In this document: piece by piece, positions 1-45,251 of the stretch
Layout: each line of letters starts with the position of its first letter
Numbering within the stretch: position 1 is the first letter of the stretch
Made by a program: the position numbers and the translations under genes
DNA from: Alphaproteobacteria bacterium
GTDB taxonomy: Bacteria; Pseudomonadota; Alphaproteobacteria; Micropepsales; Micropepsaceae
DNA: 45,251 nt
Reading direction: 5' to 3'
Assembly: GCA_947474645.1 (NCBI GenBank)
Contig: CANJJD010000020.1
Location: 1 to 45,251, forward strand
The notes under the pieces: generated by a model
Seen by the model: the letters and a program-made list of their open reading frames with translations, nothing else
Told to the model about the DNA's origin: nothing
Database searches by the model: none

Positions 1-1
1 C

Positions 2-109
2 CACTACAACACCGTCCGGCCGCACTCATCCCTGGGATATCGGCCACCCGCACCGCTGGCATTCAGCCCTGTCCCACCACCTCTGGATCAGGCGGCGGCG
101 ATGCAATAG
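2..109 (+). mobile_element. IS3-family transposase (OrfB), C-terminal tail only
   Basis: The first bases read in frame as 35 codons ending in TAG at 107-109. They contain the string YNTVRPHSSLGYRPPAP, which is the hallmark C-terminus of the DDE integrase-core transposase (OrfB) of IS3-family insertion sequences. The rest of the element lies to the left of the window. The tail after this motif is a short proline-rich stretch, as is common in these proteins. A right terminal inverted repeat should follow within a few tens of bases; a plausible end is near 130 (…GGTGGTACA), because IS3 elements usually end in CA, but the other end is not visible, so this is a guess. The family call rests on motif recognition. 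The neighbouring partition gene starts abruptly just after it. Confidence 0.8.
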
Positions 110-116
110 TCTCTCT

Positions 117-683
117 ATGCCGGTGGTACAAAATATCCGTCAGGTCATGATCGTGCCGACCCGCCCCAGCCCGCACGATCTGCGCGCCGTGGGCGCGACG
201 GTGGACATTGCCGAGCGTCATGGCAAGCCGGTGATCTTTGTCATCAACGCCGCCACCGCGCGCGCTCGCATCACCGGCGAAAGCGCCGTGGCTCTGTCGC
301 AGCATGGCACCGTGGCGCCTGTCACCGTCCATCATCGCGTGGATTTCGCCGCCAGCATGATTGACGGCCGCACCGTGGGCGAAGTGGTGCCGGGCTCGCC
401 CTCGGCCAAAGAGATCAGCGAGTTGTGGCTGTATATCCAGGAGCGGCTGTCGCGCATCGTGCACGATCCCGCCCTGTTGCCGCAGATCAAGCCGGACCTG
501 GCGCTGAACGCGCTTTTGTCAGTTGGCCTGGACATGCCGGAGCTGCCGCCGGATTTGCCCGCTTATGACGGGCCCGAGCGCCGCTCGGGCATGGAACGTC
601 GCGTGATTCTGGAGCCGCGCGGCCATGACCGGCGCGTCTTTGGACGCCGCGCCACCGACATTCCGCAGTGGGGGACCAAATGA
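117..683 (+). pseudogene. ParA-family partition ATPase, C-terminal remnant cut by an IS element
   Basis: The 188-codon frame begins at the right edge of the transposase remnant. It contains VPTRPSPHDLRAVG, which matches the switch/Walker B-proximal half of ParA/MinD-like ATPases that segregate DNA or cellular cargo. No Walker A loop (KGGxGK[ST]) is present, and there is no room for one because transposase sequence occupies 2-109. About 90 N-terminal residues of the family are therefore missing. The C-terminal third is a charged arginine-rich tail. Its stop overlaps the next start (ATGA at 680-683), so the two genes were translationally coupled. I infer that an IS3 insertion destroyed the gene. 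An ATG at 117 or 147 could still give a truncated protein that cannot bind ATP. Confidence 0.75.
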
Positions 684-1066
684 GCAAGTTCGCCTCCGTC
701 ACCGCCGGCCTTCTGGCGCGCAAGGGCGAGGCCCAGCCTTGGATGCAAGGTGGCGCCCAAGCACCGGCGCAGGAGCGCATGCCATTGGCTTGGCGCAGCG
801 AGGTTCGCGCTGCCCCGGCCGCGGCGGCTTTTGCCGAGGCTTCAGCGGGCAAGCCGCCGCCGTCCCCACCAGTGAAGGACAGGTCCTGCGCCGTGCGTAT
901 GTCGCCGCATGACTATGAGCGGCTGGGGATTTTGTCGGTCAAAACCGGCGTCACCCGCCAAGCCTTGCTGAAACAGGCGCTGGCGCAATTTCTGGCGGCC
1001 AAGGCGCAAGATCATGGCTGCGCCTGTTTGGGCTCTTGCGAACGCAATTGCGGCGAAGCCGGTTGA
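680..1066 (+). CDS. Small ParA-associated protein with a possible ribbon-helix-helix C-terminus
   Basis: A 128-residue protein whose ATG overlaps the stop of the parA remnant by the ATGA arrangement, with GGGGA nine bases ahead. The N-terminus (SKFASVTAGLLARKGEA) is a short conserved-looking block. The middle is alanine/proline-rich linker, and the C-terminal part from about residue 72 (RMSPHDYERLGILSVKTG…) has the look of a ribbon-helix-helix DNA-binding segment. It ends in a cysteine-rich tail with CACLGSCERNC. Coupling to a ParA-type ATPase suggests a partition or positioning partner, but no named family is certain. If the ATPase is dead, this gene may be left without a function. The gene call is firm; the role is inference. 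Confidence 0.65.
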   Translation: MSKFASVTAGLLARKGEAQPWMQGGAQAPAQERMPLAWRSEVRAAPAAAAFAEASAGKPPPSPPVKDRSCAVRMSPHDYERLGILSVKTGVTRQALLKQALAQFLAAKAQDHGCACLGSCERNCGEAG

Positions 1067-1107
1067 TCGGCTAAAGGTGAACGCAACTTCGGGCGAAGGG
1101 GCGTTCC

Positions 1108-1680
1108 ATGAGACTTCTGAACAAGCTGATCTGTGCCGCTTTGCTGGCGCCGGCCGCCGTATTGGCGGCACCTCTCTATACCGCCGACAACAAGATGGCT
1201 GTGCCGGAGGATTACCGCACCTGGGTGTTCCTCACCGCCAGCATGGACCTGAACTACAACACCGCCGCCACGCCCGGCCATCACATGCTGGACAATGTCT
1301 TCGTCAATCCCGAGGCCTATCAGGTGTTCCTCAAGACCGGCACCTGGCCGGACAAGACCATCCTGATCAAGGAAAACCGCATGGCGGAATCGGCCGGCAC
1401 CCTCAGCAAGGCGGGCCAGTTCCAGGGCGCGGTGATGAACCTGGAAATCCACGTCAAGGATGAAGCGCGCTTCCCCGACGGCAAATGGGCATTCTTTTTG
1501 TCGTCAGACGGTAAGGCGGCGGGCACGCTGTTTCCAAAGACCGCCAGTTGCTACTCCTGTCACCAGGACCATGCCGCGGTGGATACGACCTTTGTGCAGT
1601 TCTATCCGACCCTGATGCCCATCGCGAAAGAGAAGAACACGCTCAGCGCGGCCTATCTCAAAGAGATCGGGGCGAAGTAA
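1108..1680 (+). CDS. Cytochrome P460-family c-type heme protein
   Basis: A 190-residue protein with a Sec signal peptide (hydrophobic core residues 7-20, likely cut after VLAA). The body matches the cytochrome P460 domain: an EDYRTWVFLT block near residue 34, a LIKENRMAES region near residue 86, and a single C-terminal heme attachment site CYSCH at residues 148-152. P460 proteins are periplasmic heme enzymes; the well-studied members oxidise hydroxylamine and nitric oxide, and others are of unknown function. In those, a lysine is cross-linked to the heme; I cannot assign that residue here. The start has GAAGGGG eleven bases upstream. It ends flush against the convergent DUF983 gene. Nothing nearby suggests ammonia oxidation, so detoxification is only a guess. 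Confidence 0.85.
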   Translation: MRLLNKLICAALLAPAAVLAAPLYTADNKMAVPEDYRTWVFLTASMDLNYNTAATPGHHMLDNVFVNPEAYQVFLKTGTWPDKTILIKENRMAESAGTLSKAGQFQGAVMNLEIHVKDEARFPDGKWAFFLSSDGKAAGTLFPKTASCYSCHQDHAAVDTTFVQFYPTLMPIAKEKNTLSAAYLKEIGAK

Positions 1681-2061
1681 TCAGCCGACCAGTTCGACCG
1701 GCTGGTAGCCGGGGGCGCGGGTCTGCCACAGGATGCCGATGAACAGCGCCTTGGCGCGCGGCAGGATCGCCAGCGACAGCAGGGCGAAACAGGTGGCCCA
1801 CATGATCATGGCGGCCCAGACCGGCATCCAGTCCACATCCACCATGAAGGCGAAGGGCAGGAAGACATGGCCCACCAGGATGATGGTCAGCCACGGGGCG
1901 GCGTCATCGGCGCGGATCTGGCCGAAGCTCTCCCCGCAGGCGGCGCAATTCTCCACCTGCTTGAGATAGGCGCGCATCAGCTTGCCTTGGCCGCAACAGG
2001 GGCAGCGGCCCAACAAGGCGCGGCGGGCTGCGGTTTTCAGGTCGATCTCGGTGTGGCTCAT
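1681..2061 (-). CDS. DUF983 family membrane protein with zinc-ribbon
   Basis: A 126-residue protein typical of the DUF983 family in length and layout. The N-terminal segment carries two CxxC pairs (CPCCGQGKL at about residues 20-28 and CAACGESF near 38-45) that probably bind zinc. Two hydrophobic segments follow (about residues 57-80 and 83-103), placing it in the inner membrane. The function of DUF983 is not established; in alphaproteobacteria it is often found near respiratory or assembly genes. The stop lies next to the convergent P460 gene with no gap, and its promoter must sit in the 130 bases shared with dgoD. I see no further motif. Confidence 0.85.
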   Translation of the reverse strand: MSHTEIDLKTAARRALLGRCPCCGQGKLMRAYLKQVENCAACGESFGQIRADDAAPWLTIILVGHVFLPFAFMVDVDWMPVWAAMIMWATCFALLSLAILPRAKALFIGILWQTRAPGYQPVELVG

Positions 2062-2191
2062 GGCGAAAACATAGGGCGAGGGCTGCGGATTTCAGCCGCG
2101 CGCCTTGCCGCTGCGACAACTTGCACGGCCCCGAAAAGCCCGTCACTGTCTGTCACAAGGCGTGAAACAACGCCGTGCGGGATTGGGTTTT

Positions 2192-3340
2192 ATGAAGATC
2201 ACCAAGCTCACGACTTTTGTGGTGCCGCCGCGCTGGCTGTTCCTCAAGATCGAAACCGATGAAGGCGTCACCGGCTGGGGCGAGCCGGTGGTGGAGGGGC
2301 GCGCCGAAACCGTGGCGGCCTGTGTCGCCGAGCTGGCCGATTACCTGATCGGCAAGGACCCCGCGCCGATCGAGGATCACTGGACGGTTCTGTATCGCGG
2401 CGGCTTTTACCGCGGCGGCGCCATTTCCATGAGCGCGATCGCCGGCATCGACCAGGCGCTGTGGGACATCAAGGGCAAGGTGCTGAACCAGCCGGTGCAT
2501 GCGCTGTTGGGCGGGCCGCTGCGCCACAAGATGAAGGTCTATAGCTGGATCGGCGGCGACCGGCCGGCCGATATCGTCAAGGGCGCGCGTGAAGTCGCCG
2601 CCAAGGGCTTCGACGCCATCAAGATGCTGGCATGCGAAGAACTCTCGTTTCTCGACAGCCATGCCAAGCTGGATGCGGCGGTCGAACGGGTGGCGACCTT
2701 GCGCGAGGCGATGGGGCCGGGCTTCGGCATCGCGGTGGATTTTCATGGCCGGGTGCACCGGCCCATGGCCAAGCAGCTCGCCAAGGAGCTCGATCCCTAT
2801 CACCTGATGTTCATCGAGGAGCCGGTGCTCAGCGAGCATGTCGAGGCGCTGAAGGACATCGCCAACCACACCGCCACGCCCATCGCGTTGGGCGAGCGGC
2901 TATTCTCGCGCTGGGACTTCAAGAAGATTCTCAGCGAGGGGTTGGTGGACATCATCCAGCCCGATCCCAGCCATGCCGGCGGCATCACCGAAACCCGCAA
3001 GATCGCGGCCATGGCGGAAGCCTATGATGTGGGCCTGGCGCTGCATTGTCCGCTGGGACCCATCGCCCTGGCCGCCTGCCTGCAACTGGACGCGGTCTGC
3101 TACAACGCCGTGATCCAGGAACAGAGCCTGGGCGTCCATTACGGCAAGTCCAGCGCCCTGCTGGAATACATCACCGATCCATCGGTGTTCGCCTATGCCG
3201 ACGGCCATGTGGCGATTCCATCGGGCCCGGGACTTGGCATCAGCATCAATGAAGAGGCGGTCGCGCGCGGCGCGGCCGAAGGCCATCGCTGGCGTCCGCC
3301 ATCGTGGCGGCATCAAGACGGTTCTTTTGCGGAGTGGTGA
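2192..3340 (+). CDS. dgoD: D-galactonate dehydratase
   Basis: A 382-residue enolase-superfamily enzyme that dehydrates D-galactonate to 2-keto-3-deoxy-D-galactonate in the cytoplasm. It is collinear with E. coli DgoD almost from end to end, starting MKITK and ending in GSFAEW. Key residues fall at the same numbers as in that enzyme: magnesium ligands D183, E209 and E235, acid/base H185 and H285, and E310. The frame is open upstream to about 2105, but the ATG at 2192 is chosen because it matches the family start. One base separates it from the transporter gene, so they form an operon. The kinase and aldolase of the pathway (dgoK, dgoA) are not in the window. Some close relatives act on other hexonates, so the substrate is likely but unproven. 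Confidence 0.9.
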   Translation: MKITKLTTFVVPPRWLFLKIETDEGVTGWGEPVVEGRAETVAACVAELADYLIGKDPAPIEDHWTVLYRGGFYRGGAISMSAIAGIDQALWDIKGKVLNQPVHALLGGPLRHKMKVYSWIGGDRPADIVKGAREVAAKGFDAIKMLACEELSFLDSHAKLDAAVERVATLREAMGPGFGIAVDFHGRVHRPMAKQLAKELDPYHLMFIEEPVLSEHVEALKDIANHTATPIALGERLFSRWDFKKILSEGLVDIIQPDPSHAGGITETRKIAAMAEAYDVGLALHCPLGPIALAACLQLDAVCYNAVIQEQSLGVHYGKSSALLEYITDPSVFAYADGHVAIPSGPGLGISINEEAVARGAAEGHRWRPPSWRHQDGSFAEW

Positions 3341-3341
3341 G

Positions 3342-4622
3342 ATGACACAGACCTTAACAGAGAAGCCCACCCGCCATCGCCGCGTGGTGATGCTGATGAT
3401 TTTTGTCTGCGTCGCCATCACCTTCCTGGACCGGGGCAACATCTCGCTGACGGCGCCCATGATGGGCAAGGAGCTGGGCATCAGTCCCAAGGACATGGGC
3501 TGGATTCTCTCGGGCTTCGGCTGGACCTATGCCTTGTTCCAGATTCCCAGTGGCTGGCTGGTGGACCGTATCCGGCCGCGCTATTTCTATCCCGCTATCC
3601 TGATCCTGTGGTCGGTGGCCACTGTCTTCCTGGGCATTGTCGGCAGCTTCGTTGCCCTGTTTTGCCTTCGCCTGCTGATCGGCGCGCTGGAAGCGCCTTC
3701 CTACCCCATCAACAACCAGGTGGTGACATCCTGGTTTCCCGATCGCGAAAGGGCCGGCGCCATCGGCTTTTATACCTCCGCGCAATTCATCGGCCTGGCC
3801 TTGCTGCAACCGCTGCTCCTGCAACTGGAAGCGGTGCATGGCTGGCGCTCCGTGTTTTACGTCACCGGCGTCGGCGGCCTGGTCTGGGGCGTGGTGTGGT
3901 GGCTTTGCTATCGCAACCCCCGCGATTCCCGCGCCAATGCGGCGGAAGTCGAACTGATCGAGGCCGGCGGCGGTCTGGTGGATCTGGGCTCGGCCAGCAA
4001 GAAGCGTCCCTTCGCCTGGGACGACCTGTTCACCGTGTTCAAGTACCGCAAATTGTGGGGCGTCTATCTCGGCCAGTTCGCGGTTACCTCCTGCCAGTGG
4101 TTCTTCCTGACCTGGTTTCCCACCTACCTGATCACCTATCGCCACCTCAGCGTGCTCAAGACACCGCTCTATGTCGCGCTGCCCTTTATAGCGGCCTTTA
4201 TCGGCGTACAGCTTTCGGGCTTTGCGTCCGACCGCATCCTGCGCAGCGGCAGAAGCCTGGGCCTGGCGCGCAAAACTCCCATCATTGTCGGGCTGTTATT
4301 GTCGTCCACCATTCTGGGCGCCAATTTCGTGGAAAGCCCCGAAGCGGTGATCGCCTTCATGTGCCTGGCGTTTTTCGGCAACGGCATGGCCTCCATCGGC
4401 TGGTCGCTGATCAGCCATGTGGCGCCGCGTCACCTGATCGGGCTCACCGGCGGCACCTTCAACGGCATCTCCAACCTGTCGGGCATCTGCACGCCGCTGG
4501 TGTTCGGCTATCTCGCGCAAGCCGGCTATATCGGACTGGGATTTGCCTATGTCGCCACCATCGCGGTGATGGGCGCGCTGGCCTATATCTTCGTCATCGG
4601 CAAGCTGGAACGGGTGGAGTAG
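3342..4622 (+). CDS. dgoT: MFS hexonate transporter, D-galactonate type (DgoT-like)
   Basis: A 426-residue major facilitator with about 12 membrane segments, of the anion:cation symporter branch. The motif FLDRGNISLTAP in helix 1, PSGWLVDRIRPR between helices 2 and 3, and SYPINNQVVTSWFP in helix 4 are typical of hexuronate/galactonate proton symporters such as DgoT and ExuT. It begins one base after the dgoD stop, so cotranscription is nearly certain, and this context supports D-galactonate import. The ATG at 3342 is chosen over longer in-frame starts because the upstream part lies inside dgoD. A small hairpin follows the stop. The exact substrate among hexonates and hexuronates cannot be told from sequence alone. 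Confidence 0.85.
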   Translation: MTQTLTEKPTRHRRVVMLMIFVCVAITFLDRGNISLTAPMMGKELGISPKDMGWILSGFGWTYALFQIPSGWLVDRIRPRYFYPAILILWSVATVFLGIVGSFVALFCLRLLIGALEAPSYPINNQVVTSWFPDRERAGAIGFYTSAQFIGLALLQPLLLQLEAVHGWRSVFYVTGVGGLVWGVVWWLCYRNPRDSRANAAEVELIEAGGGLVDLGSASKKRPFAWDDLFTVFKYRKLWGVYLGQFAVTSCQWFFLTWFPTYLITYRHLSVLKTPLYVALPFIAAFIGVQLSGFASDRILRSGRSLGLARKTPIIVGLLLSSTILGANFVESPEAVIAFMCLAFFGNGMASIGWSLISHVAPRHLIGLTGGTFNGISNLSGICTPLVFGYLAQAGYIGLGFAYVATIAVMGALAYIFVIGKLERVE

Positions 4623-4651
4623 TTATTGATGGTCGCGCCGGCAGGCCCTAC

Positions 4652-4670
4652 GTGATGGCTTCGCCATCGC
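4652..4670 (+). terminator. Short hairpin between convergent genes
   Basis: GATGGC-TTC-GCCATC forms a six-pair stem with a three-base loop about 30 bases after the dgoT stop and just before the convergent secreted-protein gene. There is no T-run, so termination is only possible. The sequence could instead be a small dispersed palindrome. Confidence 0.35.
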
Positions 4671-4689
4671 TCCGGGTTGCCGTTCGCTC

Positions 4690-5601
4690 CTACCAGCCGC
4701 CGCGATAATAGCCGCGATTGTCCCAGCCGCGCGGCGCGGGATATTCGCGCCAGGCCTGATCGCGCCAACCGGGCGGCGGGCCATAGGAGCGCTGCGGATA
4801 ATAATCGCGATCCTGATAGTCGCGGTCCTGATAGCTGCGGTCGCGAATCTGGTAATAGCGCGGGCGGGGCGGCGGCGGCGCCTGCTCCACATCGTTTGCA
4901 TAAGACGGCGCGGCTTCGTCTTCGTCCCGCACGTCCTCGGCAACGTCTTCCCGCGCCGGCGCCCGGTCCAGGTGTCGATCCGGCGGCGGCGCCGCGGCGC
5001 GCTCCTGCTGGCGATAGGGAATGGCGGGCAGGCTGTGGGCCGGCACGCCGCCCACCGCCACTTCGGCGGTACGGGCATCGGCGACCTTGATGGCTTCCGC
5101 CCTGGCCGCCACCCGCACCGGCTTCACATCCGCCTTGGCCATCATCGGGCGGGATTCGAGGCAGATATTACCCAGATCGGCCGACTTGGTGTCCACAAAG
5201 CTCATCAGGCTGCCGCGATGGGCCTGTATCCCGGTGAACAGGGCACGAGCGTCGGCGCAGAAGGCCCTGGCATCGCGCGCCTGTTCCAGGGCCGACAGGT
5301 TTGCCGCCTTGGTCTTGAAGGTGTCGTAGCCGGACTCGCCATGCTCGCCGCCGCGCCGCACGAAAAAGGCTTTCAGTGCCGCATCCGAGGATTGCAGCTC
5401 GCCGCGATAGGCGACGACAAAGCGGTTATAGGCGGCGGCCTCCCGGCACTGCAGGGCCGCGACCATCAGTTCCTGCTGCAGCACCGCCGTCTTGAGGGCG
5501 GATGCATCGGCCTGCGAGGCGCAGCCCGCGGCCAGGGCGGGCCCCGTCAAGGCAATATCGAAAGCCAGAAGCGCGATAGCGGCGGAAGCGGTTTTCCACA
5601 T
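4690..5601 (-). CDS. Secreted protein with tyrosine/arginine/proline-rich C-terminus, unknown function
   Basis: A 303-residue protein with a Sec signal (about residues 1-24, ending GPALAA). Residues 25-140 look folded and helical, with cysteines at about 27, 53, 121 and 150 that could pair. From about residue 180 the chain becomes low complexity: charged, then proline-rich, then repeats of the kind DRSYQDRDYQDRDY and a final tail rich in W, Y, R and G. The ATG at 5601 is preferred because GAAAGGA stands 7-13 bases ahead and the signal peptide begins there. It lies 13 bases after the MORN gene on the same strand, so the two are an operon and probably work together in the envelope. I recognise no named domain. 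Confidence 0.7.
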   Translation of the reverse strand: MWKTASAAIALLAFDIALTGPALAAGCASQADASALKTAVLQQELMVAALQCREAAAYNRFVVAYRGELQSSDAALKAFFVRRGGEHGESGYDTFKTKAANLSALEQARDARAFCADARALFTGIQAHRGSLMSFVDTKSADLGNICLESRPMMAKADVKPVRVAARAEAIKVADARTAEVAVGGVPAHSLPAIPYRQQERAAAPPPDRHLDRAPAREDVAEDVRDEDEAAPSYANDVEQAPPPPRPRYYQIRDRSYQDRDYQDRDYYPQRSYGPPPGWRDQAWREYPAPRGWDNRGYYRGGW

Positions 5602-5614
5602 GGGTTTGATCCTT

Positions 5615-7306
5615 TCAGTTGGAAGCGGTGCGGGTGCGTTCGCAGCGCCCGGCGGGGGGTTCGAAATGATCCAGACGCGCCACGACTTCTCCGGCGCCGC
5701 CGCCACAGGCGATCCAGCGGAAACTGTGACCGGCGTCTTTTTCCTTCAGGCTCATATCGGCCATCAGGGCGCCGAAGCCGCCCGCAGCCACGCTGCCCGC
5801 CACGCTGGTGGTGACGGCGTTGCCCGAGCCGCAGGCGGTGAGGTTGTTGCCGCCATCGGCCATGCAGTAGGCGAACTGCACCGCGAAATCGCAGGTGTTG
5901 CGAAAGCCCCAATGGCTGCCGTCGCTATCCACTTTCAGGCACTTGCCGGCAGCGTTCTTGTCGCTTGATAGGGCAGGGGGCGGCGCCATGGCCACCATGG
6001 TGTTGACGGGCGGCACGGAAATTCCGCCATCGATGGTGTGCACTGGCGACGTCTTCACCGACACCTGCTCCAGGTTCTTGGGCTGGAAGTCGCCGATGCG
6101 ATAGGACGCCTTGGCCATGCGGGCCGGGGGCTTCGCGCTGGTCCGGCGTTCGGGCTTGACCTTTGCGGGCGGCGCGGCCGGCGCGGCCGTTACCGGCGGC
6201 GGCGCGATATTGGCGGCTTGCGGCTTGGGCGCAGGTCCGCAGCCCTCGCTGGCTTCGCCGGCGGCGACCGCCAGGCCCAGCTTGCTGGCATAGGCGTTCA
6301 GCGCTGCCTTTTTCTCAATGTCACTGAAGGCATGGCCCGCCGGATACCAGGCGCGGCACGATGGTCCGGCATCGCCGTCCAGCGCCATCTGCACCCCGCC
6401 ATCGCTGCTGGCCGCCAGCATGGCGGAGTGGCCGTCGGAATAGCGGATCTCCACGCCCTTGCCGGTCAGGCGGAAAAAGCCGGTGACGCTGGAGCCGGCG
6501 CTGGAAGCACCGCTGTCTTCCACCACCGTGCCCATGCGGTCGGTCATGAAGGTAAAGGTGGTCTTGCGGGCGATGCCTTCGGCGGGGACGACCTGCAGCT
6601 CCATGCCGCCTTCGATCAGGGTGAGGGCGATGGACGAGCCATCCACCCCGTTCAGGGTTTTGCCGGCCACGCCGCCGAACGGCACCTTGGAGGCATCCAG
6701 GGTCGCGACGGCCTTGGTCGTGGCGACTTTCAGCGGTGCGGCGGTTTTGGTGTCGGCGGCCGCCTGGACCAGCTTGCCGTCGGCAAAAGTGCCTGCCAGC
6801 CTTGTGCCGTCGGCGTGAAACAGTTCGCCATTGCCATTGGGCTTGTCGTTCTTCCAGTCGCCGGCATAACGCTCGCCATTGGCGCGGCGCAAAAGGCCGA
6901 AGCCGTTCATCTTGCCGTCGGTCCACAACCCTTCGAAACGGTCCGACGTATCGGTGGTCAGGATGCCGGGACCCTGGAAGCGCCCGCCCACCGTATCGCC
7001 CTTATAACTCCACCCTGCGCCCCAGCGGGTGATGACATGGCCGTCCGGGATCATGCCGCGCTGGAAATTGGCGGTGAAGCTTTGGCTCTGGCCGTCATGG
7101 GTGAAGGTGGCGGTGCCCAGACCTTCGGCGTAACCGTCCACGCAGGGTCTGGTCCAACTCACCGTGTCGGTTGTACTGGCGCCGGCGCTGAACAGCGAAC
7201 AGGCGCCGTCCTTCAGCCACGTGCCGGAAACTTCTTGCGCCGAAGCAGTCAACAAGCCGCAGTTCAGCAATGCGGCGGCCAGCGCGGCCTTCGCGATCTT
7301 CGACAT
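5615..7306 (-). CDS. Secreted MORN-repeat protein
   Basis: A 563-residue protein with a Sec signal (residues 1-24, cut near TASAQ). Residues about 55-185 hold MORN-like repeats, seen as YKGDTVGGRFQGPGIL, FEGLWTDGKMNGFGLL and YAGDWKNDKPNGNGEL. The middle (about 200-360) is a beta-rich region resembling a ligand-binding or lipocalin-like fold, but I cannot name it. A proline/alanine/lysine linker at about 390-430 follows. The C-terminal 110 residues contain six cysteines and form a small separate domain (KCLKVDSDGSHWGF…). MORN repeats often bind lipids or mediate protein contacts. The ATG at 7306 starts at the signal peptide. It is the first gene of a two-gene operon, and its long leader carries the GTTCATC array at 7487-7565. 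Confidence 0.75.
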   Translation of the reverse strand: MSKIAKAALAAALLNCGLLTASAQEVSGTWLKDGACSLFSAGASTTDTVSWTRPCVDGYAEGLGTATFTHDGQSQSFTANFQRGMIPDGHVITRWGAGWSYKGDTVGGRFQGPGILTTDTSDRFEGLWTDGKMNGFGLLRRANGERYAGDWKNDKPNGNGELFHADGTRLAGTFADGKLVQAAADTKTAAPLKVATTKAVATLDASKVPFGGVAGKTLNGVDGSSIALTLIEGGMELQVVPAEGIARKTTFTFMTDRMGTVVEDSGASSAGSSVTGFFRLTGKGVEIRYSDGHSAMLAASSDGGVQMALDGDAGPSCRAWYPAGHAFSDIEKKAALNAYASKLGLAVAAGEASEGCGPAPKPQAANIAPPPVTAAPAAPPAKVKPERRTSAKPPARMAKASYRIGDFQPKNLEQVSVKTSPVHTIDGGISVPPVNTMVAMAPPPALSSDKNAAGKCLKVDSDGSHWGFRNTCDFAVQFAYCMADGGNNLTACGSGNAVTTSVAGSVAAGGFGALMADMSLKEKDAGHSFRWIACGGGAGEVVARLDHFEPPAGRCERTRTASN

Positions 7307-7486
7307 CGTTTTCTCTATGTGTGAGAGCCCAGCCCCATTGCCGTGCCCCTTGTGAGACAGGCTGCGCCGATTATTTTTCTTTTCAAGCGCGACGGCGCAA
7401 AGCGGCAAACGAGTTCTTTACATACGCACAGAAAATCCATGCAACGTGAGAAATGCCCGTTTTATCGGTGCCAAAACGAACGCGCC

Positions 7487-7565
7487 GTTCATCAAACTGT
7501 TCATCTGAGGTTCATCAACATGGCGCGGTTGCATGCGGTTCATCTGAGGTTCATCTAGATGAACC
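7487..7565. promoter_or_regulatory. GTTCATC direct-repeat array ending in a perfect palindrome
   Basis: GTTCATC occurs five times in the same orientation, starting at 7487, 7499, 7510, 7538 and 7549, so most neighbours are 11 or 12 bases apart, about one helical turn. An inverted copy (GATGAAC) at 7558-7564 completes the 18-base perfect palindrome GGTTCATCTAGATGAACC at 7548-7565. Eleven-base direct repeats are the usual layout of operators for OmpR/PhoB-family response regulators; that link is inference. The array is about 180-260 bases upstream of the MORN gene start, its most likely target, and just beyond the terminator of the previous gene. Confidence 0.6.
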
Positions 7566-7585
7566 AATTTCACGCCGAATCACGC

Positions 7586-7614
7586 AAAAAGAAACGCCGC
7601 CATTGCTGGCGGCG
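7586..7614 (-). terminator. Rho-independent terminator of the mannonate-dehydratase-like gene
   Basis: Read on the minus strand, a seven-pair stem (CGCCGCC / GGCGGCG, six-base loop) is followed by TTTCTTTTT. It begins 24 bases after the stop codon at 7638 and so should end the operon 9539-7638. Confidence 0.8.
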
Positions 7615-7637
7615 CTCTTTACGTTCGAAAATCGCGA

Positions 7638-8762
7638 TCAGACCAGGTGACGCTCGGCCTCGATCAGTCCGCGGATATAGCCGAACTCGAAGGGGAAATT
7701 TTCGCGGCTGGCGTCCGCCTGGCCCGGCACGCGGGGCGCATGATCGGGCATCAGCAGATCCTCATAGCCGACTTCGCGATAGACCTTCAGCGCGCGCACG
7801 AAGTCTATATCGCCTTCGTCGGGGAACATTTCGGCGATGAAGTTGTCGCGGCCGCCCTTGATGTTGCGGAAATGGACGTTGAAGATTTTCTTGCGGCTGC
7901 CGAAGTAGCGGATGACGTCGAAAATCTCTTCCTTCGGATTGACCAGGTTTTCCGAAACCGTGCCCTGGCAGAAATTGAAGCCGTGATAGGGGCTTTCATA
8001 CATGGCGATGAATTTCTTCATCCCGTCGATGGTGCCCAGCACGTTGGTGATGCCCTGATAGCCTTCCGGCGGCGTGCCGGGATCCTGGGGATGGCAAGCG
8101 ATGCGGACCTTGTTCTCATTGGCCACCGGCACCACGCGCTTGAGGAAATAGTCGATGCGTTCCCAGAAGGCATCGGCATTGACGATACCGGCCTTGGTCA
8201 AAGGCGGGTTCTTGGCCAGCGCGTCCCTGGCGTTCCACTTTTCATACACGGTGTCGCCGCGGCCCGGCACTTCCTCGCTGCGCACCACGCCCAGCAGGGA
8301 CATGTTGTATTTGATGGTCTTGATGCCGGTGGCGGCGCAGGTGCGGATATGGTTCTGGAAGGATTCGATATCGCGGTCGCGCTGCGGGCTTTGCCCCAGC
8401 ATGATGGCGGGGTTCTTTTCCCGGTCGATATGGGATGAGGTGAGCAGCACGCTGTCCACGAGATCGACCTGGAGTTTCCACTTGGCCGCCAGATCCAGCA
8501 TCTTGCGCATCTCTTCCGGGGTCGGATAAAGCCGCGCCGGATCGGTGACGACCGGGCTGGTGCAGATGCCGTCCACGCCATAGCGAGCGACCCAGGCCGC
8601 GTTCTTGTCGGTCAGGGTGCCGAACTGGTGACCCAGCCGGACTTTCAGCGGCTGCAGCTTGCCGGACTTGCGCGGGGCTTGCGCCTCGGCCGCGGGCATG
8701 CCGCCTGCGGCGACGGTTGCGGCGCCTGCGCCGGTTACGGAAAAAAATCTGCGGCGGTCCAT
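7638..8762 (-). CDS. Tat-exported mannonate-dehydratase-like (UxuA-like) TIM-barrel protein
   Basis: A 374-residue protein. The N-terminus MDRRRFFSVTGAG is a twin-arginine (Tat) signal followed by an alanine-rich hydrophobic core, cut near residue 28. The body resembles mannonate dehydratase and the wider xylose-isomerase-like TIM-barrel group: ACHPQDP (about residue 225), FCQGTVSE (about 265), VHFRNIKGG (about 300) and MPDHAPR (about 345) line up with the metal-binding positions of UxuA. UxuA itself is cytoplasmic and makes 2-keto-3-deoxygluconate, so export is odd and points to a different job on extracytoplasmic sugar acids. It follows the ModA-like gene by 18 bases on the same strand and has a clear terminator after it. 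The fold is confident; the reaction is not. Confidence 0.75.
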   Translation of the reverse strand: MDRRRFFSVTGAGAATVAAGGMPAAEAQAPRKSGKLQPLKVRLGHQFGTLTDKNAAWVARYGVDGICTSPVVTDPARLYPTPEEMRKMLDLAAKWKLQVDLVDSVLLTSSHIDREKNPAIMLGQSPQRDRDIESFQNHIRTCAATGIKTIKYNMSLLGVVRSEEVPGRGDTVYEKWNARDALAKNPPLTKAGIVNADAFWERIDYFLKRVVPVANENKVRIACHPQDPGTPPEGYQGITNVLGTIDGMKKFIAMYESPYHGFNFCQGTVSENLVNPKEEIFDVIRYFGSRKKIFNVHFRNIKGGRDNFIAEMFPDEGDIDFVRALKVYREVGYEDLLMPDHAPRVPGQADASRENFPFEFGYIRGLIEAERHLV

Positions 8763-8780
8763 GGTCGTCTCCTGGTTGGT

Positions 8781-9539
8781 CTAGTGTGAAACCGGTTTCA
8801 GCCCGGCCTTGAGATTGGCGGCGCGTCCTTTTGCGCCGGACAGTTCGTCCAGCATCGCCTTGGCGTCCACTGGGTTCTGCGCGGCGCTGGCAATCGCGGC
8901 GGTATAGATGGTGGTCATTTGCAGCGCGTCGGGCAGCGGCCACACTGTCACCCCCGCATTGGGCAGCATCTCGCTGATCAGGGTGACGCCATATTGCGCT
9001 TCGCCGCTCGCCACCGCCTCAGCCACGCCAGTGCCATTGGGCCGGAGCACGGCCTTGGCGCGCACCTCCGCGCCCACGCCCAGCTTGTCGGCTTGGGCGA
9101 GGAAAAACACCCCGGTGATGCCGCCCGAAGCCGGGTCCACATAAGTGATGGTCTTGGCCGCCAGCAGGGTGGCCTTGAACTGGGCGCTGTCGGCGACCGC
9201 CGGTGCGGGGGCGCCTTTGCGCGCGCCGATGCCGGCCACCATCTGGGCCAAGTCGGTATGGGCCGCCGAGACTTTGTGTTGTTTGGTCAGCGTGTCCAGC
9301 ACCGACTGGGTGCCGATGACAAGATCGAACGTCTCGCCCGCCTCGATGCGCTTTTGCACTCCGCCGGCCGTGTCGCTGACCACCGTGACGGTCATATTGC
9401 TGCGGGCGCCGAAATCGGCGGCCAGGGCGCGCACCGGCATGGACATGCCGGCCCCGGTGAGGATTTTCAGCTCCCTGGCGTCGGCGGATGGGATCACGGC
9501 CATGAGGAAGACCAAGGCCGGAACGACAAAAGGAGGCAT
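8781..9539 (-). CDS. Orphan ModA-like periplasmic substrate-binding protein
   Basis: A 252-residue protein with a Sec signal (residues 1-20, ending SADA). It then reads as a type 2 periplasmic binding protein of the molybdate/tungstate ModA and extracellular solute-binding family: LKILTGAGMSMPVRALAADF near the N-terminus, SDTAGGVQKRIEAGETFDLV, and a late ASGEAQYGVTLISEM block. No ABC permease or ATPase is adjacent, so transport through ModBC is not supported here. The ATG at 9539 has AAGGGA about eight bases ahead. A longer in-frame version upstream would lack the clean signal. It is the first gene of an operon with the Tat-exported sugar-acid enzyme, so it may sense or bind an organic anion. 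The ligand is unknown. Confidence 0.75.
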   Translation of the reverse strand: MPPFVVPALVFLMAVIPSADARELKILTGAGMSMPVRALAADFGARSNMTVTVVSDTAGGVQKRIEAGETFDLVIGTQSVLDTLTKQHKVSAAHTDLAQMVAGIGARKGAPAPAVADSAQFKATLLAAKTITYVDPASGGITGVFFLAQADKLGVGAEVRAKAVLRPNGTGVAEAVASGEAQYGVTLISEMLPNAGVTVWPLPDALQMTTIYTAAIASAAQNPVDAKAMLDELSGAKGRAANLKAGLKPVSH

Positions 9540-9633
9540 CTTGATCCCTTGGACTGCGCGGGCGCTTATGTCTTGTTGCGCGGGGCGCACCATCGTTTTA
9601 TCAGGGAACAAACAAGGCGCAAAGCAAGGGGAG

Positions 9634-10131
9634 ATGGCGGTGAAGACAGGTTTTCTCGCAAGCGCAGCAATCGCGGCGGCCATGCTGCTGGCGCCGGCCG
9701 CGCAAGCGGCGGAATACACCACCATCCTGCTGGACAAGGTGGTCAATCGCACCCCGGACCAGACCTGGGCCAGGATCGGGCCTTATTGCGCCATCGCCAC
9801 CTGGCTGAAGGTGACCTGCGTGATCACCGGCAATGCCACCGGCAACCCGGTCGGCACCAACCGGCTGCTGAACGGCAACAACAACGAGGTCCTGGTGGCG
9901 GCGACGCCTTATTCCTACACCTATACCCAGCCGTCCTCGACCATCCTTTATCACGGCACCCTGGCGGTGGAACCGCTGGACCGCGGCCGCCAGAGCAAGA
10001 TCGTCTACACCCTGTTCTATGACCAGGCGCCGCTCGGCACCGACCAGGCCAAGGCGGAAAACCGTGCGACGCGTACCAAGCGCTTCACCGAAGCGCTGGA
10101 ATCCATGAAAGCCATGGCGGAAGCCCCTTAA
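9634..10131 (+). CDS. Secreted SRPBCC-family (polyketide cyclase-like) protein
   Basis: A 165-residue protein with a Sec signal (cut after AAQAA, about residue 26). The remainder has the START/SRPBCC layout: VVNRTPDQTWARIGPYCAIATWL at the front, then alternating beta strands and a long C-terminal helix from about residue 140. Proteins of this fold bind small hydrophobic ligands. Two starts are possible: ATG at 9634, which sits directly on the AAGGGGAG Shine-Dalgarno, and GTG at 9640, which has better spacing from it. The next gene starts 17 bases after its stop on the same strand, so the two are probably cotranscribed. No specific function can be given. Confidence 0.75.
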   Translation: MAVKTGFLASAAIAAAMLLAPAAQAAEYTTILLDKVVNRTPDQTWARIGPYCAIATWLKVTCVITGNATGNPVGTNRLLNGNNNEVLVAATPYSYTYTQPSSTILYHGTLAVEPLDRGRQSKIVYTLFYDQAPLGTDQAKAENRATRTKRFTEALESMKAMAEAP

Positions 10132-10148
10132 AGCAAGAGAACAAATTA

Positions 10149-11066
10149 ATGATCGACATTTTGCAATTGGTTCCCCTTCGTCCCGAAGTCCAGAAAGAGC
10201 TGGAGGCGCGTTACAAGCTTCACGGCAAGGCGGACTTCGACAAGGTCGCCGGCATCGTCCGCGGCTGCGTCACCAACGGCCATTCCGGTCCGCCGACCGA
10301 CATGATCGACCGCATGCCCAAGCTGGAGATCATCGCCTCGGCCAGTGTCGGCTATGACGGCATCCCGGTGGAATATGCCCGCACCAAGGGCATTCCGGTC
10401 TGCAACACCCCCGATGTGCTGAATGACGATGTCGCCGATCTCGCCATCGCGCTGATGATCATGACCGCGCGCAAGCTGGTGGTGACCGACCGCTATGTGC
10501 GCAGCGGACGCTGGGCCAAGGAAGGCGAGCATCCCCTGGCCAACCGCGCCAGCGGCAAGCGGGTCGGCATCCTGGGCATGGGCCGCATCGGCAAGGAAAT
10601 CGGCAAGCGCGCCACGGCGATGAACAACAGTGTGGCCTATCACAGCCGCAAGCCCGTGGCGGATGTGCCCTACAAGCATTATCCCGACCTGGTGGAACTG
10701 GCGAAGAACAGCGACTTCCTGGTCATCATTATTCCTTCCACGCCCCAGACCAACAAGATCGTCAACAAGGCGGTGATGGAGGCGCTGGGTCCCACCGGTA
10801 TCCTGGTCAATGTCGCGCGCGGCGCGGTGGTGGACGAGGATGCGCTGGTCGAAGCGCTGGTGTCCGGCAAGCTGGGCGGCGCGGGCCTGGACGTGTTCGT
10901 CGATGAACCGAAAGTGCCGGAAGTTTTGTTCGGCATGGACAATGTGGTGCTGCAGCCGCATGTCGGCAGCGGCACGCATGAGACGCGCCGCGCCATGAGT
11001 CAGTTGGTGCTGGACAATCTGGACGCCAAGTTCGCCGGCAAGCCGCTGCTCACCGAAATCAAGTAG
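10149..11066 (+). CDS. D-isomer-specific 2-hydroxyacid dehydrogenase (glyoxylate/hydroxypyruvate reductase type)
   Basis: A 305-residue cytoplasmic oxidoreductase that should interconvert a 2-keto acid and a D-2-hydroxy acid. The nucleotide-binding loop is GILGMGRIGKEIGKRA at about residue 139. The strand that sets cofactor choice ends HSRKP, and an arginine there usually means NADPH. The catalytic triad of the family is visible as R in NVARGAVVDEDAL, E in FVDEPKVP and H in QPHVGSGTHE. This pattern fits the GhrA/GhrB-like reductases of glyoxylate and hydroxypyruvate. It follows the SRPBCC gene by 17 bases. Lying near galactonate and mannonate-type genes, it may handle a sugar-acid breakdown product, which is inference. 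Confidence 0.88.
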   Translation: MIDILQLVPLRPEVQKELEARYKLHGKADFDKVAGIVRGCVTNGHSGPPTDMIDRMPKLEIIASASVGYDGIPVEYARTKGIPVCNTPDVLNDDVADLAIALMIMTARKLVVTDRYVRSGRWAKEGEHPLANRASGKRVGILGMGRIGKEIGKRATAMNNSVAYHSRKPVADVPYKHYPDLVELAKNSDFLVIIIPSTPQTNKIVNKAVMEALGPTGILVNVARGAVVDEDALVEALVSGKLGGAGLDVFVDEPKVPEVLFGMDNVVLQPHVGSGTHETRRAMSQLVLDNLDAKFAGKPLLTEIK

Positions 11067-11081
11067 CCCCCTCCGGACTTC

Positions 11082-11147
11082 GCTGGCCGAGGGCCAGCTA
11101 CGGCCACCTCCCCCTATGCGAGCGCGCTGACGCGCGCGCGGGGAGGG
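11082..11147. repeat. Paired palindromes between convergent genes (REP-like)
   Basis: A perfect hairpin GCTGGCC-GAG-GGCCAGC (11082-11098) is followed by a second, longer palindrome bounded by CCTCCCCC (11107-11114) and GGGGAGGG (11140-11147) with a GC-alternating centre. The pair fills the gap between two convergent genes and could end transcription from both sides. A similar two-palindrome unit with CCTTCCCC/GGGGAAGG arms occurs at 22162-22239, which suggests a dispersed family. Confidence 0.55.
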
Positions 11148-11867
11148 TCACCGCACCAGCGCGGTCACGGCATACAGAAACCCCGCGCCCGCCAGGGTGG
11201 CGAAGGTCGTGACGGGGCGCGGATGGGCGCGGTGGCTTTCGGGCAGAAGGCCGGATGCGCCGATATGCAGGAAGAAGCCGCAGAACAGCGCCAGCAGCAG
11301 CGCCAGCATTCCCGCATCCGCTACGACCAGCAGGCTGAGCCCCGCGCCCACCACCGGCGCCGTGGCATCCACCGCCAGCCAGCGCAGGGCGAAGGCTCTG
11401 GAGCCGCCGTTGCGGGTCACCACATTCACGGTATTGAGCCCATCGGCGAAATCATGCGCCAGCACAGCGGCAGCCACGATCAGGCCCATCGCATGGCTGG
11501 CCTGGAAGGCGATGCCCATCGCAAAACCGTCCAGCAGGCTATGGGCGGAAAAACTCGCCGCCCCAACCATGCCGCGCGCCGGATTGACCTGGCCGCCACA
11601 GTCATGGCGCGCCACCAGCCGGTCCAGCACGGTGTAGAGAAAAAAGCCGATCGCCGCCACGGCCAGCAGGATGCGCGGCTCATAGATTCCCTTGCCCGCC
11701 TCCAGCGCCTCGGGCGCCAGGTCAAAGAAGGCCACGCCGATCACCGCGCCGGCGGAAAAGCCCATCACCAGCGCCAGCTTGCCGGCGAGCTTCAAGGCCA
11801 GCAGGCCGCCAGCCATGGTCGCCGCACAGGCGCCGAGTGCAATCAGCATCACGATTAGAGCAGTCAT
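11148..11867 (-). CDS. ZIP-family divalent metal transporter
   Basis: A 239-residue inner-membrane protein with about eight hydrophobic segments. The conserved metal-path helices are visible: AASFSAHSLLDGFAMG (about residue 105, H and D) and VLAHDFADGLNTV (about residue 138, H and D). These match helices IV and V of ZIP transporters, which import zinc, iron or manganese. A histidine/cysteine segment ARHDCGG lies in the cytoplasmic loop before helix IV. No transporter partner is needed. The gene ends just past the paired palindromes at 11147 and begins nine bases after the end of the transglutaminase operon on the same strand, so it may be its last member. The preferred metal cannot be told. 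Confidence 0.85.
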   Translation of the reverse strand: MTALIVMLIALGACAATMAGGLLALKLAGKLALVMGFSAGAVIGVAFFDLAPEALEAGKGIYEPRILLAVAAIGFFLYTVLDRLVARHDCGGQVNPARGMVGAASFSAHSLLDGFAMGIAFQASHAMGLIVAAAVLAHDFADGLNTVNVVTRNGGSRAFALRWLAVDATAPVVGAGLSLLVVADAGMLALLLALFCGFFLHIGASGLLPESHRAHPRPVTTFATLAGAGFLYAVTALVR

Positions 11868-11876
11868 CGGCCCTGC

Positions 11877-12800
11877 TTATCGCGGCGAGGTGGCCGGAGC
11901 AATGTGGGGCAGTTCGGGGGTGCCGGGGTCCACCGGGATCACGTCCACGCCCACTTCCACCACATGGTCATGGCCGCCCAGGATGATGCCCGCCACCGGC
12001 GCGACATCGCCATAATCGCGGCCCCAGGACGAGGTCACATGGCTTTCGCCCACCAGGATATTGTTGGTGGGATCCAGGTCCACCCAGCCGAACGGCGGCG
12101 CCCAGACCGAAAACCAGGCATGGCTGGCATCGGCGCCGAGCAGGCGCGGCTTGCCCGGCGGCGGCTGGGTGAGCAGATAGCCGGAGACATAGCGCGCCGG
12201 CAGGCCGACGGCGCGCATCGCGGCGATGCCGACATGGGCGAGATCCTGGCAGACGCCGGCACGCAGTTCGAACACCCGGTCCACCGGCGTGGACACATCA
12301 GTGACGGTGGTGTCGTAGCGGAAATCCTTGTGGATGCGGTGCATCAGCTCAACGGCGCCCGCCAGGATGGGCCGGTGCGGCGGAAAACTCACCGCGCCAT
12401 AAGAAGCGATGTCGCTTTCGAACTGGGTCATGGGAGAATCGAACAGGTACTGGACCGCGTCGCGTTCTTCATCGTTCTGCGGATTTTCCAGCATGGCGCG
12501 CACATCTTCCCATGGCACGCTGTCGCGCGAGGCGCGCGCCGGCGCGGGCTGCACGGTAACGCGGCTTTCCGCCAGCACTTCCAGATGGGTGTGCGGCCGG
12601 TCGATGGAAAAAAGTTCGGTAGGGTTCTGAAAATAATCTTCCCGCGCCACCCGGCTGGCCGGCTCCAGGCTCAGGGTAACGCTGCTGTCATGCACCGCCT
12701 GCAGCGGCGTGGCGCGCGGGCGCAAATGCGCCAGGTGCCAGGAATGGGAAACATCTTGCAGGTAGCGGTAGGTGGTGCGGTGGCGCACGAAATATTCCAT
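11877..12800 (-). CDS. Transglutaminase-like protein (bacterial N-terminal region plus core)
   Basis: A 307-residue protein. Residues about 1-90 form the bacterial transglutaminase-like N-terminal region, starting RHRTTYRYLQDVSHSWHLAHLRPR. The core follows, with the catalytic cysteine in LRAGVCQDLAHVGI, histidine in ASHAWFSVW and aspartate in GWVDLDPTNN, all intact. Members of this family are cysteine proteases or amidases as often as true transglutaminases. The start codon overlaps the stop of the ATP-grasp gene by one base (TGATG), so the two are translationally coupled. With the ATP-grasp/alpha-E protein and the second transglutaminase it forms the conserved gene set that Iyer and colleagues predicted to make or trim peptide-like products. 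Its substrate is unknown. Confidence 0.85.
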   Translation of the reverse strand: MEYFVRHRTTYRYLQDVSHSWHLAHLRPRATPLQAVHDSSVTLSLEPASRVAREDYFQNPTELFSIDRPHTHLEVLAESRVTVQPAPARASRDSVPWEDVRAMLENPQNDEERDAVQYLFDSPMTQFESDIASYGAVSFPPHRPILAGAVELMHRIHKDFRYDTTVTDVSTPVDRVFELRAGVCQDLAHVGIAAMRAVGLPARYVSGYLLTQPPPGKPRLLGADASHAWFSVWAPPFGWVDLDPTNNILVGESHVTSSWGRDYGDVAPVAGIILGGHDHVVEVGVDVIPVDPGTPELPHIAPATSPR

Positions 12801-15013
12801 CACGCCTCCACGAACGGGCTGGAGCCGATGCGGCTTCGGGTGGCGTGCTGGAAATAGGCGTCGGCGATGGCGTCGGATAATTCGCCCGCGCTGAAGATGA
12901 TATTGTCGGTCAATTCGATCAGGCCGGGGCGCGCGCCCAGTTCGCAAAAGGCCAGCCGTGCCGGATTGGCGTTGGCGGCGGCGCCGCGCATTTCCTGGGC
13001 GATGGTGCGCGGCACGTCGCTGCGCTGGGCCAGCGTGATGCGCGGCAGTTCGCGCAGATGGTTCTCGATAGCGGCGAGCTGGAAAGCGCAGGACCGGGGA
13101 TTGTTCTCGTCCAGCAACAGCAGGTCCACAAAGGGCACAAGCTGGAATACGTTGAGATAGCGCGAGCGGTAGGTCATGGCGCTGTCGGCGATTTCCAGCA
13201 CGATGCGCATATGCTCGGTCTCCAGCGCATCGGCGTCCGCCACGGTCTGGCGCACCAGCCAGGCCAGGTGCTGGCCCCGTTCCAGCCGCCGTCCCAATTC
13301 CATGAACGCCCAGTTGGGACCGCGGGTCATGTTTTCCGCCGACAGGCCTGACAGAGCGGCAGCGCGGCGCACCAGCGCGTCGAGATAAAAGCGCGCGCCC
13401 GCCGCCTCGAACGGCGCATCCGCCGGCGGTAAGTCTTCGTTGACGGTCAAGGCGTTGATGGTGCGCCAGGTGTCCAAGGACAGGCGGTCGCGCACCGACC
13501 AGGCGGTTTGCTCCACCCGGCGGAGAAGCCTTTGCAGCCCTCTGGAGTTGCGCGGGCTGTAGATCAGCAGTTGCAGTTCCTCCAGTAATTCTTCGTCGCC
13601 GGCGATTTCCTCGATGGGGGAATCGCTGGCCTGGCTGAAGGGGATCAGCAGCTTGCGCGCCACGTCCAGCGCCGCCGCCGGCTCATCGCTGGCCCGCGCC
13701 GTCACCGCGCGCAGGATGCGCACAAAGCTTTCGGTGCGCTCGGCATAGCGGCCCAGCCAGAACAGATTGTCCATGGCGCGGCTGGGCGCGGATTCGCCGT
13801 GCCGCTTGATCTCCAGCGCGCGGCCGCCATTGGCCAGCAGGCTGAAATTGTCCACCGGGGTGGGCGAGATCACCCAGGCATCCTTGCTGGAAGCGCCCGA
13901 CTGCATGGAAAGGGCGCGCACCGTGTCGTCGGCGGCGACGCGGGTCAGACCGCCCGGCATCACCATCCAGCCGTTCGGCGTCCAGGCGGCGAAGACGCGC
14001 AAACTGACCGGCCTGGCGCCGAATATGCCCTGCTCGAACACCGGCGCCACCCCTAAGGGCGAGATCTCCTGCAGCACCATGGTTTCGCCGCGCTGCTTCA
14101 GCCGGGCGATGGCGCGCTCGCGCTCTTCGCCGCTCAGGTCCGCGCCCAGCCGGGCGCTGGAGTTGCGCGAGAATAGCGGGCGCGCATCGAAAGCGTCGCG
14201 CAGGATGCACTGGTCCATGCGCGCAATGGCTTCCTTGCGTCCCCAGTCGGTGCCGCACCAGATGGTGGAGATGTCGGGTATTTTCAGTTCTTCGCCCAGC
14301 AGGTGATGCGATATCGCGGGCAGATAGGCGTCCATGGCCGGGGATTCGATCACCCCGCCGCCCAGCGCATTGGCCAGCACCACGCCGCCGGCGCGCACCG
14401 CTTCCACCAGGCCCGGCACGCCCAGCGCGCTGTCGCCGCGCAATTCCAGGGGATCGCAGAAATCGGAGTCCACGCGGCGGAAGATGGCGGCGACTCGCTC
14501 CAAACCGGTGAGCGTCTTCAGGAACACTTCGCCATCGCGCACCGCCAGGTCATCGCCCTGCACCAGGGTCAGGCCCAGGTAATGGGCCAGATAGACATGC
14601 TCGAAATAGGTTTCGTTGTAGGGGCCCGGCGTCAGCAGCACCGCGCGGTCGCGGCGCGACACACCCAGCCCCAGGATGCTTTCCTTGTAGGCGTTGAAGA
14701 AGGCGGCCAGCCGTGCCACCCGCATCCCGCCGAAGCTTTCGGGAAAGGTCTGGGAAACCACCAGGCGATTTTCCAGGGCGTAACCCAAACCGCCGGGGGC
14801 GTCGGCGCGGGAAGCCATGACTTTCCAGGCGCCATCGGGTCCGCGCGCCAGGTCGGCGGAATAAAGATGCACATGCGCGCCGCCGGCCGGGGTGGAGCCG
14901 CACAGCGGGCGCAGGAATTGGGGATGGCCGGTGACCAGATGGCTCGGCAGCACGCCACTGGCCATCAGCTCCTGCGGGCCATACACGTCGCGCAGGATCA
15001 TGTCGGCCAGCAT
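12800..15013 (-). pseudogene. Circularly permuted ATP-grasp / alpha-E fusion, main part downstream of an amber codon
   Basis: This 737-residue frame holds most of a fused protein. Residues 1 to about 390 are the circularly permuted ATP-grasp (type 2), with LRDVYGPQEL, LTPGPYNETYFEHVYLA, and DISTIWCGTDWGRKEA. From about residue 415 (MDNLFWLGRYAERTES) to the end lies the all-helical alpha-E domain. ATP-grasp enzymes of this type are predicted peptide or amide ligases. The frame is open without a break to the segment at 15020-15313 except for one TAG at 15022-15020, exactly where relatives have a glutamine (I-Q-R-A). Together the parts make about 837 residues, the usual family length. ATG 15013 is therefore an artefact of the stop, not a natural start. 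It overlaps the downstream transglutaminase by one base. Confidence 0.8.
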
Positions 15014-15019
15014 GGCGCG

Positions 15020-15313
15020 CTATATCACCGCCGCCTCGATCGCCTTCCAGTCGGCGGAGGACAGGATGAAGGGCACGATGTCGAGCTGCCAGGGCCGCGC
15101 CTGGCCGGCGCGATCGTCATAGACATTATAAGTGACGCCATTGTCCTGCACCGTGGCGCGGGCGGACGCCTGGCGGCGCTGATATTCCTCGGGCGAAAGC
15201 TGGGACAGGGTGCGGGCAAAGTCGCGCCAGTGCGGGCGGACCTGGCCATTGCCGTCGCGCAATTCGTCAAAGCGGGACGCCGGCGGACTTATGCGTTCTG
15301 CAACTTCCGACAC
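15020..15313 (-). pseudogene. N-terminal segment of the ATP-grasp / alpha-E protein, ended by an in-frame TAG
   Basis: A 97-residue frame starting at GTG 15313 with AGGA six bases ahead. It reads RFDELRDGNGQVRPHWRDFA, LSPEEYQRRQA, NGVTYNVYDD and PWQLDIVPFILSSADWKAIE, which is the standard beginning of circularly permuted type 2 ATP-grasp proteins. After EAAVI the frame meets TAG and then continues RAMLADMILRDVYGP in the same frame. A single C-to-T change in a CAG glutamine codon explains it. TAG is an ordinary stop in this genome (dgoT, the metallopeptidase), so recoding is unlikely. Either the ligase is inactivated, or a suppressor reads through, or the base call is wrong. The gene lies 29 bases after the large transglutaminase gene in the same operon. 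Confidence 0.8.
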
Positions 15314-15342
15314 TTACGAATCCTGCTCCCCACCGCGTATTC

Positions 15343-18300
15343 TCACCGTCTCAGGTCGAGAGTATAGGGGAAATCGGGATTGGCTTCTTCATTCGCGGCC
15401 TGGAAGACCCCGCCGGTGAAGCCGAAGGGCTCGAAACGGGCCAGCCTGCGGCCCTCTGCCTCATTGGCGTTGACCGGGAAGATTTCGGAATTGCGCCCGC
15501 CGGCATGGGCGACGCGATAGGTGCAACCGCCCATGGAGCGGTGGCGCCAACTGTCCCAGATCTCGATGATCAGTGGCGCGTGCGCCGGGATGGTGGGATG
15601 CAGGCCATGCGGCGGCTGCCAGGCCTTGAAGCGCACACCCGCCACGGCTTCGCTCTGCGCCGTTGCGCGCAGCGGAAGGCTGCGGCCATTGACCAGCACA
15701 CGGTGACGGCCCGGGGTCAGGCCCTTGACCTTCACCTCCAACCGCTCGACCGAGGAATCCACATAGCGCGCGGTGCCGCCCGGCGTGCCTTCCTCGGCCA
15801 GTACGTTCCACGGCTCCAGCGCGTTGCGCAGTTCCAGCTCCACGCCGTCATACTGAACCTTGCCGACCAGCGGGAAACGGAAATCCCAATGCGGCCGGTA
15901 CCATTCCAGGTCGAAGGCAAAGCCGTGGTCATTCATGTCGGCGATGACATCGGCGAGATCCGCCCAGGCAAAATGCGGCAGCATGAAACGGTCATGCAGC
16001 CCGGTGCCCCAGCGCGCCAGATTGCTGCGATAGGGCTCGCGCCAGAAGCGCGCGATCAGGGCGCGCATCAGCAGCGATTGCGCCAGGCTCATCTCCGCAT
16101 GCGGCGGCATTTCAAAGCCGCGAAATTCCACCAGACCCAATCGGCCGGTGGGGCCATCGGGTGAATAGAGTTTGTCGATGCAGATTTCGCTGCGGTGGGT
16201 ATTGCCGGTGGAATCGGCCAAGAGGTTGCGGAACACCCGGTCCACCAGCCAGGGCGGAATATTGGCGGCGGCGCGGGACGGAATCTCGTTGAAGGCGATT
16301 TCCAGCTCGTAGAGCGAATCGTTGCGGGCTTCATCGATCCGCGGCGCCTGGCTGGTGGGGCCGATGAACATGCCCGAAAACAGGTAGGACAGGCTGGGAT
16401 GGTTCTGCCAATAGGCGATGATGCTTTTCAGCATGTCGGGGCGGCGCAGGAAGGGACTGTCGGGCGGGGTCTGTGCGCCGACCACGATATGATTGCCGCC
16501 GCCGGTGCCGGTGTGGCGGCCGTCGAGCTGGAATTTCTCCGCCGTCAGGCGCGAAGCGGTGGCTTCTTCGTATAGCGCCTTGGTGATGTCCACCTGCTCG
16601 CGCCAGTTCTTGGCGGGATGGATATTGACCTCGATCACGCCGGGATCAGGGGTCACCTTGATGACATTGATGCGCGGATCGAAAGGCGGCGGATAGCCTT
16701 CGATATGCACCGCGACGTTCAGCGCTTCGGCCGCATCCTCGATCGCCGTCAGCAGGGTGAAGTAATCACCCGCTGCCGGCAGCGGCGGCATGAACACGCA
16801 CAAACGGCCATCGCGCGGCTCCACCGTCATGGCGGTGCGCACCACCGCATCCTGGGCCAGGGCGACGGACTGTGCCGTTACGGCGCGGAACGGGGCCTGC
16901 AATTCATGGCCGTTGCTTTTGCCGTTGGTATAGCCCTGGCCCGTCTTTTCGGGCTCGTCCAGCGGCGGCAGCGGCGCGAAAGGGTCCGGCGGCGGCACAA
17001 AGCTGCGCGCTTGCGCCGGCACATGCGGAAGCGAGTTCAGCGGCAGGCGAAAACCGATAGAGCTGTCGCCCGGCATCAGGAACAGATGACCGCTGCGGGT
17101 GGTCCAATGCTCGCTCAGCCAGCGGGTCAGGCCCTTTTCCACCGGCAACACATAGCCGACAGCCTGGCTCAGGCCGCGTTCGAACACCCGCGCCAGGCGC
17201 GCGCGAAGCTCCGGATCGTCCAGCTTGGAATCGGATGGATCCACATTGGCGGCAAGCTGGCGCTCCTGCGCCAGGTGATGCCAGAAATCTTCGTAAGCCG
17301 GAATGACATAGGACGCTTCCAGCCCCAGCGTCTTTGCGACGGCGGCGATCAGCGCGCTGGCATCGGCAAGGGTGGACTTGTGATCCTTGTTTTCGGCCGC
17401 CACGCGCTCGGCGTTTTTCCAAAGCGGCGCGCCGTCGGTGCGCCAGTAAAGCCCGAAGGCCCAACGCGGCAGGGATTCGCCGGGATACCATTTGCCCTGG
17501 CCGTAATGCAGCAACCCGCCCGGCGCGAAACGATCGCGCAAGCGCCGGATCAGCTTGTCGGCCAAAGCCCGCTTGGTCGGTCCGACGGCGGCGATATGCC
17601 ATTCCGCGCCCGAGCGATCGTCGATGGAAACAAAAGTGGGCTCGCCGCCCATGGTCAGGCGCACGTCATGGTTCTTGAGCACCAGGTCCACGGCGTCGCC
17701 CAGCTTCTCGATCTCGTCCCATTGTTCGTCGGTATAGGGTTTGGTGACACGCGGCGGTTCCTTGATGCGCGTCACGCTCATGTCGAAGTCGAACAGCACT
17801 TCGGCCGGCTCGACCGCGCCGGAGATCGGCGCGGCCTGGGTCGGGCTGGCGGCGCAGGCCAGCGGGATATGGCCTTCGCCGGCGAAAAGTCCGGAGGTGG
17901 CGTCCAGTCCCACCCAGCCGGCGCCCGGCAGATAGACTTCGCACCAGGCATGCAGGTCGGTGAAATCCTTGTCGGTGCCCGAAGGTCCATCCAGCGCCTT
18001 CACATCGGCCTTGAGCTGGATCAGATACCCGCTGGTGAAGCGCGCCGCCAAACCCAGATGGCGCAGCAGGTTTACCAGCAGCCAGGCGCTGTCGCGGCAG
18101 GAGCCGGATCCCTTGCACAGCGTTTCTTCCGGCGTCTGGATGCCGGGCTCCATGCGGATCGTGTAACTGATGTCTTGTGCGATCTGCGCGTTGAGGTCGA
18201 AGACGAAGTTGGTGGTCTGCTCAGACTTGCGCGGTACGGCGTCGAGATAGCGCTTGAAGGCGGGACCAAAATCGGTGACCGCCAGATAAGGCTCCAGTTC

Positions 18301-18636
18301 GGCCTTCAGCTCGGGCGAATAGTGAAACGGAAATTTCTCCGCCTCGGGCTCCAGGAAGAAGTCGAAGGGATTGATAACCTCCATGTCCACGGTCAGGTCC
18401 ACGCTGACGGTGAAGTGATCAATCTTCTCAGGGAATACGATGCGCGCCAGCCAGTTGGACTGGGGATCCTGCTGCCAATTGATGTAATGTTCCGCCGGCT
18501 CGATCTTCAGCGAATAGGCCACGATCTTGGCGCGGCTGTGGGGCGCCGGACGCAGGCGTATAGTCTGGGCACCCAAGGTGATTTGCCGGTCGTACCGGTA
18601 GCGGGTGACGTGACGGAGGGCGGCCTGAATGCTCAT
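15343..18636 (-). CDS. Large transglutaminase-like protein with DUF2126 domain
   Basis: A 1097-residue protein, full length for its family. Residues 1-about 280 are a transglutaminase-like unit with catalytic C180 (GSGSCRDSA), H229 (TDLHAWCEV) and D245 (VGLDATSG). From about residue 310 the DUF2126 region runs to the end, with recognisable blocks such as VRLTMGGEPTFVSIDD, WYPGESLPRWAFG, GRHTGTGGGNHIVVG and LVEFRGFEMPPHAEMS. The NHPSLSYLFSG stretch is also typical. It is the first gene of the operon that continues with the ATP-grasp/alpha-E gene and the smaller transglutaminase. The set is widespread in proteobacteria and actinobacteria but has no proven product. A start at ATG 18636 has AGGGA ahead. 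The divergent metallopeptidase often accompanies this set. Confidence 0.9.
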   Translation of the reverse strand: MSIQAALRHVTRYRYDRQITLGAQTIRLRPAPHSRAKIVAYSLKIEPAEHYINWQQDPQSNWLARIVFPEKIDHFTVSVDLTVDMEVINPFDFFLEPEAEKFPFHYSPELKAELEPYLAVTDFGPAFKRYLDAVPRKSEQTTNFVFDLNAQIAQDISYTIRMEPGIQTPEETLCKGSGSCRDSAWLLVNLLRHLGLAARFTSGYLIQLKADVKALDGPSGTDKDFTDLHAWCEVYLPGAGWVGLDATSGLFAGEGHIPLACAASPTQAAPISGAVEPAEVLFDFDMSVTRIKEPPRVTKPYTDEQWDEIEKLGDAVDLVLKNHDVRLTMGGEPTFVSIDDRSGAEWHIAAVGPTKRALADKLIRRLRDRFAPGGLLHYGQGKWYPGESLPRWAFGLYWRTDGAPLWKNAERVAAENKDHKSTLADASALIAAVAKTLGLEASYVIPAYEDFWHHLAQERQLAANVDPSDSKLDDPELRARLARVFERGLSQAVGYVLPVEKGLTRWLSEHWTTRSGHLFLMPGDSSIGFRLPLNSLPHVPAQARSFVPPPDPFAPLPPLDEPEKTGQGYTNGKSNGHELQAPFRAVTAQSVALAQDAVVRTAMTVEPRDGRLCVFMPPLPAAGDYFTLLTAIEDAAEALNVAVHIEGYPPPFDPRINVIKVTPDPGVIEVNIHPAKNWREQVDITKALYEEATASRLTAEKFQLDGRHTGTGGGNHIVVGAQTPPDSPFLRRPDMLKSIIAYWQNHPSLSYLFSGMFIGPTSQAPRIDEARNDSLYELEIAFNEIPSRAAANIPPWLVDRVFRNLLADSTGNTHRSEICIDKLYSPDGPTGRLGLVEFRGFEMPPHAEMSLAQSLLMRALIARFWREPYRSNLARWGTGLHDRFMLPHFAWADLADVIADMNDHGFAFDLEWYRPHWDFRFPLVGKVQYDGVELELRNALEPWNVLAEEGTPGGTARYVDSSVERLEVKVKGLTPGRHRVLVNGRSLPLRATAQSEAVAGVRFKAWQPPHGLHPTIPAHAPLIIEIWDSWRHRSMGGCTYRVAHAGGRNSEIFPVNANEAEGRRLARFEPFGFTGGVFQAANEEANPDFPYTLDLRR

Positions 18637-18715
18637 CGGATATCCCTGGAAAAATAACTATGCCGCAACTGCGAAGGTGCGGCTACAAGCCGCCACGCCG
18701 CAGCCCGAAAACCTC

Positions 18716-18740
18716 GGAACGTCGTTAAAAAGCGGGCGTT
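18716..18740 (+). promoter_or_regulatory. EcfG-type (general stress sigma) promoter of the metallopeptidase
   Basis: GGAAC at 18716-18720, 16 bases, then CGTT at 18737-18740: an exact match to the alphaproteobacterial EcfG/SigT promoter GGAAC-N16-17-CGTT. The downstream ATG is at 18766, leaving a leader of under 20 bases. Nothing similar points towards the divergent transglutaminase operon. Confidence 0.75.
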
Positions 18741-18765
18741 TACGCTTTTCTCGCGGAAATTCCTT

Positions 18766-19874
18766 ATGAAGCTGTTTAGTTGCCAGGGCTGTGGCCAGCT
18801 CCTGTATTTCGAGAATGTCCGCTGCGAAAATTGCGGCCGGGCCTTGGGCTATCTCACTGATATTGCAGAGATTTCTGCGATAGAGCCCATGAAAGACGGG
18901 GGCTGGACCATGCTGGCGGACCCGGGAAAAGCCTACAAATTCTGCCTGAACTACGACGCCGGCATGTGCAATTGGATGGTTCCGGCCGACGACCCGACCG
19001 GCTATTGCGCCGCCTGCCGCCACAACCGGGTGGTCCCCGACCTGTCGGTCCCCGGCAATGACGTGCTCTGGCGCAAGATCGAGAACGCCAAGCACCGGCT
19101 GTTTTATTCCCTGCTGCGGCTGGGGCTGCCGCTTCAGACTCGCGCCGAAGATCCCGAACATGGCCTGGCCTTCGATTTCCTGGCCGACGCGCCCGAAAGC
19201 CATGCCGCCGAAGTGATGACCGGCCATGACAATGGGCTGATCACCCTGGCGCTGAAGGAAGCCGATGACGTCACGCGCGAACGCGTGCGCAGCGAGATGG
19301 GCGAACCTTACCGCACCTTGCTGGGGCATTTCCGCCATGAGACCGGTCACTATTTCTGGGACCGGCTGGTGGCGACCAACGAAGGCTTGCTGAATGCGTT
19401 CCGCAGCCTGTTCGGCGATGACCGCCAGGATTACGACCAGGCGCTGCAGAAGCACTATGGCGAAGGCCCGCCGCAAGGCTGGCAGGACAGTTTCATATCC
19501 ATGTATGCGACCACCCATCCCTGGGAGGATTTCGCCGAGACCTGGGCGCATTACCTGCATATCGTGGATACGCTGGAAACGGCGGGCGCCTTCGGCATGA
19601 AGGTCAAGCCGCGCGCGGCGCGCGGCCATATCGCCGCCGCGATTGATTTCGATCCCTACAAGACGCGGCGCTGGGATGTGCTGATCGACGCCTGGCTGCC
19701 GATCGAGTTCGCCACCAACAGCATGAACCGCAGCATGGGGCTGACCGATCTTTATCCCTTTGTGCTGTCGCCCAAGGCAATCGAGAAGCTGGCCTTTGTC
19801 CACGCCATGACCCACCGCAAGGAAGATGTGGTCAAGAAAGCCGTGGACTCTCTGATGATCGCGTCCGTCGCGCG

Positions 19875-19878
<4 letters not shown>
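18766..19878 (+). CDS. Putative zinc-binding metallopeptidase with N-terminal zinc ribbons
   Basis: A 370-residue protein without a signal peptide. The first 85 residues hold zinc-ribbon cysteines: C6/C9 and C20/C23, then C60, C68, C81 and C84. The peptidase-like domain follows with the zinc motif HETGH at residues 191-195 (HFRHETGHYFWD) and a downstream ETWAHY block near residue 260 that can supply a third ligand. It matches a family of putative zinc-binding metallopeptidases often found beside the transglutaminase/ATP-grasp set, as here. A short leader follows an EcfG-type promoter at 18716-18740, so it is probably induced by the general stress response. The Shine-Dalgarno is weak. It overlaps the convergent histidine kinase by four bases. 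No substrate is known. Confidence 0.85.
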
Positions 19879-21308
<1,430 letters not shown>

Positions 21309-21499
21309 GAAAATCCCCGCTACGGGAGGATTTTGCACCGGAAAATCTTAAGGCCGTCTTGGCGTATACAGGTTGCGGGTCAAAATTAACCAACACTTCA
21401 TTCGCCGCTCGCGCGTGCTCCTGTCCCATATTAGAACGTCCCATATCAAGACACGCGATCGCATGCCCCGCGACACGCCTCGAACTGAAGGAGAGTGCG

Positions 21500-22105
21500 A
21501 TGAGGGTATCTGCTTTGACGGCCGGCATTTTGCTGACCAGCGCGACTGTTTTCGTTTCCAGCCTGACCATCCAGCCGGCCATGGCCGCCCACAAGGCCAA
21601 GGTCACTTGCCTGTGCGATTGCCCGGATGACCACAAGGTTAAGACCAAAGCCGCGGTTCGCCCCGTGGCCCCGGCCCGCCGGGCGGTTCGCCGCGCGGCG
21701 CGCCGCCACTATGCCGAAGGCGGCCATTACAGCTACCGCTCTGCCGCGCCGATGATCGAGTGGCATGAACAGTGGCGCCAGGCGCCCAATGACGCCTTCA
21801 TTCCCGGTCCCGCTGCGCCGCCGGTGGCCTATTATCCGCCGCCACCTCCGCCGCCGGAATATGGCATGCGGATTGACGAGCGCGGTTTCGCCGGCGGGGT
21901 CGGTGATCCCTTTGGCGGTGACGGCGGCGGCGGTGGCGGCGGTTTCGGCCAGGTCCATTTCGGCAATGGCGGCAGCGTCGAGAACGGCCCGACCTACAAC
22001 AGCTACAATCAGAGCTTCCAGTACAATCCCAGCCAGGCCGGCCCGTTCCAGAACCGCGTGATGGGCGGCTTCGCCCCGCCTCCCAACAGCGGCGGCAACC
22101 GCTAG
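21500..22105 (+). CDS. Secreted proline/glycine-rich protein, unknown function
   Basis: A 201-residue protein with a Sec signal (residues 1-30, ending PAMAA). The mature N-terminus has three close cysteines (TCLCDCPDD, about residues 36-44), then an arginine/alanine-rich basic stretch. A run of prolines near residue 117, a run of glycines near residue 145, and an asparagine/glutamine/tyrosine-rich segment follow. There is no recognisable fold and the chain is probably disordered, as in surface or matrix proteins. The ATG is well supported by GAAGGAGA six bases upstream; a longer frame to 21359 lacks this. In the upstream 190 bases there is a CtrA-like half site TTAACC near 21386. The function is not known. 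Confidence 0.7.
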   Translation: MRVSALTAGILLTSATVFVSSLTIQPAMAAHKAKVTCLCDCPDDHKVKTKAAVRPVAPARRAVRRAARRHYAEGGHYSYRSAAPMIEWHEQWRQAPNDAFIPGPAAPPVAYYPPPPPPPEYGMRIDERGFAGGVGDPFGGDGGGGGGGFGQVHFGNGGSVENGPTYNSYNQSFQYNPSQAGPFQNRVMGGFAPPPNSGGNR

Positions 22106-22111
22106 GCTTCA

Positions 22112-22148
22112 CTGACTCGAGCCGCGCATTTCGCGCGGCGACCGTCAG
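22112..22148 (+). terminator. Stem-loop after the proline/glycine-rich gene
   Basis: GCCGCGC-ATTTC-GCGCGGC forms a seven-pair stem, flanked by CTGAC and GTCAG arms that extend it. It begins seven bases after the stop codon. No T-run follows, so it may be a terminator or a stability element. Confidence 0.5.
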
Positions 22149-22161
22149 CATCCGCCAGTTT

Positions 22162-22239
22162 CCTTCCCCCTTCGTGCGAAGCACGAGAAGGGGGAAGGTG
22201 TCGCAACGAGATATCGGCGTAGCCGATTCGAGTTGCGAC
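22162..22239. repeat. Tandem pair of palindromes (REP-like element)
   Basis: The first palindrome has arms CCTTCCCCCTTCGTGC (22162-22177) and GCACGAGAAGGGGGAAGG (22181-22198, one extra base). The second has arms GTCGCAAC (22200-22207) and GTTGCGAC (22232-22239) with an inner ATCGGC/GCCGAT stem. The unit lies between convergent genes and resembles the pair at 11082-11147. No adjacent REP-associated transposase is present in the window. Confidence 0.6.
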
Positions 22240-22323
22240 GGATGGGGGTCATCAAATTAAGTGTTTGCCCAAGCGCGGCTTGCGCGGCGAATTCGCCGCG
22301 TGGGTCGCGCATGGGCGTTTGTA

Positions 22324-23124
22324 TCAGGCCTGCTTGGTGGCGTAGCGCGGGTGATGCGCATATATCGCGAACGGAATCGACGCGACATAGATCAGCAAGC
22401 CCACGGTCATGGTGCCCCAGGGCCAGGCGATCAACAGCGCCGCCAGGACGGCGAAGGCCAAGCCTGCCAGTATGCGGTGCTGGCGCTGCAGCTTCATGTA
22501 TTTGATGGACGGAGTCGGCAACCGGCTGACCATCAGGACCGAGGTGATGGCGATGAAGATGCCGGACACCCAGGGCTCGGCCACCACGGGATCGTTCCAT
22601 TGGAACGAGATCAGCAGCGGCAGCAGCATCATGCAGGCCGCCGCCGGGGTGGGCAGGCCGGTGAAATAGGGATTGCCCTTGGTGGCGCCTTCGTCGCGCA
22701 CGCTTTCGACATTGAAGCGGGCCAGGCGAATGGCGGCGCAGGCGCAGAAGATCAGCGCCGCGATCCAGCCGGCATTGCCCATCTTCGACAGGCTCCACAT
22801 GTACATGATGATGCCGGGCGCCACGCCGAAGCTGACCAGGTCAGCCAGGGAATCGAGCTGCGCGCCAAAGCGGCTGTCGGCGCCCAGCATGCGCGCGGCG
22901 CGGCCGTCCAGCATGTCCAGGATCATCGAGGCGATGACGAAGCTGACGGCGGTGGCCCATTGGTCGGCCAAACCGAAGCGGATGGCGGTGACGCCGCAAC
23001 CCAGCGCCAGAAGCGTGATGCTGGAGGGCACCAGCTTGCCGATGGAGAGATCTTCCAGCTTTTCCAGGCGCGCGGCCACGATCTGGCGGGCGCGCTTGCG
23101 GCGGGAAAGGCGATCCGGCTCCAA
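22324..23124 (-). CDS. pssA: CDP-diacylglycerol-serine O-phosphatidyltransferase
   Basis: A 266-residue inner-membrane enzyme that joins CDP-diacylglycerol and L-serine to make phosphatidylserine, the step before phosphatidylethanolamine. The CDP-alcohol phosphotransferase signature is complete: D70, D73-G74, A77-R78, G87, D91 and D95 (DMLDGRAARMLG…FGAQLDSLAD). About seven hydrophobic segments follow or flank it. The start is TTG at 23124, with AGAGGAA seven bases ahead; no ATG is available at the family start. It follows psd by 12 bases on the same strand, so substrate maker and user are in one operon. The product and pathway assignments are strong. Confidence 0.93.
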   Translation of the reverse strand: MEPDRLSRRKRARQIVAARLEKLEDLSIGKLVPSSITLLALGCGVTAIRFGLADQWATAVSFVIASMILDMLDGRAARMLGADSRFGAQLDSLADLVSFGVAPGIIMYMWSLSKMGNAGWIAALIFCACAAIRLARFNVESVRDEGATKGNPYFTGLPTPAAACMMLLPLLISFQWNDPVVAEPWVSGIFIAITSVLMVSRLPTPSIKYMKLQRQHRILAGLAFAVLAALLIAWPWGTMTVGLLIYVASIPFAIYAHHPRYATKQA

Positions 23125-23136
23125 AACGCGTTCCTC

Positions 23137-23784
23137 TTATAAGAAGCGGGCCAGGACGGTTTCACCCGCCCGCGTGGTGATCCCCGGCGTCACCAGGATC
23201 TCGGTGCGGGGCGGCAGGTAGACATCCACCCGGCTGCCGAAGCGGATTATGCCAAATCGCGCGCCCCGGCGCACCCCTTCTCCCTGGACCAGGTCGCAGA
23301 CAATCCGCCGCGCCACCAGGCCGGCGATCTGCACCACCGCCAGGTCGCGTCCGTCGCCAGTTTCGCCTTCGGGGCGCAGGCGGATGGACATGCGCTCGTT
23401 ATGGATGCTGGCCTTGTCGAAGCTGGCGTTGAAGAACTTGCCGGGCCGGTAGGCCTTGGCCACCACGCTGCCCGAGACCGGGTTGCGGTTCACATGCACG
23501 TTGAACACGTTCATGAAGATGGAAAGACGCGGCCGGGGCGCATCGCCCATGCCCAGTTCGGCGGGTGGCACCGCCTCTACCAGCGGCAAGAGCTTGCCGT
23601 CGGCGGGACAGATGATCAGACCGGCGCCGTCCGGCGTGTTGCGGTCCGGATCGCGGAAGAAGGCGACGCACCAGATGGTGATGGGCAGCAGCAGCCAGCC
23701 CAGCCAGCCGGACAGCAAGAAGGCGAGCAGGTTCACCGCCGCGAAGATGGCGATGAAGGGATAACCTTCCTTGTGAATTCTCAA
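23137..23784 (-). CDS. psd: Phosphatidylserine decarboxylase proenzyme
   Basis: A 215-residue protein of the short bacterial Psd type, which decarboxylates phosphatidylserine to phosphatidylethanolamine at the inner membrane. After a membrane hairpin (about residues 9-43) come [31 protein letters not shown], and the self-cleavage site R-F-G183-S184-R, where the serine becomes the pyruvoyl group. No ATG is in frame near the family start; TTG at 23784 overlaps the TGA of the preceding 98-residue gene (TTGA), which suggests translational coupling. No clear Shine-Dalgarno is seen there, so coupling may be needed. It is followed by pssA after 12 bases. Confidence 0.92.
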
Positions 23785-24077
23785 ACGCGGTTTCCGCTGA
23801 AGGGGAAGGAGCCGAACGCGCCGGCCTTGACGCTGCCCGACAGCTTGTCGCCATCCACCGTACCGGTGAAGTCCAGGGTCAGGGGCATGGGCGAGGTGAT
23901 CTTGGCCGACCAGCTCACGGCATTGCCGTCAACCTTGCCGTTTTCGAGCGGGCCCGAGCCCTGTGCGGCCTGCTGGGTGCCGGTCAGGGCGGTGCCATTG
24001 GTGGCTATGTCCAGGCTGGCCTTTTGGGCGCCCATCGGCGAATTGATGACGATTTCCCAATTGCCGTCCACGGCCAT
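23781..24077 (-). CDS. Small conserved beta-rich protein ahead of psd, unknown function
   Basis: A 98-residue protein, [14 protein letters not shown] at the start, with alternating short beta strands and glycine turns ([25 protein letters not shown]). It has no signal peptide or cysteine. I believe it is a conserved small alphaproteobacterial protein, but I know no named role. GGGAGA five bases before ATG 24077 sets the start; a longer frame reaches 24110 without a ribosome site. Its stop overlaps the TTG start of psd, so it is coupled to phospholipid synthesis. The divergent rlmI-like gene begins 82 bases away. Confidence 0.65.
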
Positions 24078-24159
24078 GCTGTTCTCCCAATTGCGAAATA
24101 TGGCGCGCATCTAAGGACGGCATGGACGGGGGCGCAAGGGGGCTGTACAGGTCTGCGCC

Positions 24160-25329
24160 ATGTCAAGAAAAGCCATCATATTGCCCAAAGGCCGCCGCGC
24201 CCGCAGCGGCTCGCCCTGGATCTTTTCCAATGAAATCCGCATGGACGAAGCGGCCAAGGCGCTGACGCCGGGTTCCGTCGTTAATGTGCGGGGCGAGGAT
24301 GGCCGCGCCTTCGGCACCGGCACCTTCAATCCCAAAAGCCTGATCGCGCTGCGGCTGTGGTCAGACGATTGCGATGTGGCGATTGACCGCGACTTTTTCA
24401 GCGCCCGGCTGAAGCGGGCACTGGCGCTGCGCGAGGCGATTTATGACAAGCCCTTCTACCGGCTGGTGCATGCCGAGGGCGATGGCCTGCCGGGCCTGGT
24501 GATCGACCGCTTCGGCGACACCTTGACGGTGCAGATCGGCACCGCGGGGATGGAGCGGCAGATCGAGCCCTTGATCCAGGCGCTGGAGATCGTGCTGAAG
24601 CCCAAGACCATCGTGCTGCGCAACGACGTGCCGTCGCGCGGCCTGGAAGGTCTGGACAGTTATGTGAAGACGGTGAAGGGCACCGGCCACCGCATCGCGG
24701 TGGAAGAAAACGGCGCGCGCTATATCGCCGACCTGGCCGAAGGGCAGAAGACCGGCTGGTATTACGACCAGCGCGACAACCGCGCTTTCATCGCCGGCTT
24801 CGCCAAGGGCAAGACGGTGCTGGACGCCTATTCCTATACCGGGGGCTTCGGCATCCTGGCGGCCAAGGCGGGGGCGAAGGAAGTGGTGTGCCTGGACTCG
24901 AGCGCGCCGGCGCTCGCCATTGCCGAAGAAAGCGCCCGCGCCAATGGCGTGACCGTCCAGGCGGTGAAGGCTGATGTGTTCGAGGAGTTGGCGCGGCTGA
25001 AGGCCGCCGGCGAGACCTTCGACATCGTGCTGACCGATCCGCCGCCCTTTGTGAAATCCAAGAAGGACCTGGAGCCGGGGGCCAAGGCCTATCGCAAGCT
25101 GGCGCGACTGGCGGCCGACGTCACCGCGCCCGGCGGGCTGATGATGATCGCGTCCTGTTCGCACAATATCCCGCATGAGCGTTTTGCCGCCGAATGCGCC
25201 CAAGGCTTGCTCCGCTCGGAGCGCCGCGCCGCCCTGATCCGCCAGTCGGGCGCAGGGCCCGATCATCCGGTGCATCCGCTGCTGCCGGAAAGCGCCTATC
25301 TGAAGGCTTTGGCTTACGCGCTGGATTGA
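24160..25329 (+). CDS. rlmI: RlmI-type 23S rRNA (cytosine-C5) methyltransferase
   Basis: A 389-residue SAM-dependent RNA methyltransferase. A PUA-like domain occupies about residues 1-75 (LPKGRRARSGSPWIFSNEI), a linking EEHD-like region follows, and a Rossmann methyltransferase starts near residue 210 with LDAYSYTGGFGILAAKAGA for SAM binding. The catalytic motifs are TDPPPFVKSKK (motif IV, about residue 292) and ASCSHNI with the nucleophilic cysteine (motif VI, about residue 330). E. coli RlmI modifies C1962 of 23S rRNA, and this gene shares its full architecture. Close family members are hard to separate, so the site is inferred. It ends three bases from the convergent kup gene. Confidence 0.85.
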   Translation: MSRKAIILPKGRRARSGSPWIFSNEIRMDEAAKALTPGSVVNVRGEDGRAFGTGTFNPKSLIALRLWSDDCDVAIDRDFFSARLKRALALREAIYDKPFYRLVHAEGDGLPGLVIDRFGDTLTVQIGTAGMERQIEPLIQALEIVLKPKTIVLRNDVPSRGLEGLDSYVKTVKGTGHRIAVEENGARYIADLAEGQKTGWYYDQRDNRAFIAGFAKGKTVLDAYSYTGGFGILAAKAGAKEVVCLDSSAPALAIAEESARANGVTVQAVKADVFEELARLKAAGETFDIVLTDPPPFVKSKKDLEPGAKAYRKLARLAADVTAPGGLMMIASCSHNIPHERFAAECAQGLLRSERRAALIRQSGAGPDHPVHPLLPESAYLKALAYALD

Positions 25330-25332
25330 AAT

Positions 25333-27351
25333 TCAGATCGTGATCTGGGTGCCCAGTTCGACCACCCGGTTGGGCGGCAGGTGATAGAAGCGGGCGGGTG
25401 ACAGCGCCGCACCCGCCATGGCGCGATAGAGCGCGTTGCGCAAAACGCCCAGCTCGGATTTCTCCGCCGGCACCAATGTCTCGCGCCCGATAAAGAAGGT
25501 CGCGGTGTCAACGTCCAGCGCCAGGCCGAAGCGGCGGGCTTCCTGCAGCGCCCGTGGCACGTCCGGCATCTCGAAGAAGCCGTGATGAATGCGCACGGTG
25601 TAGAAGCCCTTGCCCAGCTTCTCCACGTCCAGCCGCTTGGCGGGCGCCACCAGCGGCGTGTCGTCGACCACCACATTCACGATCACCACGCGTTCGTGCA
25701 GCACCTTGTTGTGCTTGAGGTTGTGCAGCAGCGCGCCGGGCACGATGTCATTGCGCGACGACAGGAATACGCCCAGCCCCGCCACACGGGTGGTGCTCTT
25801 GTCGGCGCGCTCCAGGAACAGCGACAAAGGCAGGGATTCGGAGCGCACTTTTTCCAGGTGCACGCGGCGGCCGCGCCGCCAGGTGTCCATGCCGACAAAT
25901 ACGGCGAAGGCGATGAAAAGCGGCAGCCAGCCGCCTTCGGGAATCTTCAGGCTGTTGGAGATGAAGAAGATGACATCGCTGATGCCCATGGCGCCGAACA
26001 GGCAGAAGGTGAAGATCAGCGGCCAGCGCCATTGCTTGCCCGCCACGATGCCGGCGTTGAAGGTGTCGATCACCATGACGCCCGTCACCGCGATGCCATA
26101 GGCGGCGGTCAGCGCGTCCGAGCTCTTGAAGATCAGCACGATCAGCACCACGCCCACCGCCAACAGGATGTTCATGCGCGGCACATAGATCTGGCCATAG
26201 TCCGTGGCGCTGGTGTGGCGGATTTCCATGCGCGGCAACAGGCCCAGTTGCACCGCCTGCTGGGTCATGGAGAAGACCCCGGTGATCACCGCCTGGCTGG
26301 CGATGATGGCGGCCAAGGTCGCTAGGATCACCATTGGAATGTGCGCCCAGTGGGGAATGACGGAGAAGAAAGCGATGTTGGCCTCTTCTGGATGGCGCAG
26401 CAGCGCGGCGCCCTGGCCGAAATAGTTCATCAGCAGCGCGGGCAGCGCCACGAACAGCCAGGCATACTGGATGGGCTTGCGTCCGAAATGGCCCATGTCG
26501 GCATACAGCGCTTCGCAGCCGGTCACCGCCAGCACCACGGCGCCGAGGCTTACGAACGCCACCCAGGGCGCTTCCAGGAACATCACCAGCGCGTACCAGG
26601 GATTGAGCGCCTCCAGGATGCTGGGGGTCCGCAGCAGGGAGGCCAGGCCGAACCCGGCCAGCGCGACAAACCACAGCACCATGATGGGCCCGAACAGCTT
26701 GCCCAGCTTGTGGGTGCCGCGGCTCTGGATCAGGAACAGGACCACCAGGATGGCAAGCGACAGCGGCACCACCAGGTGCGAAAATGTGTTGCTCTCCACC
26801 TTTAGGCCTTCGACCGCCGCCATCACGGTGATGGCCGGGGTCAGCATGCCGTCGCCGAAGAACAGCGCCAGGCCGACAATGGCGCCGATGCCGATCGTGC
26901 CCTTGATCCGCCGCGTCATGCGGGGCGAGCGGTGCGCCAGCGCGGCCAGCGCCAGGGTGCCGCCTTCGCCGTTATTGTCGGCGCGCATGATGATCAGGAC
27001 ATACTTGACCGTCACCACCAGGATCAGCGCCCAGAAGATCATGGAGAGCGAGCCCATCACCGCGACGTGATTGGGCAGGCCGCCTTCGGTGGCCAGCACG
27101 GTGGCGCGCAGGGCGTAAAGCGGCGAGGTGCCGATATCGCCAAAGACGACCCCCATGGCTCCCAACATGAGCCCGCCCATGCTGCGGCGGTCATTGGCGG
27201 AAGATTTGTGGTCGCCGTTCGTTTCCGGCAGATCGGCCAGGGGGTCGCCGACATGTTTTTCCACCAGCGGCTCGGCCGCCAACGGAGTCTGTCCAGGCTC
27301 GGGCTGGTGTGCGGTCACAGGCGGTGCGGATATGGCATCAAGGACGGGCAA
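25333..27351 (-). CDS. kup: Kup-type low-affinity potassium:proton symporter
   Basis: A 672-residue inner-membrane transporter of the KUP/HAK family. The signature GAMGVVFGDIGTSPLYALR is at about residue 63. Some 12 membrane segments follow, including LALFFGDGMLTPAITVMAAVEGLK and a GTHKLGKLFGPIMV loop, and the last 150 residues are the soluble C-terminal domain. The long frame starts with TTG at 27351, two codons after a stop, and gives about 55 hydrophilic residues before the first conserved block. ATG near 27183 (MGGLMLGAMG) is a possible shorter start; neither has a good ribosome site. The 118-base leader holds no recognised riboswitch. It lies downstream of the CHAP lipoprotein gene on the same strand. 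Confidence 0.92.
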   Translation of the reverse strand: MPVLDAISAPPVTAHQPEPGQTPLAAEPLVEKHVGDPLADLPETNGDHKSSANDRRSMGGLMLGAMGVVFGDIGTSPLYALRATVLATEGGLPNHVAVMGSLSMIFWALILVVTVKYVLIIMRADNNGEGGTLALAALAHRSPRMTRRIKGTIGIGAIVGLALFFGDGMLTPAITVMAAVEGLKVESNTFSHLVVPLSLAILVVLFLIQSRGTHKLGKLFGPIMVLWFVALAGFGLASLLRTPSILEALNPWYALVMFLEAPWVAFVSLGAVVLAVTGCEALYADMGHFGRKPIQYAWLFVALPALLMNYFGQGAALLRHPEEANIAFFSVIPHWAHIPMVILATLAAIIASQAVITGVFSMTQQAVQLGLLPRMEIRHTSATDYGQIYVPRMNILLAVGVVLIVLIFKSSDALTAAYGIAVTGVMVIDTFNAGIVAGKQWRWPLIFTFCLFGAMGISDVIFFISNSLKIPEGGWLPLFIAFAVFVGMDTWRRGRRVHLEKVRSESLPLSLFLERADKSTTRVAGLGVFLSSRNDIVPGALLHNLKHNKVLHERVVIVNVVVDDTPLVAPAKRLDVEKLGKGFYTVRIHHGFFEMPDVPRALQEARRFGLALDVDTATFFIGRETLVPAEKSELGVLRNALYRAMAGAALSPARFYHLPPNRVVELGTQITI

Positions 27352-27469
27352 ACCCTAAGGTTGCGTACCCCTCAGGTCCGCAAGGGGCGGGACCATAGGC
27401 CCGTACCCGATTCGCTCCCAGTGGGGAGAGGCAGAATAGCGCAGCGGCAGGGGTAAGTCGCGGGTTTGG

Positions 27470-28069
27470 CTAGTTTATTTCGCCCACCAGGGCGGTGGCG
27501 CCCATGTTCGCGCCGGCGCTATCGGCCACCAGGTCGGACGGCCCGCCTTTGCCGATGAAGCCCTGCACCGGAAAGAGCTTCACGCCCCAGCCGCCGGTCT
27601 TGAGGTTGTAGACCCGCACCAGGGACCAGTCATTGTCGCTCGAGACATCCTCGACCGGATTGTTGACGTAGATGGAGCCGTCATTCAGCCAGTTGGCATG
27701 ATCGATGCGGATTTCGCGCGCGTTGATCACCTTGCGCACCACCGCGACATGGCCGTGGTCGGAGCCGGCATAATCATGCAGCACCATCACCGCGCCGGGC
27801 TCGGGCAGTTGCCCGCGCACATATTTTCCGGAGGCCTTGTCCCACCAGGTATAGGCGTCGCCAAAGATCTTGATGCCGGAATGTTCGCGCGCATAGGGGA
27901 CGCATTGCACCGGCTTATTGCCGTTATTCTCGACCCGCGCATGGCCGCTCATGCGCGGCATCGGCGTTTGGGAATAGTCCATCACATCGTGGCCGGCGCA
28001 GCCTTCCAGCGCCAATGCCAGGAACGCGATCGCCGCGAATTTTGCAGGTATGCCCATAACCCAATTCAT
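27470..28069 (-). CDS. CHAP-domain lipoprotein, predicted peptidoglycan hydrolase
   Basis: A 199-residue protein with a lipoprotein signal ending LALEGC (lipobox cysteine at about residue 24). The mature part has a CHAP amidase/endopeptidase domain: the catalytic cysteine in QCVPYAREHSGI (about residue 50) and the histidine in SDHGHVAVVRKV (about residue 101), followed by DHANW. Such enzymes cut peptide bonds in peptidoglycan. ATG 28069 and ATG 28057 are both possible; neither has a strong ribosome site. A perfect CtrA box lies 91-106 bases upstream of the start, which suggests cell-cycle control. The gene is between a glycosyltransferase and kup on the same strand, with more than 100 bases on each side. 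Confidence 0.82.
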   Translation of the reverse strand: MNWVMGIPAKFAAIAFLALALEGCAGHDVMDYSQTPMPRMSGHARVENNGNKPVQCVPYAREHSGIKIFGDAYTWWDKASGKYVRGQLPEPGAVMVLHDYAGSDHGHVAVVRKVINAREIRIDHANWLNDGSIYVNNPVEDVSSDNDWSLVRVYNLKTGGWGVKLFPVQGFIGKGGPSDLVADSAGANMGATALVGEIN

Positions 28070-28159
28070 CTTGACCAGCCGTAAGGATAGGCGATCACCT
28101 GCCAAGGCAGCGTTAGCCCAAAGGCTTGAATTTGAGATATTAGAATGCGCGCGATCTTA

Positions 28160-28175
28160 TTAACCGCGCGTTAAC
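28160..28175. promoter_or_regulatory. CtrA binding box upstream of the CHAP lipoprotein
   Basis: TTAA (28160-28163), seven bases, TTAAC (28171-28175) matches the CtrA consensus TTAA-N7-TTAAC exactly and is nearly palindromic. It stands in the 134-base gap before the CHAP gene (start 28069, minus strand) and after the end of the glycosyltransferase gene, so the CHAP gene is its only close target. Confidence 0.65.
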
Positions 28176-28203
28176 CGCCAAACGGAACCAGGCCGCTCGC
28201 GGC

Positions 28204-29640
28204 TTATTCGCCCGGGGTGATCTGCTGGCGCACGGCGCGCGGGGCGATGGCGCCCATGGCGCCGATGGAAACCAGGCCCGACACCGCGAAGAAGAAGAAC
28301 AGCGCGCTCCAGTTGGCCTCGGCGAAGGCGACGACGGGAAGCACCACGCCCACCACCAGTTCGGGGCCGCCGCGCCAGCCGCCCTTCTGGATCTCGCCCA
28401 CCCGGGTGGTGCGGTTGAAATCCATGTGGCTGGAGAAGAAGGCGTCGAAGGTGGCGCGGGTGTTGGACAGGATCAGGCCGGAGGGGAAGATCACCGCCAG
28501 CAGCAGCGAACGCACCAGCTTGTCTTCATGCTGGCCCAGCATTCTCTGGCCCAGCCACAGATAGCCGATGGACGAGGCCAGCCCCAGGAAGGTCACAACC
28601 CAGCCCAGTTGCACCACGCCGGAATAATAAATCACGCCCATGGTGGTCAGGGTGATGGAAATGGCGGCGGACGAGAAAGCCAGCATATAGAAGGCGAACT
28701 GGCACATCTGAAGGGTCATGGCCGCTTTCTTCCAGACCGGCATGGAAGACGACCAGACTTGCGGGAACAGCTTGCGCGCGGTCTGGGCGTGGCCCTTGGT
28801 CCAACGGGCTTGCTGTGCGCGCCAGGCGGCGGCGGTCTGCGGCAGCTCGCCCGGCACCACCAGGTCCGACACCATGGCGCCGCGCCAGCCCTGCATCATG
28901 CAGCGCATGGAAAGGTCCAGGTCTTCGGTCAATGTATCGCCGGTCCAGCCGCCGCCCTGTTCGATGGCGATGCGGTTCCATACGCCCGCGCTACCATTAA
29001 AGCTCATCGGCAGGCCGGCGCGGAAGCGCGCTTCCTGTTCCACCGCGAAATGGGAATCCAGCAGAAGACCCTGCACCCGCGTCAGCCAGTTGGCGCGGCG
29101 ATTGGCATGACCCCAGCGCGACTGCACGAAAGCCAGCCCGCTATCGGCCAGCAGCACCGGCACGGTGCGGCGCAGGAAATCGGCCGGCGGCACAAAGTCG
29201 GCATCGAACATGGCCACGAAAGGCGCGTCGGAATGGGAAAGTCCGAAAGCAAGATTGCCCGCCTTGAAGCCCGTGCGGCTGCCGCGCCGCAGGATGTGGA
29301 AATCCACGTCGGCCGGAATCACGGCGCGCACGGCGGCGGACAAGGCGTCATGGGCGTGCGCATCGCCATCGTCCAGCAATTGGATGGTCAGCCGGTCGCG
29401 CGGCCAGTCCATCGCGGCGGCAGCGGCGGCGACACGCACCGCCAGGTGGCCTTCATTGCAGACCGGAAGCTGCACCAGCACATGCGGCAGCTCGCCATCA
29501 TCCAGTTCGGCGCGCGCAAGGCGTGGGCTTTTGCGGAAACACCGCACCCAGGCCAGGGCCGCCAGTTGAATCGAAAGGGTGCAGACGCAGACCAGAACGA
29601 TGCAGAGGGCAAATTGAAGGAATTGGGAAAGACCGTGCAT
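28204..29640 (-). CDS. Membrane glycosyltransferase family 2 (processive, glucomannan-synthase-like)
   Basis: A 478-residue enzyme with one N-terminal membrane helix (about residues 8-32) and several at the C-terminus (from about residue 310). The catalytic GT-A domain has all the family marks: LPVCNEG, LLDDGD, FDADFVPP for the nucleotide sugar and metal, TEDLDLSMR with the catalytic acid, and QQARWTKG (Q-x-x-R-W) for acceptor binding. This combination is seen in processive synthases such as bacterial cellulose or mannan synthase-like proteins. No PilZ domain or partner genes are present. The sugar and product cannot be inferred. The start ATG 29640 agrees with the first helix. Confidence 0.85.
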   Translation of the reverse strand: MHGLSQFLQFALCIVLVCVCTLSIQLAALAWVRCFRKSPRLARAELDDGELPHVLVQLPVCNEGHLAVRVAAAAAAMDWPRDRLTIQLLDDGDAHAHDALSAAVRAVIPADVDFHILRRGSRTGFKAGNLAFGLSHSDAPFVAMFDADFVPPADFLRRTVPVLLADSGLAFVQSRWGHANRRANWLTRVQGLLLDSHFAVEQEARFRAGLPMSFNGSAGVWNRIAIEQGGGWTGDTLTEDLDLSMRCMMQGWRGAMVSDLVVPGELPQTAAAWRAQQARWTKGHAQTARKLFPQVWSSSMPVWKKAAMTLQMCQFAFYMLAFSSAAISITLTTMGVIYYSGVVQLGWVVTFLGLASSIGYLWLGQRMLGQHEDKLVRSLLLAVIFPSGLILSNTRATFDAFFSSHMDFNRTTRVGEIQKGGWRGGPELVVGVVLPVVAFAEANWSALFFFFAVSGLVSIGAMGAIAPRAVRQQITPGE

Positions 29641-29946
29641 GGCGATCGTTCAGGCCCCCACAAGGCTCGTTTTTTGCGGCCGCCAACCGGCCGTTCGGCC
29701 CGTTTTGGACCTTTTCCCGGCAACACCTCGCCGGACAGGGCGAACTTCCACTGACCGGCGGCCTTTAGCAAGAGGGTGCAGTGCAAAATGACAGGCCTCC
29801 CAAGGGGGAAGCCCCGCAAAATCAAGGTGCTGCAGGGAACCGGGAGGTTAAAAAGGGGGTCAAAAATGCGATCTGGAACTAGGATTTGGCCGTATCGTTC
29901 CCATAATAGATGACAATCCGTGAGGGGCACGGACAGGAGCACTGCC
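29641..29946. other. Divergent intergenic region
   Basis: These 306 bases separate the glycosyltransferase (minus) from the lipoprotein gene (plus). They hold the EcfG promoter at 29875-29899. The purine-rich middle (29760-29870) has no ORF with support, no hairpin with a T-run and no RNA that I recognise. Confidence 0.5.
29875..29899 (+). promoter_or_regulatory. EcfG-type (general stress sigma) promoter of the lipoprotein gene
   Basis: GGAAC at 29875-29879, 16 bases, CGTT at 29896-29899. The match to GGAAC-N16-17-CGTT is exact, and the ATG at 29947 is 47 bases past the -10 element, giving a leader of about 40 bases. Confidence 0.78.
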
Positions 29947-30519
29947 ATGACTCGCTTAAAGCCTCTTTTGCGACCCATTCCCAAGACGCTTGCCTTAACC
30001 CTGCTGGCCGGTCTTTTGGCCGGGTGCATGGCGCCTACGCCCTATGCCCCGCGGCTGGAAGGCGGCCTGACCGGCTATGCCGACCGGGCCCTGACCCAGA
30101 ACCGCTATCGCGTCACCTTCATCGGCAACACGGTGACCCCGCGCGAAACGGTGGAGAGCTATCTGCTGCTGCGCGCCGCCGAGGTGACCCGCGCCGCCGG
30201 CTATACCAACTTCGTGTTCGACACCCGCAACACCCGCGCCAACACCTCGGTGCAGACGGTGCCCTATGGCCCGCCGGATCCGTATTTCGGTGGTTTCGGT
30301 GGATGGGGCCGGCGCGGCGGCTACGGCTATTGGGGCGGCTGGGGCTTTGCCTATGACCCGATGGTCGATGTGGTGGTGCGCACCAACTATGAGGGTTATG
30401 CCGAGATCGTGCTGTTGACGCCCGAGCAGGCGGCCAAGGAGCCGCGCTCGCTCAATGCTGCCGAGGTGATCACGCGCATCGGCCCCGATGCAGCGCCTAA
30501 GCCGCCGAACCGGACCTGA
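29947..30519 (+). CDS. Lipoprotein of the CC0125/CC1285 type, stress-induced by promoter
   Basis: A 190-residue protein with a lipoprotein signal; the lipobox is LLAGC with the cysteine at about residue 27. The mature part has a conserved block (TGYADRALTQNRYRVTFIGN, then ETVESYLLLRAAEVTRAAGYT), a glycine/tryptophan/tyrosine-rich loop at about residues 115-140, and a final beta-rich segment. This matches the small alphaproteobacterial lipoprotein group named after Caulobacter CC0125 and CC1285, whose function is unknown. An EcfG-type promoter at 29875-29899 fits a stress role in the envelope. Its 3' end overlaps the convergent tusA-like gene by 23 bases. Confidence 0.8.
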   Translation: MTRLKPLLRPIPKTLALTLLAGLLAGCMAPTPYAPRLEGGLTGYADRALTQNRYRVTFIGNTVTPRETVESYLLLRAAEVTRAAGYTNFVFDTRNTRANTSVQTVPYGPPDPYFGGFGGWGRRGGYGYWGGWGFAYDPMVDVVVRTNYEGYAEIVLLTPEQAAKEPRSLNAAEVITRIGPDAAPKPPNRT

Positions 30520-30727
30520 GCACAAATTCGCTATAGCCATCGCGCGAGGTCACGCCGTCCACGGCGTGACCTTCGCGGTGGCACATATGCGGAATGTCCA
30601 CCGCGGCCAGGGGATCGTCGGCCAGCACGGTCAGGGCCGCACCGGGCGCGGTTTTCGCCAGCGCCTTGCGGGCCATCAGCGCGGGCAGGGGGCATTTCAA
30701 GCCGCGCAGGTCCAAGGTCTCATTCAT
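30497..30727 (-). CDS. TusA-family sulfur carrier protein
   Basis: A 76-residue protein with the TusA/SirA fold: LDLRGLKCPLPALMARKAL at residues 5-23, where the cysteine before P-L-P carries sulfur as a persulfide, and a second half with DDPLAAVDIPHMCHREGH. TusA-like proteins pass sulfur for tRNA thiolation, molybdenum cofactor or other uses. No desulfurase or Tus partner is adjacent, so the route is open. It overlaps the convergent lipoprotein gene by 23 bases and is divergent from the acyl-CoA synthetase across 57 bases. The ATG at 30727 fits the family start. Confidence 0.85.
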   Translation of the reverse strand: MNETLDLRGLKCPLPALMARKALAKTAPGAALTVLADDPLAAVDIPHMCHREGHAVDGVTSRDGYSEFVLRSGSAA

Positions 30728-30784
30728 GCCGTCATCTTGATTAGAACTGGGGCGCGGCTCAAGCTGCGCCTCGGGAGAAACGCT

Positions 30785-32575
30785 TTGGGCCTTATAAGCG
30801 CGATAAAGCGCGAAGCCATCTATCTGGGCAGCATCGCGCGCACCCTGTGGCTGCTGCGGCGGGTCAAGCCGGGCGCTACCCGCAGTATCGTGGACATCGT
30901 CGAGGGCCAGGCAAAAAAGCGGCCCGACAATGTCGCCATCCTCTATCTCGACCAGGCGATGACCTATGCGCAGCTCGACGCGCGCGCCAACCGCTATGCC
31001 CATTGGGCGCTAGCGCAAGGCATCGGGCGCGGCACGCCGGTGGCGCTTTTGATGGAGAACCGGCCCGATTTCATCTGCGCCTGGCTGGGCATGTTCAAGG
31101 TGGGCGCGCAAGTTGCGCTGATCAACACCAACCTGGTGGGCCCGGCGCTGGCCCATTCCATCAATGTTTCCGGCGCGCGCCATGCCATTGTCGGCGTTGA
31201 GCTGGTGCGCAATTTCCTGGATGCGCCGTTCGACGCCCCGCCCATGCTGTGGGTCGAAGGCGTTGATCCGCTGGATGGCAAGGCGGGCAATCTCAGCAGC
31301 GCGTTAGCGGCGGCATCGGAAGCCTCGCCCGGCAAACAGGCGCGTGCCGGCGTCACCCTGAAAAGCAGGGCCTTTTTCATCTACACCTCCGGCACCACCG
31401 GTCTGCCCAAGGCCGCCAATTTCAGCCATATGCGCATGCTCTTCATGATGTCGGGCTTTGTCGGCGCGCTGCGGCCCAAACCGGGCGACCGCATCTATGA
31501 TCCCCTGCCGCTCTATCATTCCACCGGCGGGGTCTGCGCCGTGGGGCTGGCCTTCTTCTCCGGCGGGGCGCTGATCATCAAGCGCCGCTTCTCGGTGCAT
31601 GAATTCTGGAGCGACATTCATGCCTATGGCGCCACCATGTTCGAATATATCGGCGAATTGTGCCGCTATCTGCTGAATGCGCCGCCGTCGCCGCTGGAGC
31701 GCGGCCACAAGGTCCGCGCCATCACCGGCAACGGCTTGCGTCCCGAGATCTGGCGCCAATTCCAGTCCCGCTTCGCCATTCCGCGCGTCGTGGAGTTCTA
31801 CGGCGCCACCGAAAGCAATGTCTCGATGCTGAATTACGACGGCACGGTGGGCGCGGTCGGCCGGGTGCCCGATTACCTGGAATGGCTGCTGCCATCCCGC
31901 GTGGTGCGCTTTGACGTGGAAAAGGAGATGCCGGTGCGGGGGCCGGACGGGCTGTGCATCGAATGCGAAGCCGACGAAGTGGGCGAGGCGATCGGCGGCA
32001 TGTCCAAGCGGGCGGGGCGCGAGTTCGAGGGCTATACCAACCGCGCCGAAAGCGACAAGAAGATGCTGCATGACGTCTTCAAGAAGGGCGATATGTGGTT
32101 TCGCACCGGCGACCTGATGCGGCGCGACGCGCATGGCTATTTCTATTTCGTGGACCGCATCGGCGACACCTTCCGCTGGAAGGGCGAGAATGTTTCCACC
32201 GGCGAAGTGGGTGAGGCGTTGGCCTCGGCACAAGGCATCCTGGAAGCCAATGTCTATGGCGTTACCGTGCCCGGCATGGATGGCCGCGCCGGCATGGCCT
32301 CGCTGGTGGCCGATGGCCGCTTCCGGCTGGACCAGTTGCCGGAGTGGCTGCAACATCGGCTGGCGCCCTATGCCCGGCCGATTTTCCTGCGCCTGTCGTC
32401 ACGCATCGACGTCACCGGCACCTTCAAGCAGCGCAAAGTGGATCTGGTGCGCGAGGGCTTTGATCCTTCCGCCATCGCCGATCCGCTCTATGTGATGAAC
32501 CCGGACAGCGGCGTTTACGAACGCCTGACCCAGCAAGGCTATGCCGACATCTTGGCAGGCCGGATCAGGTTCTAA
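30785..32575 (+). CDS. Long-chain acyl-CoA synthetase, FATP-like
   Basis: A 596-residue ANL-superfamily enzyme that activates fatty acids as AMP esters and then CoA thioesters. The P-loop IYTSGTTGLPKAANFSH is at about residue 198, the VEFYGATESN motif near 335, TGDLMRRDAHGYFYFVDR near 440 and the hinge RIGDTFRWKGENVSTGEV follows; the C-terminal TGTFKQRKVDLV carries the catalytic lysine region. This pattern fits the very-long-chain/FATP branch rather than classical FadD. The start is TTG at 30785 with GGGAGA six bases ahead, because no ATG is near the family start and the upstream frame runs through tusA. It is monocistronic here. Confidence 0.88.
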   Translation: MGLISAIKREAIYLGSIARTLWLLRRVKPGATRSIVDIVEGQAKKRPDNVAILYLDQAMTYAQLDARANRYAHWALAQGIGRGTPVALLMENRPDFICAWLGMFKVGAQVALINTNLVGPALAHSINVSGARHAIVGVELVRNFLDAPFDAPPMLWVEGVDPLDGKAGNLSSALAAASEASPGKQARAGVTLKSRAFFIYTSGTTGLPKAANFSHMRMLFMMSGFVGALRPKPGDRIYDPLPLYHSTGGVCAVGLAFFSGGALIIKRRFSVHEFWSDIHAYGATMFEYIGELCRYLLNAPPSPLERGHKVRAITGNGLRPEIWRQFQSRFAIPRVVEFYGATESNVSMLNYDGTVGAVGRVPDYLEWLLPSRVVRFDVEKEMPVRGPDGLCIECEADEVGEAIGGMSKRAGREFEGYTNRAESDKKMLHDVFKKGDMWFRTGDLMRRDAHGYFYFVDRIGDTFRWKGENVSTGEVGEALASAQGILEANVYGVTVPGMDGRAGMASLVADGRFRLDQLPEWLQHRLAPYARPIFLRLSSRIDVTGTFKQRKVDLVREGFDPSAIADPLYVMNPDSGVYERLTQQGYADILAGRIRF

Positions 32576-32623
32576 GCCCGGAGCATCGGGCAGGCGAGCG
32601 CAGCGAGCCGTCGCCGTGCGACC

Positions 32624-33217
32624 CTAAATAAAGTCCTTGGCCAGCGCGGTGCGCGCTTCGGCGGTCAGCACCGCCATATGGCCGTAATGGGGATGCGCCA
32701 CCCCCAGCACCACCCGCTCCGTGCCGTTCTTGAAATGCGCGATCTGGGTGGCGGTCAGCTTGAAGCGCAGCCAGTGCACCGATGAGGTCTTGCCGTCCGG
32801 CGTGGTGCGGTCGTCATATTCGGTGGGCGTGGCGCGGATCACGTCGCCGCCGATTTCCAGGAACACGGTTTCCTCGATCCCGCCCAGGGTCAGCAGCACG
32901 GCATTGCGGCGCTTCTCGTCCTCAATCTCCAGCATCAGGGTGGCGATCAATTCGTCGCCTTGCGGGATCAGGGGATTGTAAGCGGCCAGCTCGCCGGGGA
33001 TCTGTTCGGCGCCGCCTTTTTCGATGCGCAGCATTTCCTGCACCTGCAGCCACAGGGTGGCGTAATTCTCGAAATAAAACGTGGCGAAGGGCCCCACCTC
33101 GATGCGGCGCAGCTTCTTCATGGGGATCAGGTTGGCCTTCAGCGACTTGCGCTGCTGGTCATATTCCGCCGGCGCCAGGATATCGGCCTGTGTGATCTTG
33201 CGTTCGGTCTCAGACAT
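32624..33217 (-). CDS. DUF3501 family protein
   Basis: A 197-residue soluble protein matching DUF3501, with the conserved block [28 protein letters not shown] at about residues 30-57 region and VHWLRFKLT near residue 147. No catalytic motif is known. It is the third gene of the widespread trio rubrerythrin / Fe-S CCG protein / DUF3501. Its start overlaps the end of the Fe-S gene by eight bases, so the two are translationally coupled. The likely role is in oxidative or iron stress with its partners, but no activity has been assigned to my knowledge. Confidence 0.88.
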
Positions 33218-34547
33218 CTTTTTTCAACCCAAAAGCCCGCGCCATGATCTGGATGGGATGTTCAGGTTCGCGCGCCGGCGTGTCGGTGTGCGCCACGATA
33301 TGCACCGCGGCCAGCGGGCAGTCCGATACAATGTGGCCGCGTGCCTTGGCGTTCACCGCCTTGAACACCGGCTTGCCCACCTTCACGCCCACATCATGGG
33401 TCGGCTTGACCACGCCGAACGTGCCGCCATGGCCGGAGCAGCGCTCCACCACATCCACCGGCGTATCGGGAATCATCTTCAGCATCTCCGCCGCCTTGGG
33501 GCCCATATTCTGGGCGCGGGCATGACAGGCCAGGTGCACCGTGACGCCTTCGGGCAACGCCGTCATGCCGGCGGGCAATCCTTCGGTCTTGGCGACGTCC
33601 ACCACATACTGGTCAATGTCGAAAGTGTTTTGCTGCACCCGCTTCACGTCAGGATTGTCGGGACAGATCAGTGCCCATTCGAATTTCAGCATCAGCCCGC
33701 ACGAGGCGGTGAGGGCGACGATGTCATAGCCCTGGTCGATCAGCTTGCAGAGCTCCTTGGAAACCTTGGCGGCGCTGTCGGCGACGCGCCCCAGCTCGGC
33801 CTGTTCCAGGAACGGCATGCCGCAACAGCCGGGATAGGCGACCTTGGTTTCGACGCCGATGTGATTGAGCACGGCGCGGGCATCCATGCCGGTCTCGGGC
33901 TTGTTATAATTGACAAAGCAGGTGGCATAGAGCGCCGCCTTGCGTTTGCCGAAGGCCGGCGCGGCGCTGTTGATGGTGCCGGCTTCGTGCTTGGCCTGGC
34001 TGACGAAAGTGCGGCCGTGGAATTTGGGCAGGGTGGCCTTGTCGTCAATGCCCGTCACCGCTTCCATCACCGGCCGCGTCAGCTTGTTGTCCTTGTCCGA
34101 CGCCCAGTTGACCAGGGGCGCCAGCGGCCGCGCCAGCGCACCGTTGCGATCCATCTCGGCCAGTTGGCGCTGCACGAAATCCTTGTTGCCTTTCTTGGCC
34201 TCGACAAAGCGGTGGCGCAGCATCAGGTGCGGGAAATCCAGCATGAAGGGATGCGGCGGCACATAGGGACACTTGGTCATGAAGCACATGTCGCAAAGCG
34301 TGCAGGCTTCCACGACAGGCTTGAATTCCTCGGATTTCAGATGCTCGACATCTTCCGTGGGGCTGTTGTCGATCAGGTCGAACAGGCGCGGAAAGGAATC
34401 GCACAGGTTGAAGCAGCGGCGGCAGCCATGGCAGATGTCAAAAACGCGGCGCATCTCCGCATCGAGCTTGGCCTCATCGGCAAAGTCCGGATCCTGCCAC
34501 TTGATGATTTCGCGGGTGGGAGCACCCAGGCTGCCTTCGCCGGTCAT
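33210..34547 (-). CDS. Fe-S oxidoreductase with two [4Fe-4S] sites and CCG domains (rubrerythrin-associated)
   Basis: A 445-residue protein related to heterodisulfide reductase subunit D and glycerol-3-phosphate dehydrogenase subunit C. The N-terminal part has two C-x2-C-x2-C-x3-C clusters: [11 protein letters not shown] (about residue 39) and [13 protein letters not shown] (about residue 82). Two cysteine-rich CCG-type domains follow, seen in [10 protein letters not shown] … YPGCCGMP and HLACHARAQ … [11 protein letters not shown]. It probably moves electrons between a carrier and the neighbouring rubrerythrin, reducing peroxide; that is inferred from gene order. It overlaps DUF3501 by eight bases. 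A terminator at 34566-34597 separates it from rubrerythrin, so some transcripts must read through or it has its own promoter. Confidence 0.88.
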
Positions 34548-34565
34548 TTGCTCATCTCAGAAAAG

Positions 34566-34597
34566 AATGGCCGCGCAAATTTCTTCGCGCGGCCATT
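34566..34597 (-). terminator. Strong hairpin after the rubrerythrin gene
   Basis: An eleven-pair perfect stem, AATGGCCGCGC (34566-34576) with GCGCGGCCATT (34587-34597), follows the rubrerythrin stop on the minus strand, with CTTTTCT after it. It also has a short T-run on the plus strand. It likely ends or attenuates rubrerythrin transcription before the Fe-S gene. Confidence 0.78.
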
Positions 34598-34615
34598 TTC
34601 AATTAGCGCGAAAAA

Positions 34616-35038
34616 TTACTTTCCGAGCGTGTCGAGCGCCTTCTGGAAGCGGCCGGCATGGGACTTCTCAGCCTTGGCCAGGGTCTCGAACCAGTCGGCG
34701 ATTTCGTCAAAGCCTTCGGTGCGGGCGGTCTTGGCCATGCCCGGATACATGTCGGTGTATTCGTGGGTCTCGCCGGCGATCGAGGCCTTGAGGTTGGCGT
34801 CGGTGGCGCCGATCGGCTCGCCGGTGGCCGGATCGCCCACTTCTTCCAGATATTCCAGGTGACCATGGGCATGGCCGGTCTCGCCTTCCGCGGTGGAGCG
34901 GAACACTGCGGCGACATCGTTATGGCCTTCCACGTCAGCCTTCTGCGCGAAATAGAGATAGCGGCGGTTGGCCTGGCTTTCGCCGGCAAAGGCTTCCTTC
35001 AGGTTTTCCCAGGTCTTGGTGTCTTTGAGTGCGGGCAT
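34616..35038 (-). CDS. Rubrerythrin (diiron, no rubredoxin domain)
   Basis: A 140-residue four-helix ferritin-like protein. Diiron ligands are visible in the two E-x6-Y / E-x2-H pairs: [15 protein letters not shown] and [17 protein letters not shown] in the first half, then [16 protein letters not shown] and [15 protein letters not shown] in the second. It lacks the C-terminal rubredoxin domain of classical rubrerythrin, so electrons must come from a partner, perhaps the Fe-S protein encoded next. It probably reduces hydrogen peroxide. AGGAGG five bases before the ATG gives strong translation. The promoter has TTGACA (minus strand, 35102-35097), and a perfect Irr operator lies five bases upstream of it, so iron control is very likely. 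Confidence 0.9.
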
Positions 35039-35106
35039 ATGCGCCTCCTGTGTGGTGAAAAATTCCGGCGCAACACTGCGTCCGCGGACAGCGCTCTGTC
35101 AACGAA

Positions 35107-35121
35107 TTAGAACAATTCTAA
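35107..35121. promoter_or_regulatory. Irr operator (iron control element) upstream of rubrerythrin
   Basis: TTAGAA-CAA-TTCTAA is a perfect inverted repeat matching the core of the published ICE consensus for Irr (about TTTAGAA-N3-TTCTAAA). It sits five bases upstream of a TTGACA -35 element that reads towards rubrerythrin (start 35038). Confidence 0.85.
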
Positions 35122-35147
35122 ACTGTGAGAATGACTCGCAGGACGCG

Positions 35148-35588
35148 CTAGTTGCGCCGTACGCGCACGACAACGTCGACGCGGTCCACGCTCAGCCCGG
35201 GCGGCGGTGCGGGAACACCCGCCACGGCGATAGTCTCGCCGGGAATGTCGATCAGCAAGCCTTCCTTCTCGAGGAAGAAGTGCTGGTGGTCGCCGGTGTT
35301 GGTGTCGAAATAGCTGCGCGCCGCATCCACGATCACCTGGCGCAGCAATCCCGCCTCGGTGAACTGGTGCAGTGTGTTGTAGACCGTGGCCAGCGAGACT
35401 TTCACGCCGGCGCCGCTGACTTCGTCATGCAGGCTTTCCGCCGTCACATGCCGGTCGCCGTCCTGGAACAAAAGCCCGGCAAGTTCCACCCGCTGGCGGG
35501 TGGGACGCAGGCCCGCATGGCGCAGGCGCGCCGTCGCCTCTTCGGCGGAAATCTTGGGTTCGCGGGATGCTTTGGCCATGGTTTCCAT
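35148..35588 (-). CDS. irr: Iron response regulator Irr (Fur family)
   Basis: A 146-residue Fur-family repressor. The winged helix lies at about residues 20-85 (GLRPTRQRVELAGLLF, VSLATVYNTLHQFTEAGLL), and the dimer domain has the Irr-type histidine cluster GDHQHFFLEKEG at about residue 100. The heme-binding GCPWHD motif of Bradyrhizobium Irr is absent, as in many alphaproteobacteria. Irr acts under low iron and controls iron-using and iron-storing genes through ICE sites. Two such sites are in the window, one 56-70 bases before its own start, so autoregulation is likely. ATG 35588 and ATG 35579 are both possible. It is divergent from fabA, a neighbourhood I recall from other alphaproteobacteria. 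Confidence 0.9.
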   Translation of the reverse strand: METMAKASREPKISAEEATARLRHAGLRPTRQRVELAGLLFQDGDRHVTAESLHDEVSGAGVKVSLATVYNTLHQFTEAGLLRQVIVDAARSYFDTNTGDHQHFFLEKEGLLIDIPGETIAVAGVPAPPPGLSVDRVDVVVRVRRN

Positions 35589-35643
35589 TGGCCGCGTGGT
35601 GTCAGGGGCGCGGCAACCCTGTTAGACTGGTGGAAGATATATG

Positions 35644-35658
35644 TTAGAATCTTTCTAA
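35644..35658. promoter_or_regulatory. Irr operator in the irr/fabA divergent promoter region
   Basis: TTAGAA-TCT-TTCTAA is a perfect copy of the ICE core. It is 56-70 bases upstream of irr and about 106-120 bases upstream of the fabA start. Towards irr it overlaps a possible -35/-10 spacer (TTGCTT … TATATC), a position that would block transcription. Confidence 0.85.
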
Positions 35659-35763
35659 GCAAGAAGCTTGGTTTTCAAAGGTAGCCCGACCCCGTCTTTT
35701 GGGGTAGGGAACCCAGAGCGAAACGCCGAAGTTTCCATAGTGTTTTCAAGGAAGAACCCAGCC

Positions 35764-36318
35764 GTGGACCAGCCATTGCGCAAATCCTCCTTCGACCTTC
35801 AGGGCCTTCTGTCCTGCGCCCGAGGCGAGCTGTTCGGGCCGGGCAATCCGCAGCTTCCGCTGCCCCCCATGCTGATGTTCGACCGCATCACCTCCATCAC
35901 CGCCGATGGCGGCGAGGACGGCAAGGGCCAGGTCATTGCCGAGTTCGATATCAACCCCGACCTCTGGTTCTTCAAATGCCATTTCCAGGGCGATCCCGTC
36001 ATGCCCGGCTGCCTGGGCCTGGATGCCCTGTGGCAGATGGTCGGCTTCTTCCTGGGCTGGATGGGCGGCCTTGGCCGCGGCCGCGCGCTGGGCGTGGACG
36101 AAGTGAAATTCACCGGCATGGTTCTGCCCAACGCCAAGAAGATCACCTACATCGTCAACCTCAAGCGCGTCATCATGCGCAAGCTGGTGCTGGGCATCGC
36201 CGACGGCATCATGAAGGTGGACGGCAAGGTCATCTATGAAGCCAAGGGCTTGCGCGTCGGCCTGATCACCGATGCCGCCGCCGCCCTTGCCGCCCAGTCG
36301 GCGCCCGCCTCCGCCTGA
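35764..36318 (+). CDS. fabA: 3-hydroxydecanoyl-ACP dehydratase/isomerase
   Basis: A 184-residue cytoplasmic enzyme that dehydrates 3-hydroxyacyl-ACP and isomerises trans-2- to cis-3-decenoyl-ACP, the branch point to unsaturated fatty acids. Catalytic H73 ([14 protein letters not shown]) and D87 (GLDALWQM) are at the expected spacing of the hot-dog fold. The start is taken as GTG 35764 because AAGGAAG stands nine bases before it and the family start ([10 protein letters not shown]) follows; longer frames begin with TTG at 35668 or GTG at 35740. It leads the operon fabA-fabB-fabI, with ten bases to fabB. The Irr operator at 35644-35658 may affect its promoter. Confidence 0.93.
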
Positions 36319-36328
36319 GATTGATCAC

Positions 36329-37549
36329 ATGAGAAGAGTGGTCGTTACCGGCCTCGGCATCGTTTCTTCCATCGGCAACAACGCCGGCGAAGTCACCGAC
36401 AGTTTGCGCAATGCGCGTTCCGGCATCGTGGCGGCGGAAGATTATATCCGCCTGGGCTTCCGCTCCCAGGTGCATGGCTCGCTCAAGATCAACCTGGACG
36501 AAGTGGTGGATCGCCGCGCCCGGCGCTTCCAGGGCGACGGCGCCGGCTATTGCTGGGTGGCGATGAACCAGGCCATCGCCGATGCCGGCCTGGAAGAAAA
36601 AGACATTTCCAATCCGCGCACCGGATTGATCGTGGGCTCCGGCGGCGCCAGCACAAAAGCCATTGTCGGCGCCGCCGACATCACCCGCCAGAACAATTCG
36701 CCCAAGCGGGTGGGACCCTTCGCGGTGCCCAAGGCGATGTCGTCCACCTGCAGCGCCAATCTGTCCACCTGGTTCAAGACCAAGGGCTATAATTATTCCA
36801 TCTCCTCGGCCTGTTCGACGAGCGCCAACTGCATCGGCAATGCCTTCGAGCTGATCCAATGGGGCAAGCAGGACATGATGTTCGCCGGCGGCGGCGAAGA
36901 ACTCGACTGGACCCTCAGCGAATTGTTCGACGCCATGGGCGCCATGTCGTCCAAGTATAACGCCTCGCCGGAAAGCGCTTCACGCGCCTATGACATCGCC
37001 CGCGATGGCTTTGTCATCTCGGGCGGCGGCGGCATCCTGGTGCTGGAAGAGTTGGAACACGCCAAGGCGCGCGGCGCCAAGATCCATGCCGAGCTGGTGG
37101 GCTATGGCGCCACCGCCGACGGCGCCGACATGGTGGCCCCGTCGGGCGAAGGCGCGGTGCGCTGCATGCAGATGGCGCTGCAAGGCATCAAGGGGCCGGT
37201 GGATTACATCAATCCCCACGCCACCTCCACGCCGGTGGGCGACATTCCCGAGATCAACGCCATCAAGACGGTGTTTGGGCCTAAGACCCCGCCGATCAGC
37301 GCCACCAAGTCGCTGACGGGCCACAGCCAGGGCGCGGCCGGGGTGCATGAGGCGATCTACACCTTGCTGATGATGAAGAACAACTTCATCTGCGAAAGCG
37401 CCAATATCGTGGAACTGGATCCCGCCGTGGAAGGCGCCAACATTGTGCGCCAGCGCATCGACAACGCCCAGATCAATACCGCCCTGTCCAACAGCTTCGG
37501 CTTTGGCGGCACCAATGCCAGCCTGGTCTTCCAGCGCTATGAGAAGTGA
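36329..37549 (+). CDS. fabB: 3-oxoacyl-ACP synthase I
   Basis: A 406-residue condensing enzyme that elongates acyl-ACP, including the cis-3-decenoyl product of FabA. The catalytic triad is C162 (SSACSTSA), H297 ([11 protein letters not shown]) and H332 (LTGHSQGA), within one residue of E. coli FabB numbering. The glycine-rich end [15 protein letters not shown] is intact. Sited between fabA and fabI, it is FabB and not FabF. It starts at ATG 36329, ten bases after fabA, and the next gene follows after nine bases. The function is confident. Confidence 0.95.
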
Positions 37550-37558
37550 TGTGCCGAA

Positions 37559-38473
37559 ATGAAACATGACACCCCCATCGCGGACATCAAGAACCAGCCC
37601 AAAACAGGAATGATGGCCGGCAAGCGCGGGTTGATCATGGGCGTGGCCAACGATCATTCCATCGCCTGGGGCATCGCCCAGATGCTGGCCTCCCAGGGCG
37701 CGGAGATCGCGTTTACCTATCAGGGCGAGGCCCAGAAGAAGCGGCTGGGGCCGCTGGCCGCCTCGATCGGTTCTTCCCTGGTGCTGCCGGGCGATGTGGA
37801 AAGCGACGAACAGCTCGATACGGTCTTCGCCGCGCTCAAGAAGGAATGGGGCTCCATCGAGTTTTTGGTGCACTCCCTGGCCTTCTCCGACCGCGACGAA
37901 TTGAAGGGCCGCTATGTCGATACCAGCCGCGCCAATTTCACCAGAAGCCTCGATATTTCCTGCTATTCCTTCACCGCCGTGGCCCAGCGTGCGGCATCGT
38001 TAATGACCAAGGGCGGGTCGCTGGTGACGCTGACCTATCTGGGCGCCCAGCGGGTGATGCCCAACTATAACGTCATGGGAATTGCAAAGGCGGCGCTGGA
38101 AGCTTCCGTGCGTTATCTCGCTGCCGATCTGGGCCGCGACAATATCCGGGTCAACGCCATCTCGGCCGGCCCGATGCGCACCCTGGCGGGCGCGGCGGTG
38201 GGCGATGCCCGCACCGTGTTCAAGTGGAACAAGGCGCATGCCCCGCTCAAGCGAACCGTGGAACTTAACCATGTCGGCGGCGCGGCACTGTATTTGCTTA
38301 GTGACCTGGCAGGTGGTGTCACCGGCGAAATTCATTTCGTCGACTCCGGCTTCAACGTGATCGGCATGCCGCCGACCGCGGATCTGAACGGATGGACTCC
38401 GACCGAGAACGGCCACGAAGGTGGCCCGGATAAAAATGGCCAGGAGCATCCCGATGGGCGTGCGAACACTTAA
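37559..38473 (+). CDS. fabI: Enoyl-ACP reductase (NADH)
   Basis: A 304-residue short-chain dehydrogenase-like enzyme that finishes each elongation round. The Rossmann start is GLIMGVANDHSIAWGIA, and the catalytic set is Y160, Y170 and K177 (LTYLGAQRVMPNYNVMGIAKAAL), the FabI-type pattern. About 30 residues past the usual end form a charged tail rich in glycine and asparagine (from about residue 276), which is unusual. A 20-base overlap with the next gene lies in that tail. It is the third gene of fabA-fabB-fabI, and triclosan-type inhibitors target this class. Confidence 0.93.
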   Translation: MKHDTPIADIKNQPKTGMMAGKRGLIMGVANDHSIAWGIAQMLASQGAEIAFTYQGEAQKKRLGPLAASIGSSLVLPGDVESDEQLDTVFAALKKEWGSIEFLVHSLAFSDRDELKGRYVDTSRANFTRSLDISCYSFTAVAQRAASLMTKGGSLVTLTYLGAQRVMPNYNVMGIAKAALEASVRYLAADLGRDNIRVNAISAGPMRTLAGAAVGDARTVFKWNKAHAPLKRTVELNHVGGAALYLLSDLAGGVTGEIHFVDSGFNVIGMPPTADLNGWTPTENGHEGGPDKNGQEHPDGRANT

Positions 38474-39086
38474 AGACTCTATTTTTGGCGCCCTCGCTCG
38501 CGCGAACGCGCTATCAGCGCTGGCGCTTTCGCTGGCGGCTACCCCCGTTTTTGCAGGCTGGCAGGACGTCGCCCATCCGGCGGATATCGCCCGGCTTGAG
38601 CGGCTGGGCCATGTGCGCGCCGCCGCGATTGAAGACGCCCAGCGCGGCGAAGGCCGCGGCGACTGGCGTGCCATCCCGAGCGTGCTGGAGCCGCAAGGCC
38701 GCGCCGTTCCCGCCTCCGCCCTGATGGGCAATTGGCGCTGCCGCCAGATGAAGCTGGGCGGCATGAGTTCTTACATGGTCTATGACCGCTGGTTCAGCTG
38801 TAACATCCGCCCTTTCAATGGCGGGTTGTTGCTGCAGAAAATGAACGGCAGCCAGCGCTTTGTCGGCCACCTCTACCCGCATAACGGCACCTGGGTTTAT
38901 CTCGGCGCTTCCAGCGCCAAGGGCGAGCCGTGGCACAATTATTCCGGCGCCTCGCCGGCGCTGGGCGCGCAGGTGACGCCCGACGACCAGATCGGTCTGT
39001 TGAGCGGAATCGGCGACAACCGCCTGCGGCTGGAAATGCCGGCCGTGCAGGAATCGCTTTTGGACGTCGTGGAGTTCGCGCGCTAA
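38454..39086 (+). CDS. DUF4893-type secreted protein
   Basis: A 210-residue protein with a Sec signal (about residues 1-35, ending PVFAG). The mature part reads ADIARLERLGHVRAAAIEDA, then GNWRCRQMKLGG, WFSCNIRPF and NGSQRFVGHLYP, which fits DUF4893, a small alphaproteobacterial family of unknown role. Two cysteines about 25 residues apart could pair. ATG 38454 is chosen because CAGGAG stands seven bases ahead; the gene overlaps fabI by 20 bases, so it may be cotranscribed. It also overlaps the convergent carA by four bases. Confidence 0.78.
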   Translation: MGVRTLKDSIFGALARANALSALALSLAATPVFAGWQDVAHPADIARLERLGHVRAAAIEDAQRGEGRGDWRAIPSVLEPQGRAVPASALMGNWRCRQMKLGGMSSYMVYDRWFSCNIRPFNGGLLLQKMNGSQRFVGHLYPHNGTWVYLGASSAKGEPWHNYSGASPALGAQVTPDDQIGLLSGIGDNRLRLEMPAVQESLLDVVEFAR

Positions 39087-40276
39087 GCCCGCTTCTTGGC
39101 GGCTTCCGCGAAACGCTCGAACAGATAGTGCGAGTCCATCGGCCCGGGCGACGCCTCGGGATGGTACTGCACGCTGAACACGTCCTTGCCTTCGACCCGT
39201 AAGCCGCAATTGGTGTCGTCGAACAACGAAACATGCGTCTCTGAAACGGCCTTGGGCAGGCTTTCCCGGTCCACGGTGAAGCCGTGGTTCATCGAGACGA
39301 TCTCCACCTTGCCCGTGGTCAGATCCTTGACCGGATGATTGGCGCCGTGATGGCCCTGCGCCATTTTGCGGGTCTTGGCGCCAAGCGCCAGGCCCAGCAT
39401 CTGGTGGCCCAAACAGATTCCGAACACCGGCACGCCGGTATCGATCACGCCCTGGATGGTGGGAATGGCATATGCGCCCGTCGCCGCCGGATCGCCCGGA
39501 CCGTTCGACAACAAGACGCCATGCGGCTTGTGGCGCATCACTTCTTCGGTGGTGGCGGATGCCGGCACCACGGTGATGTCGGCGCCCATGCCGGCGAGCA
39601 GGCGCAGGATGTTCCGCTTGACGCCATAGTCGATCACGGTGACGCGGAAGCTGGGCTTGCCTTCTTTGTTATAGCCTTCGTTCCAGGCCCAGGGCATCTC
39701 GTCCCACTTGTACATCTGGCGCGCGGTGACGTCCTTGGCCAGGTCCAGGCCTTCAAGACCGGCGAACGACTTGGCTTGTTTGATCAGCGCGTCGCGGTCC
39801 AATTCCTTGCCGCCCAGGTTGACCACCACGCCATGCGGCATGCCCTTTTCGCGGATCATGCTGGTAAGGGCGCGGGTGTCGATCCCCGCCACCGCCGGGA
39901 TGTTGTGCTTCTTCAGCCAGCCATCCAGCGCCAGCAGGCTGCGATAGTTGGACGGGCTTTCGGCATCGGCCCGCACCACCAGCCCGCGCACCACCGGGGT
40001 GATGGTCTCGATGTCTTCGTCATTGGTGCCGACGATGCCGATATGCGGGAAGGTGAAGGCCACGATCTGGCCGGCGTAAGACGGATCGCTCAAAATCTCC
40101 TGGTACCCGGTCATGGCGGTGTTGAAGCAGACCTCGCCGATCGCCGAGCCGGCTGCGCCGAAGCCGGTGCCTTCGAAGAAGGTGCCGTCCGCCAGCATCA
40201 AGCCTCCTTTGCTGAAGGGGGCGCGCGAAAATGCATCCGCCGCGGTGGCGGCGTCGGATTTCGGGGCGTTGGTCAT
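39083..40276 (-). CDS. carA: Carbamoyl-phosphate synthase small (glutaminase) subunit
   Basis: A 397-residue class I amidotransferase that hydrolyses glutamine and passes ammonia to CarB for carbamoyl phosphate, needed for arginine and pyrimidines. The N-terminal domain has GEVCFNTAMTGYQEILSDPSY. The glutaminase triad is C288 (FGICLGHQML), H372 and E374 (QYHPEASPGP). The frame continues far past the natural start; ATG 40276 is chosen because the sequence before it belongs to the divergent YqeY gene. carB is not in the window. The 3' end overlaps the DUF4893 gene by four bases. No leader attenuator is visible. Confidence 0.95.
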   Translation of the reverse strand: MTNAPKSDAATAADAFSRAPFSKGGLMLADGTFFEGTGFGAAGSAIGEVCFNTAMTGYQEILSDPSYAGQIVAFTFPHIGIVGTNDEDIETITPVVRGLVVRADAESPSNYRSLLALDGWLKKHNIPAVAGIDTRALTSMIREKGMPHGVVVNLGGKELDRDALIKQAKSFAGLEGLDLAKDVTARQMYKWDEMPWAWNEGYNKEGKPSFRVTVIDYGVKRNILRLLAGMGADITVVPASATTEEVMRHKPHGVLLSNGPGDPAATGAYAIPTIQGVIDTGVPVFGICLGHQMLGLALGAKTRKMAQGHHGANHPVKDLTTGKVEIVSMNHGFTVDRESLPKAVSETHVSLFDDTNCGLRVEGKDVFSVQYHPEASPGPMDSHYLFERFAEAAKKRA

Positions 40277-40412
40277 GGAGGGTCCTCGGATTTGCGCGAA
40301 AATAGGGATGCGCGCGCCACGCGTCAACACGAACTTATCCCGCACTTTCAACGGGTTGGAATTATCCACCGATTCCAGATAGGTTCGCGCGCGTTTCCAA
40401 CGAGAGAATCTC

Positions 40413-40877
40413 ATGTCCCTGCGCGCCCAGCTTACCGACGCCATGAAAGAGGCGATGAAGGCCAAGGACGCCAAGCGCCTGTCCACCGTGCGCCTGATCC
40501 TGGCGGCGCTGAAGGATCGCGACATCGCCGCGCGCAGCGAAACCAACAAGGATTTGGTGAGCGACGACGACATCCTCACTTTGCTCGCCAAGATGATCAA
40601 GCAGCGCGAGGAATCCGCCACCGCCTTCGATGCCGGCAACCGCCCGGAAATGGCCGCCGGCGAGCGCGAGGAAATCGCGGTGATCCGCACCTTCATGCCC
40701 GCCCAGATGGACGAGGCAGCGATGAAGGATGCCATTGCCAAGGTGGTCGCCGAATCCGGCGCCGCCTCGATCAAGGACATGGGCAAGGTGATGGCGGTGC
40801 TGAAAGAGCGCTATGCCGGCCAGATGGATTTCAGCAAGGCATCTGCCGCCACCAAGGACGCGCTGAGCGGCAAGTAA
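40413..40877 (+). CDS. GatB/YqeY domain protein
   Basis: A 154-residue soluble helical protein of the YqeY family: LTDAMKEAMKAKDAKRLSTVRLILAAL at the start and VIRTFMPAQMDE, GAASIKDMGKVMAVLKERYAGQMD later. The fold is shared with the tail of the GatB amidotransferase subunit, which binds tRNA, so a tRNA-linked role is assumed but unproven. It is often next to dnaG and rpoD in alphaproteobacteria, as here with only a small GAF gene between. The start codon is ATG 40413. It ends two bases from the convergent GAF gene. Confidence 0.9.
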   Translation: MSLRAQLTDAMKEAMKAKDAKRLSTVRLILAALKDRDIAARSETNKDLVSDDDILTLLAKMIKQREESATAFDAGNRPEMAAGEREEIAVIRTFMPAQMDEAAMKDAIAKVVAESGAASIKDMGKVMAVLKERYAGQMDFSKASAATKDALSGK

Positions 40878-40879
40878 CG

Positions 40880-41383
40880 CTAGTGCCGCTGCGGTTCCAG
40901 CAGGTCTGACAGCGCCTTGCCCACCAGCGCGCTGTAGGTCTTGATCGTGGTGATTTCCAGATTGCTGAAGCTGCGCTTGTCGCGCCAATAGGCGCCCATG
41001 GCGGCGACGTTCTTCTCGCCCAGCGGCGTCATGATCATGCTTTTCACAAAGGTCGGCAGATAGGCGTCATAGGGAATGCGCGGGTCCTCGAACACATCCT
41101 CGATCACCGCGGGCTGGGCGTTCATCATCGCCCAGCCCGAGATGCAACTGCTGAGCGGAAAGCGCTGGCCCTTCCACAACGGGCCGATGGCGTCTTCCTC
41201 GACATAGTGGCAGAGATCGCCCTCGCGCAGCACAAAGGTGATGCCGTCACTGGCGCAGATGTCGCGCGCCGTCAGCCGCACCGTCTCGATCACCGCCACC
41301 TGGCTGCGCGCCACCCCCAGCCGCTCGCGCGCCTCCGCCAGCAGGGCGGCGCGGACCGAACTGGATTGCTCGTACAGGGACAT
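40880..41383 (-). CDS. GAF-domain protein
   Basis: A 167-residue soluble protein made of a single GAF domain: LTARDICASDGITFVLREGDLCHYVEEDAIGP, then GQRFPLSSCISGWAMMNAQPAVIEDVFEDPRI, and SMIMTPLGEKNVAAMGAYW. GAF domains bind small ligands or bilins and often sense redox or nitrogen. There is no attached kinase or output domain. A single cysteine lies in each of the first two blocks, so a phytochrome role has no support beyond the fold. It is between yqeY and dnaG, on the opposite strand to both. No partner is nearby. Confidence 0.85.
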   Translation of the reverse strand: MSLYEQSSSVRAALLAEARERLGVARSQVAVIETVRLTARDICASDGITFVLREGDLCHYVEEDAIGPLWKGQRFPLSSCISGWAMMNAQPAVIEDVFEDPRIPYDAYLPTFVKSMIMTPLGEKNVAAMGAYWRDKRSFSNLEITTIKTYSALVGKALSDLLEPQRH

Positions 41384-41519
41384 GGGGCTGGGCTCCGGCT
41401 CTCGAATCCCAGCCTAAAACGGTTTTTCTAAAAAATCATGCACAGGGGCGGGGCCGGTTCCCCCGCACCCAGGGCCGGATTTCCTCCCCGCAAAGGGGGG
41501 TTTCCCGTAAAGTCCCCCC

Positions 41520-43316
41520 ATGCGCTATGGCGAAGGATTGCTGGCCGAAATCCGGCAGCGGACCGATTTGGTCGCGCTGGTGGGCCGCCGCGTCAAGCTG
41601 GTGCGCAAGGGCCGGGAAATGTGGGGCTGCTGTCCGTTTCACCAGGAAAAATCCCCCAGCTTCAAGGTCTCCAACGAACGCCAGTCCTACAAATGCTTTG
41701 GCTGCGGCAAGGGCGGCGATTGCTTCAAATGGCTGATCGAGACCGAGGGCCTGAGCTTTCCTGAAAGCGTGGAAAAGCTGGCGTCCGAAGCTGGTGTCGA
41801 ATTACCCAAATGGTCGCCCGAGGATGAAGAGCGCGAGCAGAAGAAAAAGTCGCTCTACGACGTGGTCGAGCTGGCGGCGAAGTTTTATGAAACCCAACTG
41901 TTCGATAATGCCGGGCGCGAGGCGCGCGATTACCTGAAGGGCCGCGGGCTGGACGGTGCGGCGGCGAAACAGTTTCGCCTCGGTTATTCGCCCGGCGGCA
42001 ATGGCGCGCTGATCAAGCATCTCACCGAACACAACATCACCCAGGACGACATCATCGCCGCCGGCCTTGCGCGTCCCGCCGATGATGGCCGGCCGATGCG
42101 CGACTTCTTTTACAACCGGGTGATGTTTCCCATCACCGATGGGCGCGGCCGCGTGGTGGCGTTCGGCGCCCGCGCCTTGGAAGCGGACGCCAAGCCCAAA
42201 TACATCAATACCGGCGAAACATCGCTGTTTTCCAAGGGTTCGCAGCTTTACAACTTCGCCACCGCGCGCGCCGCCGCCATCAAGGCCGGCACCATCATCG
42301 TCGCCGAAGGCTATATGGATGTGATCGCGCTGGTGCGCGCCGGCTTTGCCCATAGCGTGGCGCCGCTGGGCACGGCGCTGACCGAAGATCAATTGCATCT
42401 GTTGTGGCGCACCGCGCCCGAACCCATCCTGGCGTTCGACGGCGATGCGGCGGGCTTGAAGGCGGCGCACCGCGCGGCGCATCTGGCCCTGCCGCATCTG
42501 AAGGCGGGCTACTCCCTGCGCTTTGCCTTTCTGCCCACCGGCGAGGATCCGGACAGCTACATCGCTGGCAATGGCCCGGGCGCCATGACGGTCCTGCTGG
42601 AAGCGGCCTTGCCGCTGTCGCAGCTTTTGTGGCGCACCGAAACGGACGGCAAGGATTTTTCCACCCCCGAACGCCGCGCCGGGCTGGAACATGCCTTGCG
42701 CGAAATCGTGGGCCATATCACCGACGGCAAGGTGGCCGATTATTACCGCCGCGGCTTTGACGAGCTGGTGTTCAACAATTTCAAGCGGCGCACGCCAACC
42801 CCCTCCGTCCGCACCCCCCAGCGCCAGGTGCAGGGGGGCCGGTATCGGGGCGACTTCAAGCCCCGCCCCATGCCCGGCAGCCCGGAGGCGGTTTCGGCCA
42901 GCGTCCAGGGGTCGGCCCTGGTCCGGTCCGGCCAGGCCGGGGCCCGCCAAGCCAAGGAGATGGAACTTGGGCGACTTTTGGTGGAATCCCCCGAAATTGC
43001 CCTGTCGGAGGCCGAATCCTTGGCGATTCTGGACCTTTCGGACCCTTCGCTTGACAGGCTGCGCCACGAACTTCTAAACCTCGCCGCCTCCGGCTCCAGC
43101 CTTGAAAAAGCTGGGGTTCAAGCCCATTTCACACGTAAGGGAATGGCCGAATTGCTGGTGCGTTTTGCTGGCTCCCCGGCTGAAGATCCCCAAGCCAGTT
43201 TTCAGCGCGCCATCGCCGACCTGCGCGAGCTGGCGGGACAAAAGACCGACGCGCGGCGCCTGCTGGAGCGTCGCAAGGCGCTTTCAGAACGGCCCGGCGA
43301 CGGGCGCGGGACATAA
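41520..43316 (+). CDS. dnaG: DNA primase
   Basis: A 598-residue primase that makes RNA primers at the replication fork. The zinc-binding CHC2 domain has C38, H41, C59 and C62 (CPFHQEKSP…CFGCGKGG). The catalytic core with the TOPRIM motif is at about residues 260-340: VAEGYMDVIALVRAGF for the acidic end and AFDGDAAGLKAA for the metal-binding aspartates. The last 160 residues are the less conserved DnaB-binding region. The 12-base gap to rpoD shows the dnaG-rpoD operon seen in many bacteria. The ATG is at 41520, directly after a C-run; no strong ribosome site is visible. Confidence 0.95.
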   Translation: MRYGEGLLAEIRQRTDLVALVGRRVKLVRKGREMWGCCPFHQEKSPSFKVSNERQSYKCFGCGKGGDCFKWLIETEGLSFPESVEKLASEAGVELPKWSPEDEEREQKKKSLYDVVELAAKFYETQLFDNAGREARDYLKGRGLDGAAAKQFRLGYSPGGNGALIKHLTEHNITQDDIIAAGLARPADDGRPMRDFFYNRVMFPITDGRGRVVAFGARALEADAKPKYINTGETSLFSKGSQLYNFATARAAAIKAGTIIVAEGYMDVIALVRAGFAHSVAPLGTALTEDQLHLLWRTAPEPILAFDGDAAGLKAAHRAAHLALPHLKAGYSLRFAFLPTGEDPDSYIAGNGPGAMTVLLEAALPLSQLLWRTETDGKDFSTPERRAGLEHALREIVGHITDGKVADYYRRGFDELVFNNFKRRTPTPSVRTPQRQVQGGRYRGDFKPRPMPGSPEAVSASVQGSALVRSGQAGARQAKEMELGRLLVESPEIALSEAESLAILDLSDPSLDRLRHELLNLAASGSSLEKAGVQAHFTRKGMAELLVRFAGSPAEDPQASFQRAIADLRELAGQKTDARRLLERRKALSERPGDGRGT

Positions 43317-43328
43317 GTTAGGGTAGAA

Positions 43329-45251
43329 GTGACCAAAGCCTCTTCGAAGAAACCGGCAAAGCCCATCAAGAAGCCGGCCGCGAAAGCCGCCGCGCGCCAG
43401 TCGGCGCCCGCCAAAAAATCTCTCAAGCCTGCACCCAAGGGCAAGCCGGTGAAGCTTGCCGCCAAGGCCAAGGCCAAGCCCGTGCCTGCGCCCAAGGGCA
43501 AGCCGGTCAAGCCGCTGACCAAGGCGCAGCTTGCCGCCATCGCGCGGGAAGAAAAACAGAAGGTCAAGGCCGCGGCGAAAGCCGCCAAGCTGGATCCGAA
43601 AGCCGCTGCACCGATAGTGCCGGTCAAGCCGGGCTCCAAGATTCCCGCCAAGAAGCCGGGCGAGAACGAAACTCCCGGCGATGCCGACAGCCCGCTGCTG
43701 GACATGTCGGACGTCGGCGTCCGCAAGATGATCGCCAAGGCGAAAACCCGCGGCTATGTCACCTATGACGAACTGAACAAGGTGCTGCCGTCGGACAAGA
43801 CCTCGTCCGAGCAGATCGAAGACACGATGGCGCTGCTCAACGAGATGGGCATCAACGTCATTGAAAGCGAAGAAGCCGAAGAAGGCGAAGAGGGCGGCGC
43901 GCTTGTCCCCGCCGAGGGCGGCAGCAAGGCGCTGGCCACCACCGCCAAGTCCGGCGAACAATATGACCGCACCGATGATCCGGTGCGCATGTATCTGCGC
44001 GAGATGGGCAGCGTCGAACTCCTGTCGCGCGAAGGCGAAATCGCCATCGCCAAGCGCATCGAGGCCGGCCGCGAATTGATGATCGGCGCCTTGTGCGAAA
44101 GCCCGTTGACCTTTGAAGCGCTCACCGTGTGGCGCGACGAATTGAACGAAGGCAAGGTGCTGCTGCGCGACATCATTGACCTGGAAGCCATGTATGGCGC
44201 CGGTCCCGATGGCCAGCCCGCCAATGTGCCGCCGCCGGTCGGCCCCGACGGCCAGCCCCTGAACAACGGAATGGGCACGCCGCCACCCGCCAATGGCGCG
44301 GCCCCGGTTGCCGAATTCAAGCGGCCCATGCCGCCGCCTCCGCCGCCCCCTGCGCCCAAGCCTGCCGAACCGAAAGCCGAAGGCGAAGCAACCACCGAAG
44401 GCGGCGAGACTCCCGCCGCCGATGACGGCGATGATTTCGACGATGAGGGCAATCTGCCCTTGTCGGCCATGGAAGCGGCGCTGAAGCCGCAGGTGCTGGC
44501 CTCGCTGGACAGCATCGCCGGCCTCTACAAGAAACTGGGCAAGCTGCAGGACGCTTCGGTGGAAGCCGCGCTGGCCAGCGATGAGCTTTCCACGGGCCAG
44601 GAACGCCGCTTCAAGAAGCTGCGCAACGAGACCATGGACCTGGTCAAGTCGCTCAAGCTCAACAACAACCGCATCGAAGCGCTTGTCGACCAGATGTACG
44701 GCATCAACAAGCGCCTGGTCGGCCTGGAAGGCCGCCTGCTGCGCCTGGCCGAAAGCCATGGCGTGGACCGCGCCGAATTCCTCAAGCAGTATTTCGGCAA
44801 CGAGCTCGACCCCAACTGGGCCCGCCGCGTCGGCCGCCTGACCGGCCTGGGCTGGCACGATTTCGTCACCGACGAGCGCGACAAGATCAAGACCCTGCGC
44901 GACGACATCCAGCAACTGGCGCAGGAAACCCGCCAGTCGGTTTCGGAATTCCGCCGCAACGTCCAGACGGTGCAGAAGGGCGAACGCGAATCCGGCGTGG
45001 CGAAAAAGGAAATGATCGAGGCCAATTTGCGCCTGGTCATCTCCATCGCCAAGAAATACACCAACCGCGGCCTGCAGTTCCTGGACCTGATCCAGGAAGG
45101 CAATATCGGGTTGATGAAGGCGGTCGATAAGTTCGAATACCGCCGCGGCTACAAGTTCAGCACCTATGCGACCTGGTGGATTCGCCAGGCCATTACCCGC
45201 TCTATCGCCGACCAGGCGCGCACCATCCGTATCCCGGTGCACATGATCGAG
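43329..45251 (+). CDS. rpoD: RNA polymerase primary sigma factor, 5' part (runs off the window)
   Basis: At least 641 codons of the housekeeping sigma factor; the 3' end lies outside. The first about 120 residues are rich in lysine, alanine and proline, with APKGKPVK repeated at about residues 35-42 and 54-61, and form an extension before region 1.1 ([19 protein letters not shown], residue 121). Region 1.2 has [11 protein letters not shown]. The non-conserved region holds a proline/glycine-rich insert at about residues 295-350 with GPDGQP twice and a run of seven prolines. Region 2 follows with [40 protein letters not shown] and [13 protein letters not shown] for the -10 element. The start is GTG 43329, 12 bases after dnaG, with a weak ribosome site. 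Confidence 0.93.

Follow-up and report, generated by a model that had tools for sequence, protein, structure and literature searches.

A lone in-frame TAG in an otherwise intact ATP-grasp/Alpha-E ligase gene is probably a fresh nonsense allele

A single stop codon inside an otherwise intact gene may mark a gene that was lost a short time ago, an enzyme that is still made in some way, or an error of the assembly. This question is raised by an ATP-grasp/Alpha-E ligase gene in the window, by which we mean the whole stretch of 45,251 nucleotides analysed. The minus strand from 15313 to 12800 forms a single frame of 837 codons plus TGA, the sole break in which is a TAG at codon 98 (15022–15020). 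The frame starts with GTG at 15313, runs for 97 codons to the TAG, and continues for 739 codons to the TGA at 12802–12800. The initial annotation had described it as complete except for this TAG, and the observation of a lone in-frame TAG in an otherwise intact ligase gene was confirmed. The features of the locus are as follows:

15020–15022, minus strand: in-frame TAG, codon 98 of the ATP-grasp/Alpha-E gene, where all 115 related contexts have a Gln codon
15023–15313, minus strand: first 97 codons with the GTG start, encoding an N-terminal segment of the circularly permuted ATP-grasp domain that is conserved and is now separated from the rest by the stop (the alignment to PDB 3n6x begins at query residue 14 and chain residue 9)
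12800–15013, minus strand: open frame after the TAG, from an ATG 6 bases downstream (737 aa, CP_ATPgrasp_2 and Alpha-E)
12798–12802, minus strand: TGATG overlap in the sequence between the ATP-grasp/Alpha-E stop and the ATG of the next gene, a possible site of translational coupling
11877–12800, minus strand: downstream transglutaminase-like gene, 307 aa, open (Pfam match to a longer form of the ORF; unbroken in nine sister loci, of which some are partial; constrained)
15343–18636, minus strand: upstream transglutaminase-like and DUF2126 (putative amidoligase) gene, 1097 aa, open

The part behind the stop carried the Pfam domains of the CP_ATPgrasp/Alpha-E family in the right order and above the curated cut-offs: PF14403 at 396.6 bits (cut-off 32), PF04174 at 259.1 bits (23.1), and PF04168 at 217.3 bits (20.8). 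The domains named in these matches are CP_ATPgrasp_2, CP_ATPgrasp_1, and Alpha-E. The first 97 residues alone matched no Pfam family at E 0.001, and an NCBIfam scan of four sequences gave nothing at the same threshold. The window thus shares its domain order and its neighbours (transglutaminase-like, DUF2126) with the CP_ATPgrasp/Alpha-E proteins (PF14403/PF04174, PF04168) that are found beside transglutaminase-like genes. These relatives have 837 unbroken residues, whereas the window copy is interrupted by the TAG at codon 98, an invariant Gln position.

We searched 147 genomes, our own included, with the read-through protein; the collections hold one genome per species, and at least 77 of the genomes gave some match at E 0.001. 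Among the matches listed, the closest genomes were G001, G037, G062, and G057, which are 94% identical and have 837-residue open frames with no stop, in keeping with the earlier claim that about 837 residues is the family length. Glutamine had been expected at the TAG site. A Gln codon was indeed found at position 98 in 115 of 115 distinct related contexts (CAG in 103, CAA in 12; own copy excluded, some paralogues included). The lesion is therefore absent from the relatives, as in a pseudogene arising by nonsense mutation; programmed readthrough calls for a conserved stop, and a stop was present in 0 of the 115 contexts. Among the matches listed, no internal stop was found in the orthologues of at least 37% identity that matched in one long piece, and the comparison for a true gene split at the TAG site revealed no relative divided at codon 98.

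Broken orthologues were seen elsewhere in the gene. That of G067 (L152:7154-9633; also L037) has a frameshift at codon 86/87, likewise in the N-terminal part, which reflects either an erroneous indel or a second break that arose independently. The G074 orthologue (L200) consists of three matching pieces with runs of N at about 479-714 and 1545-1788, corresponding to scaffold gaps or masked sequence, while the orthologues of G008 and G012 are split over contigs. A TGA in G123 was rejected as an internal break, since it lies about eight residues from the alignment end and is a natural gene end. The stops of L038 and L062, located at the alignment end, were rejected in the same way.

A detail missing from the initial annotation is that two adjacent bases differ at codons 97 and 98: the nearest sisters read ATC CAG, and the window reads ATA TAG. 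All three sisters share ATC at 42 codons of this gene and the DUF2126 gene together; the window keeps ATC at 40 of these and has GTC at one and ATA at the one that precedes the TAG. The two adjacent changes may be linked. Across codon junctions of the same two genes, adjacent double changes numbered 2, 4, and 6 in the three sisters, and 3 in the window lineage, as against 0.65 expected there if changes were independent.

These differences bear on a sequencing, consensus, or strain-mixing error, by which the gene would be intact and the two bases would be miscalled or drawn from a minor read set. Clustered read errors would fit two adjacent differences. The assembly is in 54 contigs, and no tRNA-Trp was present among the tRNAs found. 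PMC11017572 describes internal-stop pseudogenes as common in bacterial genomes and many of them as assembly artefacts, more at low coverage. Like such pseudogenes, the gene has an internal stop while its coding frame is normal in other respects, and we see no difference in kind. On the other side, the double change requires no error, because adjacent double changes also occur in all three sisters. We regard an error of the assembly or consensus as a possible, clearly less probable explanation, ranking next after a fresh nonsense allele.

To date the stop, we compared substitution rates between the window and the sisters. For the whole gene, dN/dS was 0.095-0.112 when the window was compared with three sisters and 0.081-0.099 when the sisters were compared with one another. 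Codons 99-837 gave 0.090-0.100 and 0.078-0.096, respectively. For codons 1-97, the values were 0.130-0.227 and 0.095-0.136, based on few changes. Nonsynonymous change in the gene was slightly higher on the window lineage (41.2 vs 31.8-35.0 in the sisters); this excess would fit some decay, yet it is within noise. Relaxed constraint after the lesion, which would be expected of a pseudogene, was not observed, the N/S ratio of the branch being close to the sister values; the lesion is either too recent for relaxation to show or not inactivating. These branch counts assume a star tree, which is crude given the larger divergence of the DUF2126 gene in G062.

A simple mixture estimate, run on the complete gene and on codons 99-837 under three transition biases, put the unconstrained share of the window branch at 3-5%, with a 95% upper limit of 8-12%. 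For codons 99-837 taken separately, the share was 3-4% (upper limit 8-11%): a wholly neutral branch would have produced 200-254 nonsynonymous changes in this segment, and 34 were estimated. Codons 1-97 alone gave a share of 15-20% with an upper limit of 47-61%. Given the near-normal constraint after the stop, a neutral phase could account for no more than about 8-12% of the window branch. The rates fit the earlier proposal that the inactivation is very recent. By themselves they cannot choose between a stop that is recent on the scale of the branch, one that is harmless, and one that is not real. An assembly error would leave constraint just as normal, as would a protein that is still made, and the near-normal constraint counts in favor of an error as well.

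We scanned 757,069 bases including the window, about 29% of the genome, for stops in coding frames; frameshifts were outside the scan. Of the 1,967 stops that have 60 or more open codons to either side, the codon-98 TAG had the highest minimum coding score (0.343; next 0.334, 0.333, and 0.332), a rank that is not blind, as the background model and the thresholds were set with this TAG as the positive control. The lead is narrow without the frame filter, which demands that the frame outscore the other five, and clearer among the 29 stops that pass it. The next five unfiltered stops, three of them TAG, all failed the filter, and the ten pieces flanking them gave no Pfam match, as expected of shadow frames.

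The other 28 stops passing the filter comprised 12 TAG, 8 TGA, and 8 TAA. In 23 of them, a Met is among the next 18 residues, which is the pattern of a gene boundary. We checked the remaining five: in four, the Pfam families before and after the stop differ, and one, a TAG at L164:9341, has none on either side. In L164:8771-9754, this TAG divides a single frame into open stretches of 190 and 137 codons whose composition is coding-like, and no Met occurs in the next 18 residues; it may be a boundary between genes, a further interruption, or part of a shadow frame. The genome is thus not full of such stops, and the codon-98 TAG is the clearest interruption of continuous coding in the 757 kb, which speaks against an error. 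The same scan showed no class of TAG-interrupted genes.

This result is also relevant to the idea that the genome reads TAG as glutamine, in favor of which the TAG sits at an invariant Gln codon. Recoding is marked by TAG unused as terminator, loss of release factor 1, and a cognate tRNA. Here, release factor 1 is present (481.6 bits, cut-off 423.25), and TAG serves as an ordinary terminator, ending 105 of 392 long open frames in the 757,069 bases, next to 212 ended by TGA and 75 by TAA. The check for an amber suppressor tRNA proposed in the initial annotation was run, and no CTA anticodon occurred among the 41 tRNAs found in what is an incomplete set. Recoding was rejected on these grounds, and we consider its probability negligible.

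The incompleteness of the tRNA set follows from the missing tRNA-Trp. None was found among the 41 tRNAs despite a stated completeness of 99.6%; an anticodon-arm pattern gave weak matches only, and a looser tRNA search added three further weak hits below the family cut-off. The absence of tRNA-Trp indicates that the assembly is incomplete. The 16S rRNA was not found in the genome either, in a search that also missed it in 5 of 14 control genomes, Caulobacter included.

Readthrough by a suppressor tRNA or a leaky stop, yielding enough full-length protein, was considered next to recoding. A suppressor could be absent from the incomplete assembly, and the RNA is predicted to form a stable structure starting at the stop: the 120 bases around it gave z = -2.63, with 3 of 200 shuffles as good. 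The fold energy was -59.6 kcal/mol in the window as compared with -53.9, -55.5, -61.0, and -54.2 kcal/mol in four close sisters, making it more stable than in three of the four, and -52.2 kcal/mol in G016 (sisters and G016 unshuffled). However, the stem beginning at codon 98 appeared in the predicted structures of four of the five relatives as well, and sisters with a Gln codon at this site fold similarly (-53.9 to -61.0 kcal/mol). The fold is not tied to the stop and was rejected as a readthrough signal. Together with the 41 tRNAs lacking a CTA anticodon, these results leave suppression unsupported, and readthrough is a remote prospect.

To assess the effect on the protein, we aligned 60 of 75 usable sequences, the window included with Q98 assumed. 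The alignment has 70 invariant columns, seven of which precede the first possible restart Met at codon 101 (G59, T61, N63, D78, P81, Q98, and R99); Q98 and R99 are thus both invariant, the former by assumption in the window row. An AlphaFold2 model of the read-through protein had a mean pLDDT of 84.3 and a pTM of 0.81. Residue 98 lies within a predicted helix spanning residues 86-110 (block pLDDT 95-97). The best Foldseek match was PDB 3n6x, a putative glutathionylspermidine synthase (TM 0.85, normalized by target length; in phmmer, query residues 14-482 aligned at E 1.4e-71), followed by glutathione synthetases. The 3n6x chain has 474 residues, lacks an Alpha-E part, and is unbroken across the site. 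Since residue 98 falls in mid-helix and 3n6x aligns from query residue 14, the lost N-terminal part belongs to the catalytic fold. We are less certain of its structural role than of its conservation, because part of it was modelled poorly (residues 64-71 below 50 pLDDT).

An in-frame ATG six bases past the TAG and the near-normal constraint on codons 99-837 would fit a working enzyme that is split or restarted, in which two chains assemble or the 737-residue form still functions. Several results speak against this. The stop is within the predicted helix and not at a domain boundary, and the restart product would be devoid of 7 of the 70 invariant positions. The restart Met is not conserved, the relatives having Val, Ile, His, Gln, and others. 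No relative among the matches listed is split at codon 98; G067 is frameshifted at 86/87 and G074 is broken by N. A split or restarted enzyme is accordingly improbable, and its specific form as a coupled two-chain ligase, with pieces of 97 and 737 residues active by co-folding, even more so. The 737-residue product is probably inactive, as judged from the conserved positions; loss of function is inferred from the seven missing invariant residues and the cut inside the predicted helix.

With the above results in hand, we favor a fresh nonsense allele of a dispensable operon as the probable explanation. The very recent inactivation put forward in the initial annotation is the best supported reading, with a stop in the window, intact relatives at 94% identity, and near-normal constraint. 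Codon 98 would have become TAG either along this lineage or within the population that supplied the assembled genome. The chain would then end at residue 97, partway through a helix of the catalytic domain. A fraction of the ribosomes may reinitiate at the ATG that follows six bases later, giving a protein without the conserved N-terminal elements. The stop might also lower the expression of the coupled downstream transglutaminase, and the loss is probably tolerated.

Tolerance was evaluated in a genus sample of 40 genomes at least 95% complete, our own included. The fused gene occurred at 58% identity or more in 14 of the 40; 16 had no match at E 0.001, and 10 had distant or fragmentary matches only. 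The genome also contains a second set of separate CP_ATPgrasp, Alpha-E, and transglutaminase genes on C10 (L184:6853-10315), close to a contig end, unlike the fused ATP-grasp/Alpha-E gene of the window. From this uneven distribution across the genus, and from the second set carried by the same genome, we infer that loss of the fused gene would be unremarkable.

The locus resembles the Anbu operon, which, in PMC6376114, consists of ATP-grasp, alphaE, transglutaminase-like, and Anbu genes. The likeness to what is described there rests on the three shared enzyme types (ATP-grasp, alphaE, and transglutaminase-like). In contrast to that description, the window fuses ATP-grasp with Alpha-E, and one of its neighbors is a transglutaminase-DUF2126 fusion. 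The same paper reports that the ATP-grasp protein of the Yersinia bercovieri Anbu operon released phosphate from ATP. Another ATP-grasp/transglutaminase operon is described in PMC12239564. If the stop is real, the window captures the first step in losing a gene that is patchy in its genus (14/40), before clear further decay. If it is an error, this is one more case in which a lone internal stop in an assembly should not count as biology without reads. On either reading, knowledge of these enzymes is unchanged, and fresh gene loss is ordinary.

The flanking transglutaminase genes, described earlier as intact, both have open frames here and at the sister loci that were compared (nine for the downstream gene, some partial). 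The downstream overlap is kept as well: TGATG is present at 12802-12798, so translational coupling is possible. A stop early in the ATP-grasp/Alpha-E gene could reduce expression of the coupled transglutaminase (11877-12800), for which dN/dS showed no clear relaxation so far. A promoter and terminator scan of 11000-19000 gave 0 promoter-like sites (1.2 expected) and 6 terminator-like sites (6.1 expected). An ORF at 10146 may be a shadow frame.
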